From positions 449,495 through 513,494 of the forward strand of contig NZ_JAWXCX010000001.1 of the NCBI RefSeq assembly GCF_033845285.1: DNA of 64,000 nucleotides, given 5' to 3'. A program made the position numbers and the translations under genes. This stretch comes from Marinococcus sp. PL1-022. Lineage in GTDB: Bacteria > Bacillota > Bacilli > Bacillales > Marinococcaceae. This document shows positions 1 to 64,000 of the stretch, piece by piece (within the stretch, counting starts at the first letter, position 1; each line of letters opens with the position of its first letter). The notes under the pieces are model-generated. The model saw only the letters and a list, made by a program, of their open reading frames with translations. It made no database searches and was not told the origin of the DNA.

Positions 1-434
1 TTCTGCGGCTGATTGGCAAACAACGTATCATGGAAATTCCAGAAGGCTTCATCCCCGAGTTCACCGTAGACGGCTTCACTGAATTCTGCAGCTGTCGTGG
101 AATCTTCACTTAGAAATGGGTAATGCACGTAATGGAAAGTGGCATCGCCGGAATCGATAAACTGGGATTCGATTTCAGGAGCAACAGATTCATGAAAATT
201 TTTACACGCTGGGCATTTATAGTCCCCGAATTCAACGACCGTTACCGGGGCCTCCTCGTCCCCTTTAAGCGGCTGGCCGCTTGTATCAAGATTTTCTCCG
301 CTGCCCCCGCCGGAATTATTACTGCTGCCGCCGCTGAAATTCCCGACAAGAATAATAGCTAGCAAAATCACAGCTATAACGGCTACAATGGCTGCAAATG
401 TACGGCCCGAACTCGGCCTTGGTTTTTTGGACAT
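1..434 (-). CDS. DsbA-family thiol-disulfide oxidoreductase, membrane-anchored (3' end outside window)
   Basis: I translated this partial frame by hand from an ATG at 434, which follows a GAAAGGAGG ribosome site; it runs off the left edge after about 144 codons. A short basic N-terminus is followed by one hydrophobic segment (about residues 12-31), a Gly/Ser/Asn-rich linker, and a thioredoxin-fold start with a CPAC active site (Cys74, Cys77). Proteins of this build (BdbD type) sit outside the membrane and introduce or repair disulfides in exported proteins. The Gly/Ser linker fits an anchored extracytoplasmic domain. The C-terminal helical insertion and cis-Pro loop are not in the window, so oxidase and isomerase roles cannot be separated. 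Confidence 0.85.
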   Translation of the reverse strand, partial: MSKKPRPSSGRTFAAIVAVIAVILLAIILVGNFSGGSSNNSGGGSGENLDTSGQPLKGDEEAPVTVVEFGDYKCPACKNFHESVAPEIESQFIDSGDATFHYVHYPFLSEDSTTAAEFSEAVYGELGDEAFWNFHDTLFANQPQ

Positions 435-540
435 AGGTTCCTCCTTTCGTGCCTGTGCTGTATATGTATCAAACGTAGAATTCAGTACCTTCATAATTTA
501 CCATAAATTGTTGGAAACTCAAGAGTCCGTAAAAAAACTA

Positions 541-575
541 CTAAAAAGAAAGAGAACTGCCTGAAGAGGCAGCTC
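541..575 (-). terminator. Intrinsic terminator of ilvD
   Basis: On the minus strand an 8-bp stem (568-575 with 554-561, one G-U pair) with a 6-nt loop is followed by a T-rich tract, directly after the ilvD stop. Confidence 0.8.
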
Positions 576-584
576 CCGTAAAAT

Positions 585-2279
585 TTATAAATCTGCGTCT
601 GTAACTGCACCTTTAGCACTGGAAGAAACGAGTTTGGCGTATTTGGCAAGAGCTCCGCGTTTTTCCGGAAGGTCCGGCGCCTGCCAGGCGTTCCGGCGTC
701 TTTCAAACTCTTCGTCGGAAATGTGGAGGTTGATCTCCTGCGTGTCACTGTCAATGGAGATAGTGTCGCCGTTCTCAAGCAGGCCGATTGGTCCACCAAC
801 GCTTGCTTCAGGCGCTACGTGCCCAATAACGAAGCCGTGCGATCCGCCGGAAAAGCGACCGTCTGTCATAAGAGCTACCTTACCGCCGAGGCCGCGGCCG
901 ACGATCATGGAAGTAACAGAAAGCATCTCCGGCATGCCCGGGCCGCCCTGTGGGCCGACGTAACGGATAACGAGTACGTCGCCCTCAACAATGTCCCCGT
1001 CCATGATGGCCTTTGTGGCCGATTCTTCGCTGTTAAATACTTTTACTGTACCCTCGAACCGGCTGATCTTCTGGCCGGACAGCTTGATCACAGAGCCTTC
1101 CGGTGCGACGTTTCCTTTTAAAACGACAAGCGGGCCGGTTTTTTTGAACGGTTCAGCCAGAGGGCGGATAACTTCCTGCCCCTCCTTCAGGGAAGGTACA
1201 GCGTCAAGGTTTTCTGCAAGCGTCTTGCTCGTTACCGTAAGGCAGTCACCGTGCAGCAGTCCTTCCTCATGGAGAAGCTTCATGACTGCCGGTACCCCGC
1301 CAATTTCATAAAGGTCCTGCATGACATACTTGCCGCTCGGTTTCAGGTCGGCAATATGCGGCACGTTCTGGCGGACGCGCTCAAAATCGTCATAGGACAG
1401 ATCCACGTCTGCCGAATGAGCAATCGCGAGAAGGTGTAAAAATGCGTTAGTGGAGCCGCCAAGGGCCATAACAACCGTAATGGCATTTTCGAACGCCTTT
1501 TTCGTCATAATATCCTTTGGAAGGATATTATTTTCAAGCAGCTCGATGGTTAATTCCCCGGCCTGCCTGCACTCGGTTTCCTTGTATTCGTAAATCGCAG
1601 GCGTGGAGGAAGAACCGGGAATGCTCATGCCAAGCGCTTCTACCGCAGCAGCCATCGTGTTGGCTGTATACATGCCGCCGCAGGCACCGGCGCCCGGGCA
1701 GGCGTTGCATTCCACCTGATGAAGTTCTTCGTCGCTGATCTGGCCGGTCTGGTGCTGGCCGACAGCCTCGAAGGAGGACACAATATCAATGTCTTTGCCG
1801 TTTAGTTTGCCAGGCTGAATAGTTCCACCATAAACATACACGGAAGGGATATTCATACGGGCCAGAGAAATCACACAGCCCGGTGTCGTTTTATCGCAGC
1901 CGCCGATCGCGACGACCCCGTCGAGACGCTCTGCATTGGTGACAGTTTCGATTGAGTCAGCAATAATTTCACGGCTTGGAAGAGAGTAATGCATGCCTTC
2001 ATGTCCCATTGCGATTCCGTCAGAGACGGTGATCGTGTTGAAAATGAGCGGCGCACCTCCGTTGGTGGATGCTCCCTGCTTTGCGTGGCGTGCAAGATTG
2101 TCGATATGTACGTTACACGGAGTAACCTCGCTCCACGTACTTGCAATGCCAATCATCGGTTTTTTAAAGTCGTCGTCCGTAAAGCCGACGGCACGAAGCA
2201 TCGCCCGGTTTGGAGCCCGGTTTGCTCCTTCGCTGATGGCTTTACTGCGGTTTCGTAAATCTTTTTCTGTTTTTCCCAT
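585..2279 (-). CDS. ilvD: Dihydroxy-acid dehydratase
   Basis: IlvD dehydrates 2,3-dihydroxy-isovalerate and 2,3-dihydroxy-3-methylvalerate to the 2-oxo acids that precede valine, leucine and isoleucine. The 564-residue length is normal for the family. Three cysteines expected to bind the Fe-S cluster are visible: Cys55 (PCN), Cys128 (GGCDK) and Cys200 ([12 protein letters not shown]). The start has only a modest GAGAGGG site upstream. The gene stands alone here, with no ilvBHC or leu genes beside it, its own terminator downstream and a 9-bp inverted repeat about 120 bp upstream. The identification is firm. Confidence 0.97.
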
Positions 2280-2581
2280 CGCTATGACCCTCTCTCATGA
2301 AGTTTCGTCGCAGACAATGTGCATGACGGTTCGCGTGCTCCATACGCAGCACGGGTATTTTTCTCTACATATACAAATGTCTATCTAACAAGGACTATCC
2401 ACTATCATACTAGGAATAGTGGATTGTTTCAATGTAACAGCGATGGCGAATAAAAGTTATTTCTGACAAATGAAAAAATTAGTGTGGGAGATAACTTTAC
2501 AGATGGATGGGAAAAGGAGGGGAAGTTTATTATGATATAGATAACCTATCTCCACTTAGGGGAGAAAATGGAGGGATAACG
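2280..2581. other. Intergenic region between divergent ilvD and a small membrane-protein gene
   Basis: About 300 bp. It holds a perfect 9-bp inverted repeat (2397-2405 and 2416-2424, 10-nt spacer) with no T-run after either arm, so it is more likely a protein-binding site or leader structure than a terminator. I found no convincing sigma-A promoter for ilvD, and no T-box. A reading frame open from 2507 into the next gene lacks a well-placed ribosome site. Confidence 0.5.
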
Positions 2582-2782
2582 ATGAAGGAGCCAATTATAT
2601 GGGCTGTGGCAATGTTGGTTGCGTTTCTCGCTCTGTTTTTAACGGGGACTCTGCAGCTGCAGGGATTCGAAAGTGTTATTATTCAAATGATTGGCTTCAG
2701 CGGCATGGTGTTTGCGATTTTGTACAGTGTACTGCTGACACAGAAATCAAACGACGAAAAGGACCAGGCATTCAAACGGTGA
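2582..2782 (+). CDS. Small two-helix membrane protein
   Basis: 66 residues from the ATG at 2582, which has GGAGGG 8 nt upstream; an in-frame start 75 nt earlier lacks such a site. There are two hydrophobic segments (about residues 5-23 and 33-50) and a charged, Lys-rich C-terminal tail. I do not recognise the family and assign no function. It is monocistronic, diverging from ilvD and converging on ectD, with which it shares a bidirectional terminator. Confidence 0.6.
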   Translation: MKEPIIWAVAMLVAFLALFLTGTLQLQGFESVIIQMIGFSGMVFAILYSVLLTQKSNDEKDQAFKR

Positions 2783-2812
2783 GTGAAGACCGACATAATA
2801 ATGAAAAGCATG

Positions 2813-2843
2813 AAAAAGCATCCGGAAAAACCGGATGCTTTTT
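2813..2843. terminator. Bidirectional terminator between the small membrane-protein gene and ectD
   Basis: A 13-bp stem including A/T tracts (2813-2825 with 2831-2843) around a 5-nt A loop, symmetric enough to stop transcription from both sides. Confidence 0.85.
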
Positions 2844-2848
2844 GCGTC

Positions 2849-3787
2849 TTATTTTGCAGAAGTGGAAGTTCTGTGCGAAAGACGATCCGAGCTTGGCTGG
2901 ATTGCGGAAGTGTCCTGGCGGTTGGCCAGAAATTCCGGCCGCGGCTCCTGGCCGCTGAACGGATCCACGAGCTTGTTTTCCACCGAGTTGAACACGAAGA
3001 AGACGTTGCTGCGCGGATACGGCGAGATGTTGCCGGCCGAGCCGTGCATCGTGTTGCAGTCAAAGAAGAGCACCGAGCCCGCCGGGCCGGTCGCGCGGTC
3101 AATCTGGCCGCCGGCCTGCTCCGTGAGCCATTCCATGCTTTCGTTGTCCGGCACGCCGGTCTCCTGCTTTTTCAGCGACTGCTTGAAGTTGTCCTCCGGC
3201 GTGATGCCCGGGCAGGACACGTACCATTTCTGCGAGCCGGGGATCAGCATGAGCGGGCCGTTGAACTCGTAGTTGTCCGTCAGGATGATCGAGCAGCTGA
3301 GCGCACGCATGTCCGGCATGCCGTCCTCCATGTGCCAGGTTTCAAAATCCGAATGCCAGTAGAACTCCTTACCTTTAAAGCCTGGCTTAAAGTTTATCCG
3401 GGACTGCATCATGTACACCTGGCTGCCGAGGATCTGCTCGGCGGCTTTGACAATGCGTTCGTTTTTGGCGAGCATCTCAAAGAACCCGCTGTCCTTGTGG
3501 ATTTCAAACACGGAGCGGACTTCGTTGCTGTTCGGCTCCTTGATCACGTCGGGCGCGTCGCGCTGTTCGTTGCGCTCCATCGTTTCGCGTAGTTCCTTTT
3601 TCATCATCTCGACTTCCTCATCGGTAAACAGCTTCTGGAGCATGAGGTAGCCGTTCTCGTCGTAAAAGTCCAGTTCCTTCTGCTGCAACGGGCCATCATA
3701 GCCGGCGTTTCCGTGGACTACCGGATCCTTCCGGTTCATGATTTCCTTATGGTCGCCTTGTCTGGATGGATATTTATCGACTGCCAT
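2849..3787 (-). CDS. ectD: Ectoine 5-hydroxylase
   Basis: EctD is a 2-oxoglutarate and Fe(II)-dependent dioxygenase that converts ectoine to 5-hydroxyectoine, a cytoplasmic compatible solute of halophiles. The 312-residue protein carries the family signature around WHSDFETWH, giving the iron ligands His145, Asp147 and His248; these match the arrangement known in Virgibacillus EctD. A consensus AAAGGAGGT site precedes the ATG. No ectA, ectB or ectC lies within the window, so ectoine must come from a distant locus or the medium. By eye the gene uses far more G/C-ending codons than its neighbours, which suggests later acquisition, but I did not calculate this. Confidence 0.96.
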   Translation of the reverse strand: MAVDKYPSRQGDHKEIMNRKDPVVHGNAGYDGPLQQKELDFYDENGYLMLQKLFTDEEVEMMKKELRETMERNEQRDAPDVIKEPNSNEVRSVFEIHKDSGFFEMLAKNERIVKAAEQILGSQVYMMQSRINFKPGFKGKEFYWHSDFETWHMEDGMPDMRALSCSIILTDNYEFNGPLMLIPGSQKWYVSCPGITPEDNFKQSLKKQETGVPDNESMEWLTEQAGGQIDRATGPAGSVLFFDCNTMHGSAGNISPYPRSNVFFVFNSVENKLVDPFSGQEPRPEFLANRQDTSAIQPSSDRLSHRTSTSAK

Positions 3788-3948
3788 TGTTCCAAATACC
3801 TCCTTTATATTTTAACCAAGGATTAAATCCTCAGTCAGTCAGACACATTCCCGGCTTAAAAAGGAATAAACATTAGAAACGGAAAATTTTTAATAATTAA
3901 ATAAGAAGGAAAACTTCTAAGCCGGATATGATGCGTATTGGACTCATA

Positions 3949-4098
3949 TTAAAAAAATTCATTTTTTTTTAGCGTTAACATCTCCTCTGGATCATCCAGT
4001 ATATATTCGTATACTTGCTGTTGTGCCGGGAGATTCGGGATGGAATTCATCCTTTCGGAAAGGGCCGGTTTTGAATATTGGATCATTAATATAAACAT
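3949..4098 (-). CDS. Possible 49-residue protein resembling the N-terminus of RpiR-type regulators
   Basis: Hand-translated frame with an ATG at 4098 and an AAAGGGAG site 6 nt upstream. The stretch VYEYILDDPEEMLTLKKNEF resembles the opening helices of RpiR/MurR regulators (the 'yIl.np..v..lsi.elA' pattern), but the frame stops before a complete helix-turn-helix. It may be a remnant of a lost regulator, a true small protein, or chance. It lies in the 460-bp gap between ectD and the ArsC-like gene, where I see nothing else except the promoter at 4184-4212. Confidence 0.3.
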   Translation of the reverse strand: MFILMIQYSKPALSERMNSIPNLPAQQQVYEYILDDPEEMLTLKKNEFF

Positions 4099-4183
4099 GA
4101 ACAGCTCCCTTTGCTTTTAAATTCATCCGTTTGTCTGAGCAGGTATTAGCGGTTTTTTCCGGCAGTAAAAAGCAAAATGAAAC

Positions 4184-4212
4184 TTTCCAATCAGGAGGGT
4201 TTCCGCTACAAT
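4184..4212 (+). promoter_or_regulatory. Sigma-A promoter of the ArsC-like/gcvH pair
   Basis: TTTCCA (4184-4189), 17-bp spacer, TACAAT (4207-4212), about 35 bp before the gene. Confidence 0.55.
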
Positions 4213-4247
4213 AAGAGGGAAGAACGCGTGTGGAGGAGGCTTGGCAA

Positions 4248-4607
4248 TTGGCACTTACTTTTTACGGGTATCCCCCGTGCGGTACATGCCGCAAAGCAAA
4301 AAAGTGGCTGGAAGCAGAGGATATTTCTTTTGAAGAGTATCATATTGTGGAACATCCCCCTTCGAAGGAAGAATTAAAAGTATGGAAAGAACAGGAAGGG
4401 CTTGAGTGGAAGCATTTCTTTAACACAAGCGGAAAGAAGTACCGGGAAATGGATCTGAAAACCCGGCTTCCGAAAGCATCTGAAAAAGAGGTTCTGGAAT
4501 GGCTGACTTCTGACGGGATGCTTTTGAAAAGGCCTATTGTGACAGACGGCGAGAGTGTCACCCTTGGGTTTAAGGAACCAGCTTTTGAGGAAAAGTGGAA
4601 ATCGTAA
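4248..4607 (+). CDS. ArsC/Spx-family thiol reductase-like protein (YusI type)
   Basis: A 119-residue thioredoxin-fold protein of the arsenate reductase/Spx superfamily, with a YPPCGTCRKAKKWL motif right after the first strand. I chose the TTG at 4248: GGAGGAGG lies 8 nt upstream, and the resulting N-terminus MALTFYGYPPC and length match the family; the GTG at 4230 would place the ribosome site inside the coding region. B. subtilis keeps the homologue yusI next to gcvH, as here. Substrate and partner are unknown. The CxxC is compatible with redox chemistry, but an arsenate reductase role is not supported by context. Confidence 0.85.
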   Translation: MALTFYGYPPCGTCRKAKKWLEAEDISFEEYHIVEHPPSKEELKVWKEQEGLEWKHFFNTSGKKYREMDLKTRLPKASEKEVLEWLTSDGMLLKRPIVTDGESVTLGFKEPAFEEKWKS

Positions 4608-4637
4608 TAGTATTTATTTGAAGGAGGATGATTATGT

Positions 4638-5021
4638 ATGAGTGTACCAGACGAACTTTTGTATTCAGAAGAACACGAATGGGTTAAAAAGGAAGACGGC
4701 CGTCTCCGTGTCGGTGTCACAGATTTCGCCCAGTCCGAGCTTGGCGACATTGTATTCGTAGAGCTTCCGGAAGTGGGAGATGAACTTGAAGCAGGAGAGC
4801 CGTTTGGAAGTGTAGAATCCGTTAAAACGGTATCAGAGCTTTACGCCCCGGTTACAGGAAAGGTCGTAGAAATTAACGAAAATCTGGATGATTCTCCTGA
4901 ATTCGTCAACGAATCTCCATATGAAAAAGCCTGGATGATCGTTGTAGAACCCTCCAATGAAAGTGAATTGGACGACCTGATGTCACCAGCCCAGTATTCA
5001 GACATGGTAAGTGATGATTAA
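4638..5021 (+). CDS. gcvH: Glycine cleavage system H protein
   Basis: GcvH carries the aminomethyl group between the P, T and L proteins on a lipoyl arm. It also serves as the platform for octanoyl and lipoyl relay in Firmicutes, which links it to lipA further along. The 127-residue length is standard, and the lipoylated lysine is Lys63 in ESVKTVSE. A strong AAGGAGGATG site precedes the ATG. The gene lies 30 bp behind the ArsC-like gene and ends in an intrinsic terminator. gcvT and gcvP are not in the window. Confidence 0.97.
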
Positions 5022-5034
5022 TACTGATTTACAT

Positions 5035-5067
5035 AGAAGCCGTCCTTTTGAAGGGCGGCTTCTTTTT
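5035..5067 (+). terminator. Terminator after gcvH
   Basis: 11-bp stem (5035-5045 with 5053-5063, one G-U pair) followed by TTTT. Confidence 0.85.
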
Positions 5068-5121
5068 ATGGGCGTTTTCCGTATGGCTGCTTTGCAGTTT
5101 TTTAGAAATGGAAACTAAAGG

Positions 5122-5150
5122 TTGACGCTTATAGGCAAAGGTGCTATTAT
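5122..5150 (+). promoter_or_regulatory. Promoter of the SAM-riboswitch met operon
   Basis: TTGACG (5122-5127), 17-bp spacer, TATTAT (5145-5150), about 40 nt upstream of the riboswitch aptamer. Confidence 0.75.
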
Positions 5151-5189
5151 CAATAGCATCGTCAAATATGAACGGATAATCATCGTTCA

Positions 5190-5343
5190 CTTATCAAGAG
5201 AGGTGGAGGGGCTGGCCCTGTGAAACCCGGCAACCAGTCTGCATAAGCAGACATGGTGCCAATTCCTGCAGGCATATGTGTCTGCAAGATGAGTGGAAAG
5301 GATCCTTTAAAACCTTTCTGCTCGTGTGCAGAAGGGTTTTTTC
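5190..5343 (+). ncRNA. SAM-I riboswitch (S-box leader) of metNIQ
   Basis: The leader contains the classic S-box blocks in order: CTTATCAAGAG-AGGTGGAGGG, CTGGCCC, TGAAACCCGGCAACC, then a variable hairpin, GGTGCCAATTCCTGC and the closing pairing GATGAGTG. An intrinsic terminator follows (5309-5342: AACCTTTCTGC paired with GCAGAAGGGTT, then a T run). When S-adenosylmethionine binds, the aptamer stabilises the terminator and shuts off the downstream methionine uptake operon. A frame open from 5253 inside this leader is not the real start of metN. Confidence 0.97.
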
Positions 5344-5453
5344 TTTATGGTCCGGTATGGAAAAAGAATAACTACCGGAATCATGACGATTTAAAACATA
5401 CTATTTACATCGTTTTAATAAAGATAAAGAAAAGCGATGAAGGAGAGAGCGGT

Positions 5454-6473
5454 ATGATCCAATTAAAAGGTTTATCTAAAGCCTTTCAGACAAAAACACA
5501 GACTGTTACCGCCGTAGATAACGTCAGCCTTTCTATTGATGAAGGAGAAATTTTCGGAATTATCGGCTACAGCGGTGCGGGCAAAAGTACGCTTGTGAGG
5601 CTGTTAAATAAGCTCGAAACGGCTACCAGTGGTGAAGTAACCATTGAAGGAGAAAGCATTACTTCTCTGAAAGGGCAGTCCCTGCGCAGTGCACGCCAGG
5701 AAATAGGCATGGTATTCCAGCACTTTAACCTGCTGTGGTCCCGCACGGTGGCAGAAAACATTGCCTTTCCGCTCGAAATAGCAAAACAGTCAAAGCAGGA
5801 ACGAAGCAGACGGGTTCAGGAGCTGGTTGACCTCGTCGGTCTTGAAGGCCGTGAGGATGCCTATCCCTCCCAGCTGAGCGGTGGTCAGAAGCAGCGGGTT
5901 GGTATTGCGAGAGCCCTGGCTAATAATCCAAAGGTGCTGCTGTGCGACGAAGCGACATCGGCACTGGATCCGAAAACAACGGATTCCATTTTGGCGCTGC
6001 TCACAGATATTAATAAAAAGCTCGGACTGACCATAGTTCTGATCACGCACGAAATGCATGTGATCCGTAAAATCTGTCACCGGGTGGCGGTAATGGAGAG
6101 CGGCAGAGTTGTTGAAGAAGGACCCGTACTTCAGGTGTTCCGGAAACCGAAGGAGCATATGACGAAAGAATTTGTCCGCCAGATTACAGAGCCGGAGGAA
6201 GATGCTTCGGAAATTGTATTTAACGAAGAAGAGAGCGGCACGGTGGTCCAGCTGAAGTTTTTGGAAAACAAAGCCGAACAGCCCTTTATTTCCAAGGTCA
6301 TCCGCCAGTTTGATGTGGATGTAAACATTATTCAGGGAAAAATTTCCCAGACGCAGCGCGGCAGCTACGGTTCCCTTTTCATCCGCATCAAAGGCAGCAG
6401 CGAAGAAATCGATAAGGCGCTGGCCTACCTCCGCGAAGAAGAGATAGAAGCAGAGGTGATGGAGCGTGCTTAA
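5454..6473 (+). CDS. metN: Methionine ABC transporter ATP-binding protein
   Basis: ATPase of the MetNIQ importer, driving uptake of methionine and probably related compounds. 339 residues from the ATG at 5454, preceded by GAAGGAGAG. Walker A GYSGAGKST (residues 38-46), ABC signature LSGGQKQ (141-147), Walker B VLLCDE (161-166), and a C-terminal NIL domain (about 260-339) that in homologues binds methionine and inhibits transport. First gene behind the SAM riboswitch, so SAM controls expression. The stop overlaps the metI start by 8 nt, suggesting translational coupling. Confidence 0.97.
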   Translation: MIQLKGLSKAFQTKTQTVTAVDNVSLSIDEGEIFGIIGYSGAGKSTLVRLLNKLETATSGEVTIEGESITSLKGQSLRSARQEIGMVFQHFNLLWSRTVAENIAFPLEIAKQSKQERSRRVQELVDLVGLEGREDAYPSQLSGGQKQRVGIARALANNPKVLLCDEATSALDPKTTDSILALLTDINKKLGLTIVLITHEMHVIRKICHRVAVMESGRVVEEGPVLQVFRKPKEHMTKEFVRQITEPEEDASEIVFNEEESGTVVQLKFLENKAEQPFISKVIRQFDVDVNIIQGKISQTQRGSYGSLFIRIKGSSEEIDKALAYLREEEIEAEVMERA

Positions 6474-7134
6474 TAATTTGACAGCAGAAATAAACTGGGA
6501 AAACATGTGGATTGCTACGTGGGAAACCGTCTATATGAGCCTGATTGCCGTGGCAGCCACATTTTTACTCGGTACGATACTCGGGGTACTGCTGTATTTA
6601 ACAGATAAAGGAAACATGTGGGAAAACAAGCCGGTGCATACGGTGACAGCAGCGATCGTTAATATTTTCCGCTCTATTCCATTTATTATCCTGATCATTC
6701 TGCTTATTCCGTTTACAACCTTTTTGATTGGCACGATGCTCGGACCGAGCGCGGCACTGCCGGCACTGATTATCGGTGCCGCCCCGTTTTACGCCCGCCT
6801 GGTGGAGATTGGTCTGAGAGAGGTGGACAAGGGCGTTATTGAAGCCTCACAGGCGATGGGAGCGAGCCAGTGGCAGATTATTCAGAAGGTGCTTCTGCCT
6901 GAAGCCCTGCCGTCCTTGATTTCCGGTATCACCGTAACAGGCATCACACTGGTCAGCTATACTGCCATGGCCGGTGTTGTAGGCGGCGGTGGTCTCGGGA
7001 ACCTTGCGTACCAGGAAGGGTTCCAGCGCAACAACAATGAAGTGGTATTTGTTGCTACAGTGCTGATTCTTGTTATTGTCTTCATCCTGCAATGGATTGG
7101 CGATATTTGGACGAGACAGATAGATAAACGATAA
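6466..7134 (+). CDS. metI: Methionine ABC transporter permease
   Basis: 222-residue inner-membrane permease of the MetI (B. subtilis MetP) family with about five hydrophobic segments and the cytoplasmic EAA coupling loop (EASQAMGAS) that contacts MetN. It starts with GTG at 6466, inside the end of metN, with GAGGTGATGG upstream. It lies between metN and the lipoprotein gene metQ, the standard order. The identification is secure from family length, the EAA motif and context. Confidence 0.96.
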   Translation: MLNNLTAEINWENMWIATWETVYMSLIAVAATFLLGTILGVLLYLTDKGNMWENKPVHTVTAAIVNIFRSIPFIILIILLIPFTTFLIGTMLGPSAALPALIIGAAPFYARLVEIGLREVDKGVIEASQAMGASQWQIIQKVLLPEALPSLISGITVTGITLVSYTAMAGVVGGGGLGNLAYQEGFQRNNNEVVFVATVLILVIVFILQWIGDIWTRQIDKR

Positions 7135-7159
7135 ATATTATATTATGGGGGAATTTTTC

Positions 7160-7996
7160 ATGAAAAAAACACTACTTGGCGTTTCATTACTTTCCACGGC
7201 CGTGCTTGCGGCCTGCGGATCTGATTCAGAGTCAGGCAGCGGCTCCGGCGAGGAAACAGAGACACTTACTGTGGGTGCCACAAGTGTGCCGCACGCAGAA
7301 ATTCTGGAGTTTGCCGAAGATCAGCTCGCAGAAGAAAATGTGGAGCTTGAAATCGAAACGTTCAACGACTACATTGTTCCAAACGAAGCGCTGGCTTCGG
7401 GAGAAATTGATGCAAACTATTTTCAGCACATTCCTTACCTTGAAGATCAAATGGAGGAAAATGAAAACTTTAACTTCGTCAACATGGGCGGCATTCACAT
7501 CGAGCCAATCGGTGTTTATTCCCAGGAGTATGACAGCCTCGATGCCCTTCCGGACGGAGCTGAAATCATCATGAGTAACTCAGTGGCAGACCACGGCCGG
7601 ATTCTGCAGATGCTCGAGCAGGAAGGCGTGCTGACGCTTGAAGAGGGCGCCGGCGTTGAAGCAACAGTGGACGATATTGCCGAAAACCCGAAAAACCTGC
7701 AGTTCCAGGCGGACATTGACGCGGCTACCCTTCCGCAGGTGTACAATAACGGCGAAGGGGATGCCGTCTTCATCAACTCCAACTATGCAATTGATGCAGA
7801 TCTGAATCCTCAGGAGGACGCTATTGCGCTTGAGAGTCCGGAGGATAATCCGTATGTAAATGTGGTAGCAGCCCGGGAAGAGGACGAAGATAATGAAACA
7901 ATTCAGACGCTTGTAGATGTGCTGCAGTCGGATGAAACCCAGGAATTTATTGAAGAAGAATATGACGGAGCCGTAATTCCTGCAGAGCAGGAATAG
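7160..7996 (+). CDS. metQ: Methionine-binding lipoprotein
   Basis: Substrate-binding lipoprotein that delivers methionine to MetNI on the outer face of the membrane. The ATG at 7160 (GGGGGAA upstream) gives a lipoprotein signal peptide ending in the lipobox LAAC with Cys19, then a Ser/Gly/Glu linker and the NLPA/MetQ domain. 278 residues. The mature protein is unusually rich in Glu and Asp, including an acidic C-terminal tail, which fits exposure to high salt or high pH. Last gene of the operon, followed by a strong terminator. Confidence 0.96.
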   Translation: MKKTLLGVSLLSTAVLAACGSDSESGSGSGEETETLTVGATSVPHAEILEFAEDQLAEENVELEIETFNDYIVPNEALASGEIDANYFQHIPYLEDQMEENENFNFVNMGGIHIEPIGVYSQEYDSLDALPDGAEIIMSNSVADHGRILQMLEQEGVLTLEEGAGVEATVDDIAENPKNLQFQADIDAATLPQVYNNGEGDAVFINSNYAIDADLNPQEDAIALESPEDNPYVNVVAAREEDEDNETIQTLVDVLQSDETQEFIEEEYDGAVIPAEQE

Positions 7997-8003
7997 CGGT
8001 CAG

Positions 8004-8033
8004 GCCGGACTCGTTGACTGAGTCCGGCTTTTT
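8004..8033 (+). terminator. Terminator of metNIQ
   Basis: Perfect 9-bp stem (8004-8012 with 8020-8028) followed by TTTTT. Confidence 0.9.
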
Positions 8034-8082
8034 GTATTGAGGAAAAATAGAAGAGAATCTTCATTGAAAGAGTTTTTCCTTT

Positions 8083-8110
8083 TTTACTTCTCAGTGAGGT
8101 TTGGTATACT
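8083..8110 (+). promoter_or_regulatory. Promoter of a putative small RNA
   Basis: TTTACT (8083-8088), 16-bp spacer, extended -10 TGG-TATACT (-10 at 8105-8110). No gene starts within the next 280 bp, but a terminator lies 30-75 nt downstream. Confidence 0.5.
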
Positions 8111-8116
8111 GTAAGA

Positions 8117-8186
8117 GTGAATGAAAAAAAGCATTGAATAGGGAGGGTCGTTCCTGCAATTGGTTTGTATAGGCACCCTCCTTTTT
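8117..8186 (+). ncRNA. Putative small RNA of about 70 nt upstream of the suf operon
   Basis: Bounded by the extended -10 promoter at 8083-8110 and a terminator-like hairpin (8142-8148 paired with 8175-8181, T run 8182-8186) whose large loop can form an inner CCT/AGG pairing. A 6-codon frame (ATG AAA AAA AGC ATT GAA TAG) begins at 8121 without a good ribosome site. It could be a free small RNA, an attenuator for transcripts entering suf, or a leader. The exact 5' end is inferred. Confidence 0.35.
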
Positions 8187-8300
8187 GTATGAACGCTTTT
8201 ATTGAGAATGAAATGAGCGTATTCTCATTTATTTCCCGTGCGATTTTTTGCCATATAGTAGCAAAAAAATGAAATATATCGGGAGAGAAAGCGAGTTTGC

Positions 8301-8329
8301 TTGAAGTCATTTTACATTTGTTATAAAAT
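8301..8329 (+). promoter_or_regulatory. Promoter of the suf operon
   Basis: TTGAAG (8301-8306), 17-bp spacer, TAAAAT (8324-8329). An alternative pair, TTTACA (8311-8316) with TATAAT (8336-8341), has a poor 19-bp spacer. Confidence 0.5.
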
Positions 8330-8340
8330 AATAATTATAA
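8326..8340 (+). promoter_or_regulatory. PerR/Fur-like box at the suf promoter
   Basis: The 15-mer at 8326-8340 matches the 7-1-7 PerR consensus TTATAATNATTATAA at 12 of 14 defined positions (both mismatches at the left end) and the Fur consensus less well. It overlaps the -10 region. The AT-richness of this stretch raises the chance of a random match. Confidence 0.4.
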
Positions 8341-8396
8341 TAAATAGAGAAAAAACAGCGGTTTCCGCTTGATTCCAAAATATGGAGGTATGCAAA

Positions 8397-9185
8397 ATGG
8401 CAACGCCGAACTTGAAAATTGAGAATTTGCATGTAGAAATTGAAGGTACTGAAATCATTAAAGGCTTCGACCTGGAAATGAACGGCGGAGAAATCCACGC
8501 AATCATGGGACCAAACGGAACAGGTAAATCCACCCTTGCTTCTGCAGTGATGGGTCACCCGAAATATGAAATCACTAAAGGAACTATCACGCTTGATGGA
8601 GAAAACGTACTCGACATGGAAGTCGACGAGCGCGCAAGAGCAGGCCTCTTCCTCGCAATGCAGTATCCTAGTGAAGTGAGCGGTGTAACGAACTCTGACT
8701 TTATGCGTTCGGCCATTAACGCTAAGCGCGGAGAAGGAAACGAAATCCAGCTGATGAAATTTATCCGCCAGATGGACGAAAAAATGAACATGCTTGAAAT
8801 TGACGAATCGTTCTCCCAGCGTTACTTAAACGAAGGGTTCTCCGGCGGTGAGAAAAAGCGTAATGAAATTCTTCAGCTTCTCATGATGGAACCAAAAATC
8901 GCTATCCTGGACGAAATCGACTCCGGTCTTGATATCGATGCGCTCAAAGTCGTTTCCAAAGGCGTAAATGACATGAAAAGCCCGGACTTTGGCGCTTTAA
9001 TCATTACTCACTATCAGCGTCTCTTAAACTACATTACTCCGGATAAAGTACACGTCATGATGCAGGGACGCATCGTTAAATCCGGCGGCGCCGAACTAGC
9101 TCAGCGTCTCGAAAGCGAAGGCTATGAGTGGATTAAGGAAGAACTCGGCATTGAAAACGAACGCGTTGGGGAACCACAGGAATAA
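8397..9185 (+). CDS. sufC: Fe-S cluster assembly ATPase SufC
   Basis: ABC-type ATPase of the SufBCD scaffold that builds [4Fe-4S] clusters in the cytoplasm. The ATG at 8397 follows TGGAGGT; 262 residues, the usual size. Walker A GPNGTGKS (residues 38-45), the signature SGGEKKR, and Walker B AILDEIDSGLD are present. First gene of sufCDSUB, the single SUF operon typical of Bacillaceae, which is generally their main Fe-S system. Expression may respond to iron or peroxide through the box at 8326-8340. Confidence 0.97.
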   Translation: MATPNLKIENLHVEIEGTEIIKGFDLEMNGGEIHAIMGPNGTGKSTLASAVMGHPKYEITKGTITLDGENVLDMEVDERARAGLFLAMQYPSEVSGVTNSDFMRSAINAKRGEGNEIQLMKFIRQMDEKMNMLEIDESFSQRYLNEGFSGGEKKRNEILQLLMMEPKIAILDEIDSGLDIDALKVVSKGVNDMKSPDFGALIITHYQRLLNYITPDKVHVMMQGRIVKSGGAELAQRLESEGYEWIKEELGIENERVGEPQE

Positions 9186-9210
9186 TTTTAACAGCAGGGG
9201 AGGCGAAATA

Positions 9211-12177
<2,967 letters not shown>

Positions 12178-12246
12178 TACAGCAACGTGCTTGAAACGCA
12201 GCGGGAATGATATTATTTATTCCTGACTCTAAGGAGGTATTTTCAT

Positions 12247-13647
12247 ATGGCAAAACAAATGCCGGAAATTGGTGAAGACTATCAGTATGGTTTTCATGAC
12301 AAAGACGTTTCCATCTTCCGTTCTGGTAAAGGCCTCACAGACGAAATTGTAAAAGAAATTTCTAAAATTAAAGAAGAGCCGCAGTGGATGCTCGACTTCC
12401 GTCTGAAATCCCTGGAAATCTTCTATAAAAAACCAATGCCGCAATGGGGCGGCGATCTCTCCGGACTGGACTTTGACGCTATTACGTATTACGTAAAACC
12501 GTCCGAGCGTTCTGAAAAATCGTGGGACGAAGTACCGGAAGAAATCAAAAACACGTTCGACAAGCTTGGTATTCCGGAAGCGGAGCAAAAGTATCTGGCA
12601 GGCGTATCTGCACAGTACGAATCCGAAGTTGTATATCACAACATGGAAAAAGAGCTTGAAGATCAGGGTATCGTGTTTAAAGACACAGATACAGCAGTGA
12701 AGGAAAACGAAGAGTTGTTCCGTGAGCACTTTGCGAAAGTTATCCCGCCGTCCGACAACAAATTCTCGGCGCTGAACTCCGCGGTGTGGTCCGGTGGTTC
12801 CTTTATCTATGTACCAAAAGGTGCAAAAGTAGAAACACCGCTTCAGGCTTATTTCCGGATTAATTCGGAAAACATGGGACAGTTTGAGCGTACGCTGATC
12901 ATTGCAGACGAAGGCAGCTCCGTGCACTATGTAGAAGGGTGTACCGCACCAGTTTACTCCACGGATTCCCTGCACAGTGCCGTTGTTGAAATCATCGTGA
13001 AAAAAGATGCGTACTGCCGTTATACAACGATCCAAAACTGGGCACCAAACGTTTACAACCTCGTTACAAAACGGGCAGTTGCAGACGAAGGCGCCACCAT
13101 GGAATGGGTTGACGGTAACATTGGCTCCAAATTGACGATGAAATATCCATCGATTATTATGCGCGGTGAAGGTGCGAAAGGTACTGTTCTTTCCATCGCT
13201 ATCGCCGGCCGCGGCCAGCATCAGGACGCAGGCGCAAAAGTAATGCACCTGGCTCCTAACTGTTCCTCCACTATCGTTTCGAAATCCATTTCGAAACAGG
13301 GCGGAAAAGTAACGTACCGCGGTATTGCGAACTTTGGACGCAAATCCGACGGTTCCAAATCGAAAATCGAATGTGATACGTTGATTATGGATAACGAATC
13401 CACTTCGGATACGATTCCGTACAACGAAATTTATAACAACAATATTGCTCTTGAACACGAAGCAACGGTATCCAAAGTATCGGAAGAGCAGCTCTTCTAT
13501 CTTATGAGCCGCGGCGTTGGTGAACAGGAAGCAACTGAAATGATCGTTATGGGCTTCATTGAGCCGTTCACAAAAGAACTGCCAATGGAATATGCCGTAG
13601 AAATGAACCGTTTGATCAGCTTTGAAATGGAAGGCTCCATCGGTTAA
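12247..13647 (+). CDS. sufB: Fe-S cluster assembly scaffold SufB
   Basis: Core scaffold of the SufBCD complex on which the nascent cluster forms. 466 residues, the usual family length, with a strong AAGGAGGT site 8 nt before the ATG. It ends the five-gene operon. The 69-bp gap to sufU has no terminator, so it is probably cotranscribed. An imperfect nested terminator follows at 13673-13722. Confidence 0.97.
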
Positions 13648-13672
13648 TCTTTCTGCCCAGTACGAAAAATAG

Positions 13673-13722
13673 GAACTGTCCTTTAAAGAGCTGCTACTGC
13701 TCTAAAAAGGGCAGTTTTTTTG
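13673..13722 (+). terminator. Terminator of the suf operon
   Basis: Outer stem AACTGTCCTT/AAGGGCAGTT around an inner AGAGC hairpin, followed by a run of T. Confidence 0.75.
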
Positions 13723-13766
13723 TTTTATTTTAAAGAAGAACGTGAAAAGAACAGGGAGGTGAATAA

Positions 13767-14639
13767 ATGATGATATACGTTGGCTTAACCGGCTGGGGGG
13801 ATCACGACTCCCTTTACCCAAAAGGATTAAAGCAGACTGATAAACTGAAGGAATACAGCAAATATTTTCCAACTGTAGAGGTGGATTCTTCCTTCTACGC
13901 TATTCAGCCGAAGAAAAATATAGACAAATGGCTCCGGGAGACGCCGGATTCGTTTCAATTTATTATGAAGGCCTATCAGGAAATGACCGGGCACCAGCGG
14001 GGTCCGAGCAAATATGAATCAAAAAAGGAAATGTTCGAGCAGTACGCTCTGTCGGTACGTCCGATGAAGGAAGCAGGTAAATTAGCGATGGTGCTTTGCC
14101 AGTTTCCGCCCTGGTTTGAATGCAACCGGGAAAATGTGGACTATCTCCGCTACTTAAGAGATCAGCTGCACGAATTCCCCTGTGCTCTTGAGTTCCGCCA
14201 TGAATCATGGTTTCATCCGACCTTCCGGGAAAAAACGCTCGAATTCATGAAAAATGAAGACTGGATCCATTCGGTGGTGGACGAACCGCAGATCGAAGGC
14301 GGGTCAGTGCCGATTGTTGAAGAAGCCACCACGTCTTCCAAAACGTTAATTCGTCTGCACGGGCGTGACAGGAACGCATGGCTGAAGCCGGCACGCGGCC
14401 AGGAATGGCGGAAGGTGCGCTACCGCTATAATTATTCCGATGCAGAGCTTCAGGAATGGCAGGAACGGGCGGAAAGGCTGCAGAAAGAAAGCAGCGACGT
14501 GTATATGATTTTTAATAATAATTCCGAACGCCACGCGGCTCCGAACGCACGCCGGCTGCTCGAGCTTTCCGGTATTGAATACGAAGGCCTTACTCCAAAA
14601 CAAACTTCTCTCTTTAATGACGAGACCCGTGATTCGTAG
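13767..14639 (+). CDS. yunF: DUF72 (YecE-like) family protein, YunF type
   Basis: 290-residue TIM-barrel-like DUF72 protein starting MIYVGLTGWGDHDSLYP, with the conserved internal block FRHESW. The ATG follows AGGGAGGTGAATAA; a second ATG 3 nt later is equally possible. The biochemical function of the family is not established. In B. subtilis yunF lies downstream of suf near yunD, the same neighbourhood as here. It is separated from suf by a terminator. Confidence 0.85.
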   Translation: MMIYVGLTGWGDHDSLYPKGLKQTDKLKEYSKYFPTVEVDSSFYAIQPKKNIDKWLRETPDSFQFIMKAYQEMTGHQRGPSKYESKKEMFEQYALSVRPMKEAGKLAMVLCQFPPWFECNRENVDYLRYLRDQLHEFPCALEFRHESWFHPTFREKTLEFMKNEDWIHSVVDEPQIEGGSVPIVEEATTSSKTLIRLHGRDRNAWLKPARGQEWRKVRYRYNYSDAELQEWQERAERLQKESSDVYMIFNNNSERHAAPNARRLLELSGIEYEGLTPKQTSLFNDETRDS

Positions 14640-14715
14640 TAAGATAAAAGAAGATGAAATGCACTCGTTTCTGCACCTCAGCATGTGGAGACGAGCACAA
14701 AGGCGGTGAGACCTG

Positions 14716-16119
14716 TTGTCCTCCAGTTTTTCTGTTTACCTGTACCACACAAACGATATTCACAGCGATTTGGATCAATGGACACGAACAGCAGCATATT
14801 TAAAAGAACGGGAAAAATTCCGGCAGGAGCGGGGGGAGTCAGTCCTTCTTCTGGATCTCGGGGACCACACTGACCGGGTGCACGCCGTCACAGAAGCTAC
14901 ACGTGGAAAAGGAAATGTGGAGCTGATGAATGAAGCAGGGATTCAGTATGCTGCGATTGGGAATAATGAAGGCATCACGTTTTCAAAAGAAGAGCTGAAC
15001 CATATGTACGATGATGCCGGGTTTCAGGTGCTTCTGGCCAACCTGTTTGACACAGACGGCCGCCGTCCAGAATGGGCGGAGCCATATAGTATCCATACGA
15101 CAAAAGAAGGGGTACGGATCGGCCTGCTCGGCGTGACCGTTCCTTTTTATCCGTTTTATGAAGGACTGGACTGGAAGATCACGGATCCTGAGCATGTGAT
15201 AGAAGCATTTCTGCCCGAGCTGCGGGAACAGTCGGACGTGATGGTTTTAATGTCGCACCTGGGCTATCCGAAGGATTTAGAGCTCGCTTCCTCCTATGAT
15301 TTTGATGTTATTCTGGGAGCACACACCCACCATCTGCTTGAAGAACCGGAATGGATGGACAATACGTTGATTACGCAGTGCGGAAAATTTGGTATGCACG
15401 CTGGAGAACTTGAACTCCGGTTTGAAGAAGGTTCGCAGCGCCCCTCGGGCATTGTTGGCCGAACGGTGGATATGCGCCGGCAAAAGCCTTCTGCAGTCAC
15501 TGAAAGGCTTCTGGGAGCGCTTGAGGACGAAGCTGATAAAGATATGAATGAAGTAGTGACGGAGATTGCAGAGCCGCTATCGGTGTCATGGACCCGGGAC
15601 TCTCCATTTGCCTCGCTTCTTGCCGACGGGCTGCGGGAGTGGTGCAAAGCAGAAATTTCCATGTTGAATTCAGGACTGCTTCTTCATTCGCTGCCGGCAG
15701 GACCGGTGACGAAGAAAGATATTCACCGCCTGTGTCCTCATCCGATCAACCCATGCGTAGTGGCGGTGAAGGGGGATGTGCTTGAAGAAGTAGTAAAGAA
15801 GGCTTTTACGGAGGAAATGATCCGTCTGCCGCTGAAGGGATTTGGCTTCCGCGGGGAGATGCTCGGTCATATGGTATTTAGTGGCATGCAGATAGAAGCG
15901 GACTACGAATACGGAGAATGGACGGTGCAGAGTATCCGGATCGGAGATGACCTGCTTGATCACGCAGAAACGTATGAGCTGGCCACGCTTGATATGTTTA
16001 CGCTCGGTCCGTTATACACCGGCTTATCCAACGCAGAATCGAAACAATACTATATGCCGGAAATGATGCGGGATATTCTGGCTGATGTACTGGTAAAACA
16101 GTATACAGCCAGGTCCTGA
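14716..16119 (+). CDS. yunD: 5'-nucleotidase/UDP-sugar hydrolase-type metallophosphoesterase, YunD type
   Basis: 467-residue cytoplasmic protein (no signal peptide) of the 5'-nucleotidase family. N-terminal metallophosphatase domain: HTNDIHS for the first metal site, then GDHTD, GNNE and GAHTHH; C-terminal nucleotidase domain from about residue 290. The TTG at 14716 sits 8 nt after GGCGGTGAG and gives the expected N-terminus. The substrate is probably a nucleotide or nucleotide sugar but is not shown by the sequence. It lies close behind yunF, possibly cotranscribed. Confidence 0.88.
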   Translation: MSSSFSVYLYHTNDIHSDLDQWTRTAAYLKEREKFRQERGESVLLLDLGDHTDRVHAVTEATRGKGNVELMNEAGIQYAAIGNNEGITFSKEELNHMYDDAGFQVLLANLFDTDGRRPEWAEPYSIHTTKEGVRIGLLGVTVPFYPFYEGLDWKITDPEHVIEAFLPELREQSDVMVLMSHLGYPKDLELASSYDFDVILGAHTHHLLEEPEWMDNTLITQCGKFGMHAGELELRFEEGSQRPSGIVGRTVDMRRQKPSAVTERLLGALEDEADKDMNEVVTEIAEPLSVSWTRDSPFASLLADGLREWCKAEISMLNSGLLLHSLPAGPVTKKDIHRLCPHPINPCVVAVKGDVLEEVVKKAFTEEMIRLPLKGFGFRGEMLGHMVFSGMQIEADYEYGEWTVQSIRIGDDLLDHAETYELATLDMFTLGPLYTGLSNAESKQYYMPEMMRDILADVLVKQYTARS

Positions 16120-16216
16120 TAATTTGCCTGCAGATGGAATGCCTTCAGCTTGCTGTTAAGCTTGAAGGTGCTTCTGTCATGCGGTAATAGAAGTACAAAC
16201 ATAGGGAGGCATAAAC

Positions 16217-17011
16217 GTGAAACAATACTTAGATCTCTGCCGTCACGTACTCGAAAATGGCGGGAAGAAAGATGACAGAACCGGCACGGGCACAATCAGC
16301 ACCTTTGGATGGCAGATGCGCTTTGACCTGCAGCAGGGTTTTCCGGTAATCACTACGAAAAAACTGCACCTGCGTTCTATTATTCATGAGCTGCTCTGGT
16401 TTTTACAGGGAGAAACAAATATTGCCTATCTGAAAGAAAATAAAGTGAAAATCTGGGATGCCTGGGCAGATGAAGAAGGCAATTTAGGGCCAATCTACGG
16501 CAAGCAGTGGCGGTCATGGGAAGGAGCAGGAGGCAAAACGGTCGACCAGATTTCAGACGTGGTGGAAGTGATCAAAACGAATCCGGACTCAAGGAGACTG
16601 ATCGTCAGCGCCTGGAACGCAGCAGAAATCGAAGATATGGCGCTTGCACCGTGCCACTGCCTGTTCCAGTTCTACGTCCAGGATGGAAAGCTGTCATGCC
16701 AACTGTACCAGCGGAGCGCAGATATTTTTCTTGGCGTGCCGTTTAACATCGCTTCGTACGCCCTTTTAACGCAAATGATCGCACACGTGTGTGACCTTGA
16801 GCCTGGAGAATTTATTCATACATTCGGGGATGCTCATATTTATAACAACCACGTGGAACAAATCAGAACGCAGCTTGAGCGTGAGCCGAGAAGCCTTCCG
16901 GAAATGAAAATTACCCGGAACGTAGACTCTATTTTTGATTTTACCATTGATGATTTTTCTCTCGAAGGGTACGACCCGCATCCGCATATTAAAGGTGAGG
17001 TGTCTGTATGA
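16217..17011 (+). CDS. thyA: Thymidylate synthase (ThyA type)
   Basis: Methylates dUMP to dTMP using methylenetetrahydrofolate, producing dihydrofolate. 264 residues, the E. coli-like short form; the catalytic Cys146 is in APCHCLFQF and the phosphate-binding arginines are present (RRLIVSAWN). AGGGAGGC lies upstream of the start. The stop overlaps the folA start by 4 nt, coupling dihydrofolate production to its reduction. Confidence 0.98.
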
Positions 17012-17499
17012 TCGCATTTGTAGCTGCAGTCGCAAATGACCGGGTGATCGGATATAAAAATGACCTCCCCTGGCATCTTCCTGCTGACTTGAAGCATTTT
17101 CAACAGGTAACAAAGCACGGGACCGTTATTATGGGCAGGAAAACATTTGAATCGATGAACGGGCCGCTCCCATCACGCACAAATATCGTTATCACAGGAA
17201 ATACGGACTGGTCACATGAAGGGGCACAGGTGGTGAATGATATTGAGGACATCCGCCGGCTCGCCGGGGAAGAGAAGCTGTATTACGTTATCGGAGGCAG
17301 CGGGGTTTTCACAGAGCTGCTGCCCGACGCCTCTTATATGTATCTGACCCATATTGACGCCGAGGTTCCGGGAGATACGTATTTTCCGGAATGGAATGAA
17401 TCGGAATGGGAGATTGCTGAAAAGGAAGAAGGACCCGTGGATGAAAAAAACAGGCATCCACACCGGTACGTAACCTACAAACGAAAAACTAACAGTTAA
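17008..17499 (+). CDS. folA: Dihydrofolate reductase
   Basis: Regenerates tetrahydrofolate from the dihydrofolate produced by ThyA, using NADPH. 163 residues with the expected N-terminus ([21 protein letters not shown], shown here as two blocks: [10 protein letters not shown] and [11 protein letters not shown]), the GRKTFES nucleotide-binding motif and the GGSGVF loop. ATGA overlap with thyA. A terminator follows immediately. Confidence 0.97.
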
Positions 17500-17512
17500 A
17501 ATCATTAAAATT

Positions 17513-17550
17513 CCTGTCGCAGTCTTTAGCTGCGGCAGGTTATTTTATTT
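17513..17550 (+). terminator. Terminator of thyA-folA
   Basis: 10-bp stem (17513-17522 with 17530-17539, one G-U pair) followed by a T-rich tract. Confidence 0.85.
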
Positions 17551-17612
17551 ATCTGAATAAAATAAAATCTGGTTTATGTAACCGATTACAAAAAACTTTT
17601 CTCCCATGCACT

Positions 17613-17641
17613 TTGACAAGGCAAAGAAAGATAAATATAAT
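17613..17641 (+). promoter_or_regulatory. Consensus sigma-A promoter of the NSS transporter operon
   Basis: TTGACA (17613-17618), exactly 17 bp, TATAAT (17636-17641): both hexamers perfect. About 70 nt of leader precede the start. Confidence 0.85.
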
Positions 17642-17714
17642 GAATTATCAGACAAAAGTTGTGCATCGGCTGATGTTCACATAGTCATGTAACAGACATA
17701 AAGGAGGAAGCTTG

Positions 17715-19226
17715 ATGGCTGCAAGAGAACAATGGGGAACACGTGCGGGCTTTATTATGGCAGCAGTTGGATCTGCGATCGGGCTCGGAAACATTTGGCG
17801 CTTTCCGGCTACGGCGTTTGAAAACGGCGGCGGCGCATTTTTTATCCCATACTTATTTGCGCTGCTGACAGCGGGTATTCCGCTTTTGATCATGGAATTT
17901 ACCATGGGCCATAAATACCGGAGCGCAGCACCAAGAACGTATTCAAAAATGAACAAAAATGTGGAGTGGATCGGCTGGTGGGCCGTGGCGGTAGCATTTG
18001 TTATTTCTACATATTATCCTGTTATCATCGCCTGGTCCTTGTCCTACACCGTTTTTTCCTTCAATTTAAGCTGGGGGGCAGACACCGAAGCATTTTTGTT
18101 TAACGACTATCTGCAGCTGGCAGCTCCCGGGCAGTTCGGCGGCATGACGATCGGGGTGCTTATTCCGTTAATCATCGTCTGGGCGATTGCGCTCGGCATA
18201 TTATTTAAAGGGGTGCAGCGCGGGATTGAACTGGCAAATCGGATTTTTATTCCGACGCTGGTCGTTATCTTTCTTATCATCTGTATCCGTGCAGTCACTC
18301 TTCCGGGGGCAGCACAAGGTCTTCAGGCTTTCTTTGAACCGGATTTTGGGGCGCTTACCCAGGGCGGTGTCTGGGTCGCCGCATACGGACAGATTTTCTT
18401 TAGTCTATCCATCGCTTTTGCGATTATGATCACCTATTCCAGTTATCTGCCGAAGAAGTCAGATATTACAAACAATGCCTTTATTACCGGCTTTAGTAAC
18501 TCCAGCTTTGAGCTGCTTGCCGGGATCGGCGTCTTTTCAGCTCTCGGGTTTATGGCTCAGCAGCTGAATGTCGGTGTGGAGGAAGTGGTAGCTGGCGGTG
18601 TCGGACTTGCCTTTGTCGTCTTTCCGCAGATTATCAGTGAATTTCCGGCGCTCAGCGGCCTGTTTGGTGTTCTTTTCTTCCTGTCGCTCGCCCTGGCAGG
18701 ATTATCATCACTTATTTCTATCGCCGAGACGTACATTAAAGGCCTGCAGGAAAAATTCGGCTGGGCGCGCAGAAAAGCAGTCGGTATCGGTGGCGGCGCA
18801 GCGGCCTTATGTTCCCTGATATTTGCTACCCGCGGCGGTCTGAACTTCCTCGATGCAGCCGATTACTTTATCAATCAATTCGGCGTGGCTCTGCTTGGTC
18901 TGGTGGAAGTGGTATTGATTGCATGGGTGCTCCGCAAGCTCCCGGAATTTCAACAGCACGCCAACGCCATTTCTGATATCCGCCTTGGCAGCTGGTGGAA
19001 GGTATGCCTTGGCATCATTACGCCAATTGTGCTTGGTTATATGATGATCGATTTATTCCTGCAAAACATTCTAAACCAGTTTGATACCGAAAATGGAAAT
19101 TACGCAGGGTATACAGACGGATTTATTTTCGCCAGCGGCTGGGCCGTGGCCCTCGCTGCTTTAGCGGCAGGCATCATTATGTCCCTCATACGCTGGAAAG
19201 GCTTATCCAAAGAGGAGGCTGAGTAA
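17715..19226 (+). CDS. NSS-family Na+-dependent amino-acid transporter, large subunit (MetP-like)
   Basis: 503-residue, about 12-segment membrane protein of the neurotransmitter:sodium symporter family, with the diagnostic N-terminal GSAIGLGNIWRFP helix-1 motif that forms the sodium and substrate sites. ATG 17715 lies 7 nt after AAGGAGG. The tiny gene directly downstream resembles the small subunit of the methionine/alanine importer MetPS, so methionine or alanine is the best guess for the substrate. A perfect consensus promoter suggests strong, possibly constitutive, expression. Confidence 0.92.
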   Translation: MAAREQWGTRAGFIMAAVGSAIGLGNIWRFPATAFENGGGAFFIPYLFALLTAGIPLLIMEFTMGHKYRSAAPRTYSKMNKNVEWIGWWAVAVAFVISTYYPVIIAWSLSYTVFSFNLSWGADTEAFLFNDYLQLAAPGQFGGMTIGVLIPLIIVWAIALGILFKGVQRGIELANRIFIPTLVVIFLIICIRAVTLPGAAQGLQAFFEPDFGALTQGGVWVAAYGQIFFSLSIAFAIMITYSSYLPKKSDITNNAFITGFSNSSFELLAGIGVFSALGFMAQQLNVGVEEVVAGGVGLAFVVFPQIISEFPALSGLFGVLFFLSLALAGLSSLISIAETYIKGLQEKFGWARRKAVGIGGGAAALCSLIFATRGGLNFLDAADYFINQFGVALLGLVEVVLIAWVLRKLPEFQQHANAISDIRLGSWWKVCLGIITPIVLGYMMIDLFLQNILNQFDTENGNYAGYTDGFIFASGWAVALAALAAGIIMSLIRWKGLSKEEAE

Positions 19227-19227
19227 A

Positions 19228-19332
19228 TTGACAGCCGGAGCAATTATAACAATGGTCGTAGGAATGGTTATTATATGGGGCGGTCTTGTGGCAAGTCTTT
19301 TAAACGCAAAAAAAGCCTCGAAACAAAAATAA
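19228..19332 (+). CDS. MetS-type small subunit of the NSS transporter (34 residues)
   Basis: Hand-translated frame starting with TTG at 19228, 1 nt after the transporter stop, with AGAGGAGG 9 nt upstream. The product has a single hydrophobic helix (AIITMVVGMVIIWGG) and a basic tail (KKASKQK). It matches my memory of the short 'MetS family NSS transporter small subunit' found next to such transporters in Firmicutes; in Corynebacterium MetS is required for MetP activity. The pairing, ribosome site and terminator right after make it a confident small gene. Confidence 0.85.
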   Translation: MTAGAIITMVVGMVIIWGGLVASLLNAKKASKQK

Positions 19333-19337
19333 AATGA

Positions 19338-19371
19338 AGCAGTCCGGGAGAAAACAGCCGGGCTGCTTTTT
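19338..19371 (+). terminator. Terminator of the NSS operon
   Basis: 10-bp stem (19338-19347 with 19358-19367, one G-U pair) ending in a run of T. Confidence 0.85.
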
Positions 19372-19567
19372 GTATGCTTTCTTTTTCTGTACCCGTCTGG
19401 TAACGGATTTGCGGGTGGTAAAGAAGAACGTCTATGAATTGTCTGAACCTGTGGAACGTGTTAAAGTATAAAGGAAAACAGTAAAAGCTGGCCAGTCTGA
19501 TCAAACACATACTACAAATAGAGCATAAACAGGCTTTTTATTATTCATAACTGGGAGTGAGAGCATC

Positions 19568-20470
19568 ATGGCAAAAACGGAAGAATACGTCCGCAAGCCG
19601 GAATGGCTGAAAATAAAACTAAACACCAATGAGTCCTACAAAGGGCTGAAAAAAATGATGCGGGAGAAAAATCTTCACACGGTATGTGAAGAAGCCAGAT
19701 GTCCGAACATCCACGAATGCTGGGCAGTCAGAAAAACGGCTACATTCATGATTCTTGGTGATACCTGTACGCGTGGCTGCCGCTTCTGCGCTGTAAAAAC
19801 CGGTCTTCCAAACGAACTGGACTGGGGCGAACCTGAACGTGTCGCGGATTCCGTCGAACAAATGGGGCTGAAGCACGTCGTCATTACAGCCGTAGCGAGG
19901 GATGACCTTAAAGATGGAGGCTCGGAAGTGTTTGCCGAAACCATCCGAGCCGTCCGCCGGAAAAATCCGGGCACAACAATCGAAGTGCTGCCATCAGATA
20001 TGTCCGGTACCCCGGAAAACCTGGACATTTTAATGGAGGCAAGACCGAACATTCTGAACCATAATATTGAAACGGTGGAACGGTTAACACCGCGGGTGCG
20101 CGCCCGTGCAAAATACCGCCGTTCCCTTGATTTCCTCCAGTATTCCAAGGAGCTTCATCCGGATATTCCAACCAAATCGAGCCTGATGGTAGGCCTTGGA
20201 GAAACAAAAGAGGAAATCATTCAGGCTATGGATGACCTGCGGGCACATGACGTTGATATTATGACGATCGGCCAGTATCTGCAGCCGACGAAGAAGCATT
20301 TAAAAGTACAAAGATATTATACGCCGGAAGAATTTGCGGAGCTGAAAGAAATTGCGATGACAAAAGGATTCAGCCACTGTGAATCCGGTCCGCTTGTGCG
20401 TTCCTCCTATCATGCTGATGAGCAGGTGAACGAAGCACAGGTACAGATGGAAGCAAGCAAGTACCAATAA
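19568..20470 (+). CDS. lipA: Lipoyl synthase
   Basis: Radical SAM enzyme that inserts two sulfurs into octanoyl-GcvH or octanoyl-E2 to make lipoate. 300 residues. Both clusters are visible: the auxiliary one from C-x4-C-x5-C ([12 protein letters not shown]) and the radical-SAM one from [20 protein letters not shown] precedes the ATG. It stands alone with its own terminator, next to yutD as in B. subtilis (lipA = yutB). Confidence 0.97.
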
Positions 20471-20488
20471 ATGAGAGACCGTCCCTGG

Positions 20489-20525
20489 AAAAACCAGTTC
20501 CTCTTTTCGGATGCTGGTTTTTCTT
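20489..20525 (+). terminator. Terminator after lipA
   Basis: 8-bp AAAAACCAG/CTGGTTTTT-type stem with a 17-nt loop and a T-rich 3' side. Confidence 0.65.
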
Positions 20526-20562
20526 TTGGAAGGGCAGGGCTCATCAAAGGAGGGGGAGCTCA

Positions 20563-20883
20563 TTGATTCGAGTGCAGGGACAGCGTTATGAATTGCTTGA
20601 AGATTTTCGGGACGGCTGGAATGAAGAAGCGTTTAAAGAACGTTACAGCGAAGTGCTGAATAAGTATGACTATGTCGTTGGGGACTGGGGGCATGAGCAG
20701 CTCCGTATGCGCGGTTTTTTTGAAAACGACCGCAAAAAAGTCCCCCACGATTTTAAAATCGGCACCCTGGAAGACTACTTGCTGGAGTACTGTAATTTTG
20801 GCTGTGCCTATTTTGTATTAAAGAAGGTCCGCCAGGAGCAGAAGGAAGAAACAGAGGAAGAAACAGAACAATCAGTAACGTAA
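20563..20883 (+). CDS. yutD: YutD family protein
   Basis: 106-residue soluble protein of the YutD (DUF1027) family; the core YDYVVGDWGHEQLRMRGF and CNFGCAYF stretches are characteristic. The TTG at 20563 follows AGGAGGGGGAG with good spacing. Position after lipA matches B. subtilis. The molecular role is not established. The C-terminus is a Glu-rich tail. Confidence 0.85.
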   Translation: MIRVQGQRYELLEDFRDGWNEEAFKERYSEVLNKYDYVVGDWGHEQLRMRGFFENDRKKVPHDFKIGTLEDYLLEYCNFGCAYFVLKKVRQEQKEETEEETEQSVT

Positions 20884-20907
20884 AAAACCCCCGGGCCGGG
20901 GGTTTTT
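20882..20907. terminator. Bidirectional terminator between yutD and glpX
   Basis: A symmetric A-tract/C-G-rich stem/T-tract (AAAAACCCCC with GGGGGTTTTT) serves both converging genes. Confidence 0.85.
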
Positions 20908-20909
20908 GT

Positions 20910-21881
20910 TTATTCTTCAGCAAGAAGATGAGGTTTATAGTCAAGGTGATGCTGAGCTTTGATGTAGCGGACGGTACGGGTTTTGGCGCGCATGACGATG
21001 GAATCTGTTTCGGCCAGGTCTCCTCCAAGAAAACGGACTCCGTCAAGCAGTTCGCCGCTTGAAACGCCGGTCGCCGCAAAAATAGCATCGTCTCCTTTAA
21101 CGAGGTCAGAGAGCTGAAGCACCCTGCTTGTGTCTGTAATTCCCATGACTCTGCAGCGCTCTTTTTCTTCGGCATCTGAGGGTACAAGGCGTGCCTGCAT
21201 GTCTCCGCCGAGTGCTTTAATGGCAGCAGCTGAGATGACACCCTCCGGAGCTCCACCGGTTCCGAGAAATAAATCAATGCCTGTGCGCGGAAGCGCAGAT
21301 GCGATAGAAGCACCTACATCCCCGTCGCCAAACAGCTTCACCCGCGCGCCCTTGGCCCTGACGCGGTCGATGAGCTGCTGATGGCGCTCGCGATCCTGGA
21401 TAATAACCGTCACATCCCGGACCCGTTTGTTGCTTGTTTTCGCAATTGTATCGATGGTAGTCTCGATCGGGTCATCCAGGCGGACATTCCCTGCAGCCTT
21501 CGGCCCGACAGCAATTTTTTCCATATACATGTCCGGTGCGTGAAGAAGTGTGCCCCGGTCTCCGATGGCAATGACAGCGACAGCGTTGGCCCTGCCGCTC
21601 GCAACAATGTTTGTTCCCTCGAGCGGATCAACAGCAATATCAACCTCAGGGCCTTCCCCGTCTCCCACTTCTTCTCCGATATAGAGCATAGGTGCTTCGT
21701 CGAGCTCCCCTTCCCCGATTACGACTGTTCCGCGGCAGTGCACGGAATCAAACATGGATCTCATTGAAGTCGTAGCAGCATCATCCGCTTCTATTTTTCT
21801 GCCGCGTCCAAGCCACTGGGCGGAAGAAACGGCGGCAGCCTCGGTAACGCGTACAATTTCAAGCGCCAATTCTCTATCCAT
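20910..21881 (-). CDS. glpX: Fructose-1,6-bisphosphatase, class II (GlpX)
   Basis: Hydrolyses fructose-1,6-bisphosphate in gluconeogenesis. 323 residues with the metal-binding family blocks GEGELDEAPMLYIGE and DPLEGT, and the later TGGAPEG loop. It is transcribed against the flanking yut genes and ends in a shared terminator. The gene interrupts the yutD-yutE-yutF order known from B. subtilis. Together with pckA at the right edge and pgi, it contributes to gluconeogenic capacity. Confidence 0.95.
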   Translation of the reverse strand: MDRELALEIVRVTEAAAVSSAQWLGRGRKIEADDAATTSMRSMFDSVHCRGTVVIGEGELDEAPMLYIGEEVGDGEGPEVDIAVDPLEGTNIVASGRANAVAVIAIGDRGTLLHAPDMYMEKIAVGPKAAGNVRLDDPIETTIDTIAKTSNKRVRDVTVIIQDRERHQQLIDRVRAKGARVKLFGDGDVGASIASALPRTGIDLFLGTGGAPEGVISAAAIKALGGDMQARLVPSDAEEKERCRVMGITDTSRVLQLSDLVKGDDAIFAATGVSSGELLDGVRFLGGDLAETDSIVMRAKTRTVRYIKAQHHLDYKPHLLAEE

Positions 21882-22037
21882 AAATAGATTTCATCCTTTC
21901 CTGTAAGAAGATGCATATGTAAAGCCTGCAAAATGCTTAACCATCGTACCATATTTATGGGCCGTCTTCAGCGAGGGTTTTGTCTGCAGAAGCGGTGAGA
22001 TATGCTACCATAGAGAAGGAGAAAAGGAGGCAGAGGA

Positions 22038-22496
22038 ATGTATTTTGTAGACCGAAAACAGATTGAAGACCGTCTGCAGTATATGGAGCAGCTCGGGCGT
22101 ATATATAACCAGATCAAAAACGAAAGCACGGCAGGTACGCAGCTGGCGCTCGAAAGACTCGCGCACGGATGGATTGAAGCGCTGATAGACGTCGGCAATC
22201 AGATGATTGATGGTTTTATTATGAGGGACCCGGGCAGCTATGAAGATATTGTCGATATCCTTGAAGATGAACAGGTGCTTGAAGCGGAGGTAATCAGCCG
22301 GCTGAAGCCGCTGGTGGCATTCAGGAAAAAGCTCGTGCAGGAATTTACTTCTATTGAATTTGCCGAAATCAGCCAGGTGCTCGAAGAAGCGGAGCCAGCA
22401 GTGGAGAAGGTGAGTCCGTCGGTAAGAAATTATCTTGAGGAAGAGCTCGGTCCAGTATCAGCCTTCCTGCCGGAGGAAAAGGATACGAAGGAATAA
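22038..22496 (+). CDS. yutE: DUF86/HepT-like HEPN-fold protein (YutE type)
   Basis: 152-residue alpha-helical protein of the DUF86 family, which includes HepT toxins. AAAAGGAGGCAGAGGA precedes the ATG. The family blocks GNQMIDGF and PGSYEDIVDIL are present. In HepT toxins the catalytic motif is R-N-x4-H-x-Y; the corresponding stretch here, RKKLVQEF, lacks the Asn, His and Tyr. No MNT-type nucleotidyltransferase antitoxin gene is adjacent. It is thus probably a conserved housekeeping member rather than a toxin. It lies 14 nt upstream of yutF. Confidence 0.82.
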   Translation: MYFVDRKQIEDRLQYMEQLGRIYNQIKNESTAGTQLALERLAHGWIEALIDVGNQMIDGFIMRDPGSYEDIVDILEDEQVLEAEVISRLKPLVAFRKKLVQEFTSIEFAEISQVLEEAEPAVEKVSPSVRNYLEEELGPVSAFLPEEKDTKE

Positions 22497-22510
22497 AGGA
22501 GGGAAACGGC

Positions 22511-23281
22511 ATGAAAAAGTATAAAGCTTATTTAATTGACCTGGACGGAACGATGTACCGGGGCAGTGAACCAATTCCGGAGGCTGTGCGGTTTGTGAAT
22601 CAGCTTCGTGATAAAGGCATCCCGCATTTATATATGACCAACAATTCCACCTCATCTCCCGTAACAGTGGCTGAACGGCTGGCGGGCATGGGGGTTAAAT
22701 GCGAAGCGGATCAGGTGATGACAACGTCCCTTGCGACAGCCAGGTATTTGCATGAACAGACGCCTTCTGCCACGGTGTACGTTGTTGGAGAGCAGGGACT
22801 TCAGGAAGCAATGAGGAGCTACGGCTTTTATTTTACAGAAACCAATCCGGATGCCGTGGTTATGGGGATGGACCGCAGCATTACATACGATAAACTGAGT
22901 AAGGCGACAGTAGCGGTACGAAGCGGTGCTATGTTTATTTCCACTAATGAAGATGTGGCAGTTCCCACCGAGCAGGGCTTTCATCCTGGCAATGGCGCGC
23001 TTACGTCGGTCGTTACGACAGCTTCGCAGAAAAAACCAATCTTTATCGGCAAGCCACAGCCTATCATGGTGGACATGGCAATGCAGGCGCTCGGCCTGTC
23101 CAAGGATGAAGTGGCTTTAATCGGAGACAATTATGATACCGATATTCTCGCCGGGGTACGGGCAGGCATAGATACAATTCATGTGAACACAGGAATTACC
23201 AGCAGGGAAGCTGCTGCAGCTAAAGAGACTCCTCCTGCTTATCAAGTGGAAACACTGGCAGAATGGGCGGATTGTCTATAG
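22511..23281 (+). CDS. yutF: HAD-superfamily phosphatase, NagD-like (YutF)
   Basis: 256-residue HAD phosphatase of subfamily IIA. Motif I DLDGTMYRG carries the nucleophile and acid/base aspartates, motif II is TNNSTS, and motif III/IV is GKP...GDNYDTDI. Family members hydrolyse small phosphate metabolites such as p-nitrophenyl phosphate and nucleotide or sugar phosphates; the physiological substrate cannot be told from sequence. AAGGAGGGAAACGGC precedes the ATG, and it is cotranscribed with yutE. Confidence 0.9.
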   Translation: MKKYKAYLIDLDGTMYRGSEPIPEAVRFVNQLRDKGIPHLYMTNNSTSSPVTVAERLAGMGVKCEADQVMTTSLATARYLHEQTPSATVYVVGEQGLQEAMRSYGFYFTETNPDAVVMGMDRSITYDKLSKATVAVRSGAMFISTNEDVAVPTEQGFHPGNGALTSVVTTASQKKPIFIGKPQPIMVDMAMQALGLSKDEVALIGDNYDTDILAGVRAGIDTIHVNTGITSREAAAAKETPPAYQVETLAEWADCL

Positions 23282-23298
23282 TTTTTTTGCTGTAATGG

Positions 23299-23327
23299 TT
23301 GCGAGTTGAAAATAATATCGTTATAAT
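23299..23327 (+). promoter_or_regulatory. Promoter of hom-thrC-thrB
   Basis: TTGCGA (23299-23304), 17-bp spacer, TATAAT (23322-23327). About 90 nt of leader with no obvious T-box or attenuator. Confidence 0.65.
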
Positions 23328-23422
23328 GTCCTTTATAGAAAGACATTTGTTTACCTAAAATAAACATTATATAAATAAAGAACGCAATAAAGGCTTCAGA
23401 GGGAGTTAGGAGTGTAGCAGGA

Positions 23423-24724
23423 ATGGAAAAAATTGCCGTAGGTATGCTTGGATTTGGAACGGTTGGAGCCGGTGTGGCTCAGCTGCTTGAAGAGCATAAA
23501 CAAGAGCTTCAGCACCAGGTGGGTGCTGATGTGTTTTTAAAAAAAGCCCTGGTACGTGATTTGGAAAAGCCGAGGACTGGTCAGGTAAGTTTGCGGGAAG
23601 ACCAGCTGACGCTGGAGGCGGATGATGTGCTCGGTGACCCTGGGATTCACACGGTTATTGAAGTGATGGGCAGTGTGGATCAGGCAAGAGAGTATATTAC
23701 TCAGGCGCTGGAGAAGGGCAAAAGCGTTGTTACTGCAAATAAAGACTTGATGGCCCTCCACGGGGCAGAGCTGCTGAAGATCGCAGCAGACAATCACTGC
23801 GATTTGTTTTATGAAGCGAGTGTAGCTGGAGGCATTCCGGTACTGCGGGGCCTTACGGAAGGACTTGCCTCTGACCGGATTACAAAAATGATGGGCATCG
23901 TGAACGGAACGACTAACTATGTGCTGACCAAAATGAGCCAGGACAACCGGCCTTACCAGGAAGTTCTGCTCGAAGCGCAGGAGCTTGGATTTGCAGAGAG
24001 CGATCCTACCGCAGATGTCGAAGGTCTTGATGCAGCCAGAAAAGTAGCTATTCTGGCGAATCTCGGCTTTTCCATGAATGTGGAGCTTTCCGATGTTACC
24101 GTTGAAGGAATTACATCCATTACAACAGATGATCTTGCCTACTGCCGGCAGATGGGTTATACGTTAAAGCTGATCGGCCTGGCTGAACGGAAAAACGGGA
24201 AGGTGGAGCTTGCTGTGCAGCCAATGATGCTCCCGGACGACCACCCGCTGTCCTCGGTGCAAAACGAATACAACGCTGTGTATATTTACGGTGAAGCGGT
24301 AGGGGAGACAATGTTTTACGGTCCGGGAGCCGGTGCGCTTCCAACTGCCACAGCAGTAGTTTCGGATCTTGTCACTTCTGTACGCAACATGCGCCTCGGC
24401 GTCAGCGGCCAGCATGTCGGGGAGCCGCTGAATGAAAAGCATATTAAGCCGGATAATGAAGTGTTTTCGAAATACTTTCTCCGCCTGCACGTGAAAGACG
24501 CCACCGGCACCTTCGCGGCCCTTACTTCGATTTTCGCTGAAGAGGATGTAAGCTTTGAACGTCTTGTCCAATGGCCGGTGGAAGGAATGGTAAACACCGC
24601 AGAAATTGTCATTATTACGCATACAACATCACTCGATGTATACAAACGGCTGCAAAAGGCGTTAAACAGTCTTGATGTTGTGATAGATATTAAAAGCAGC
24701 TACCGTGTAGAGGGAGGAAGCTAA
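23423..24724 (+). CDS. hom: Homoserine dehydrogenase
   Basis: Reduces aspartate semialdehyde to homoserine, the branch point to threonine and methionine. 433 residues: N-terminal Rossmann motif GFGTVGAG, central catalytic domain (GGIPVLRGLTEGLASD with the NGTTNY block), and a C-terminal ACT domain (about 350-430) that normally mediates feedback inhibition by threonine. The ATG directly follows its stop codon to thrC, giving tight coupling. Confidence 0.97.
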   Translation: MEKIAVGMLGFGTVGAGVAQLLEEHKQELQHQVGADVFLKKALVRDLEKPRTGQVSLREDQLTLEADDVLGDPGIHTVIEVMGSVDQAREYITQALEKGKSVVTANKDLMALHGAELLKIAADNHCDLFYEASVAGGIPVLRGLTEGLASDRITKMMGIVNGTTNYVLTKMSQDNRPYQEVLLEAQELGFAESDPTADVEGLDAARKVAILANLGFSMNVELSDVTVEGITSITTDDLAYCRQMGYTLKLIGLAERKNGKVELAVQPMMLPDDHPLSSVQNEYNAVYIYGEAVGETMFYGPGAGALPTATAVVSDLVTSVRNMRLGVSGQHVGEPLNEKHIKPDNEVFSKYFLRLHVKDATGTFAALTSIFAEEDVSFERLVQWPVEGMVNTAEIVIITHTTSLDVYKRLQKALNSLDVVIDIKSSYRVEGGS

Positions 24725-25792
24725 ATGAGTGCTTGGCAGGGACTTTTAAAGCAGTATAAAGATTTTTTACCAGTAACAGAAAACACGCCAGCTCTTTCCC
24801 TGAATGAAGGTAATACGCCGTTAATACCACTTGAACGCCTGTCAGAAGAATGGGGCGTCAACATTCACGTAAAGACAGAAGGCACCAACCCGACAGGCTC
24901 ATTTAAAGACCGGGGTATGGTGATGGCAGTGGCGAAGGCAAAAGAAGAGGGAAGCAAAGCCATTATCTGCGCTTCCACAGGAAACACCTCGGCAGCGGCA
25001 GCGGCCTACGGCACGAGAGCCGGCCTCCGTACGATCGTTGTCATTCCGGAAGGGAAAATTGCGCTCGGAAAGCTTGCTCAGGCCGTCATGTACGGAGCAG
25101 AAGTGTTTGAAATCCAGGGCAACTTTGATAACGCGCTCGAAATCGTCCGGAGCATCAGTGAAAAAGAACCGATCACGCTCGTGAATTCTGTGAACCCTTA
25201 TCGTATTGAAGGCCAGAAAACGGCTGCGTATGAAGTGTGTGAAGCGCTCGGAAAAGCACCGGATGCTCTCTGCATCCCGGTGGGCAACGCCGGAAACATC
25301 ACAGCGTACTGGAAAGGGTTTAAAGAGTATCACGAGCAGCACCAGACGGGCCTGCCGAACATGCTTGGCTTTGAAGCAGAAGGGGCAGCTGCCATCGTAC
25401 GCGGTGAAGTGGTCAAAGATCCGGAAACGATCGCTACGGCTATACGTATCGGTAATCCGGCAAGCTGGAATAAGGCTATCCGGGTGACCGAAGAGTCAGA
25501 TGGACGCATTGATATGGTGACAGACGATGAAATCGTTGAAGCTTATCAGCTGCTTGCCAAAACAGAAGGTGTTTTTGCAGAACCAGCTTCCTGTGCTTCA
25601 CTGGCGGGACTGAAAAAACAGATCGACAGCGGAAAGATCAAAAAAGGTTCTTCGGTCGTCTGTGTCCTTACTGGAAACGGACTAAAGGATCCGAGTACAG
25701 CGATTGATAAAGTGACGGTGAAACCAACGGTTATTCCAAATAATGAAGAAGCATTTATGGAGCATATCAAGGGAGGAGTCGTTCGTGGCTGA
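24725..25792 (+). CDS. thrC: Threonine synthase
   Basis: PLP enzyme converting O-phosphohomoserine to threonine. 355 residues, the short Bacillus-type form. The PLP lysine is in TGSFKDRGM and the glycine-rich phosphate loop in VGNAGN. It starts immediately after hom, with GAGGGAGGAAGC as ribosome site, and overlaps thrB by 8 nt. Confidence 0.97.
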
Positions 25793-26714
25793 TAAAAGAT
25801 TGTCGATCACTGTACCGGCCAGTTCAGCGAATTTAGGACCAGGGTTTGATTCTGTAGGATTGGCAGTCAACCGCTATCTTACGCTTTACATCGACCGGGC
25901 GGAGGAGTGGGAATTTTTCTCGAATTCGCCTGAGCTCAGCAGCCTGCCAAATAAAGAAGATAATCTTGTTTATCAGGCAGCGACAGCTTATGCTGCTGAA
26001 TACGATGTGGAACTGTCCCCCTGCCGTGTGGAAATGGTAAGTGATATCCCGCTCGCAAGGGGACTTGGGAGCAGTGCTTCGGCAATTATTGCCGGTATTG
26101 AACTGGCAGACGAAATGGCCGGCCTGCACCGGTCGAAGGAAGAAAAAATGCAGTTTGCAAGCGGCTGGGAAGGACACCCGGACAATGTCGGGCCCTCGCT
26201 GTACGGCGGACTGATCGTTGGTGCCTACGGAGAGGAAAAAACGCATGTGATGCACTGCGGTGTACCGGATGTGGACCTTGTGCTTGCCATTCCGGACAAT
26301 GAGCTTCTGACGAAAGAAGCGAGGGGAGCCCTGCCTTCCGAACTTCCTTACGCGACAGCCATTCACGGAAGCGCCGTAAGTAATGTGCTGGTTGCGGCTA
26401 TTCTAAAGGGTGATTGGAAGATGGCAGGGGAAATGATGGTGCGGGACGTCTTTCACCATCCGTACCGCGCCGATATGGTACCCGGTCTCGAGGAAATGCT
26501 CAGCGGCATCCGGCAATACGGGGCCTACGGGGCTGCGTTAAGCGGTGCCGGTCCGACCATTCTCTGCTTCGTACCAAGCGGCAGAGGCGAAGAGGTAAAA
26601 CGGGCGATTCAGGAGGATTATCCGGATTTCCGGGTGGAAACAGCCAAGCCGGCTCCCTTCGGCTCAAACGTACACTATGTTAATCAGCCGGCCGGGGTAT
26701 CAGGTTCAGTTTGA
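25785..26714 (+). CDS. thrB: Homoserine kinase
   Basis: GHMP kinase that phosphorylates homoserine for ThrC. The GTG at 25785, 8 nt inside the thrC end with GGGAGGAG upstream, gives the right N-terminus ([20 protein letters not shown]) and 309 residues; a longer in-frame start inside thrC is unlikely. The GHMP ATP motif [12 protein letters not shown] is present. Last gene of the threonine operon. Confidence 0.96.
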
Positions 26715-26732
26715 AAGGGAACAAAAGCATAT

Positions 26733-26769
26733 AAAAAAGCTCAGGGCATTTAGCACCCTGAGCTTTTTT
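26733..26769. terminator. Bidirectional terminator between thrB and nfu
   Basis: 14-bp stem with A and T tracts on both sides (26733-26746 with 26756-26769), placed between convergent genes. Confidence 0.9.
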
Positions 26770-26783
26770 GCGGTTACCGTCTA

Positions 26784-27026
26784 TTAAAATACCTGTTCGA
26801 GTTCTTTGACTCCTGGCACTTCTTCCAGGAGTGCGCGTTCGATACCAGCTTTCAGTGTAATTGTAGAGGAAGGGCAGGAGCCGCATGCTCCCATAAGGCG
26901 GACCATAACAATGCCGTCTTCAATATCTACAAGTTCCACGTCGCCTCCATCGCGAAGCAGGAAGGGGCGGAGCTTTTCAAGAACCTCCTGAACCTGTGCA
27001 TGCATATCTTCTGTCGTTTGTGGCAT
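26784..27026 (-). CDS. nfu: NifU C-terminal-domain Fe-S carrier (Nfu, YutI type)
   Basis: 80-residue stand-alone NifU C-terminal domain, an Fe-S carrier that delivers clusters to apo-enzymes. The two cysteines of the CGSC motif bind the cluster. The ATG at 27026 has AAAGGAGA upstream; longer in-frame starts have none. Its promoter overlaps a near-perfect Fur-type box, giving a plausible iron response. It works downstream of the SufBCD system encoded 14 kb away. Confidence 0.93.
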
Positions 27027-27100
27027 GTTGATCTCTCCTTTCAATACTTTTATTATAAACCGTCGGGCTGTTATGTTCAAATGTCATCACGTATATATGC

Positions 27101-27130
27101 ATTCTACTATGAACCGGTGCTGTTTGACAA
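27101..27130 (-). promoter_or_regulatory. Promoter of nfu
   Basis: Minus strand TTGTCA (27125-27130), 18-bp spacer, TAGAAT (27101-27106). The -35 lies inside the Fur-like box. Confidence 0.55.
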
Positions 27131-27139
27131 TCATTATCA
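27125..27139. promoter_or_regulatory. Fur-like box between nfu and yuzD
   Basis: TGACAATCATTATCA matches the Bacillus 7-1-7 Fur consensus TGATAATNATTATCA at 13 of 14 defined positions. It covers the nfu -35 and lies about 65 bp before yuzD. Confidence 0.6.
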
Positions 27140-27203
27140 ACCGGGGACAGAAAATAGTGAAGAAAGCGCAGATATAGTATGATAAAGAAAAGGAGGCAGG
27201 CGT

Positions 27204-27557
27204 GTGATCATGATAAAAGTTTATGGGGCGGAAAAAAAGTGCCCAAGCTGCGTAAATCTTCCATCAAGCCGGGAGACCGCAGAGTGGCTCGAAGCTGCAG
27301 TCCAAAGAAAGTACCCGGAAAATCCTCCAGGTGTAGAGCATATTGATATCGAAGACCCGGGGTCGGCTTCTGACCCCGTAGCTGAGAAGGTCCGGCAGGA
27401 AGAATACTTTTATCCGCTCGTAACGGTGAACGAAGTAGTAGTGGCAGAAGGAAATCCAAGACTCAAAGCTGTTTACAGGGAAGTTGATAAAACAAAAGCA
27501 CCGGCCCCGGGAGCGACAGAAGAATTTAAAAAACAAAAAAAGCCGGACGGAGGTTAA
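27204..27557 (+). CDS. yuzD: YuzD family thioredoxin-like disulfide protein (DUF1462)
   Basis: 117-residue small protein with an N-terminal CxxC (CPSC, Cys13 and Cys16) after a beta strand (MIKVYGAE), as in thioredoxin-like folds, a conserved YPLVTVNE and an Ala/Pro/Lys-rich tail. GTG 27204 lies 7 nt after AGGAGG; ATG 27210 is the alternative. The role is unproven, but it is consistently next to nfu, so handling of sulfur or Fe-S proteins is a reasonable guess. It is transcribed divergently from nfu across the Fur-like box. Confidence 0.82.
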   Translation: MIMIKVYGAEKKCPSCVNLPSSRETAEWLEAAVQRKYPENPPGVEHIDIEDPGSASDPVAEKVRQEEYFYPLVTVNEVVVAEGNPRLKAVYREVDKTKAPAPGATEEFKKQKKPDGG

Positions 27558-27576
27558 TTCTCCGTCCGGTCTTTTC
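27533..27576. terminator. Bidirectional terminator between yuzD and phoA
   Basis: Perfect 10-bp stem (27543-27552 with 27560-27569) flanked by an A tract and a TCTTTT tract, between convergent genes. Confidence 0.85.
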
Positions 27577-27601
27577 CGGCTGCTGACAGATTTAGTGCTG
27601 C

Positions 27602-29071
27602 TTAATTATTGCCGTGTCCGCGGCCGTTTTCCTTGCCGGGGTTAGTTTGTTCAGAAGAGGCTTCCTCGATCAGCCCTTTAATGTCGGTATTATCCATATA
27701 ACCACTGAAGTGATCACTGCCGGCTCCCGCGGCAAAGACTGGAACCATTTCACCAGTGTGCCCGCCGGTATCACTCTCCGCGCGTATTTCGGTGTCGAGT
27801 GCGCCTACACTGTAGTGATCCGCAATGATGGATCCGATTTCCCAGCCCACCTGATATTCAGGGTAGACCTCTCCGGCATCGTCTTCAATATTTGCACGAA
27901 AGGCTTCTAATTCTTCATTTGTTATATCAATATCTGCGTATTCCGAGAATACCTGCTGAATGCTTTCATCAGTATATTCATCAGAGTCTTCCCGGGTTTC
28001 AAGCTGCTGGGCCATGTATTCCGGGGACACTTCAATGTCTTTCAGGCCATCTACATCCATGGTTTCTGTTGCGGACATCCCAAGTGTTTCATGGTCGGAC
28101 AGCACAACGACGAGCGTGTCGTCACGGTCTTCTGCCCATGTAACGACCTGTTCAACGGTTTGATCGAATTCGATCATTTCCTGCCATACGCCCGTAGCGT
28201 CAGCTGCATGGGCAGCGTGGTCAATGCGGGCGCCTTCGACCATCATAAAGAATCCGTCATCATCCTGGGAAAGCACGTCCAGCCCTGTTTCCGTCATAGA
28301 CTGCAGAGACGGCTCTTCGCTGTCGACGTCGTCTTTATCGGTTTTATAGTTCATGTACGAATCATTAAACAGGCCGAGGAGCCTGTCGGGAGTGCCGGCT
28401 TCCTCCAGCTCTTCTTCGGTAGTCGCATACTCATAGCCGCTTTCCTGAAACTCATCCACAAGCCTGTCTTCGCTCTCGTCCTCATCAGCTCCGAAAAATT
28501 CGCCGCCGCCCCCAAGCAGGACATCATATTTCTCTTCGTACTGCTGCTCGGCAATGTCTTCTTCGCTCCCACGGTCAGCCACGCTTGCGGTAAACGAAGC
28601 TGGAGTAGCGTCGGTGACTGTATTATTGGAAATAACGCCGACCTTTTTCCCGTCGTCCTGATACTGATCCAAAATGCTGTCCACTTCATTGCCGTCTTCG
28701 TCAACACCAATGCTTCCATTATTTGTTTTCGTGCCGGTAGCGATTGCGGTGCCGGCAGCAGCTGAATCAGTTACGTTGTTATCAGCGGAATATGTGCTGG
28801 TCATGCCTGTATGTTCAAGCGATTCCATGAACAGCTCACCTTTTTTGCCATGTTCAAGCAGAGAAGCGATCTCCATTTGTCCCATTCCCATGCCGTCTCC
28901 AACCATTACGATGACATTTTCCGGGACGTCTTCCTTAGCATTTTTACTGCTGTTTTCAATTCCGTTTTCATTAGCGTTATCATTGGCTGAGCCATTTGCG
29001 TGAAGAAGGCTCCCAGAGCTGATGACCATTCCTGCGAGAACCCCGACAGTTAACTTTTTTGGAAAATACAT
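27602..29071 (-). CDS. Exported alkaline phosphatase
   Basis: 489 residues from the ATG at 29071, where GGGAGGGTCAGC supports the start over one 24 nt earlier. A signal peptide (about 1-33) is followed by an Asn/Asp-rich region and the alkaline phosphatase domain: metal site GDGMG, nucleophile Ser in VTDSAAAGTA, and the later GARIDHAAHA and SDHETLG metal ligands. Hydrolyses phosphomonoesters outside the cell. The mature protein is strikingly acidic, as in halophile secretomes. The promoter matches sigma-A well; I saw no clear PhoP (TTAACA) repeats, so phosphate control is uncertain. Confidence 0.93.
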   Translation of the reverse strand: MYFPKKLTVGVLAGMVISSGSLLHANGSANDNANENGIENSSKNAKEDVPENVIVMVGDGMGMGQMEIASLLEHGKKGELFMESLEHTGMTSTYSADNNVTDSAAAGTAIATGTKTNNGSIGVDEDGNEVDSILDQYQDDGKKVGVISNNTVTDATPASFTASVADRGSEEDIAEQQYEEKYDVLLGGGGEFFGADEDESEDRLVDEFQESGYEYATTEEELEEAGTPDRLLGLFNDSYMNYKTDKDDVDSEEPSLQSMTETGLDVLSQDDDGFFMMVEGARIDHAAHAADATGVWQEMIEFDQTVEQVVTWAEDRDDTLVVVLSDHETLGMSATETMDVDGLKDIEVSPEYMAQQLETREDSDEYTDESIQQVFSEYADIDITNEELEAFRANIEDDAGEVYPEYQVGWEIGSIIADHYSVGALDTEIRAESDTGGHTGEMVPVFAAGAGSDHFSGYMDNTDIKGLIEEASSEQTNPGKENGRGHGNN

Positions 29072-29125
29072 GCTGACCCTCCCATAATAATTCATAACTT
29101 TTTATATTCTTTGAAATTTTAGTTA

Positions 29126-29154
29126 ATAATAAATGGGCTGGAAGCATCCGTCAA
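29126..29154 (-). promoter_or_regulatory. Promoter of the alkaline phosphatase gene
   Basis: Minus strand TTGACG (29149-29154), 17-bp spacer, TATTAT (29126-29131). Confidence 0.7.
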
Positions 29155-29256
29155 CAGCCTTCCATTTTTTTAGCCAAATATCACTTCGATTTGCTAAATT
29201 TTTCATATTATGTATGATAATTTACTTAATGGAAAGCAATTAGTGCCTAAAGACGT

Positions 29257-29287
29257 AAAAAGGATCTGCATTATAGGCAGACCCCTT
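29257..29287 (-). terminator. Terminator of the TetR-NADH dehydrogenase fusion gene
   Basis: Minus strand 11-bp stem with two G-U pairs (AAGGGGTCTGC with GCAGATCCTTT), followed by T residues, just after the fusion gene stop. Confidence 0.7.
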
Positions 29288-29314
29288 CTGATGGACATGA
29301 AATTATTTTGTTTA

Positions 29315-30964
29315 TTATACGCCGGAATGGTTTTTGTACATCCAGAGCACGCCGCTTTTTAACAGACGGGCGACGCGGCCGGTCACTGCTGCTTTGGCAG
29401 TACCGCCCATCACACCGAAGCCGTGCTTTTTCCCTAACGATCCGAGGGTGCCTTTAAGCTTGATCTCAGGCATCGTTTCCGGAAGCGATTCGTTTTTCCA
29501 TCTTTTTTTCATAATTGTAGCGATTTGTTCTGCCTGGCCCTCGGCAAGCTGGGCGCTTGGAGCGTGTGGCAGGCTGGCACAGTCCCCAACGATAAAAATA
29601 TTTTCATCGTTTGTTAAATGATGGTGGGGCGTTAAAATAATTCGTCCCTTCCGGTCTTTTTCCGTATCAAGCTCGCGAATGATTTTGTTGGGCTGGATGC
29701 CTGCGGTCCAAATGATCGCTTCCGACTGGATCCAGTCTTCATGGTTGTACAGGCCTTCTGCCGTCACGGTGGTGATATCGGAATTGCTGATAACTTCAAC
29801 ATCGTGCTTTTCAAACCAGTTCTGCACGTAGTTACTAAGCCGCTTCGGGAACATGGGAAGAATAGTCTCCCCGCGATCAAACAGACGTATGTGGAGATCT
29901 GAGCGGCTCTCCCGTAGCTCGCTGGCCAGCTCTACCCCGCTGAGTCCGGCACCTACGATGCTGACTGCTGCTTTTGGCGGAAGGTTACTGATAGCTTCGT
30001 ATGTTCGGCGTGTTGCTTCCATGCTCTGGATACTGTAGGAGTGCTCTTCTGCTCCCGGGACACCGTGAAAGTTGTCCACTGAGCCAAGGCCGGCAATGAG
30101 TTTGTCATAAGGAAGCGAAGAAGAGTCAGACATGATCACCATCTGATTTTCCATATCGATATGGTCGATCGTGCCAAAGTGAATTTTTAACCGGGAATGA
30201 TCCGGGAACGGAACACGCACCTCATCGTCCGATTCGGTACCGGCAGCAAGCGCGTAGTATTCGGTTTTCATACAGTGATACGGAAGTTTGTCCACTAATG
30301 TAATATCAACATCCTGGGGGAGGTCACTGCCGAGCACGCGCTGAAGAAAACGCATCCCGCCGTAGCCTCCGCCTAATACGATAATTTTTTCCATTGTTTC
30401 TTGTCCCCCTTTGAGTAGCATGCTGTCTATGCCCGCGTGGACCAGCTGCATAAAATGATGAAGTAGTTCTTCGCGATCAGTTTCAGCTCCGATGGATAGC
30501 TGATAGTAAAAATAGCTGTTGATGATGTGTGCCCATCGAGTCGAAGAAATGGAAGGGTCTATTTCCTGCTGGCGGACACCGCTCTCAAGAAGCTGTTCCC
30601 ACGTACGAAGCAAAGCACTGTCATGCTCGACCACATGCCGCCAGATGTGCCTGGTGAGGGAAGGGTTCAGGTGAAAGTCCCCTAAAAAATATCCGGCGTA
30701 GGCGCGAATACGGGAGGGAAGCGTCATGCGCTGAATTTTATACGTCTGCATGTATTCCTGTACCCGGACCATCCGGTCCTCTGCGAGTGCACGCATGATC
30801 GACTCTTTCGTAGGGAAGTAATTGAAAAAAGTCCCTTTGGCGACTTCGGCTGAAGCCGTGATTTCCTGCACAGTCGTCTGCTCAAAGCCCTTTTCCTGGA
30901 ATAAATGCACAGCAGCCTGCAGAATGCGGGAACGTGTCTGCTCTCGTTTTTCCGTTCGTTTCAT
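29315..30964 (-). CDS. yutJ: TetR-family regulator fused in frame to an NDH-2-like FAD oxidoreductase (YutJ)
   Basis: One uninterrupted 549-codon frame. Residues 1-190 are a complete TetR repressor: helix-turn-helix at about 30-50 (TVQEITASAEVAKGTFFNYF) and a ligand-binding-type helical domain. Residue 191 is the normal start of YutJ, a type II NADH dehydrogenase-like flavoprotein, with FAD motif GGGYGG (198-203), NAD motif GAGLSG and the C-terminal GDCA block. No stop separates them. The ATG at 30394 (residue 191) has AAAGGGGG 9 nt upstream, so a free enzyme of 359 residues could also be made. The start at 30964 has AGAGGGGGC. Known YutJ proteins are about 355 residues without TetR. A lost stop codon or a real redox-sensing regulator are both possible. 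Confidence 0.85.
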   Translation of the reverse strand: MKRTEKREQTRSRILQAAVHLFQEKGFEQTTVQEITASAEVAKGTFFNYFPTKESIMRALAEDRMVRVQEYMQTYKIQRMTLPSRIRAYAGYFLGDFHLNPSLTRHIWRHVVEHDSALLRTWEQLLESGVRQQEIDPSISSTRWAHIINSYFYYQLSIGAETDREELLHHFMQLVHAGIDSMLLKGGQETMEKIIVLGGGYGGMRFLQRVLGSDLPQDVDITLVDKLPYHCMKTEYYALAAGTESDDEVRVPFPDHSRLKIHFGTIDHIDMENQMVIMSDSSSLPYDKLIAGLGSVDNFHGVPGAEEHSYSIQSMEATRRTYEAISNLPPKAAVSIVGAGLSGVELASELRESRSDLHIRLFDRGETILPMFPKRLSNYVQNWFEKHDVEVISNSDITTVTAEGLYNHEDWIQSEAIIWTAGIQPNKIIRELDTEKDRKGRIILTPHHHLTNDENIFIVGDCASLPHAPSAQLAEGQAEQIATIMKKRWKNESLPETMPEIKLKGTLGSLGKKHGFGVMGGTAKAAVTGRVARLLKSGVLWMYKNHSGV

Positions 30965-31050
30965 AGAATGCCCCCTCTGCGAAGCTGAAAGCATTTGCAA
31001 AATAAAAAAGTTACAATAGAGAGAACGATTCGGTTGTGCAGCCATTAAAA

Positions 31051-31064
31051 ATGACTGCGGTCAA
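31051..31064. promoter_or_regulatory. TetR-type operator candidate at the fusion gene promoter
   Basis: Minus strand TTGACCGCAGTCAT, a TGAC-N4-GTCA palindrome typical of TetR-family sites, starting 5 nt after the -10 box of the fusion gene, so that binding should block transcription. Confidence 0.5.
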
Positions 31065-31069
31065 TTTTG

Positions 31070-31098
31070 ATTATAGAGAGATACAGCTGCTTTGGCAA
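31070..31098 (-). promoter_or_regulatory. Promoter of the TetR-YutJ fusion gene
   Basis: Minus strand TTGCCA (31093-31098), 17-bp spacer, TATAAT (31070-31075). Confidence 0.7.
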
Positions 31099-31126
31099 CC
31101 GATTTTAAAAATATCAAACAATTTTG

Positions 31127-31141
31127 TGAACGGGGCGTTCA
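31127..31141. promoter_or_regulatory. Perfect 6-3-6 palindrome between divergent promoters
   Basis: TGAACG-GGG-CGTTCA lies 10 bp upstream of the yuzB -35 and 28 bp upstream of the fusion gene -35. It is not T-flanked, so it is an operator candidate rather than a terminator. Confidence 0.4.
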
Positions 31142-31151
31142 AACGAATTGG

Positions 31152-31180
31152 TTGACGCAGCGGCCACAGACGACTAATAT
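31152..31180 (+). promoter_or_regulatory. Promoter of yuzB
   Basis: TTGACG (31152-31157), 17-bp spacer, TAATAT (31175-31180). Confidence 0.6.
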
Positions 31181-31213
31181 AAACTCGTATAACCCGGGAA
31201 GAGGTGATGAAAG

Positions 31214-31450
31214 GTGAGGCCAATTATTGAGTTTTGCATGAGTAATTTGGCGAACGGCTCTCACGGGGCAATGGAAGAACTTGAAAAAGATCCGAATCTG
31301 GATGTTATTGAAGATATATGCTTAGGCTATTGCGGCCGTTGCTCTATGAATATGTACGCGCTTGTGAATGGGGAGCCGGTAGAAGGGGAAGATGAAAAAG
31401 ATCTTCTTGCCAATATTTATACTCATCTTGAAGAAAACCCAATGTTTTAA
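31214..31450 (+). CDS. yuzB: YuzB family protein (DUF1450)
   Basis: 78-residue small protein with a conserved start (RPIIEFCMSNL) and a Cys cluster CLGYCGRC, compatible with metal or Fe-S binding. The GTG at 31214 is supported by GAGGTGATGAAAG. Divergent from the TetR-YutJ fusion gene, the same neighbour relation (yutJ-yuzB) as in B. subtilis. Function not established. Own terminator at 31455-31490. Confidence 0.85.
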   Translation: MRPIIEFCMSNLANGSHGAMEELEKDPNLDVIEDICLGYCGRCSMNMYALVNGEPVEGEDEKDLLANIYTHLEENPMF

Positions 31451-31454
31451 TGCA

Positions 31455-31490
31455 AAAGCGTCTTTCTGCAGAAGGGAAGACGCTTTTTTT
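31455..31490 (+). terminator. Terminator of yuzB
   Basis: 10-bp stem (31455-31464 with 31477-31486) and a T run. Confidence 0.85.
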
Positions 31491-31517
31491 TCTCAATGTT
31501 TAAAGAGGGGGAAAAGA

Positions 31518-31772
31518 ATGGATATCATTCCTTTTGAAAATACATGGCCGTACGACAAAATAGGTGAAGATATTTATATTAATGAATGTCCGTACTGCGG
31601 CACAAGAAGCGTATTAACATCAATGAAACTAAAGGATTTGGAATGGGCAAAAGAGGAAATAAAAACATATATCAATATGCCGTGCTGTCATAAACGCATG
31701 CATATTGTATTTGCAGATGAAGATTACTTATGGACGACAGAGCCGCTGAGACGAAGGGAGAGAAAGTCATGA
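31518..31772 (+). CDS. Small Cys-rich protein of unknown family upstream of dapF
   Basis: 84 residues from the ATG at 31518, with AGAGGGGG 8 nt upstream; an in-frame start inside yuzB would ignore that site. It has a CPYC pair ([11 protein letters not shown]) and a second Cys pair plus His (PCCHKRMH), which looks like a small zinc-binding or redox fold. I do not recognise the family. Its stop overlaps the dapF start (ATGA), so the two are translated together; a link to dapF function is only inferred. Confidence 0.7.
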
Positions 31773-32626
31773 AATTTACAAAAATGCACGGGCTTGGCAA
31801 CAGCTACATTTATGTTGATGTATTTGAAGAAACGCTGGAAGAGCATGAACTGCCGAGGCTCGCCCGGCAGGTAGCCGATAAAAATAAAGGAATAGGCTCA
31901 GACGGGCTGATTCTGATCGGGCCGTCGACGCATGAAGACGTGAAGATGCAGGTGTTCAACGCTGATGGCTCAGAAGCGAAAAACTGCGGGAACGGGCTGC
32001 GCTGCACAGCCAAGTATGCTTATGAGCATGGTTATGTTAATAAAGAGCGTTTTACGATTGAAACGCTCGGAGGGACGATGAAAGCGACCGTTCATCCGGA
32101 CAATACCGGTCAGACCGTAAGCCTGGTGACCGTCGACATGGGAGCTCCCGAATTTGAATGGGCCCAGGTGCCTGTTAAAAATTCGGGTCAGCACGAGCTG
32201 GTTCTTGAAGCTGCAGGCCGTTCCTGGCAGCTGATGCCTGTATCCATGGGCAATCCACACGGAGTCATCTTCGTGGATGACACAGAGCAGGCGCCGGTGG
32301 AAGCAGCCGGCGCGGAGCTTGAAACACACGAAGCCTTTCCGGAAGGGGCCAACATTGAATTCGTGCATATGCGCCGCAGTGATGTAATGGATTTTAGAGT
32401 ATGGGAGCGCGGCTCTGGTATTACCCAGGCGTGCGGAACAGGCGCTTGTGCGGCGGTGGCAGCCGCGGTGGCAGCCGGAAAAAGTGAAAAAGATAAAGAG
32501 GTGACTGTGCATCTTCCCGGCGGTGATCTGTATATTACGTGGCAGTCATCAGGAAATATACTGATGACGGGAAATGCTGAGGTTATCTGCACGGGGGACT
32601 ATGAAACTAGAAGGGCATCAATATAA
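31769..32626 (+). CDS. dapF: Diaminopimelate epimerase
   Basis: Converts LL- to meso-diaminopimelate for lysine and peptidoglycan. 285 residues from ATG 31769 (AGGGAGAG upstream); earlier in-frame starts lie within the preceding gene. The two catalytic cysteines are in NCGNGLRC and QACGTGACA, the cofactor-independent two-base mechanism. Coupled to the upstream Cys-rich gene and followed by a symmetric terminator. Confidence 0.96.
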
Positions 32627-32628
32627 AC

Positions 32629-32658
32629 AAAAAGAGAGCGGGCGCCCGCTCTCTTTTT
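32629..32658. terminator. Bidirectional terminator between dapF and mqnE
   Basis: Almost perfect 30-bp palindrome (AAAAAGAGAGCGGGC and its complement) between convergent genes. Confidence 0.85.
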
Positions 32659-32665
32659 AGTACGT

Positions 32666-33763
32666 TTAATAGGATTTAACAATGTTATAGAAGGTATCCC
32701 GTTCCACCGGAGTTTTTCCGGCAGTTTTAATCAGGTGGATCAGTTCCTTACGGGTAATCCCCTGGGATGTCAGCGCGCCGACAGAGTGGGAGATCCGTTC
32801 CTCGATCAGAGTGCCGTGAATATCGTCGGAGCCAAACGTGAGGGCCATCTGGGTCAGCTGGGCACCGATGTTAATCCAGTATGCTTTGATGTGATCAAAG
32901 TTATCAAGCATCAGTCGTGAAATCGCCACAGTCCGCAGATCATCGAAGGCGGAGGTGCGCTGGTGCAGGCCGGCATCGAGCTTGCGCGGCTGCATGGCGA
33001 GCGGGATAAAGACCATAAATCCATTGGTTTTGTCCTGCAGGGCACGGACACGGTCCATATGAATGAGCCGTTCCTCCTTCGATTCAATCGACCCGTACAG
33101 CATAGTGGCGTGCGTACGCATGCCAAGATCATGAGCGAGTTCGTGAGCTTCGAGCCATTCAAACGTCGTCGCTTTGTCCGGACTCATTTTCGCACGGTAA
33201 TTCTCGGTAAGAATTTCAGCGCCGCCGCCTGGAAGCGTATCGAGTCCCGCCTTTTGCAGCTCTACGAGGACTTCGCGCATGCTGATCCCTGCGTGACGGG
33301 CAAAAAATTCGATTTCAGCTCCTGTATAGGCTTTAACCTTTGCCTGTGGGTAATGCTTTTTCAACACACGGACGGTATTTAAATAATATTCAAACGGCAC
33401 ATCTGTGTTGTGGCCGCCAACGATGTGAAATTCCCGGATGTTGTCATTCCAGCGTTTCTCGACGTATTCGAGTAGTTCTTCTTCATGCATCGTATACGCG
33501 TTTTCCTCGCCGGGCTTACGTTTAAATCCGCAAAACGAACAGCTGGCTTCGCATACGTTGGTCGGGTTGATGTACATATTTTCGATGAAATAAACGTTAT
33601 CCCCGTTTTTTCTTTCGTTCACCTCATTTGCCAACTGGGCCACGGTTAACAGGTCTGCTGTTTCATAGAGGTAGAGGCCGTCTTCAATGGATAATCGTTC
33701 TCCTTCTCGGACTTTGTCGGCAATGCGCTGCATGTCGGCGTCGCGATTCAAGGTGATCGCCAT
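32666..33763 (-). CDS. mqnE: Aminofutalosine synthase
   Basis: Radical SAM enzyme of the futalosine route to menaquinone; joins SAM and the MqnA product to give aminodeoxyfutalosine. 365 residues from ATG 33763 with GGAAAGGAAGG upstream. The cluster motif C-x3-C-x2-C is CEASCSFC (Cys71, 75, 78). The blocks NPTNVC, IVGGHNTDVPFEYY and LDTLPGGGAEI separate MqnE from MqnC and from CofH-type enzymes. No other mqn gene is in the window. Many bacilli use the classical men pathway, so this is informative about respiratory quinone synthesis. Confidence 0.92.
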   Translation of the reverse strand: MAITLNRDADMQRIADKVREGERLSIEDGLYLYETADLLTVAQLANEVNERKNGDNVYFIENMYINPTNVCEASCSFCGFKRKPGEENAYTMHEEELLEYVEKRWNDNIREFHIVGGHNTDVPFEYYLNTVRVLKKHYPQAKVKAYTGAEIEFFARHAGISMREVLVELQKAGLDTLPGGGAEILTENYRAKMSPDKATTFEWLEAHELAHDLGMRTHATMLYGSIESKEERLIHMDRVRALQDKTNGFMVFIPLAMQPRKLDAGLHQRTSAFDDLRTVAISRLMLDNFDHIKAYWINIGAQLTQMALTFGSDDIHGTLIEERISHSVGALTSQGITRKELIHLIKTAGKTPVERDTFYNIVKSY

Positions 33764-33928
33764 ATTAATCCTTCCTTTCCGATGTACAAGAAATACTGTG
33801 AAGTTCAGCGGTTCTGCAGGCGGCTTCCGTACCACCGTGCAGAATCTTATCTGCTGTGTAGGTATATAAAAGGTATGCTGCCAGGGAAAGACATCATGCT
33901 AACAAGAATTTCCGGGGCTCAATTTCTT

Positions 33929-33957
33929 ATTATACATCGTGCTATTCCGGAAGGAAA
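33929..33957 (-). promoter_or_regulatory. Probable promoter of mqnE
   Basis: Minus strand TTTCCT (33952-33957), 17-bp spacer, perfect TATAAT (33929-33934); it leaves a leader of about 160 nt in which I see nothing definite. Confidence 0.45.
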
Positions 33958-33980
33958 GTAACAACGCCCAAAGCAGTTCC

Positions 33981-35615
33981 TCAATCGGAAGAAGCACCTG
34001 AAGGAGAGGCGGAAGAGTAATTCCATGCTTCCGGATAAAGCGGCATCCGCTCCGATCGGTAAACTACCCGTCCGTCGCCTTTTTTAATGCCGGAAAGCTC
34101 GAGCTCGTACACTACTTCCCCAGTGTCGCCGGCAGTTTCAACGATAGTGGCCTGATAGCCGTCATTCACCTTCTGGTACCCGGAGGTGAGCAGGCGGTTC
34201 GTGGTTTCGTACATATAATCAGCATCACCGACCACGTTGGAGAAAAAGTCTTTCCCGCGCTCTTCTCCGTATTTCCAAACGGTCTCTACCGTACCTTCCT
34301 CTTCATTGATCCGGTATTGTATGCCCTGACTGTAGTCTCTGCTGATGGATTCATCGCCGCGAGTGATAGTCGTGTTGTTATCAAACAGAAGAACGTCTTT
34401 TGTGTCCGGATTGTCATCCTGGTCTGGAAGAATCATCGGGGCATGCTGGGCGCCGGGATATTTTAAATTACCGTTTTCGGGCTCCAGCACTTTTTTGGCC
34501 ATGTCCGCAGACCAGCCTTCAGGGGCCCCGAGAATCCAGTTAATGTTCATTTCAGGATACGTTAAGCTGAGGACCGCGCTCTGATGGCGGCCGGATATAA
34601 GAATGCTCCTGTTTTCCTTGTCGTACCAAATGGCATTCAGATGCATCCAGTCGCCGTCACTTTCGTTCGGGCCGGAATATTCTTCGTACGCTTCAGCAGG
34701 GAAGATATCTTTTAAATCGAGCGTTTCCACCGTTTCGCCGGTAGCGCGATCGATTTCCACCATAGTATCCTCTTCATAAGCATTGCTGTTGTCATGCACG
34801 GTAACTAACAGATTATTGTTAGGCAGCTCAATGGCATCGTGGTGAATGACGTTAGTGTCCTCGTAATTGGGCAGGTTAACCTTGTACTGGTTCTGAATCT
34901 TCCCGAGCATGTCCGTCTCAAACAGATACTCATTGCGTTTATCCTCAGACTGCGATGCCCCGAGCAGCAGATTGCCATTGGAGAGCCGTTTAAACACAAA
35001 GCCCCCGGTCCGGGAGGAGTACCAGCGAATATCTCCCTGCTCATCCACTCCATAAGCCTTGGATTTGCCAGGGGTTATGAAAGTAAGACCAGGTTCCATT
35101 TCCGCCGGGGAGCTTTCTATTACCTCTCTGTTATGAGCGAAAGCAGGAGTATCGTCAGTTTCCAGGGAAACGGTCTGCTCCTGAACGTTTCCCTGGCGGT
35201 CCTCGGCTTCTATAGTAACTTCATTATCTGTGCCGGGATACAGCCCGAGAACAGGGACTTCGTGCTCCTGGTTAAAGGCAGGGTATGTATGCGTAATGTC
35301 CTGTACATCGCCGCGACTGGCAACAGTTACAGTAATACGGCTTGGGTTTTCTGTGCGAAATTTCGTTAAAGCGGTCAACGGAGCTTCGCCGTAGGGGTCC
35401 TGGATTACCATGGGATTGTCAAACGTATGGTTTCCGTCAATATATTCCTGCCGCCACTCCTTTTCCATTTCTTCCTGCTCTTCGATTAAACTGGTCTCGC
35501 TGCTTGTGGTGGAAGCACTATGAAAAATGGAAAAAGAAACGGTCTGGCTGGTGTTTTCTGCAATAATGATCCACCCGGCCGCAAGGGCGAGGATCAGAAA
35601 AGTCATTAGTTTCAA
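33981..35615 (-). CDS. Exported aryl-sulfate sulfotransferase (ASST family)
   Basis: 544 residues, TTG start at 35615 with GGGAGGC upstream. N-terminal hydrophobic signal or anchor (about 2-20), a beta-rich linker domain (about 60-160), then a propeller-type ASST domain. Residues matching the known active site are present in order and context: His258/259 (IHHDAIE), His325 (WMHLNAIW), Arg343 (SGRHQSA) and His391 (AQHAPM); the 18-residue spacing between the second His and the Arg equals that of E. coli AssT. Such enzymes move sulfate between phenolic compounds outside the cytoplasm without PAPS. The in vivo substrate is unknown. Acidic overall. Confidence 0.85.
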   Translation of the reverse strand: MKLMTFLILALAAGWIIIAENTSQTVSFSIFHSASTTSSETSLIEEQEEMEKEWRQEYIDGNHTFDNPMVIQDPYGEAPLTALTKFRTENPSRITVTVASRGDVQDITHTYPAFNQEHEVPVLGLYPGTDNEVTIEAEDRQGNVQEQTVSLETDDTPAFAHNREVIESSPAEMEPGLTFITPGKSKAYGVDEQGDIRWYSSRTGGFVFKRLSNGNLLLGASQSEDKRNEYLFETDMLGKIQNQYKVNLPNYEDTNVIHHDAIELPNNNLLVTVHDNSNAYEEDTMVEIDRATGETVETLDLKDIFPAEAYEEYSGPNESDGDWMHLNAIWYDKENRSILISGRHQSAVLSLTYPEMNINWILGAPEGWSADMAKKVLEPENGNLKYPGAQHAPMILPDQDDNPDTKDVLLFDNNTTITRGDESISRDYSQGIQYRINEEEGTVETVWKYGEERGKDFFSNVVGDADYMYETTNRLLTSGYQKVNDGYQATIVETAGDTGEVVYELELSGIKKGDGRVVYRSERMPLYPEAWNYSSASPSGASSD

Positions 35616-35788
35616 AAAAATGCCTCCCTTCTTAAAATTATAGGAACTTTCTCATAAGTATAAGCACAATGAAAGTATTTGCCCATAAAAACGTCCGTCA
35701 TAAAAAAACAAAAGGGGAATATTTGAAGAACGGAGGCTAAGGGTCTATAATATAAATGAACCTCAGATACACAAAGGAGGAAACACTA

Positions 35789-36142
35789 ATGTTAGTATTA
35801 TCGGATGCAGCAGCACAGCGTGTGCTGGACATGATTGAAGAAGAAGGCGACAGTTCACTATATATGCGTGTAGGCGTAAAGGGTGGCGGATGCACCGGCT
35901 TATCCTACGGCATGGGCTTTGATTCCATAGTAGAAGAAACTGACCAGGTGCTTGAAATCAAAGGTGTTCCAATCGTTGTAGACAGTGAGAGTGCTCCTGT
36001 TCTTGACGGCGTAAACATCGATTTTAAAGAAAACATGATGGGCGGCGGCTTTACGATCGACAACCCGAACGCCATCGCTTCCTGCGGCTGCGGCGCATCG
36101 TTCAAGACCGCAACCAAAGAAGGCACACCGGAGAAATGCTAG
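35789..36142 (+). CDS. yutM: A-type Fe-S carrier (HesB/IscA family, YutM type)
   Basis: 117-residue A-type carrier, from ATG 35789 after AAAGGAGG. The three cluster-binding cysteines are present: Cys35 (GGCTGLSYG) and the C-terminal CGCG pair. Family members pass [2Fe-2S]/[4Fe-4S] clusters from SufBCD to target enzymes. Monocistronic, with its own terminator. With suf and nfu it completes the Fe-S carriers of this window. Confidence 0.93.
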   Translation: MLVLSDAAAQRVLDMIEEEGDSSLYMRVGVKGGGCTGLSYGMGFDSIVEETDQVLEIKGVPIVVDSESAPVLDGVNIDFKENMMGGGFTIDNPNAIASCGCGASFKTATKEGTPEKC

Positions 36143-36156
36143 AATAATAGCGTTGG

Positions 36157-36189
36157 AAAAAGCAGCTGTCAGCGTACAGCTGCTTTTTT
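36157..36189 (+). terminator. Terminator of yutM
   Basis: 13-bp stem including A/T tracts (36157-36169 with 36176-36188), 6-nt loop and T run. Confidence 0.85.
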
Positions 36190-36251
36190 TATGTTTTACT
36201 GGTCACAGGCAGGCACAATTTGTAAAATAGGAAGGCAGGAGGGAGAGGGTT

Positions 36252-36722
36252 ATGAAAAAACGAACGATCTTTACAGGAACGCTCGGTATACTGATGCTGA
36301 CAGGCTGTGGAAGCAGCTTATCAGAAGAAGAACAGCAGTACATAGAAGAAGTGGATGAAAGTGCCACAGAGCTTGAACAGCTGGACACACAGCTTACAGA
36401 AGCCGTGAACGCTGTGGAGGAGGAAGAAGAGGGGGCAGCTGGAGAACTGCAAAGCATGCAGGAAGATATCTTCGTCACGGCCTACGATAACGTTGAAGCA
36501 ATCAGCGTGCCGGAGGGCGAAGACATGCAGGCAGTGTATGACGCGCATGTTTCTTATGCAAACCAATATGTGTTTATTGCTGAAGAGTTAATGAGTACAG
36601 AAGACCTGGAGCAGTCGATTGGAGAAAATATCAATCCGGTGCTTGAACAGGCGGAAAAGGAAAAGAACAATTTCGCTGACACTGTGCAGGAAGAGACCGG
36701 CGAAGAAATCAGCTTCGAATAG
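36252..36722 (+). CDS. Putative small acidic lipoprotein
   Basis: 156 residues with a lipoprotein signal peptide ending in LTGC (Cys19). The mature part is almost entirely predicted helix, very rich in Glu, with heptad-like patterns around residues 25-75 that could form a coiled coil. AGGAGGGAGAGGGTT precedes the ATG. I do not recognise the family; a loose resemblance to YkyA-type cell-wall-binding lipoproteins is possible. Probably anchored on the outer membrane face. Monocistronic. Confidence 0.7.
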   Translation: MKKRTIFTGTLGILMLTGCGSSLSEEEQQYIEEVDESATELEQLDTQLTEAVNAVEEEEEGAAGELQSMQEDIFVTAYDNVEAISVPEGEDMQAVYDAHVSYANQYVFIAEELMSTEDLEQSIGENINPVLEQAEKEKNNFADTVQEETGEEISFE

Positions 36723-36723
36723 T

Positions 36724-36757
36724 AAAAAAACGATCCCGGATACGGATCGTTTTTTTA
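36724..36757. terminator. Bidirectional terminator between the lipoprotein gene and yumC
   Basis: 13-bp stem with 7-A and 7-T tracts (36724-36737 with 36745-36757) between convergent genes. Confidence 0.9.
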
Positions 36758-37747
36758 TTAAAACATATGGGAGCTGTGTCCGGGCTGGACCTTTGCCTTT
36801 GGATTAATATAATTCATCGCGTTGTTCACTGCCGTAGGAGCTTCCCCGAAGCCGGTAGCAATTAATTTTACCTTGCCATCGTAGGAAGTAACGTCTCCTG
36901 CTGCGTATACGCCCGGGATGTTTGTTTCCATTTTCGTGTTCACAACAATGGAATTTTTATGAATATCAAGTCCCCACTCTTTAATCGGTCCCAGGGAAGA
37001 AACGAAGCCGTAGTTGACGATCAGGGAATCAACGTCGACCACCTGTTCAGCAGTGCCTTTCACTTCTTCAAAAACAACCTGCTGAATCCGTTCGCCGTCT
37101 CCGAGAACATCCTTGACCTGAAACGGTGTGAGAATATCCACATTCGACTGGTTCAGCTGTTCGACGCTGTGTTCGTGGGCGCGGAATTTATCCCGGCGGT
37201 GGGCAAGAGTGACGTCCGCAATCGGATCAAGCATGTTCGCCCAGTCGACAGCCGAGTCGCCGCCGCCGAGAATTGTCACTTTTTCACCGGCAAACGCCTG
37301 AAGGTCGTTAACGAAATAGTGAAGGTTGGAGTCTTCGTATGGCTCCATGCCGTCGATTTGAAGCTTCCTTGGCTGAAAGGCGCCTACACCGGCAGTGATA
37401 ATGATAGTGCGGGTGTAATGGACCCCTTTATCCGTGTGAAGCTCGATCAGGTCATCTTCGTTGCGGATGACATTTTCTACGCTTTGTTCAAGCACTACCT
37501 CCGGGTTAAACGGGTTCATCTGTTCAATTAAATTATCCACAAGCTCCTGGGCACGGACCTTTGGAAACCCTGCAACGTCATATATAAACTTTTCCGGATA
37601 AAGGGCAGCAAGCTGTCCCCCGAGCTGTGGCATGCTTTCAATAATTTTAACTTTAGCCTGGCGCATCCCTCCGTAAAACGCGGTAAACAAACCGGTGGGG
37701 CCGCCGCCAATAATGGTCACATCATATATATCTGACTCTAATACCAC
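36758..37747 (-). CDS. yumC: Ferredoxin/flavodoxin-NADP+ reductase, thioredoxin-reductase-like type
   Basis: 329-residue FAD/NADPH enzyme that exchanges electrons between NADPH and ferredoxin or flavodoxin. FAD motif GGGPTG (14-19) and NADPH motif GGGDSA are present, but the CxxC of true thioredoxin reductases is absent, which defines this FNR class. GTG start at 37747 with TTGGAGGTG upstream. The C-terminal extension (PGHSSHMF) with an aromatic near the flavin is also typical. Alone in its transcription unit. Confidence 0.94.
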
Positions 37748-38056
37748 TAAGGTACACCTCCAAGAATCTTTTCAAATTTCAATCCATTATAATACTGATT
37801 GAGAAAAATAGAAACCAATTGAGAAATTGTTTCAAGAGTTACATTGTAACATAAGCAAAATCAGTGCCAAGGGTATTTCCCTTCCGCATTTTGGAAGAAG
37901 AGATGAAAAAAGGTGAAAATCGGGAAAAAGGTTGAAATATTATAGCAAAACCCATAATATTAAGTACGGGGTTTATGTCTATTTTTTTACAAAAAGCAAC
38001 GCGTTAAAAGCAAAAAACGAAGCGAACTTTTCTTTTTTATTAAAGAAAAGGCGGTT

Positions 38057-38065
38057 TGATATAGT
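38057..38065 (+). promoter_or_regulatory. Extended -10 promoter of ndh
   Basis: TGA-TATAGT at 38057-38065; no good -35 upstream, so activity relies on the extended -10. Confidence 0.45.
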
Positions 38066-38070
38066 TGTGT

Positions 38071-38088
38071 ACGTGAAATAAATCACAT
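38071..38088. promoter_or_regulatory. Rex-like operator upstream of ndh
   Basis: ACGTGAAATAAATCACAT agrees with the Rex consensus TTGTGAAATATTTCACAA at 13 of 18 positions, keeping the GTGA-N6-TCAC dyad. It lies just after the -10 box. B. subtilis ndh is known to be repressed by Rex at low NADH/NAD+ ratio. Confidence 0.6.
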
Positions 38089-38134
38089 ACATGAGCTGCT
38101 TTTAACAAAAATCTAAAAAATGGAAGTGATTGAC

Positions 38135-39337
38135 ATGGCAGGAAAAACAAATATTGTTGTTTTAGGCGCTGGCTATGCTGGTCTCGTTTCCGCTTCTAAG
38201 CTCGCAAAAGAAGTAGGAACAGACAATGCAAACATTACGCTGGTCAGCAGGCACGATTATCATTACCAAACCACCTGGCTGCATGAGCCGGCTGCAGGAA
38301 CGCTTCACCATGACCGCACCCGTATTAAAGTCAGTAAAATTCTTGATTTAAATAAAATTAACTTCGTGCAGGACGAAGCTACGAAGGTCGTTACAGAAGA
38401 AAAGAAGGTAACGCTTGCTTCTGGCGGTGAACTGCAGTACGACTACATCATCGTAGGTGTTGGGGCTATCTCTGAAACGTTCGGCATCGAAGGCGTTTAT
38501 GAAAACTCCTACCACCGTTGGACCGTGGACGGCGCCCGCCAGATGAAAGACCGTATTGAATATATGTTTGCCCGCTATCACAGCGACGAAGCAAAAGAAG
38601 AAGACCTGACGTTCGTTGTAGCAGGCGCCGGCTTTACCGGTATGGAATTTATGGGCGAGCTGAGTGAGCGCGTGCCTAAGCTTTGCAAAGAGTACGATGT
38701 GCCGCGCAATAAAGTAAAAATGTACGTTATTGAAGCGATGCCGACAGCGCTTCCAGGCTTTGATCCGGAGCTTGTGGAGTATGCGATGAATTTACTTGAA
38801 AACCGGGGAGTAGAATTCAAACTGGATTCACCGATCAAAGCAGTAACGGAAAACAGCGTCGAGCTGAATACTGGGGAATCCGTAAAAACATCGACAGTAA
38901 TCTGGGCAACTGGTGTCCGCGGCAACCCGCTTATCGAGGAGTCCGGCTTTGAAAACAACCGTGCCCGTGTGAAAGTTGATGATGATCTGCGTGCTCCCGG
39001 CCACGAACGCGAATTTATTATTGGTGACTGTTCCCTGATCATCAATACAGAAATCGACCGTCCATTCCCGCCGACAGCTCAAATCGCTCTCCAGCAGGGC
39101 GAAACAGCTGCCGATAACATCAAAGCATTGATGGAAGGACGTCCGACAGAAGCATTTGTAGCCGATATCAAAGGTACAGTGGCTTCTCTCGGTGGAAAAG
39201 AAGCGATTGGCGTTGTAGGTTCGAAAAAGCTTTACGGCCGTCCCGCCTACTTTATGAAAAAAGTAATCGAAAACCGTGCATTATGGGTTCTCGGCGGCTT
39301 TGGCTTCCTGCTTCGCAAAGGACAAAGCCCGTTCTAA
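38135..39337 (+). CDS. ndh: Type II NADH dehydrogenase
   Basis: Single-subunit, non-proton-pumping NADH:menaquinone oxidoreductase on the inner membrane face. 400 residues from ATG 38135 (GGAAGTGA upstream), which gives the usual N-terminus; an ATG 15 nt earlier overlaps that site. Motifs: FAD site LGAGYAGL, NAD site VVAGAGFTGMEF, C-terminal FAD contact GDCS and QIALQQG, and an amphipathic C-terminal membrane-binding stretch. Likely Rex-controlled. It uses the menaquinone for which mqnE is needed. Confidence 0.96.
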   Translation: MAGKTNIVVLGAGYAGLVSASKLAKEVGTDNANITLVSRHDYHYQTTWLHEPAAGTLHHDRTRIKVSKILDLNKINFVQDEATKVVTEEKKVTLASGGELQYDYIIVGVGAISETFGIEGVYENSYHRWTVDGARQMKDRIEYMFARYHSDEAKEEDLTFVVAGAGFTGMEFMGELSERVPKLCKEYDVPRNKVKMYVIEAMPTALPGFDPELVEYAMNLLENRGVEFKLDSPIKAVTENSVELNTGESVKTSTVIWATGVRGNPLIEESGFENNRARVKVDDDLRAPGHEREFIIGDCSLIINTEIDRPFPPTAQIALQQGETAADNIKALMEGRPTEAFVADIKGTVASLGGKEAIGVVGSKKLYGRPAYFMKKVIENRALWVLGGFGFLLRKGQSPF

Positions 39338-39359
39338 AATGATTACAGATTAAACACAG

Positions 39360-39395
39360 AAGAAGCCCCCGGCATAGTTTGCCGGGGGCTTCTTT
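39360..39395. terminator. Bidirectional terminator between ndh and yuiD
   Basis: 13-bp GC-rich stem (39361-39373 with 39381-39393) ending in TTTC; AT-rich on both sides. Confidence 0.8.
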
Positions 39396-39425
39396 CGCGT
39401 ACAGAAATATACAAACCAGGACAGG

Positions 39426-39905
39426 TCACACGATAAAAATCGCATGAGCCGCAAACGTTATAGCAACCCCGAAGATAGCGCCGAAGATAACTTCAATCGG
39501 CTGGTGGCCAAGCAGCTCCTTCAGCTCCTGGCGTTTTTCGGGCTCCCGTTTTTGCTGCCAGGACCGGGCTTCCGTCACGAGACGGTTGAAGTCGTTAACC
39601 AGCTGATTCAATACGGTGGCATGATAGCCCGCGTGCCTCCGGACGCCGGTAGCATCAAACATTACAATAACGCCAAAAACGATGCAGATGGCAAAAAGAT
39701 TCGAATCAAACCCCTGCTCAATACCGATAGCTGTAGAAAGTGAGGTGACAGCTGCGGAGTGGGAGCTTGGCATGCCGCCGGTGCTTGTGATGAGTGAAGC
39801 GTCCCAGGTCTTGGCAGCAATGAAACCAAGGGGTATTTTAATCGCCTGTGCTAATAAGATAGAAGATAATGCCACTAAGAGTGGGAAGTTCTGCAGTAAT
39901 TCCAT
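39426..39905 (-). CDS. yuiD: Divergent PAP2-family membrane protein (YuiD type)
   Basis: 159-residue membrane protein of the PAP2-related 'acid phosphatase/vanadium haloperoxidase-related' family. GGMPSSHSA and the later RRHAGYHAT correspond to the phosphatase core motifs; there are three or four hydrophobic segments. AGAAAGGACG precedes the ATG. The substrate, presumably a lipid or isoprenoid phosphate, is unknown. Convergent to ndh. Confidence 0.85.
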   Translation of the reverse strand: MELLQNFPLLVALSSILLAQAIKIPLGFIAAKTWDASLITSTGGMPSSHSAAVTSLSTAIGIEQGFDSNLFAICIVFGVIVMFDATGVRRHAGYHATVLNQLVNDFNRLVTEARSWQQKREPEKRQELKELLGHQPIEVIFGAIFGVAITFAAHAIFIV

Positions 39906-40187
39906 TCACGAACGTCCTTTCTGAATTTTGGCAGTTAGTAAGGATAAGGAACAGCCCACATTATGATAAATATAAGTACAGGCAACAATATTTTATCACA
40001 TGGCATCAGGTTCGTCGTGCCATCACCTAAAGAAAGCAGGAAAAGATGAACAAACTAAAAAATAGATTCATTCCAGAAAAATCGCTGCTACGGAGGATTT
40101 CAGGGCTAAAGCAGGCGTCAGCATGAATTAATGGGGATTAGGTGCTAGTATGTATAGGATGGAAGGGATAAAATATACCTAAACCAT

Positions 40188-40216
40188 TTGCAACAATTAT
40201 ATATGTTAAGTATACT
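40188..40216 (+). promoter_or_regulatory. Promoter of the TRAP operon
   Basis: TTGCAA (40188-40193), 17-bp spacer, TATACT (40211-40216). Confidence 0.55.
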
Positions 40217-40218
40217 TA
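40207..40218. promoter_or_regulatory. Operator candidate over the TRAP -10 box
   Basis: Perfect 12-bp palindrome TAAGTATACTTA that includes the -10 hexamer; similar GTATAC-centred sites are used by GntR-family repressors of carboxylate and sugar-acid genes. No regulator gene is adjacent. Confidence 0.4.
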
Positions 40219-40343
40219 CACTAACCTATTATAAAAAATTTCCATGCGTACATATTACCGCAGAATGTCAGGTCTGCATCTAACTCAAATCCAGCAAATA
40301 TTTTTTAAAAATTGAAAAAAATGCAGAAATGGGTGTTTGAAAA

Positions 40344-40886
40344 TTGAAAATATTAAAGTGGCTTGACTTAGGGCTCAAACGGACGGAAGAGGCGGTGCTG
40401 TCGCTTGCGATCATTACAATAACGGTGATGGTGGCAGGCAATACCATCAGCAGGAACCTCGGTCTCGGCGGCTGGGCGTTCGCAGAAGAAATCAGCCAGA
40501 TTGCGATTTATATGGCGACATTTCTCGGGCTCGGCTATGTGGCCAGGCAGGGCAGGCATATCAGCATGACGGCATTATTTGATAATGTACCGTACAAGTT
40601 CCGGAAAACGCTGGCGCTTATTATTCCACTCGTTACAGCATTAGTGCTGTTTGCTTTGGCATATTACTCCTACGACTATGTATTGGCATCGCAGAACAGG
40701 GTCACTAACTACCTCCGGATTTCCTATGTTTGGATGGTGGTGTGGGCGCCTGTCGGCTTTCTGCTTGGAGGGGTTCAGTTTCTACGGAACTTCTGGGTAA
40801 ATGTGAAAAATAAAGACGTCTACATCGCAGCAGAGCGAAAAGACTACGATACAGAGCAGGAAGCAAAAGAATCCAACCAACTATAA
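40344..40886 (+). CDS. dctQ: TRAP transporter small permease (DctQ)
   Basis: 180-residue membrane protein with four hydrophobic segments, the DctQ family pattern (EEISQIAIYMATFLGLGYVARQGRHI). TTG start at 40344; the ribosome site is weak (GGGTG), so the exact start is less certain. Together with DctM and DctP it forms a sodium-driven, binding-protein-dependent importer of organic acids. First gene of the operon. Confidence 0.9.
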   Translation: MKILKWLDLGLKRTEEAVLSLAIITITVMVAGNTISRNLGLGGWAFAEEISQIAIYMATFLGLGYVARQGRHISMTALFDNVPYKFRKTLALIIPLVTALVLFALAYYSYDYVLASQNRVTNYLRISYVWMVVWAPVGFLLGGVQFLRNFWVNVKNKDVYIAAERKDYDTEQEAKESNQL

Positions 40887-40914
40887 AATATTCGGAGAAT
40901 GAGAGGAAACAATT

Positions 40915-42189
40915 ATGCTTTTTACATTACTTGCGATAATGGTCATCTTTTTAGCACTTGGTTTTCCTATGATGGTTCCATTGATCCTGGCTCCGCTGGT
41001 GATAGTGCTGTTTTTCTTTGATGCCGTTGATCCGTTCATCATGCTGCAGCAGATGCTTGAGGGAATATCAAGCTATGTACTTCTGGCGGTTCCAATGTTT
41101 ATCTTTGCAGCAGACATTATGTCACAGGGCCACACGTCAAAGCGGCTTCTTGATTTCATCGGCGCTTTTGTCGGACATCTCCGGGGCGGTTATGCAATTA
41201 CCACAGCTGCTGCCTGCACCATTTTCGGTTCGATTTCCGGCTCTACTCAGGCTACGGTGGTGGCAATCGGCGGACCGATGAGGCAGCGGCTGTTAAAGGT
41301 AGGCTACAAAGACTCCACAGCTATTGCTTTTATCATTAATGCAAGCGACGTGGCGTTATTAATTCCGCCGAGTATAGGAATGATTATGTATTCTTTAATT
41401 TCCGGCACTTCCCTTGGGGATATGTTTATAGCGGGCATCGGGCCCGGCCTTCTCGTATTTGCCTTTTTTACTCTTTATGCCTACATACACGCAAAAATTT
41501 ACAGTATCCCGCTTGCAGCTAAAATTCCCTGGAAAGAGCGCGGGAAAATGACCTTTGATGCAATCCTGCCTCTCTTATTTCCAGTTATTATTATTGGGGG
41601 AATTTATTCCGGCCTTTTTACTCCAACAGAAGCAGCGGCAATGGCCGTCGTGTATGCCTTTGTATTGGAAGTTATTATTTACCGTACAGTAAAGCTGAAG
41701 CAGATGTTCAGCATCGCCTTGTCTTCAGGACTCGTAACGTCGGCCGTTTTTATGCTCGTAGCCGGCGGCCAGGTGTTTGCATGGGTCATACAGTTTGCCC
41801 GTATTCCGCAAATGATTACTGATACCTTTCTCGGAGGGGACCCGGGCGCGATTTATGTTTTAATTATTGTCTCCGTCTTTTTCTTTATCGGCTGTATGTT
41901 TGTGGATCCGATTGTAGTGATTCTCATTTTAACCCCAATCTTCTACCCGGCAGCAATCCAGGCAGGAGTGGACCCGGTTCATTTAGGGGTAATTATCACC
42001 TTCCAGGCAGCGCTCGGTTCAGCTACGCCGCCATTTGGCGTCGATATATTCACAGCAAGTGCGGTATTTAATCGATCGTATCTCGATACAATCCGTGGGA
42101 CGCCGCCATTTATTGTAATGATGCTCGTAATTGCCGTGCTGCTTATCTCGTTTGAGCCTATTTCAACGTTTTTACTTCCTGACAATTAA
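40915..42189 (+). CDS. dctM: TRAP transporter large permease (DctM)
   Basis: 424-residue permease with about 12 membrane segments carrying the translocation and sodium sites of the TRAP importer. Typical blocks: the N-terminal GFPMMVPL stretch, SGSTQATVVAIGGPM and PPSIGMIMYS. AGGAAACAATT precedes the ATG. It lies 28 bp after dctQ and 89 bp before dctP. Na+ coupling fits the NSS transporters of this saline-type genome. Confidence 0.94.
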   Translation: MLFTLLAIMVIFLALGFPMMVPLILAPLVIVLFFFDAVDPFIMLQQMLEGISSYVLLAVPMFIFAADIMSQGHTSKRLLDFIGAFVGHLRGGYAITTAAACTIFGSISGSTQATVVAIGGPMRQRLLKVGYKDSTAIAFIINASDVALLIPPSIGMIMYSLISGTSLGDMFIAGIGPGLLVFAFFTLYAYIHAKIYSIPLAAKIPWKERGKMTFDAILPLLFPVIIIGGIYSGLFTPTEAAAMAVVYAFVLEVIIYRTVKLKQMFSIALSSGLVTSAVFMLVAGGQVFAWVIQFARIPQMITDTFLGGDPGAIYVLIIVSVFFFIGCMFVDPIVVILILTPIFYPAAIQAGVDPVHLGVIITFQAALGSATPPFGVDIFTASAVFNRSYLDTIRGTPPFIVMMLVIAVLLISFEPISTFLLPDN

Positions 42190-42278
42190 CAGGAGGCTGG
42201 ATGAGGAAGGAGGCTGCGAATGGCCGCCTCTCCGACAGCCCGATCATTCGTGTTACTACTTATAAGGGGGAATTATAC

Positions 42279-43349
42279 ATGAAAAAGAAAAAGCTTGGTT
42301 TGTTGACGGGGACAACTCTTTCTGCGGCAGCAGTACTGGCTGCCTGCGGCGGTGGCAGTGATGAAAGCAGCGGTGGCGGCGATGGGGAAGAAACATATGA
42401 ATGGACCTTTGTAACAGAGGAAAACGAAGGTCAGGTGCAGTATGAATATGCACAGGAATTTGCGAGCCGGATGGATGAAAAAACAGACGGCCAGGTGGCG
42501 ATCGAGCCGGTGGAGTTCGGCGGCCTCGGCAGTGAAGTAGACCAGGTGGAGCAGCTCCAGCAGGGCGCAGTCGAAATGGCCGTTGTTTCTCCAGGCTTTA
42601 CCGGAACAATGGTAGAGGAAGGCCAGGTTTTCTCGCTGCAGTTTTTGCTTCCAAATGCTCAGGAAGACGTACAGCAGGTGTTGAATGAAAGTGAAGCATT
42701 GAATGATACCCTGGCTGCCAGATACGAAGAAGAAGATATCATGCCGCTTTCCTTTTGGAGTGAAGGGGCGATGCAGTGGACTGGAAACAAAGCGATTGAG
42801 TCTCCGGATGATTTCGACGGTTTTCAAATGAGAACCCAGAACTCGCCGCTGCTTCAGCAGACATACCGGGAATACGGGGCGGATCCTCAGGTGATGAGTG
42901 CAGGAGAGCTTTACACTGCGCTTGACAACGGTACGGTAGACGGTCAGGAAAATCCGCTGTTCTTTATCGAAGCTTCATCCTATGACGAGGTGCAGAGTCA
43001 TTTAATGATTTCCAATCAAAACTCATACGTAGCAATGACGACAGTGAATCCACAGTTCTATAATGAGCTTCCGGATGATCTGAAAGAAACCTTCGATGAG
43101 ACCGTAACGGAAATGCAGGACTGGGTGTATGACGAGCAGGTGGAGCAGAACGAACAGGCCCGCGAGACAATGACCAGTGATTCCGATATTGAACAGGTCG
43201 AATTGAGCGAGGATCAGCGTGCTGAATTCCGGGAAGTTACTCTTCCGATGCGGGATTACTACGTAGAGGAAGTCGGCGGTGACGCAGAAGAAATTTTAAC
43301 AACGCTTGAGGGCGAAATCGAAGAAATCACCGGCGAAACAGTAGAATAG
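42279..43349 (+). CDS. dctP: TRAP transporter solute-binding lipoprotein (DctP)
   Basis: 356-residue extracellular binding protein, anchored through the lipobox LAAC (Cys about 23), followed by a Gly/Ser/Asp linker and the DctP domain. The conserved arginine that clamps the carboxylate of the ligand is probably in GFQMRTQNSPL. ATG 42279 with AAGGGGGAA upstream; a longer in-frame start overlaps the end of dctM and is unlikely. Very acidic. The ligand (a mono- or dicarboxylate) is not known. Confidence 0.93.
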   Translation: MKKKKLGLLTGTTLSAAAVLAACGGGSDESSGGGDGEETYEWTFVTEENEGQVQYEYAQEFASRMDEKTDGQVAIEPVEFGGLGSEVDQVEQLQQGAVEMAVVSPGFTGTMVEEGQVFSLQFLLPNAQEDVQQVLNESEALNDTLAARYEEEDIMPLSFWSEGAMQWTGNKAIESPDDFDGFQMRTQNSPLLQQTYREYGADPQVMSAGELYTALDNGTVDGQENPLFFIEASSYDEVQSHLMISNQNSYVAMTTVNPQFYNELPDDLKETFDETVTEMQDWVYDEQVEQNEQARETMTSDSDIEQVELSEDQRAEFREVTLPMRDYYVEEVGGDAEEILTTLEGEIEEITGETVE

Positions 43350-43358
43350 TAAATTTGT

Positions 43359-43391
43359 AAAACCCCGGCTGAAAGATGCCGGGGTTTTTTT
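43359..43391 (+). terminator. Terminator of the TRAP operon
   Basis: Perfect 9-bp GC-rich stem (43361-43369 with 43378-43386) and T run. Confidence 0.9.
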
Positions 43392-43408
43392 GGACGCAAT
43401 TGTTTAAT

Positions 43409-43437
43409 TTGGAATTATGAGCGGGAAACGATACAAT
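43409..43437 (+). promoter_or_regulatory. Promoter of luxS
   Basis: TTGGAA (43409-43414), 17-bp spacer, TACAAT (43432-43437). Confidence 0.55.
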
Positions 43438-43474
43438 GGACAGAAGAAAATAATAAAGGAGTGAACGTAACGAT

Positions 43475-43951
43475 ATGGCAAAAGTAGAAAGCTTTGAACT
43501 CGATCATACGAAAGTAGTTGCTCCGTACGTGCGTCAGGCAGGAGTCCAGAAGGTTGGAAGCGACGGTATCGTCACTAAATTTGATATTCGTTTCTGCCAG
43601 CCAAACGAGGATAACCTTGAACCACCGACGATTCATACAATGGAGCATTTACTTGCCTTAAATATTCGTGAATATGCAGAAGACTACGACCATTTTGAAG
43701 TCATTGACCTTTCACCGATGGGTTGTCAGACAGGCTTTTATCTGATTATGAACGGGGAGCCGGCGGTAAGTGAGATCATCGATATTCTTGAGAAAACGAT
43801 GAAGGATGGGGTAGAAGTTACCGAAGTACCTGCAGCAACTGAACTGCAGTGCGGTCAGGCGAAGCTTCATGACCTTGATGGCGCCAAGCAGGTATTCCGC
43901 AGCTGGCTTAACCAGGATAAAGCCTCACTCGAACGTGTATTTGAAGCATAA
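43475..43951 (+). CDS. luxS: S-ribosylhomocysteine lyase
   Basis: Cleaves S-ribosylhomocysteine to homocysteine and the AI-2 precursor DPD, completing the activated methyl cycle. 158 residues. Metal ligands His54, His58 (HTMEH) and Cys126, catalytic Glu57 and Cys84 are all present. A consensus AAAGGAG site and its own promoter and terminator make a single-gene unit. Methionine recycling links it to metNIQ and patB. Confidence 0.98.
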
Positions 43952-43956
43952 TTTTT

Positions 43957-43993
43957 AAAGCATCCTCCCGGTTGGTCCGGGAGGATGCTTTTA
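43957..43993 (+). terminator. Terminator of luxS
   Basis: Perfect 14-bp stem (43958-43971 with 43977-43990), 5-nt loop, T-rich end. Confidence 0.9.
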
Positions 43994-44025
43994 TTTGTTG
44001 CCACTGTAAGTTGAAGCCCAGTATA

Positions 44026-44055
44026 TAAAAAAGCTTCCGGGCTGCCCGGAAGCTT
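44026..44055 (-). terminator. Terminator of the isochorismatase-family gene
   Basis: Minus strand GAAGCTTCCGGG hairpin followed by TTTTTT, directly behind the gene's stop. Confidence 0.8.
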
Positions 44056-44062
44056 CAAGTGT

Positions 44063-44686
44063 TTATGAAGAATGAGTCGGCTGCGGAAGCTCCTGGGCTT
44101 CCTGGATGATTTTTTCCAGATCATAGTCAGTGCTGTCCCTGGTGTCGGCACCAAGCACCTTATTCATCAAATTAATGGCTTCTTCATTGGCATCCATACT
44201 GTTTGATGCGGTGCAGTCCTGCGGAACCATTAATTTATACCCGCGCATATAAGCATCGTTTACTGTAAAGTGGACGCACATATTACCGGCAACGCCGGCG
44301 AATATAATTGTCGTAACCCCCAGGTAGTTCAGCAGTAATTCCAATGGAGTGGCAAAAAAGCCGGAAAACTGAGGCTTGAGTATATAATAGTCATCGTCAT
44401 CGGGAAGGATTTTTTCTACTACTGGTTTGCCCGGTACGCCGTCACGTCTGCAGTATTCTACGAGATCAGGGAAATTACTCTGCCAGCGTCCGTAATTATC
44501 GTTCACATAAATAACAGGGATATCCTTTTCTTTCGCCTGCTTTTTTAAGTTTTTAACATTTTCAGCTGCGTCAAGGGCATGTGGTAGTAACTCGTCACTG
44601 TCCTTAAAATCTAAATCATTTATCATATCCAGAACTACAAAAGCCACACTGGACTGTTGGTTTACATGGGGTTTTTCTGATGCCAT
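44063..44686 (-). CDS. Isochorismatase-family cysteine hydrolase
   Basis: 207-residue hydrolase with the family's Asp-Lys-Cys triad: Asp in VVLDMINDL, Lys in YILKPQFSGF, and the nucleophilic Cys in AGVAGNMCVHFT. Members include nicotinamidases and isochorismatases; here no siderophore or NAD genes are adjacent, so the substrate is open. A C-terminal acidic tail is present. Transcribed alone, divergent from alaR. Confidence 0.88.
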   Translation of the reverse strand: MASEKPHVNQQSSVAFVVLDMINDLDFKDSDELLPHALDAAENVKNLKKQAKEKDIPVIYVNDNYGRWQSNFPDLVEYCRRDGVPGKPVVEKILPDDDDYYILKPQFSGFFATPLELLLNYLGVTTIIFAGVAGNMCVHFTVNDAYMRGYKLMVPQDCTASNSMDANEEAINLMNKVLGADTRDSTDYDLEKIIQEAQELPQPTHSS

Positions 44687-44868
44687 ATTATCGCCTCCAT
44701 TTTTACTGATTCCTTTTTTGAATAAATTTTAAAAGGGTTTTTTGTAATCAACAGCCATTAAAGCAGCGATTCAATTTGAAAATTTCCGTGGAAAGCTTGA
44801 TAATGTTTTATATACCATCCAAAAAATATTATAAAAAAGAAGGACATGTCGTTTGGTGTCCTCTCTTA

Positions 44869-44884
44869 GTGTACAATAGTACAC
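44869..44884. promoter_or_regulatory. Operator candidate upstream of alaR
   Basis: Perfect GTGTAC-AATA-GTACAC palindrome that contains a TACAAT -10-like hexamer (44872-44877), 42 bp before alaR. Probable autoregulatory Lrp-family site. Confidence 0.45.
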
Positions 44885-44925
44885 AAGAGATGTAATTTTG
44901 AAGAGAGAGAAAGGGGCTGCCATTC

Positions 44926-45420
44926 TTGAATGAAAAAGAATTGGAGATTCTGCACTTATTGGAGCAGAACGCCAGAATGGATATTAAAACAATTGCCAAG
45001 CTAATAGATCAAACAGAAGAAGAAGTAGAAATGATGCTGAAAAAATTAGAAGAAAACAAAGTAATTGTCACATACGCTACTGTGGTGGACTGGAGCAAGG
45101 TCAACAACCATGACGGTGTGACGGCGATGATTGATGTAAAAGTCACTCCACAGCGGGGAGTCGGTTTTGATGAAGTAGCGGAACGAATACATCGTTTTCC
45201 GGAGGTCAAAGCTTTGTATTTGGTGTCTGGTACGTATGACCTTCAGGTGGTCATCGAAGGAAAAACGATGTCTGAAATTGCTTCGTTTGTTTCTGGTAAA
45301 CTATCGGCGCTTGATTCGGTTATTTCCACGACGACGCATTTCCGCCTGAAAACATACAAACACGACGGAGTGGTATTTGGCGATGATGATGATGATCACA
45401 GAATGATGGTCTCGCCATGA
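44926..45420 (+). CDS. alaR: Lrp/AsnC-family regulator (AlaR type)
   Basis: 164-residue feast/famine regulator: N-terminal winged helix (about 1-55, DIKTIAKLIDQTEEEVEMML as recognition region) and a C-terminal effector-binding domain. TTG start at 44926, AAAGGGG upstream. Its stop overlaps the aminotransferase start by 4 nt. The pair equals B. subtilis yugG-yugH, where the regulator controls its own alanine transaminase operon. Confidence 0.9.
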   Translation: MNEKELEILHLLEQNARMDIKTIAKLIDQTEEEVEMMLKKLEENKVIVTYATVVDWSKVNNHDGVTAMIDVKVTPQRGVGFDEVAERIHRFPEVKALYLVSGTYDLQVVIEGKTMSEIASFVSGKLSALDSVISTTTHFRLKTYKHDGVVFGDDDDDHRMMVSP

Positions 45421-46595
45421 ATACTTCCTCCACACAGCAGCACAGACTGTCACAAACCGTGCAGCAGTTAAAGCCTTCAGGCATACGCCGGTTTTTTGAT
45501 TTAGCGTCTACGATGGATAACGTCATTTCCCTCGGGGTGGGGGAGCCGGATTTTGTCACTCCGTGGAATGTAAGGGAAGCGAGCATTGTATCAATGGAGA
45601 GGGGCTTTACCTCCTATACGGCTAACGCCGGATTGATTGAGCTTCGGAGGGCAGTTTCATATTATCTCGAGAACTCCTTTGGCGTCTCCTATCATCCGGA
45701 ATCGGATATTGTGATTACTGTGGGGGCAAGTGAAGGCATTGATGCAGCTTTTCGGGCGATTATTAATCCGGGGGATGAAGTCATTGTCGCAGAGCCCTGC
45801 TTTGTCTCCTACGCGCCGATTATTACTATGGCCGGGGGAGTGCCCGTACCGCTTGAAACGACAAAAAAACATGACTTTAAAGTCAATGCAGAAGACCTTG
45901 AAGCCCTTATCACTTCAAAAACGAAAGCAGTGCTTCTTTCTTACCCGAACAACCCTACCGGAGCCCATATGTCAAAAGAAGAGCTTGAGCCAGTCGTAAA
46001 GGTCATTAAGGATTATGACCTGCTGGCTGTATCGGATGAAATTTACGCAGAACTCAGCTACGATTATGAGCATGCCAGCCTGCCGGCATTTCCGGGCATG
46101 CTTGAGCGTACAATTTTGATCTCCGGCTTTTCAAAAGCCTTTGCAATGACAGGGTGGAGGGTAGGCTATGTGTGCGGACCGAAAGATATTATGGCTGCAG
46201 TACTCAAAATTCACCAGTATACGATGATGTGCGCGTCCACCTCCGCCCAGTTTGGAGCGCTCGAAGCGTTGAAAAACGGGCGTGCCGATGTCGAGAAAAT
46301 GGTGGCAAGCTATAGGCAGCGCCGCAATTATTTAGTGAAGACATTTGCGGAGATGGGGCTCGAATGTCACACACCGCTCGGCGCGTTCTATGCGTTTCCT
46401 TCGATTGAAAAGCTTGGCATGGATGCCGAAGCATTTGCCGAGACGTTTCTCACAGAGGAGCAGGTGGCTGTGGTGCCGGGAACGGTCTTTGGCGCAGGGG
46501 GAGAAGGGCATGTCCGCTGCTCGTATGCTACTTCGCTGGAGTCGCTTGTAGAGGCGATGGACCGGTTCAAACGCTTCATGGACCGGCACGGATAA
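45417..46595 (+). CDS. alaT: Class I aminotransferase (AlaT type)
   Basis: 392-residue fold-type I PLP aminotransferase; the PLP lysine is in SGFSKAFAMTGWR, with substrate-carboxylate arginine near the C-terminus (HVRCSYA). By gene order with alaR, the alanine transaminase of B. subtilis (YugH) is the best match, although related enzymes accept aromatic substrates. ATGA overlap with alaR indicates coupling. Terminator follows. Confidence 0.9.
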   Translation: MNTSSTQQHRLSQTVQQLKPSGIRRFFDLASTMDNVISLGVGEPDFVTPWNVREASIVSMERGFTSYTANAGLIELRRAVSYYLENSFGVSYHPESDIVITVGASEGIDAAFRAIINPGDEVIVAEPCFVSYAPIITMAGGVPVPLETTKKHDFKVNAEDLEALITSKTKAVLLSYPNNPTGAHMSKEELEPVVKVIKDYDLLAVSDEIYAELSYDYEHASLPAFPGMLERTILISGFSKAFAMTGWRVGYVCGPKDIMAAVLKIHQYTMMCASTSAQFGALEALKNGRADVEKMVASYRQRRNYLVKTFAEMGLECHTPLGAFYAFPSIEKLGMDAEAFAETFLTEEQVAVVPGTVFGAGGEGHVRCSYATSLESLVEAMDRFKRFMDRHG

Positions 46596-46605
46596 AAGAG
46601 CAAGG

Positions 46606-46633
46606 ACCGGCAGGTTTTCTCTGCCGGTTTTTT
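46606..46633 (+). terminator. Terminator of alaRT
   Basis: 8-bp ACCGGCAG/CTGCCGGT stem, TTTTTT tail. Confidence 0.85.
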
Positions 46634-46739
46634 CATGTAGAGTTATAGTATGCTGACTTCAGTTTAAAACATAAGCATAAGGGAAAATGATACAGGGATT
46701 TACATACGTATTTTGATTCGTATAGAGAGGATGAATTTA

Positions 46740-48173
46740 TTGAAAAATGCTATTCGACGCATGCTGCCGAAAAAAATCCGGCAGATGATGAGCATGTCTT
46801 ACCGCCAGCAGTGGTATGAAATACGCTCGAGTTTGTGGGTGCTTCCGGCTATCTACATCATGCTCGCGGCCGTACTTTCCGTTGTGGCCTACTGGGCAGA
46901 GTTTGGCCTTCAGCCGGCGTTCAACTCGCTGCCGGTATTTTCAACGGAATACAGCCTGGCGCAGACGATGTACAGCACGATGCTCTCCGGCGTACTCACC
47001 TTGAACGCTTTTACATTTAACTCGATTCTTGTCGTGCTGACGAGCTTCTCGGGTCAGTTTACCCCGAGAGTGCTTTTTAACTTTATTGCTGACCGAAAAA
47101 CCCAGCACTCGATCGGGATCTTTAATTTATGTTTCTTTTTCCTATTGTTTGTGTTTTTCTTTCTTGATTCAAGCATGAGTGAATACGTAATTTTTCCTAT
47201 CTCCGGTGTGGTTATGACTTCTATTTCTGTCATTAATTTTATTTTGTTTATCAACCACGCAACGAGATGGATGCAGGTATCAAGTATTACGAACTCCATG
47301 AAAGAAGAATCGCAGCTGCGTATTTTAAATACGCTCGTGTACGATCTCGAGCCGTACCGCCCGCAGGATCCCAACCGGGTCTTCCGGGAAAAAACACACG
47401 GCGAAGCCCACGTAGTGGCCAGTGAACGGACCGGCTTCCTGCAGGTGGTGGATTTCGGTAAGCTGATACGCGAAGCCAAAAAAGATGGAATCGTTATTCA
47501 GATGGAGCGTCGCGTTGGCGATTTCGTGATGGAAGGAATTACGTTATTTAAATACTGGAAAACGGATAGCAGCGCGGACATGGCGATCAATGAACAGAAA
47601 TTCCGCCAGTTTTTGTATTTGGGACACAGCAAAACGGAAGTGCAGGATCTGGAATTCGGCATCCGGAAATTAACCGAAATTGCGATCAAGTCGATCGGAA
47701 ACGATGAGCCGATGACCGCCCAGGATGCTATTTACCAGTTAACGGACCTGCTGTTTTCGATTTCCAAGGTGACAAAATTCACTCCGTATTTAACGGATGA
47801 AGACGAAACGCTGCGCCTGATTATGCAGAATGAGGAATTCTCCTTTTATGTATACTCCGCCTTCAGCCATATTGCCTCATATTCTGAAAATGACCCTGTT
47901 GTTACCAACAGTCTGCTTGAGGCACTGGTCATTTTATCAAAAGCTTTAAACACAAAGGATAAAAACTGCTGCTGGCATTACGGGAAAGTTATTGCCCGCG
48001 GGTTTACCGGCCAGTTTAAATATGATTATGACCAGCTGAAATTCGTGAACAATATTGAAGCTCTTTCGGAGAACTCGGAGGACAAGGATTCGTTTCAAAG
48101 CTTTGTCCGCGATTTCATTGATCGTGGCGTTATTCAGGAAAAGCATATTCCGGAGCGTCAGTATAAAGGTTAA
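46740..48173 (+). CDS. DUF2254 family membrane protein
   Basis: 477-residue predicted inner-membrane protein with four hydrophobic segments in the first 190 residues (for example LWVLPAIYIMLAAVLSVVAY and the VFFFLDSS region) and a large soluble C-terminal domain. The TTG at 46740 is best spaced from GAGAGG; upstream TTG 46713 and ATG 46731 are poorer. Family function is unknown. The ISL3 element starts 5 bp after its stop; its original terminator now lies beyond the element at 49531-49560, so transcripts must run through or end in the IS. Confidence 0.8.
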   Translation: MKNAIRRMLPKKIRQMMSMSYRQQWYEIRSSLWVLPAIYIMLAAVLSVVAYWAEFGLQPAFNSLPVFSTEYSLAQTMYSTMLSGVLTLNAFTFNSILVVLTSFSGQFTPRVLFNFIADRKTQHSIGIFNLCFFFLLFVFFFLDSSMSEYVIFPISGVVMTSISVINFILFINHATRWMQVSSITNSMKEESQLRILNTLVYDLEPYRPQDPNRVFREKTHGEAHVVASERTGFLQVVDFGKLIREAKKDGIVIQMERRVGDFVMEGITLFKYWKTDSSADMAINEQKFRQFLYLGHSKTEVQDLEFGIRKLTEIAIKSIGNDEPMTAQDAIYQLTDLLFSISKVTKFTPYLTDEDETLRLIMQNEEFSFYVYSAFSHIASYSENDPVVTNSLLEALVILSKALNTKDKNCCWHYGKVIARGFTGQFKYDYDQLKFVNNIEALSENSEDKDSFQSFVRDFIDRGVIQEKHIPERQYKG

Positions 48174-48178
48174 AAAAA
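48171..48178. repeat. Left target-site duplication of the ISL3 element
   Basis: TAAAAAAA directly before the left inverted repeat; identical to 49530-49537. It includes the TAA stop of the DUF2254 gene. Confidence 0.85.
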
Positions 48179-49529
48179 GGTTCTATGTCTAATGTTGGGG
48201 TGACCCCCTCCATTATCCGGCGAGCGACCATTTATATTGATGATGCAATAACACTTTGGCCCGCAGGCGGTCGTACCGCTGGAACCCGAAGGCGTTCCGT
48301 TTGATCACCTTGGTCTGGTTGTTCAGTCCTTCCACGGTGCCATTGTGATAATCGAACGTAAAACTGTTCAGGATTTCGGTCTGCCAGCGCCGGACGGTGG
48401 CGGCAGCCTGGGCCATGTCCGGGCACCCGCTCGCTTCCACCTGCCGGTAGAAGGCGTACAGATCATCCCGGATCGCGCCGGCCTGGCCGGTTGTCATCCG
48501 GCGCTTGCTCCGCTCAAACCAGGCCCGAAAGGCTTCTTTGAGTTCATATGCCGTCCGGAGCTCTTCCGACTCGGCCAGGTAATAGTCCCGGATCTTCACC
48601 TGTTGGGCGGTGAGGTCTTCGGCTTTTTTGGTAAACACGTGCTTCAGCCGTTTGCACCGCTTGCGGTGGTAGGACGACAGGGTGTGCTGCACGCGGCGCC
48701 GGACCCGTTCGAGAGCCCAGTACACGTGCCGGTGCACGTGAAACCGGTCCGCCACGATGATCGGACGGTTCAGGGCCCGCCGGGCCGCCTGGTGAAAGGG
48801 CGCACTCATATCCATCACGACCACCTCCACCTGGCCGCCTTTCTGCTGCAGGTACTGCTTCAGTGTCTCTTTCTTCCGGTCCGGCAAAATGTCGACCGGA
48901 CGTCCGGTAGCCCCGTCCGCCACCAACAGCTGATACTTGCCGGCGCTCGTGTCGCCTTTGTACTCGTCGACGGCAATCACCCGTGGCAGCTGCTCCACGT
49001 GCGGGAGCGTCCGGGAAGCCAACTCGTCAAACCGGCGCAGCGCCGTCGTGACTGACGTGGAAAACTGGCGGGCTGTATCGGTGAAATTCTTGCCGGTGAC
49101 CAGCCGGAGGCCGAGGGCCTGATTCCATTCCCGGCTGTGCCGCTGATACCGATCGACCAGTGGATTAGCTTCAGCAAATCGCTTCCCGCAGGGGCAGGCG
49201 TACCGCCGCCGACGATAATGAAGCACGGTTGGCCGTTCAAACCAGGCCGTATGCTGCACCCGCTGCCACCGGTAATCGTGGACCCGCCGGGTCCACGTGC
49301 CACAGGCTGGGCACCGGGACCGTTTCCGGGGCACCGCCACCTGAAGGTGCACCATTCCTTCCCGTTCGTCGGTGTGGAGGACCCTTACCCCTTGGAGGCC
49401 GGGGATCGTTATGTTACTATACATATGCACGCAACTCCTATCCTGCTTGGTTTTCGTCGACGCAAGTATAACGGATATCGGAGTCTGCGTGTTTTTTTGT
49501 GTCTGTACCCCAACAAATATTATAGAGCC
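48179..49529 (-). mobile_element. Complete ISL3-family insertion sequence (1351 bp)
   Basis: Bounded by imperfect terminal inverted repeats: left GGTTCTATG...TGTTGGGGT and right, read inward, GGCTCTATA...TGTTGGGGT, both 23 nt and identical at 16 positions. Flanked by the perfect 8-bp duplication TAAAAAAA, the length usual for ISL3. It holds one intact transposase gene on the minus strand and no passenger gene. By eye the element is clearly more GC-rich than its surroundings, indicating recent arrival. Confidence 0.92.
48213..49430 (-). CDS. ISL3-family transposase
   Basis: 405-residue intact transposase. N-terminal zinc-finger-type cysteines (CPACGTW and CPCGKRF), a helix-turn-helix region, then the DDE catalytic core: Asp in AVDEYKGD, Asp in VVMDMSAPF, and Glu in GTVEGLNNQTKVIKR. 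No frameshift or stop was seen, so it is probably active. G/C-rich codon use differs from neighbouring genes. Confidence 0.95.
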   Translation of the reverse strand: MHMYSNITIPGLQGVRVLHTDEREGMVHLQVAVPRKRSRCPACGTWTRRVHDYRWQRVQHTAWFERPTVLHYRRRRYACPCGKRFAEANPLVDRYQRHSREWNQALGLRLVTGKNFTDTARQFSTSVTTALRRFDELASRTLPHVEQLPRVIAVDEYKGDTSAGKYQLLVADGATGRPVDILPDRKKETLKQYLQQKGGQVEVVVMDMSAPFHQAARRALNRPIIVADRFHVHRHVYWALERVRRRVQHTLSSYHRKRCKRLKHVFTKKAEDLTAQQVKIRDYYLAESEELRTAYELKEAFRAWFERSKRRMTTGQAGAIRDDLYAFYRQVEASGCPDMAQAAATVRRWQTEILNSFTFDYHNGTVEGLNNQTKVIKRNAFGFQRYDRLRAKVLLHHQYKWSLAG

Positions 49530-49537
49530 TAAAAAAA
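49530..49537. repeat. Right target-site duplication of the ISL3 element
   Basis: TAAAAAAA, same as 48171-48178; it forms the A tract of the terminator hairpin that follows. Confidence 0.85.
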
Positions 49538-49560
49538 GCAGCCCGCGGGCTGCTTTTTTT
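49531..49560. terminator. Bidirectional terminator split from the DUF2254 gene by the IS
   Basis: A-tract, GCAGCCCGCGGGCTGC, T-tract: a symmetric terminator. It serves the NSS transporter gene on the minus strand; before the insertion it must also have followed the DUF2254 stop codon by a few bases. Confidence 0.85.
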
Positions 49561-50912
49561 TAGGATCCTGTGAATAAACCGATAAGGGAGTTAATGAATA
49601 CGATGATAATTGCTACCGGAGCGATGTAGCGAATGATGGTAAACCATAGGAGAAATACCCCATTTCCCATCACGGATCCCCTCATTACTTCATCACGCAG
49701 GTCTGCTTTCTTAATTTTTAATGGAAGAAACAGAGATACGATTAGTGCTCCGAGAGGAAGCAGGAAGTTACTTGTCAGAATATCAATGGAATCAAAGAAG
49801 GTGTTGCCAAAAATAAGCCAGTCAGAGAGCAGCCCGTACGACAGGTTCGACGGAATGCCGAGGATGAAAATCAGAATACCGACGACCCAGGCAGTACGTC
49901 CACGGCTGTCCGGGCGTTTGTAGGACACTGAGGAAACGATAATCTCGAGCAGTGAGAATGCCGAGGTTAACGTGGCAAACACAAGCAGGAGCATAAACAG
50001 CGTAAAGAACAGCGAACCAAGTGCAAGCTGCTCAAATACTGCCGGCAGTACAATGAAAATCAGATTCGGGCCGGCGTCTGGCGGAATATCAAAAGCGAAC
50101 ACTCCCGGGAAAATGGCAAGTCCGGAAAGCAGCGAAATAATAATCGTTAATACGACGATAGAAAACGCTGAGTTGATCAAGCTTTTTTCCTTCGGAAGGT
50201 ATGAGCTGTATGTAGCCATTACAGAGTTGCCGAGGCTGAGCGAGAAAAACGCCTGGCCGAGCGCGAATAGAATCGTGGTGCCTGTGACTGCACTGAAGTC
50301 CGGCTGCAAAAAGAAAGCAATTCCCTCGCCTGCTCCTTCAAGGGTAAGCGAACGGATGACAATTACAATAAATAGAATAAACAGGGCAGGCATCATCCAG
50401 TTGGTCGTCCGTTCGATGCCTTTGCGCACACCGCCCTGCACGACAAGAATCGTAATCAGCATAAAGGCAAGATGGGCGATACCTACTTCCCACGGATTGG
50501 AAATAATCGAGCCAAACAGAGCTCCGTAATCCGTCCCTTCACTTGCAAGACCTCCAAGGCTCCGGACGAAGTAAATAATAATCCATCCTCCGACAACGGA
50601 ATAAAAAGATAAAATTAAAATAGCACAAATCATGCCCATGATACCGTTGAAAAACCAGGGAGTATTCGGCGCAATAGTTTTATAGGCCGGGACCGGCGGC
50701 TTCTGGGTGCGGCGCCCCACTACAAATTCTGCTATTAATAAAGCGGTTCCGAGAATAAGCGTAAAAACAACAAAGATCAGAAAAAAAGCCCCGCCGCCGC
50801 TGGTTCCTGCGACATACGGCAGACGCCAGACAGCGCCCAGACCAATGGCAGATCCGGCTGCTGCTAATACGAACCCAAGCCTCGTCCCCCACTGTTCACG
50901 TGGTTGGCTCAT
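49560..50912 (-). CDS. NSS-family Na+-dependent transporter (second copy)
   Basis: 450-residue, about 11-12-segment sodium symporter; the helix-1 motif here is GSAIGLGAVWRLP, slightly different from the other copy. It belongs to the same superfamily but is shorter and has no MetS-like small gene downstream (its stop runs into the terminator), so the substrate may differ. AAGGAGGAACC precedes the ATG. Single-gene unit. Confidence 0.9.
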   Translation of the reverse strand: MSQPREQWGTRLGFVLAAAGSAIGLGAVWRLPYVAGTSGGGAFFLIFVVFTLILGTALLIAEFVVGRRTQKPPVPAYKTIAPNTPWFFNGIMGMICAILILSFYSVVGGWIIIYFVRSLGGLASEGTDYGALFGSIISNPWEVGIAHLAFMLITILVVQGGVRKGIERTTNWMMPALFILFIVIVIRSLTLEGAGEGIAFFLQPDFSAVTGTTILFALGQAFFSLSLGNSVMATYSSYLPKEKSLINSAFSIVVLTIIISLLSGLAIFPGVFAFDIPPDAGPNLIFIVLPAVFEQLALGSLFFTLFMLLLVFATLTSAFSLLEIIVSSVSYKRPDSRGRTAWVVGILIFILGIPSNLSYGLLSDWLIFGNTFFDSIDILTSNFLLPLGALIVSLFLPLKIKKADLRDEVMRGSVMGNGVFLLWFTIIRYIAPVAIIIVFINSLIGLFTGS

Positions 50913-50998
50913 AGTAGGTTCCTCCTTAAAATTAATTTATTCCTTTAAAGTACCGAACATACGGGACTTTTGTCAAGAACAGGCCTTGAGTTTATCGA

Positions 50999-51027
50999 TT
51001 GCCGAATCCCGAAAATAATGCTATAAT
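50999..51027 (+). promoter_or_regulatory. Promoter of yugI
   Basis: TTGCCG (50999-51004), 17-bp spacer, TATAAT (51022-51027). Confidence 0.7.
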
Positions 51028-51062
51028 TTGAAAGTTAATAAAAAGTTATAGGAGTTGTTTGA

Positions 51063-51494
51063 ATGTCAGTACAGCAATATGAAGTAGGCGCAATCGTCGA
51101 GGGGAAAGTAACGGGGATTAAACCATTCGGCGCGTTCGTTGCGCTCGACGGAAATAAACAAGGATTGGTTCACATTTCTGAAATTGCCCACGGCTACGTG
51201 AAGGATATTAACGAAGCACTGTCAGTAGGCGATGAAGTTAAAGTGAAAATCAAATCCGTCGATCAGGAATCAGGAAAGATTTCTCTTTCTATCCGGGATA
51301 CTCTTCCGGCACCGGAAAAAAGCGAAAGCCGTCCGCAGAGCCAGGCACCGCGTCAAAGCAAAAGCAGCGGCCGTCCAGCCCAGCAGAGCAATAACGACAC
51401 CCAGGGATTTAATACTCTTGAAGATAAATTAAAAGACTGGCTGAAGCAATCCAATGAAATTCAGGCAGATCTGAATAAGCGGGTACGGAAATAA
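51063..51494 (+). CDS. yugI: S1-domain RNA-binding protein (general stress protein 13, YugI)
   Basis: 143 residues: one S1 domain (about 5-76, GAIVEGKVTGIKPFGAFVAL) followed by a disordered Ser/Gln/Arg-rich linker and a short helical C-terminus. Homologues associate with ribosomes or RNA; in B. subtilis it is a general stress protein. TAGGAG site upstream of the ATG, own promoter and terminator. Confidence 0.9.
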   Translation: MSVQQYEVGAIVEGKVTGIKPFGAFVALDGNKQGLVHISEIAHGYVKDINEALSVGDEVKVKIKSVDQESGKISLSIRDTLPAPEKSESRPQSQAPRQSKSSGRPAQQSNNDTQGFNTLEDKLKDWLKQSNEIQADLNKRVRK

Positions 51495-51510
51495 TCATTC
51501 CCGTTTTTAG

Positions 51511-51539
51511 AACCGTCGCTTTCGAGCGGCGGTTTTTTT
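51511..51539 (+). terminator. Terminator of yugI
   Basis: 10-bp stem with a TTCG tetraloop (51511-51520 with 51525-51534) and T run. Confidence 0.9.
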
Positions 51540-51664
51540 ATACAGTGGGAACGGGTACAGGTACTTGAAGAACGTTTTGCGGGCGCTCTGGTTTTTCTTT
51601 ATAATAGAGAAGGGCTATAGAGACGGAGAAAAGATAAAGCATATTTAAGGGAGGCAGTAATAGT

Positions 51665-53023
51665 ATGGCAAAGCAAATTGAAGTGAACAGCAAAAATATT
51701 TCTCAGGAAATATCAGAGCATGAGATCGAGCAGCTGCAGCCAATGGTGGAAACGGCCCATCGCATGATTCACGAAAAAACCGGTGCCGGTTCAGAATATC
51801 TTGGGTGGGTAGATCTTCCGGATACATACGACAAGGAGGAATTTTCGCGCATCCAGCAGGCAGCGGAAAAAATCAAAAAGGATTCGGACGTGTTGATTGT
51901 AATCGGTATCGGGGGTTCCTATCTCGGAGCCAAAGCGGCCATCGACAGCTTGAGCCATTCGTTTCGCAATCAGCTCGACGGCTCTAAACGGAACGGCCCG
52001 GAAATTTATTTCGCCGGTCACCAGATCAGTCAGCGCTACATGCATGACCTGCTTGAAATGGTGGAGGGCAAGGACGTATCAGTGAACGTCATTTCAAAAT
52101 CCGGAACTACAACAGAACCGGCTCTTGCGTTCCGGGTGTTCCGGGACTGGCTCGAGAACAAATACGGGGCAGAGGAAGCGGCTTCAAGGATTTACGCTAC
52201 GACAGACAAAAGCAAGGGTGCTTTAAAAACGCTGGCTGATGAAAAGGGCTATGAAACATTCGTCGTGCCTGATGACGTCGGAGGCCGTTATTCCGTTCTT
52301 ACAGCTGTTGGCCTTCTGCCTATTGCAGCGGCAGGTCTGGACGTGGAAAAAATGATGGACGGGGCAGCTGCTGCCATGGAGGCAGGAAAGCTGCAGAGCG
52401 TAAAAGAAAACTCAGCCTACCGTTACGCTGCTATCCGTTACGCTGCGCATCAGAAGGGGAAAGACATTGAACTGCTGGTGAACTATGAGCCGCACATGCA
52501 CTTTGTATCTGAATGGTGGAAGCAGCTGTACGGGGAAAGCGAAGGCAAAGATGGCAAAGGGCTGTTCCCGGCTGCAGTCGATTTCTCCACAGATTTACAT
52601 TCAATGGGGCAATATATCCAGGAAGGCCGGCGTCATTTGCTTGAAACAGTGCTTCATATTCAGGATGCGGGGAGCGCTCTGGAATTGAAAAACACCGAGG
52701 ATGACCTGGACGGATTAAATTATCTTTCCGGTGAAACGATGGGCTTTGTCAACGAGAAGGCGTTTGAAGGAACGCTTCTCGCGCATACGGACGGAGGCGT
52801 ACCAAATATTATTATTGATATTCCCGAATGGAACGAATATTACTTTGGATACCTCGTTTATTTCTTTGAAAAGGCGTGCGCCGTGAGTGGCTATATGCTC
52901 GGCGTCAATCCATTTGACCAGCCGGGCGTGGAAGCTTATAAAAAGAACATGTTTGCACTTCTTGGCAAACCAGGATTTGAAGAGCGTCAGACAGCGCTTG
53001 AAACGCGCCTGAATGAAGAGTAA
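51665..53023 (+). CDS. pgi: Glucose-6-phosphate isomerase
   Basis: Interconverts glucose 6-phosphate and fructose 6-phosphate. 452 residues, the Bacillus-type length. Motifs: [11 protein letters not shown] phosphate loop, [12 protein letters not shown] and the C-terminal signature [19 protein letters not shown] with the catalytic lysine. AGGGAGGC precedes the ATG. Its terminator is directly upstream of the tRNA promoter. With glpX and pckA it serves gluconeogenesis and glycolysis. Confidence 0.97.
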
Positions 53024-53032
53024 GCAGAAAAG

Positions 53033-53062
53033 CAGCCTGCCGATAGGCAGGCTGGGTTTTTT
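53033..53062 (+). terminator. Terminator of pgi
   Basis: Perfect 9-bp stem (53033-53041 with 53046-53054), GATA loop, T run. Confidence 0.9.
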
Positions 53063-53093
53063 CCGGAGCTGCACAAAAACGTGAAAAAAGGAC

Positions 53094-53122
53094 TTGTCAG
53101 ATAGAGGCAGACAAGGTACAAT
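53094..53122 (+). promoter_or_regulatory. Promoter of tRNA-Ala
   Basis: TTGTCA (53094-53099), 17-bp spacer, TACAAT (53117-53122), 36 nt upstream of the tRNA. Confidence 0.75.
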
Positions 53123-53158
53123 GTTTTTTGTCGGCTGATATTTTATCGGCAAAAACAT

Positions 53159-53234
53159 GGGGCCTTAGCTCAGCCGGGAGAGCGCTTGGCTGGCAGCCAA
53201 GAGGTCAGCGGTTCGATCCCGCTAGGCTCCACCA
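53159..53234 (+). tRNA. tRNA-Ala (anticodon GGC)
   Basis: Complete cloverleaf: acceptor GGGGCCT with AGGCTCC, D arm GCTC/GAGC, anticodon stem CTTGG/CCAAG with loop CTGGCAG (GGC reads GCC/GCU), T arm GCGGTTCGATCCCGC, encoded CCA. The G:U-tolerant acceptor pair typical of tRNA-Ala lies in the acceptor stem. It stands alone, with its own promoter and terminator, rather than in an rRNA operon. Confidence 0.97.
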
Positions 53235-53247
53235 TACATATTACGTC

Positions 53248-53292
53248 AACGACACTGGTTTGAGAATTACTTCTCCTCCGGTGTCGTTTTTG
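53248..53292 (+). terminator. Terminator of tRNA-Ala
   Basis: 11-bp stem (53248-53258 with 53278-53288, one G-U pair), 19-nt loop, TTTTTG. A diverged copy lies at 53387-53432. Confidence 0.85.
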
Positions 53293-53329
53293 TATTAGTA
53301 AGTATATCTACTTTTTTTAGTTACAAAAC

Positions 53330-53358
53330 TTGCCGATTAAAACCAGGTGAGGTATTAT
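53330..53358 (+). promoter_or_regulatory. Promoter of a tRNA-less duplicate unit
   Basis: TTGCCG (53330-53335), 17-bp spacer, TATTAT (53353-53358); the only thing it can drive is the short unit ending at 53432. Confidence 0.55.
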
Positions 53359-53364
53359 ATATTC

Positions 53365-53432
53365 ATTCCAAGATACATACTACGCCAACGACGCCGGTTT
53401 GAGGGACTATCCTCGGCCCGGCGTCGTTCTTT
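53365..53432 (+). ncRNA. Putative short RNA from a duplicated tRNA trailer and terminator
   Basis: From about 53371 the sequence repeats the region behind tRNA-Ala (ATACATA-TACG-CAACGAC..., compare 53234-53292). The terminator stem keeps all 11 pairs (53387-53397 with 53418-53428) through compensatory changes, and a promoter of good quality lies 7 nt upstream of the inferred start. No tRNA body is present. It is either the scar of a deleted tandem tRNA gene or a small RNA of about 65 nt. Confidence 0.4.
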
Positions 53433-53468
53433 GTTTCGGCGGTATGTGTTTAGGCTGACAGTCTCGGC

Positions 53469-53633
53469 CTATTTATAATAGAGATTTTCGTTGGACAACG
53501 GAATCGATGCATGACAGTTTTCGCATGGCTGTTCGTTTCCGGTAACGTTGGCATCAGTGCCCAGCGTTTCCGGGGGCATTTGAATGGAAGCTGTGTTTTC
53601 GTGCCCGCATTCCGGACATTTCACCATTAACAT
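53469..53633 (-). CDS. Small zinc-ribbon protein (54 residues)
   Basis: Hand-translated frame from ATG 53633 with GAGGTGAA 7 nt upstream. It holds two Cys pairs, CPEC (6-9) and CENC (37-40), 28 residues apart, as in zinc ribbons, with a short hydrophilic region between. Function unknown. It lies convergent to the tRNA-derived unit. The start could also be Met3. Confidence 0.65.
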   Translation of the reverse strand: MLMVKCPECGHENTASIQMPPETLGTDANVTGNEQPCENCHASIPLSNENLYYK

Positions 53634-54080
53634 TGATTATTCACCTCGCTTTTTGTAATGGTTTTCCCGCCCCTCCAGGGGTTATAACTTCAATTGTAAG
53701 AAAAATTTGTTAAATAAGAAGAAATGATTCTTTTGGCCTTGGTGCATATTCTTCGGAGAATATAAAAGAACGTGCTGCAGGAGCAGGGCGTTTTTTTCAG
53801 TCCTTCCCCTGAAATTGTTCATAAATGCAATTAGTAAATTATGAGGGGAAAGGCGGTGTAGCAGTAAAAGCCGCGCAGCTGACAGGTTATTGCGCAAATT
53901 CCTGCGCCCAGATTTAGGATATTTTCCGGGAGCCTACGACTAATGGGTATGTGAAAGAAGTACTGTTTTGGAAAGAGAGCGAAAAAACAGCCGGAAGCTG
54001 CTGATTATTGGGTAAGATAAAGGTACATATCCAAGAGATAAAATAATAGAAAGAATGAAAGGAAAGGAAAGGAGAATTCC
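53634..54080. other. Intergenic region upstream of the Ntn-hydrolase gene group
   Basis: About 450 bp. A terminator-like hairpin with one mismatch (53769-53778 with 53783-53792, then TTTTT) follows a small ATTCT/AGAAT hairpin (about 53746-53761); I could not find a promoter that would feed it. A 30-codon frame (53825-53917) lacks a ribosome site. Nothing else was recognised. Confidence 0.4.
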
Positions 54081-54296
54081 ATGAGTTATACTGCCAGTGA
54101 ATTAGTTTTCAGCCAGACCTTTAACTGCTGGAGCCGTATTTCGTACTTATATCAGTGTGAACCGAAAATAGTAACTGTATCGATTTTTCCTGAAGCTGGC
54201 AGAAGAAGTACCCAATTTAACGCTGACACATTGAGTATCGAAGAGTTTTGGAGGGTTTGCCACGAAAAATTCAAAGCCGATTTTCCAGAAAAATAA
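54081..54296 (+). CDS. Small protein of unknown function
   Basis: 71 residues with a clear ribosome site (GGAAAGGAGAATTCC) before the ATG. The sequence is mixed alpha/beta in character, with three Trp/Cys positions (CWSRISYLYQC and FWRVC) and no signal peptide or membrane segment. I do not recognise a family. It precedes the Ntn-hydrolase gene by 87 bp on the same strand, with no terminator between, so cotranscription is likely. Confidence 0.6.
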   Translation: MSYTASELVFSQTFNCWSRISYLYQCEPKIVTVSIFPEAGRRSTQFNADTLSIEEFWRVCHEKFKADFPEK

Positions 54297-54383
54297 AAAT
54301 GGCGATGCTTTCAGGGAACGTTTGCCCATGTGCTCAGAGGGTAATTACCAATAGATACAAGGAATGTTAGAAGAGGTGAAAAT

Positions 54384-55001
54384 ATGACTGCCGGACTATT
54401 ATTAAGCGCTGTTCCACCCAAGGGGCATCCTTTTGTGATGATCGCCACGGATTCGAAGGGGGCAAGTCTTGAGGGCGGACCGGCGGATGAAAAGGCGCAG
54501 AAGGTATTTGACGCCGAAAATGCACTGCTGGCTGTAAGTGGTGTGGCGACAGACGCCCACCGGGCCCAACTTGTGGAAATACTTGAAACACATAAAGCAC
54601 AACCGATTGATAAAAAAATGCAGCTGGTGTTTGACGAAAGCATGGCTGTGAAACGCGAGCTTGGCTTAAATATGACTGCTGCGATTATGCAGTTTGACGA
54701 AAACGGGAATCCACAGGTAGCGTTCTGCTATGTCGGCACGGATGAAGGAGACCGGCAGTTCAACCCGTATACGTTCGACCGCCGGGTGCCTGAGGTCAAT
54801 CACGCTTATTTTGGTGAAGACAAAGAAGGGGTCACAGACTTCCGAAAAAAGCTGGATGAGAAGCTCGATAAAAAAACAATTACCCCGGACCACCTCCGGG
54901 AATCTGCCGGATGGTTTATCCGGAGGGCAGCAGAGGCATTTCCCGAAGCGGTTAATGCAAGGGTCCAGACGAAGGTGAAGGTCTTCAGGCCCGGATTGTG
55001 A
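54384..55001 (+). CDS. Proteasome-beta-like Ntn hydrolase, unassigned family
   Basis: 205 residues. Removing Met1 exposes Thr2, and the layout matches 20S-beta/HslV subunits: an N-terminal strand, then IATDS with Asp23 (equivalent of Asp17), KVF with Lys40 (equivalent of Lys33), then LLAVSGVATDAHR, like the 'aGtaaDa' helix entry of that fold. A 5-6 residue insertion (PPKGHPF) explains the shift in numbering. It is neither HslV nor a typical proteasome subunit by overall sequence. If the assignment is right it is a self-activating peptidase or amidase. GAAGAGGTGAAAAT precedes the ATG. Confidence 0.55.
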   Translation: MTAGLLLSAVPPKGHPFVMIATDSKGASLEGGPADEKAQKVFDAENALLAVSGVATDAHRAQLVEILETHKAQPIDKKMQLVFDESMAVKRELGLNMTAAIMQFDENGNPQVAFCYVGTDEGDRQFNPYTFDRRVPEVNHAYFGEDKEGVTDFRKKLDEKLDKKTITPDHLRESAGWFIRRAAEAFPEAVNARVQTKVKVFRPGL

Positions 55002-55047
55002 GCCGGCACAGAACATATTAATATGCAATTGAAAGGGGATAAAACTA

Positions 55048-55461
55048 ATGAGCTTTGAAAATACATTCGCCACTAAAACACGTAAATATTTAAATATTGA
55101 TGCTCAGCCCGAGCAGCAGCTGATCGAATCTACGGCGAGGGAAATCATGTATTATTTCATGGATCTTGAAGAGGAATTTAAAAATATAAACGACCGCAAG
55201 TTTCATATTGAAGCGGGCTTTCATGAAAGCTATATTAAAATCAACAAGCGAAAGCTCACTTTTGAGCTGAAGCATATTCCTTCCCACCGTATCACTATTA
55301 TTCAAAAGGTGAATGGCAGTAAAGCCCATATAGACCATATTATCGCCAAAGACGATGAAGCCCGCAGTGAAGCAGATGAAACCCCCTTCAGCCGTGATTT
55401 AATCCGCCGGTATCTGATCCAGACATTCGGGGATTCTCTCGACTTAAGTAATATTTACTGA
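55048..55461 (+). CDS. Protein of unknown function, third gene of the Ntn-hydrolase group
   Basis: 137-residue soluble alpha/beta protein; the central part (HIEAGFHESYIKINKRKLTFELKH split by strands) suggests an antiparallel sheet, and the C-terminus is helical. AAAGGGG lies upstream of the ATG, 46 bp after the Ntn-hydrolase gene. I recognise no domain with confidence. Terminator directly behind it closes a probable three-gene unit starting at 54081. Confidence 0.6.
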   Translation: MSFENTFATKTRKYLNIDAQPEQQLIESTAREIMYYFMDLEEEFKNINDRKFHIEAGFHESYIKINKRKLTFELKHIPSHRITIIQKVNGSKAHIDHIIAKDDEARSEADETPFSRDLIRRYLIQTFGDSLDLSNIY

Positions 55462-55487
55462 TGCCCTCTCCCGGAGGGCATTTTTTA
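55461..55487 (+). terminator. Terminator of the Ntn-hydrolase gene group
   Basis: ATGCCCTC/GAGGGCAT stem with a short loop and T run. Confidence 0.85.
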
Positions 55488-55523
55488 TTGGGAAATTTTT
55501 TTTGACAAACGAAGTCGCGGCGG

Positions 55524-55552
55524 TTGAATAAATGCCAGGAGCGTCAGATAAT
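55524..55552 (+). promoter_or_regulatory. Promoter of panBCD
   Basis: TTGAAT (55524-55529), 17-bp spacer, GATAAT (55547-55552). A perfect TTGACA at 55502-55507 lacks a matching -10. Confidence 0.5.
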
Positions 55553-55651
55553 ATACATGTATAAACACGAGCCGGTTCAAGCGTGGGAACGTACGTATCG
55601 GCAAAGAAGTCAGATAATTCTTTATTTTTTTAGTGAAGCAGGAGGAGAGAG

Positions 55652-56494
55652 ATGAAAAGCACGGCGGTATTTAAACAGATGAAAGGCCGGCAGGAGCCGA
55701 TCACAATGATCACAGCGTATGACGCTCCGACGGGAAAGGCCGCAGAAAAAGCTGGAATGGATATGATACTTGTGGGTGATTCTGCGGGCATGGTCGTGCA
55801 CGGCTACGATTCCACGATTCCGGTAACACTTGACGACATGGTGATGCATGCACGTGCGGTACGCCGGGGGGCTCCGGGCACATTTATCGTAGTGGATCTG
55901 CCCTTTTTAACCTATCATTCCTCTATAGAAAGCACGTTTACAGCAGTGAAGCGTCTGATGCAGGAAGGTGGTGCCCAGGCAGTTAAGCTTGAAGGGGGAG
56001 ATGAAGTTACCACGGAGACCATCGCCCGCATAACGGCTGCCGGTGTACCGGTCATTGGACATCTTGGCCTTACTCCGCAGTCCGTCGGGGTGCTTGGAGG
56101 ATATAAGATACAAGGGAAAACAAAAGAAGCAGCCCAGCGGTTGATAAAAGAAGCCCGAAGACTCGAACAGGCCGGTGCATTTGCGCTGGTGCTCGAATGT
56201 GTGCCTGGAGAGCTCGCTGCCCGTATTGCAATGCATCTTTCGATTCCGGTTATCGGTATAGGAGCCGGCGTCGGCACTGACGGCCAGGTGCTGGTTTTTC
56301 ATGACGCTGTCGGATGGGGAGACAGCTTTGTTCCTTCCTTTGCCAAGCAGTACACTAACGTCCAGGCCCAGATTGATGAAGCCCTTGAGAGCTATGTAAG
56401 TGATGTGAAGGCGAGAGCATTTCCAGAGGACCAGCACACATTTTCCATGGATGCTTCTGTGCTGAGCGACCTTGGCAGAGGAGGTTCTGCATGA
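55652..56494 (+). CDS. panB: 3-methyl-2-oxobutanoate hydroxymethyltransferase
   Basis: First committed step of pantothenate synthesis: adds a hydroxymethyl group to the valine precursor 2-oxoisovalerate (the IlvD product). 280 residues; metal and substrate motifs MITAYDAPTGK, VGDSAGMVVHGYDST and GIGAG near the end. AGGAGGAGAGAG precedes the ATG. ATGA overlap with panC. Confidence 0.97.
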   Translation: MKSTAVFKQMKGRQEPITMITAYDAPTGKAAEKAGMDMILVGDSAGMVVHGYDSTIPVTLDDMVMHARAVRRGAPGTFIVVDLPFLTYHSSIESTFTAVKRLMQEGGAQAVKLEGGDEVTTETIARITAAGVPVIGHLGLTPQSVGVLGGYKIQGKTKEAAQRLIKEARRLEQAGAFALVLECVPGELAARIAMHLSIPVIGIGAGVGTDGQVLVFHDAVGWGDSFVPSFAKQYTNVQAQIDEALESYVSDVKARAFPEDQHTFSMDASVLSDLGRGGSA

Positions 56495-57354
56495 AAGTAT
56501 TCACTGCCATTCAGGACATTCGAGCGCATATCGATGAAAGAAAACGCCAGGGGGAAATGATTGGATTTGTGCCGACCATGGGAGCGCTGCACGAAGGGCA
56601 TTTTTCATTAATAGCCCAGGCTTTGAAAGAAAACGACGCAGTAGTGGTGAGCATTTTTGTCAATCCTCTGCAGTTTGGCCCGAATGAAGATTACGAGGCG
56701 TATCCGCGTATGCTCGATGCAGATCTTGAAAAAGCTGAAGCCCGGGGCGTCGATATAGTGTTTGCCCCTTCAGCAGCAGAGATGTATCCCGAAGAGATGC
56801 AGACAGGAGTGCGTGTGCATGAAGGAACTGAAGTCCTCTGCGGCAAAAGCCGGCCGGGGCATTTTGACGGAGTGGCGACAGTGGTGCTGAAGCTTCTGCA
56901 GATTGTTCAGCCAACGCGGGTCTATTTTGGGCAGAAGGATGCTCAGCAGGCCGCTGTAGTAACGAATATGGGCCGTGATTTTAATCTTCCCACAGAAATT
57001 GTTACTGGCCCGACGATTCGGGAGCCTGATGGTCTGGCGCTGAGCTCCCGCAATGTGAATTTAACCAGCGGGGAGCGCCGGGAAGCCGTCTGGCTGTATG
57101 AAGGATTAAAGCAGGGAGCGTTATGGATAGAAGAGGGAACTTACAGACCCCGTGAAATTCTGGAGGGGGCAAAGCATACAGTGGAAGCTAACATCTCCGG
57201 TACGCTTGATTATATGGACATTTTAACGTACCCCGGTCTCAGGCCCGTAAAGGAATGGAATGAGCGGGTAATTATTGCAGGAGCTGTACAGTTTTCGGGA
57301 GCGAGACTCATTGATAATATCATTCTTTCTCCTGGCCAGAAAGGAAGGGCGTGA
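56491..57354 (+). CDS. panC: Pantothenate synthetase
   Basis: ATP-dependent ligation of pantoate and beta-alanine. 287 residues with the nucleotidyltransferase HxGH motif (LHEGH after PTMGA) and the downstream SSRNVNL loop. Translationally coupled to panB by a 4-nt overlap; its stop lies just before the panD start. Confidence 0.97.
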
Positions 57355-57359
57355 CACTG

Positions 57360-57746
57360 ATGTACCGTACAATGATGAAATCAAAGCTTCACCGGGCCGT
57401 AGTTACAGAAGCAGATTTAAACTATGTTGGAAGCATTACCATTGACCGGGATCTGATGGAGGCGGTGGGCCTGTGGGAAAATGAGAAGGTGCAGGTAGTT
57501 AATAATACGAACGGGGCCCGTCTGGAAACGTACGTGATTGAAGGTCCCCGGGGAAGCGGAGTGATCTGCTTAAACGGTGCAGCCGCAAGGATGGCGCAGC
57601 CGGGAGATGTGGTAATCATTATTGCGTATGCGCTGATGGAAAATGAGACGGCCCGGGAGTTCAAGCCGGCGGTGGCAGTGCTTGACAGCCATAATCAAAT
57701 CAAGCAGATGCTGTCTTACGAGCCGGCTTCGACAACACTGGATTAA
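57360..57746 (+). CDS. panD: Aspartate 1-decarboxylase
   Basis: Makes beta-alanine for PanC. The proenzyme cleaves itself between Gly24 and Ser25 (YVGSITID) to form its pyruvoyl group. ATG 57360 gives the canonical 128-residue N-terminus MYRTMM; the GTG at 57351 is nearer to AAGGAAGG and remains possible. Third gene of the pan operon; the next gene starts 9 nt after its stop. Confidence 0.96.
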
Positions 57747-57755
57747 AAGGAGATA

Positions 57756-58613
57756 ATGTCTGTGCGCACACCTGAAGCTATGATGGCGCTGATCATGGAG
57801 ACTGCCGAGGGCGATGAACGTGTCCGGGCCGCAGCTCTAAGCGGCTCCCGTGCAGCGGCCCAAAGCAGCAGTCCTGATCTTTTCAGCGATTTTGATATTA
57901 TTTATTTTGTGGAAAATATGGAGCAAATGATTAAGGACCGGGCCTGGCTGGACGTGTTTGGGGAGATTTTGATTATGCAGACGCCGGAGGAAATGAACTT
58001 ATACCGGGAATCGTCGGGGGAGTCATTTGCTTTTCTGATGCTTTTTCGGGATGGTAATCGCATTGATTTAACCTTGAAGCCTGCAGACAGCAGGTATGAG
58101 CATTGGAAGCAGGACGGTTTGACCCGCTGTCTGCTGGATAAAGATAACCCAGCTTCTGACTTTCCTGCTCCCACAGACACAGGCTACAAAACAAATGTCC
58201 CGGAAGAAGGCTTCTTTCAGCAATGCTGTAATGAGTTTTGGTGGGTGGCTGTGTATGTGGCAAAAGGCTGGAGGCGCAAGAAAATGCTCTACGCCCAGGC
58301 CCATCTGGATATTATCCGCCGCATGCTGATACAAATGCTGCAGTGGAGGGTGGTACTCGAAAAAAAGAGACCAGTTAATTTCGGCCAGGAGGCGAAGCAC
58401 CTGGAAAAACACCTTGGGGATAAAAGCAATAAAAAACTGGCAGCTACTTATGCGGCAGGCTCCTACGAAAGCGTTTGGGGCTCGCTGCAGACGGCGATGG
58501 CAATGTTTGAACGGGAATCTGCTTTTGTTGCGAATCAATGCAGGTTTGAGTTGAATGAACAGGAGGGGTCAGGGGTAAAACAATATATTAAAAAGGTCGG
58601 GCGCGAGCAGTAA
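57756..58613 (+). CDS. Aminoglycoside 6-adenylyltransferase-like protein (AadK/ANT(6) family)
   Basis: 285-residue nucleotidyltransferase with the ANT(6) core: GSRAAAQSS, and the metal-binding aspartates in FSDFDIIYFV, followed by the RIDLTL strand. Full length for the family, so activity on streptomycin is possible but unproven; many chromosomal copies act weakly. AAAGGAGATA precedes the ATG, and it lies 9 nt behind panD, which suggests it is transcribed as a fourth gene of the pan operon. Confidence 0.85.
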   Translation: MSVRTPEAMMALIMETAEGDERVRAAALSGSRAAAQSSSPDLFSDFDIIYFVENMEQMIKDRAWLDVFGEILIMQTPEEMNLYRESSGESFAFLMLFRDGNRIDLTLKPADSRYEHWKQDGLTRCLLDKDNPASDFPAPTDTGYKTNVPEEGFFQQCCNEFWWVAVYVAKGWRRKKMLYAQAHLDIIRRMLIQMLQWRVVLEKKRPVNFGQEAKHLEKHLGDKSNKKLAATYAAGSYESVWGSLQTAMAMFERESAFVANQCRFELNEQEGSGVKQYIKKVGREQ

Positions 58614-58646
58614 AATAAAAAAAGGCTCCTGCCAAGCAGCAGGAGC
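58614..58646 (-). terminator. Terminator of the RibD/DHFR-like gene
   Basis: On the minus strand an 8-bp GCTCCTGC/GCAGGAGC stem is followed by TTTTTTT; on the plus strand there is no T run. It leaves about 130 nt of untranslated RNA with nothing recognised. Confidence 0.6.
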
Positions 58647-58781
58647 AAAATGAAATATGGGATAAGAGCAACAAATTGGACGAGTGCTACTCTATATGTT
58701 TATTATTACCTAAAGAGTAAGAAAAGTACACACTTTTCAGAAAAAATGGTGCTTTTACCTACAGTGGCAAATGAGTCTAAA

Positions 58782-59321
58782 CTACTGACTGGGCATGTCC
58801 CTAATCCGTTTATAGTGAAGCTGGGCCAATTCTCCCCAACGCTTCACCTCCTGCAGATGAAGCCGTTTTGGCGGGCCCGGGCTTTGCTTAAACAACGGAA
58901 TGCCGCTTCCTAAAAGATCGGGTGTGAGGGTAATAATGTATTCATCGATCAGCTCCTCGTGAAGCAGAGTGCCGATAATATCTGAGCCTCCAACAACCCA
59001 GATGCCACTTCCGGACTCCTGCTGTTTGTTTTGAAGCCATTCTGAAACGGAACCCCGTACAAAGGAGACGTGGCCGTCATTTCCCATGCGGCTGGTGGAA
59101 AAAACATAGCAGTCTTTATCGCTGTACGGAAAGGAATCCGTTAAGACGAGCACGTGTTCATAGGTTTTTCTCCCCATTACGACCGTATCCACCCGCCGGT
59201 ACATTTCATCGTAGCCGTTATCATCTTCGCCTTCGGCTTTCAGCAGCCAGTCAATATTCCCTTCTGCATCAGCGATATAGCCATCGAGACTGGCGGCGAT
59301 AAACAGAATTACTGGCTTCAT
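58782..59321 (-). CDS. RibD C-terminal/dihydrofolate reductase-like protein
   Basis: 179-residue protein of the RibD-C/DHFR-like fold (YyaP/YwjB type). Motifs: ILFIAASLDGYIAD at the N-terminus, MGRKTYE, GGSDIIG and LLGSGIPLF. ATG 59321 chosen because GAGGGGAGTGG lies upstream; the GTG at 59330 falls inside that site. Probably NADPH-dependent, but neither true folate reduction nor riboflavin synthesis is indicated by context, and folA is encoded elsewhere. Confidence 0.85.
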   Translation of the reverse strand: MKPVILFIAASLDGYIADAEGNIDWLLKAEGEDDNGYDEMYRRVDTVVMGRKTYEHVLVLTDSFPYSDKDCYVFSTSRMGNDGHVSFVRGSVSEWLQNKQQESGSGIWVVGGSDIIGTLLHEELIDEYIITLTPDLLGSGIPLFKQSPGPPKRLHLQEVKRWGELAQLHYKRIRDMPSQ

Positions 59322-59406
59322 TATGACCACTCCCCTCTGTTAGTACATTCATTTTAGCATGTTAAAGGAAGAAAATCGGAATAATTATGCGGGAAGGAGG
59401 TAAAGC

Positions 59407-60171
59407 ATGAAGAAAAACTGGGTGTGGGTAAGTGTTGCTGCTGCAATGGTTATAGCAGGCGGTGCGGGCTATTGGGCAGACCGGCACGTTTTAATCACAA
59501 ATGTCGATGGCAATGACAAAGCCTGGTATATCGAGGGCGGCAAAGCGGAGGAAGAGCTCTACCTTCTTCCGGAAACGGCAGCATCTTTATATGGAGCGGA
59601 ATTAGAGCAAGAGGGTCCGGCCGTGCGTTTATCGGTGAATGGCGCTTCGTGGGAGGGAGAGCTTGCACAGAGTCCGGCGTGGTTTAACTGGAGGGGAGAA
59701 GCTTATATCCCTGCAAAAGAAGCTGCCGAAGAGCTTGCATTCGAAGAAGAAGAAACTGGGAACCGCTATACAGCCCAATTGTGGAGCCCGGCCCAGGAAA
59801 GAATCGCCAGAGTGATCGAAAAAGGCGAAGAGTTTACAGGTGTTCCGTACAAATGGGGAGCGTCTGAAACTACGACCGAGTATTTCGACTGCTCCTCCTT
59901 TACCCAGCGCATGTACGCTGAAGAAAATGTTGATCTTCCCAGGGTGTCGGAGGAACAGGCGCAGGAAGGCCGCGATGTTGCTGAAGAAGACTGGAAGCGG
60001 GGAGACCTGATTTTCTTCGATACGAATGGAGACGGCAGTATTAATCATGTGAGCATGTATATTTCTGATGAAACGCTGTTTCACGCCACAGAATCCGACG
60101 GTGTCGGCTATACTGATTTTTCGGATTACTGGAGGGACTCTGTAGTGGAAACAAAACGATTCATTGTTTAA
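59407..60171 (+). CDS. Exported NlpC/P60-family cell-wall hydrolase
   Basis: 254 residues: N-terminal membrane segment (about 5-22), an acidic beta-rich domain resembling copper-amine-oxidase-N-like modules (about 30-125), then a C-terminal NlpC/P60 domain with the Cys162 (FDCSSF), His214 (NHVSMYI) and His226 triad. Such enzymes cut peptide bonds in peptidoglycan stems. GGAAGGAGGTAAAGC precedes the ATG. Strongly acidic, as expected of extracellular proteins of this organism. Confidence 0.9.
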   Translation: MKKNWVWVSVAAAMVIAGGAGYWADRHVLITNVDGNDKAWYIEGGKAEEELYLLPETAASLYGAELEQEGPAVRLSVNGASWEGELAQSPAWFNWRGEAYIPAKEAAEELAFEEEETGNRYTAQLWSPAQERIARVIEKGEEFTGVPYKWGASETTTEYFDCSSFTQRMYAEENVDLPRVSEEQAQEGRDVAEEDWKRGDLIFFDTNGDGSINHVSMYISDETLFHATESDGVGYTDFSDYWRDSVVETKRFIV

Positions 60172-60261
60172 AAGCCGTTTGGATTCGTCTTCCTAAAAAG
60201 AAAGTGATAAAATAAAGAACGGAATAGACATGGGAAGATGAAACGAGGAGGCTTTTTAAGC

Positions 60262-61449
60262 ATGGATTTTAACAAGGTATTAAACCGGAAAAATACGAAC
60301 TCGATGAAATGGGACTTTGCCGCCGAACGCTACGGCTCTTCAGAACTATGGCCAATGTGGGTAGCGGATATGGATTTCCAGGCTCCGCAGCCTGTACTTG
60401 ATGCGATGCAGGAGGTGCTTGATCACGGAATTTTCGGCTATCACCGGCGCCCGGAATCACTGAAGGACGCGACGACCGAATGGATTCGCACCCGCCACAA
60501 CTGGAATGTAAGCAATGAGCAGCTCGTCTTTACCCCTGGTGTAGTGCCGGCGATCAGTCACCTGATTCAGACATTTACCGAAAAAGGTGAGGGCGTTATT
60601 CTGCAGACACCGGTCTACTATCCGTTCTATATGCTGGTGGATAATAATGAACGAACGCTTTATAAGAACCCGCTGAAGGAAACAGACGAAGGATTTACTA
60701 TCGATGTGGAAAACCTTGAAGAACAGATGAAAGCCGGCGCGAAAATGCTTTTACTGTGCAGTCCCCATAACCCTATCGGCCGGGTGTGGACCGAGGATGA
60801 GCTGCAGCAGATCGCCGCTCTGGCAGAGAAATACAACGTGCTGGTAGTATCCGATGAAATCCACGCAGATCTTATTCTCTCCGGCGTGCATGTGCCGTTT
60901 TCGAAGGCAGCGGAGGGCTATGATGTGGAAACCATCACCTGCATGGCTCCAAGCAAAACCTTTAATCTTGCAGCCCTGCAGCTGTCCTACGTTGTTTTTG
61001 AGAAAAAAGCTTCGCAAAAAGCATACGAAGCTCATCTGCAGCGCAATTTCGTCGGAATCGACAACCCGTTTGCCACAGTCGCTGCTGAAGCCGCCTACCG
61101 GCACGGGACCGGGTGGCTGGAGGAACTGCTCGTTCATCTGCGGGAAAACGTTGATTACTTGAAGGATCAACTGGAGTCGGCAATCCCGGAATCACATGTT
61201 ATTAAGCCGGAAGGGACGTATCTTGTCTGGATTGATCTCCGGGGTCTTGGCATGGACAAAAAAGAACTGGAGGAATGGCTGCGCAAAGAAGCAGGGGTAG
61301 CTCTGAGTGACGGGCATATCTTTGGAGATGAAGGTGCTGGTTTTGTACGTATTAACGTCGCCTGCCCCCGTACGCATATCGATGAAGGTGTGCGCCGCTT
61401 AAAAGAAGCATATGAACGCACTATCCAGACTGCCGGCCGTAAGTCATGA
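60262..61449 (+). CDS. patB: Cystathionine beta-lyase/cysteine desulfhydrase-type aminotransferase-fold enzyme (PatB/MalY)
   Basis: 395-residue PLP enzyme of the MalY/PatB family, releasing sulfur from C-S bonds (cystathionine to homocysteine, or cysteine derivatives). PLP lysine in APSKTFNLAAL; N-terminal WPMWVADMDF block is diagnostic. ATG 60262 has GAGGAGGC upstream; a start 24 nt earlier would lie before it. Fits the methionine genes of the window. ATGA overlap with the next gene. Confidence 0.93.
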   Translation: MDFNKVLNRKNTNSMKWDFAAERYGSSELWPMWVADMDFQAPQPVLDAMQEVLDHGIFGYHRRPESLKDATTEWIRTRHNWNVSNEQLVFTPGVVPAISHLIQTFTEKGEGVILQTPVYYPFYMLVDNNERTLYKNPLKETDEGFTIDVENLEEQMKAGAKMLLLCSPHNPIGRVWTEDELQQIAALAEKYNVLVVSDEIHADLILSGVHVPFSKAAEGYDVETITCMAPSKTFNLAALQLSYVVFEKKASQKAYEAHLQRNFVGIDNPFATVAAEAAYRHGTGWLEELLVHLRENVDYLKDQLESAIPESHVIKPEGTYLVWIDLRGLGMDKKELEEWLRKEAGVALSDGHIFGDEGAGFVRINVACPRTHIDEGVRRLKEAYERTIQTAGRKS

Positions 61450-61916
61450 AGACCTTCCGTCTTGTCCGCCTCAGCTTGTTTCAAAAAGACGGTGACGCGA
61501 TTGAAATGCATGAGATAAAAATGAAGGAAGGCCTTATTATTAATCGCGAAGAGCCTGATAGATCCTGGCTGCTTGATGCGGTGATACCTACTGAGTATGA
61601 AGATATCATTCATGAGTGGGAAAGACACGAAGAGGAAATGCTGATGGAAGCAGTCATCACCCATCCCGACAATGCCCCGGCGCTTTTAAGGGGCGTCGTA
61701 AAAAAAACTACAAGACTTGAGCATTCTCTTGGCGTTTTAATTCAGGCGTATATGGCTGGAAAAGATGAAAACATCACCGAATTGATATTAAAAGAGCTGA
61801 TTACCGAAGGATATGAAGGTAATCAGCTTATGGAAGAGTTTCACGAGCGAAAAAACGATCAGCGCTCCTGGTCAAAGGCAATGGCGGCAAGATTATACAG
61901 CCGCCAGGAGAAATAA
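61446..61916 (+). CDS. YwpF-like protein
   Basis: 156-residue cytoplasmic protein. The first 90 residues (MKTFRLVRLSLF, GLIINREE, SWLLDAVIPTEYED, ITHPDNAPALLRGVV) resemble YwpF of bacilli; the rest is helical and charged. Function unknown. Translationally coupled to patB by a 4-nt overlap. Confidence 0.65.
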   Translation: MKTFRLVRLSLFQKDGDAIEMHEIKMKEGLIINREEPDRSWLLDAVIPTEYEDIIHEWERHEEEMLMEAVITHPDNAPALLRGVVKKTTRLEHSLGVLIQAYMAGKDENITELILKELITEGYEGNQLMEEFHERKNDQRSWSKAMAARLYSRQEK

Positions 61917-61972
61917 TTTTCCCGGAGAGATGATAGAAGTGGAGTGATACGTATGTGTGAGGATCAGGGCAT

Positions 61973-62464
61973 ATGACGACTTGCTACAAATTCCGGGACT
62001 ACTACAATAACGAAGTGGAATTGGCGTTTAACGGCACTCCATTTTCAGACAAGCCGGGACATGTATGGGTAATATGCTTATATGCCGGCAGATGGCTGCT
62101 CACTCGTCACTCCCAGCGCGGGCTGGAGTTTCCCGGCGGGAAGATCGAAAAGGGAGAAGCCCCCGAAGAAGCAGCTGTGCGGGAGGTCGATGAGGAAACC
62201 GGCGGCCGCATTGATGTAATACGCTCTCTCGGCCAGTACAAAGTAGTGGGCCGGAGTGAAGATGTAATAAAAAATATATACATCGCAGTGGTGGATTCAC
62301 TGGTTCATCACGAGGATTATATGGAAACGGATGGCCCGGTGTTGATAGAAACACTTCCAAGTAATATTCGTGATCATCCCGGCTACAGCTTTATTATGAA
62401 AGACGAAGTGCTCCCCCGCTCCGTAAAATATGCGGAGGAAGCAGGATATATTACATTAAGATGA
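61973..62464 (+). CDS. ytkD: Nudix hydrolase YtkD
   Basis: 163-residue Nudix hydrolase with the full box GGKIEKGEAPEEAAVREVDEETGG written in two parts: GGKIEKGEAPEEAAV and REVDEETGG. B. subtilis YtkD hydrolyses (d)NTPs including oxidised forms and can start RNA decay by removing 5' phosphates. The ribosome site before ATG 61973 is weak (AGGATCAGGGC). The next gene, pckA, is a neighbour of ytkD in several bacilli. Confidence 0.9.
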   Translation: MTTCYKFRDYYNNEVELAFNGTPFSDKPGHVWVICLYAGRWLLTRHSQRGLEFPGGKIEKGEAPEEAAVREVDEETGGRIDVIRSLGQYKVVGRSEDVIKNIYIAVVDSLVHHEDYMETDGPVLIETLPSNIRDHPGYSFIMKDEVLPRSVKYAEEAGYITLR

Positions 62465-62501
62465 AAGGAACCGGCGCCTGCAAAGGCACCGGTTCCTTTT
62501 T
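62464..62501. terminator. Bidirectional terminator between ytkD and pckA
   Basis: Long stem AAAGGAACCGG with CCGGTTCCTTT, inner GCC/GGC pairing, T run on the plus strand and A tract on the other, between convergent genes. Confidence 0.85.
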
Positions 62502-62520
62502 AATCCATTAAAAACAGGGA

Positions 62521-64000
62521 TTACAGCTGCGATGGTCCTGCCTTTGCGATAGAGTCAGGGACATCGTAAAACCGTTTAAAGTTTGCTGCAAACTTGCGGG
62601 CAAGCATACGGGCCTGAACCTCGTAGTCGCCGGCCTCTGACCACATTTTCTTCGGCTGAAGCATATCTTCGGGAACACCGGGGCAGGACTCGGGAATATG
62701 CAGTCCGAAAATAGGGTCCTCTACAGTGGCTGCATCGGTCAGCTCTCCATTGAGGGCTGCCTGTACCATAGCCCGGGTGTATGAAAGGTCCATGCGGCTT
62801 CCGACTCCGTAGCCGCCACCGCTCCAGCCGGTATTCACCAGAAAGACAGGAACATTGTGTTCGTCGATTTTTTCTCCGAGCATTTCTGCATAGACCGAGG
62901 CCTGCCGTGGAAGAAACGGCGCCCCAAAGCAGGTGGAAAAAGTTGCTTCCGGAGAAGTGACGCCTCTTTCCGTGCCGGCTAGTTTGCTTGTGTAGCCGCT
63001 GAGAAAATGGTACATGGCCTGCTCCTTCGTCAGTCTGCTGATTGGCGGAAGAACGCCGAATGCATCTGCCGTTAAAAAGATGATCGCCGAAGGATGGCCG
63101 GCTGTGCCGGAGGGAACAATCCCGTCGACGTGCTCAATCGGATAAGCTGCCCTTGTGTTTTCCGTGATCTGTGTATCAGTATAGTCAACTTTGCCGCTGA
63201 CATTGTCTATACCGACATTTTCAAGCACAGCACCGAAACGAATAGCGTTCCAGATCTGCGGTTCCTTCTGCTTGGAAAGGTTCGAGCATTTTGCGTAGCA
63301 TCCGCCTTCGATATTAAAGATGCCGTTTTCGGACCAGCCGTGTTCATCGTCGCCGACCAAAAGCCGGGAGGGGTCCGCGGATAGGGTTGTTTTTCCGGTG
63401 CCGGAGAGACCGAAAAACAACGCGCTTTTTCCGTCACTGCCGATGTTTGCCGAGCAGTGCATCGGAAGCACATTTTGTTCAGGGAGCAGGTAGTTCATGA
63501 CAGAAAAGATTGATTTTTTCATTTCTCCGGCGTACTCTGTGCCGCCAATTAAAACCGTGCGCCGCGCAAAGCTGATGACGATAAATGTTTCCGACGAGGT
63601 ACCATCTATCTCCGGGTCTGCTTTGCATTCCGGTGCGGCAATGAGCGTAAAGGGTGAAACAGATGGAGTTTCTCTTCCGTCAGGCCGGATAAACAGCTGA
63701 CGTGTGAACAATTGATGCCAGGCGTAGGAGGTGATGACCCGGACAGGAAGCTGGTAGTCGGGGTCGGCTCCAGCCAGGGCGTCGCTTGCGAAAACTTCAT
63801 TCTGACTGCTCAAATGAGCCGTCACTTTGTTATAAAGCCGTTCAAACACTTCCTCAGACATTGGTTTGTTTACATTTCCCCAGTCAATAGAAGGAGAACT
63901 GCCAGGTTCATCGACAATATATTTATCCTTTGGCGACCTGCCGGTATATTTGCCTGTTTTCACGGCAAGAGCACCCTCTGCTGTAAGTGAGCCCTCCTGC
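62521..64000 (-). CDS. pckA: Phosphoenolpyruvate carboxykinase (ATP), 5' end outside window
   Basis: Converts oxaloacetate to phosphoenolpyruvate, entering gluconeogenesis. The frame is open through the right edge: upstream of an internal GTG at 63963 it continues with family-typical residues (LTAEGALAV before [13 protein letters not shown]), so the start lies beyond 64000; about 493 of the usual 525-530 residues are visible. Signature motifs: the Walker-type [11 protein letters not shown], metal-binding GDDEHGW and the adenine-binding C-terminal part. With glpX it supports growth on organic acids taken up by the TRAP system. Confidence 0.97.

Follow-up and report, generated by a model that had tools for sequence, protein, structure and literature searches.

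A TetR-type repressor fused in frame to the flavoprotein YutJ: a candidate autogenous repressor-enzyme of salt- and alkali-loving Bacillus relatives

Proteins in which a DNA-binding domain is combined with a metabolic enzyme are already known, PutA and MocR being of this kind. The redox repressor Rex, which controls respiration genes, binds DNA and carries an NAD(H)-binding domain. In trifunctional PutA the DNA-binding domain is joined to an FAD enzyme, and according to PMC5293562 the protein switches between a DNA-bound repressor and a membrane-associated enzyme. The MocR/GabR regulators combine a GntR DNA-binding domain with a whole enzyme fold, that of the PLP aminotransferases, which serves as the sensor (PMC5320631).

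The locus described here was found in a stretch of 64,000 nucleotides (the window) from Marinococcus sp. PL1-022, located on contig C1 of a 3.2-Mb genome. In a single frame it encodes a TetR protein followed by YutJ, a flavoprotein resembling type II NADH dehydrogenases (NDH-2). Like PutA, the fusion joins a DNA-binding domain to an FAD enzyme, and autogenous repression is proposed here for it as well; PutA differs in having an RHH domain and an enzyme of another family, whereas the fusion has a TetR domain and probably gives a free enzyme through an internal start. Repression, switching and membrane association belong to PutA, whereas for the fusion all three are hypothetical. The likeness to MocR/GabR lies in the whole enzyme fold proposed as sensor, the difference in that the enzyme half of the fusion retains its cofactor motifs and is probably also made alone. 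In a Pfam scan the fusion matched TetR_N and Pyr_redox_2 (pyridine nucleotide-disulphide oxidoreductase), not the RHH, proline dehydrogenase and P5C dehydrogenase domains of PutA nor the GntR domain and aminotransferase fold of MocR/GabR. With these two families only, it also differs from Rex: its sensor half would be an enzyme-family flavoprotein.

The initial annotation of this DNA knew of no described protein with this domain pair. A description of a TetR protein fused to an NADH dehydrogenase-like flavoprotein was likewise absent from the open-access literature matches listed. A 2008 paper reportedly dealt with an 'NDH-2B' of B. pseudofirmus OF4; the open-access literature search returned no match for it.

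The fusion frame and its two halves

A full TetR protein running without a stop into YutJ had been noticed at the outset, and one frame of 549 amino acids was indeed found. The fusion can be read directly from the sequence, and its parts are as follows:

29315..30964, minus strand: tetR-yutJ fusion ORF, 549 aa plus stop, open from the ATG at 30964 to the stop at 29315
30398..30964, minus strand: TetR part, residues 1-189; nine predicted helices, HTH at about 14-60, last helix 164-186
30395..30412, minus strand: linker, residues 185-190; pLDDT below 50 at 185-189, residues 188-190 freely variable
29318..30394, minus strand: YutJ part, FAD/NAD(P)H flavoprotein of 359 aa (residues 191-549)

An in-frame ATG further upstream, at 31045, would give a protein of 576 aa. 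Since this ATG is not preceded by an SD-like site and the aligned relatives begin at 30964, the latter position was taken as the start. The TetR_N match (aa 14-60, E 9e-16) reached 57.8 bits against a cut-off of 24, Pyr_redox_2 (aa 193-472, E 2e-33) also exceeded its curated cut-off, and both families were matched by all 27 aligned fused proteins (E<=0.001). The linker between TetR (residues 1 to about 186) and YutJ (191-549) has about five residues, and its length is identical in all 32 fused loci read.

A sequencing error at the junction was considered and rejected, since four genomes of the window's genus share this open frame with members of many other genera. In a sample of 61 genomes the full-length, stop-free fusion occurred in 20, the window's own included, and the junction, read in each of the 20, was free of stops. 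Unbroken across so many genomes, the frame is neither an error nor a product of chance. Both halves are under purifying selection: dN/dS, obtained by simple count, was 0.055-0.16 for the TetR half (six species pairs, one of them with dS close to saturation) and 0.011-0.078 for the YutJ half (five pairs, a sixth having reached saturation of dS).

An AlphaFold2 model of the monomer, computed on 42 rows, had a mean pLDDT of 81.6 and a pTM of 0.58. It places helices at 3-186, a low-confidence stretch at 185-189 and the flavoprotein core from 191 on, with 505-549 unreliable. The TetR half is predicted to be all-helical, its nine helices including a C-terminal helical domain as in the TetR fold, and its profile matched TetR proteins in the PDB such as 3lwj and 1vi0; the TetR_N score over the Pfam cut-off places it in the TetR family. 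Mean pairwise identity was 0.66 for residues 1-60, 0.37 for the TetR C-terminal domain and 0.73 for YutJ.

The best Foldseek match of the model was chain A of 9a5s (56% identity), an integrative cross-linking model titled 'Integrative model of YUTJ-FER', followed by the NDH-2 of Caldalkalibacillus thermarum (4NWZ), with which YutJ shares the fold, the cofactor motifs and about 30% identity. NDH-2 enzymes are recognized by two dinucleotide motifs, a GD pair, WxxG and the quinone motif AQxAxQ (PMC5299459, in which one NDH-2 survey is also described as having set aside proteins carrying other fused domains). Both GxGxxG motifs are present in the window (GGGYGG and GAGLSG), and G198, G200, G338, G340 and G343 are invariant over 42 fused and unfused rows; in the first motif the third Gly is replaced by N or C in some relatives. 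G460 D461 and W419 G422 are likewise invariant over the 42 rows. Where NDH-2 enzymes have AQxAxQ, YutJ reads AQLAEG (AQLAES in 2 of 27), which is not AQxAxR or APxAxQ either, and a Gln stands one place after the motif position. The C-terminus is modelled as one low-confidence helix (531-546) and is shorter than that of the window's YumB-like paralogue. Thus the designation as type II NADH dehydrogenase-like held for the fold, the dinucleotide motifs, GD and WxxG, and failed for AQxAxQ; with this motif absent and one low-confidence helix modelled against the two-helix membrane anchor of true NDH-2 enzymes, the name stays 'type II NADH dehydrogenase-like'.

The altered quinone motif and the title of 9a5s, which pairs YutJ with Fer, make ferredoxin a candidate partner besides quinone; they hint at an exchange of electrons between YutJ and ferredoxin in place of quinone. 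The main text of PMC10090944 makes no mention of YutJ-Fer. The YumB-like NDH-2 gene lies about 7 kb away (38120-39337, plus strand); its product is 30% identical to the YutJ half and has a longer C-terminus. A study of B. subtilis spores detected only the YumB isoform, and neither the ndh nor the yutJ product (PMC12772218).

Internal start and promoter palindrome

An internal ATG at 30394 with an SD-like site in front of it (AAAGGGGG, 30412-30405) was part of the initial annotation, and this arrangement is present as described and conserved in all 32 fused loci compared (31 named loci and the window):

30405..30412, minus strand: SD-like site AAAGGGGG within the coding frame; AAAGG[GA]G in 32/32 fused loci
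30392..30394, minus strand: internal ATG (Met191), predicted start of free YutJ; ATG in 32/32

In each of them AAAGG(G/A)G is followed by ATG at a spacing constant to one base, and the Met191 column is invariant in both alignments (A1 and A2). Pairwise identity is 0.10-0.19 in the three columns preceding the internal ATG and 1.0 for the Met. The residues encoded by the SD-like site differ between loci (KGG, KRG, QRG, QRR, KRR, QRS, KRS), showing that it is the DNA rather than the protein that is conserved. Where the second of these residues is Arg, its codon is AGG in 29 of 29 loci; elsewhere in the fused genes AGG accounts for 47 of 855 Arg codons (5.5%). Like the fusion, unfused YutJ, as in B. 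subtilis, is encoded beside divergent yuzB; it has the same dinucleotide motifs and the same kind of SD site, which there serves as the ordinary ribosome-binding site of yutJ. In the fusion the open frame thus continues across the region in which yutJ starts in unfused relatives. They differ from the fused loci in that this TetR and the palindrome described below were found in none of the 49 unfused named loci.

Because the internal start is conserved as DNA, the two products suggested earlier, fusion and free YutJ from one mRNA, are probable. A promoter for free YutJ inside tetR was rejected, as a consensus scan of the minus strand gave no promoter-like site there; the scan gave no terminator behind the fusion gene on this strand either. 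RNA folding near the internal start amounted to -2.3 kcal/mol in the window (-3.5 and -7.0 in loci L071 and L076) and at the window's tetR start to -12 kcal/mol; compared with shuffles there was no clear difference (no z-score beyond 1.4), and looser RNA at the internal start is weak support for initiation at most. An ORF (27602-29095, minus strand) that by eye resembles a secreted alkaline phosphatase separates the fusion from a yuzD-like gene.

Upstream of the tetR start two further elements were located:

31070..31098, minus strand: promoter-like TTGCCA-17-TATAAT, 11/12 match, the best in the region scanned
31052..31063, minus strand: TGACCGCAGTCA, a palindrome and candidate operator lying six nt downstream of the -10 box

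Judged from its position relative to TTGCCA-17-TATAAT, the palindrome would cover the expected transcription start. Among the named loci, all 31 that are fused have TGACYnnRGTCA within 900 nt upstream of the gene, and none of the 49 unfused ones does (one of these held only 269 nt). A separate comparison of 20 fused loci had it in all 20. The gap from the -10 box was 5-7 nt in 30 of the 31 loci and 12 nt in one. Among 24 further unfused loci (L028-L037, L053-L066) two had a looser palindrome, TGACnnnnGTCA, about 500 nt upstream and away from the promoter.

Twenty hand-chosen genomes were searched in full for the -10 box followed by the palindrome. The pattern was present in 16 of 16 fused and 0 of 4 unfused genomes, and a control pattern gave one match across all 20. 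It always stood upstream of the fusion, as a single copy in 15 of the 16 and with a second copy in one (G032), where the extra site sits inside a permease-like open frame. The arrangement of promoter and palindrome, and its near-uniqueness by this pattern, are thus seen in the DNA itself. The bare palindrome is not rare by itself, since the window's genome contains it at 11 places and matches a control pattern at 5. A wider regulon was considered and set aside, as 10 of the 11 lie inside open frames (156-730 aa); none was found by the palindrome pattern in the window's genome, a search that degenerate sites would escape. The predicted target is therefore the promoter of the fusion gene itself, with hardly any other site indicated by this pattern. 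Overlapping the promoter and co-inherited with the fusion, the palindrome is a candidate operator of the TetR half, and this co-occurrence suggests an autogenous repressor.

Distribution and history of the fusion

A search for the two-domain architecture in relatives, proposed with the initial annotation, showed that, of 397 genomes sampled within the order, 39 have the unbroken fusion and that these belong to 19 of 135 genera (E<=1e-170, a cut below which broken or partial copies score). The TetR half on its own matched 42 of the 397 genomes (E<=1e-16; eight candidates scored per genome). Thirty-nine of these matches were the fusion genes of the same 39 genomes, in open frames of 542-597 aa, and the other three hit TetR proteins encoded by frames of 201-216 aa, the match extending over about 120 aa. 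Outside the order the fusion was found neither in 398 genomes of the class (E<=1e-165; two matches, both within the order) nor in 398 genomes of the phylum (E<=1e-120; eight matches, the window's own alone being fused).

A named collection, in which the best 80 of at least 570 confirmed relatives were kept as loci, contained 31 fused and 49 unfused loci. The carriers, among them Marinococcus, Salibacterium, Halalkalibacter, Alkalihalophilus pseudofirmus OF4 and Shouchella, are salt- and alkali-loving relatives of Bacillus; the nearest named ones among the matches listed were Marinococcus halotolerans (98% protein identity) and M. halophilus (96%). As the fused loci share ancestry they are not independent trials, and counts such as those given here overstate the case.

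Separate tetR and yutJ genes in close relatives would have spoken for two proteins. No such pair was found among the 49 unfused named loci, and the relatives compared had either the fusion or YutJ without this TetR. A TetR match near yutJ in 3 of the 49 was on the opposite strand (42-46% identity over 52-63 aa). These are different TetR proteins near yuzB/dapF, similar over the HTH (L100:1219-1374, L098:1314-1490 and L103:1219-1374, minus strand). Of the 24 further unfused loci four had the same kind of opposite-strand match, and one had a TetR match of 30 aa (E 0.4).

In a YutJ tree of 87 rows, made by a quick method, 52 rows formed a clade in which 7 Geomicrobium/Natribacillus rows were nested among 45 fused ones, and four additional fused rows branched deeper. 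A topology test, run without the outgroup and one long row, rejected the fused rows alone as one clade (p-AU 0.0013) and did not reject the fused rows together with Geomicrobium/Natribacillus (p-AU 0.25), a grouping that requires three changes on the quick tree itself. The latter value fits one gain and at least one loss, and the distribution as a whole would be explained by one gain with losses, or by transfer.

Loci of Geomicrobium, Natribacillus and JMAK1 (L097, L098, L100, L101, L103, L028-L037) have kept YutJ and its ribosome-binding site and are devoid of the TetR half and the palindrome; a similar TATAAT stands upstream in 8 of the 10 loci L028-L037. In the Geomicrobium/Natribacillus group the TetR half and the palindrome both seem to have been lost. 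As this group still keeps YutJ, TetR control appears dispensable, and with JMAK1 it represents a loss experiment made by nature.

A proposed repressor-enzyme and its alternatives

The interpretation that we favour, and consider reasonably probable, is a PutA-like autogenous repressor-enzyme whose mRNA would also yield free YutJ. The promoter would produce one mRNA, on which ribosomes starting at tetR would make the TetR-YutJ fusion and those entering at the internal site free YutJ. Because there is no stop between the halves, free TetR would be untranslatable and every repressor would carry an enzyme half. The fusion, probably as a dimer, would bind TGACCnnGGTCA across the transcription start and repress the gene, and the flavoprotein half would report the state of the enzyme to the attached TetR. 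When YutJ is loaded and working, its FAD reduced by NAD(P)H, DNA binding would loosen and more enzyme would be made; docking of YutJ to its electron partner, possibly ferredoxin, could be the trigger instead. DNA binding, repression and the two proteins in the cell we infer from the elements described above; that the flavin/NAD(P)H state acts as signal, and in which direction, we infer as well. That a transcription factor uses a complete, working respiratory-type flavoenzyme as its sensor, so that the flow of electrons through YutJ, with NAD(P)H as donor and quinone or ferredoxin as acceptor, directly sets yutJ transcription, is put forward tentatively.

TetR proteins usually have a ligand pocket in the C-terminal domain. 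This domain is predicted to be complete here, with nine helices in the model, and it could bind a small ligand of its own despite its weak conservation. The fusion would then only keep repressor and enzyme in step, YutJ taking no part in signalling, and the enzyme could come from the internal start anyway. We consider this unlikely, as among the large regions conservation is lowest in the putative pocket domain (0.37). Moreover, a stop before an intact internal start would cost such a system nothing, yet 39 of 39 strong TetR matches are unbroken (542-597 aa), and no strong match came from a shorter frame next to yutJ.

In a homeostat, as a further alternative, free YutJ would associate with the fusion through its YutJ half and thereby split or loosen the TetR dimer, so that repression would depend on the ratio of the two starts and not on redox. 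Such a system would suit an mRNA with two start sites, both having an SD-like site, a palindrome at the promoter and a linker of constant length in 32 of 32 loci. NDH-2 enzymes and TetR proteins both act as dimers; for YutJ, however, the dimer is assumed from its family, and such titration appears more improbable still. The short linker, of low confidence in the model and variable at residues 188-190, could also be cleaved after translation to give an ordinary TetR and an ordinary YutJ. No conserved cleavage motif was seen in it, its conserved letters are explained by the SD-like DNA, and the internal start would be superfluous, which makes cleavage very improbable.

Alkalihalophilus pseudofirmus OF4 is a genetically tractable alkaliphile. 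With the fusion present in it, a near-unique promoter site and a conserved internal start, the autogenous repressor-enzyme is directly testable. The fusion offers a handle on YutJ, the role of which is little described in the open-access literature consulted, and on redox control in alkaliphiles. If the proposal is true, one gene would make both an enzyme, from the internal start, and, from the full frame, its own redox-reading repressor, and alkaliphilic and halophilic Bacillaceae would possess a TetR-based counterpart of PutA.
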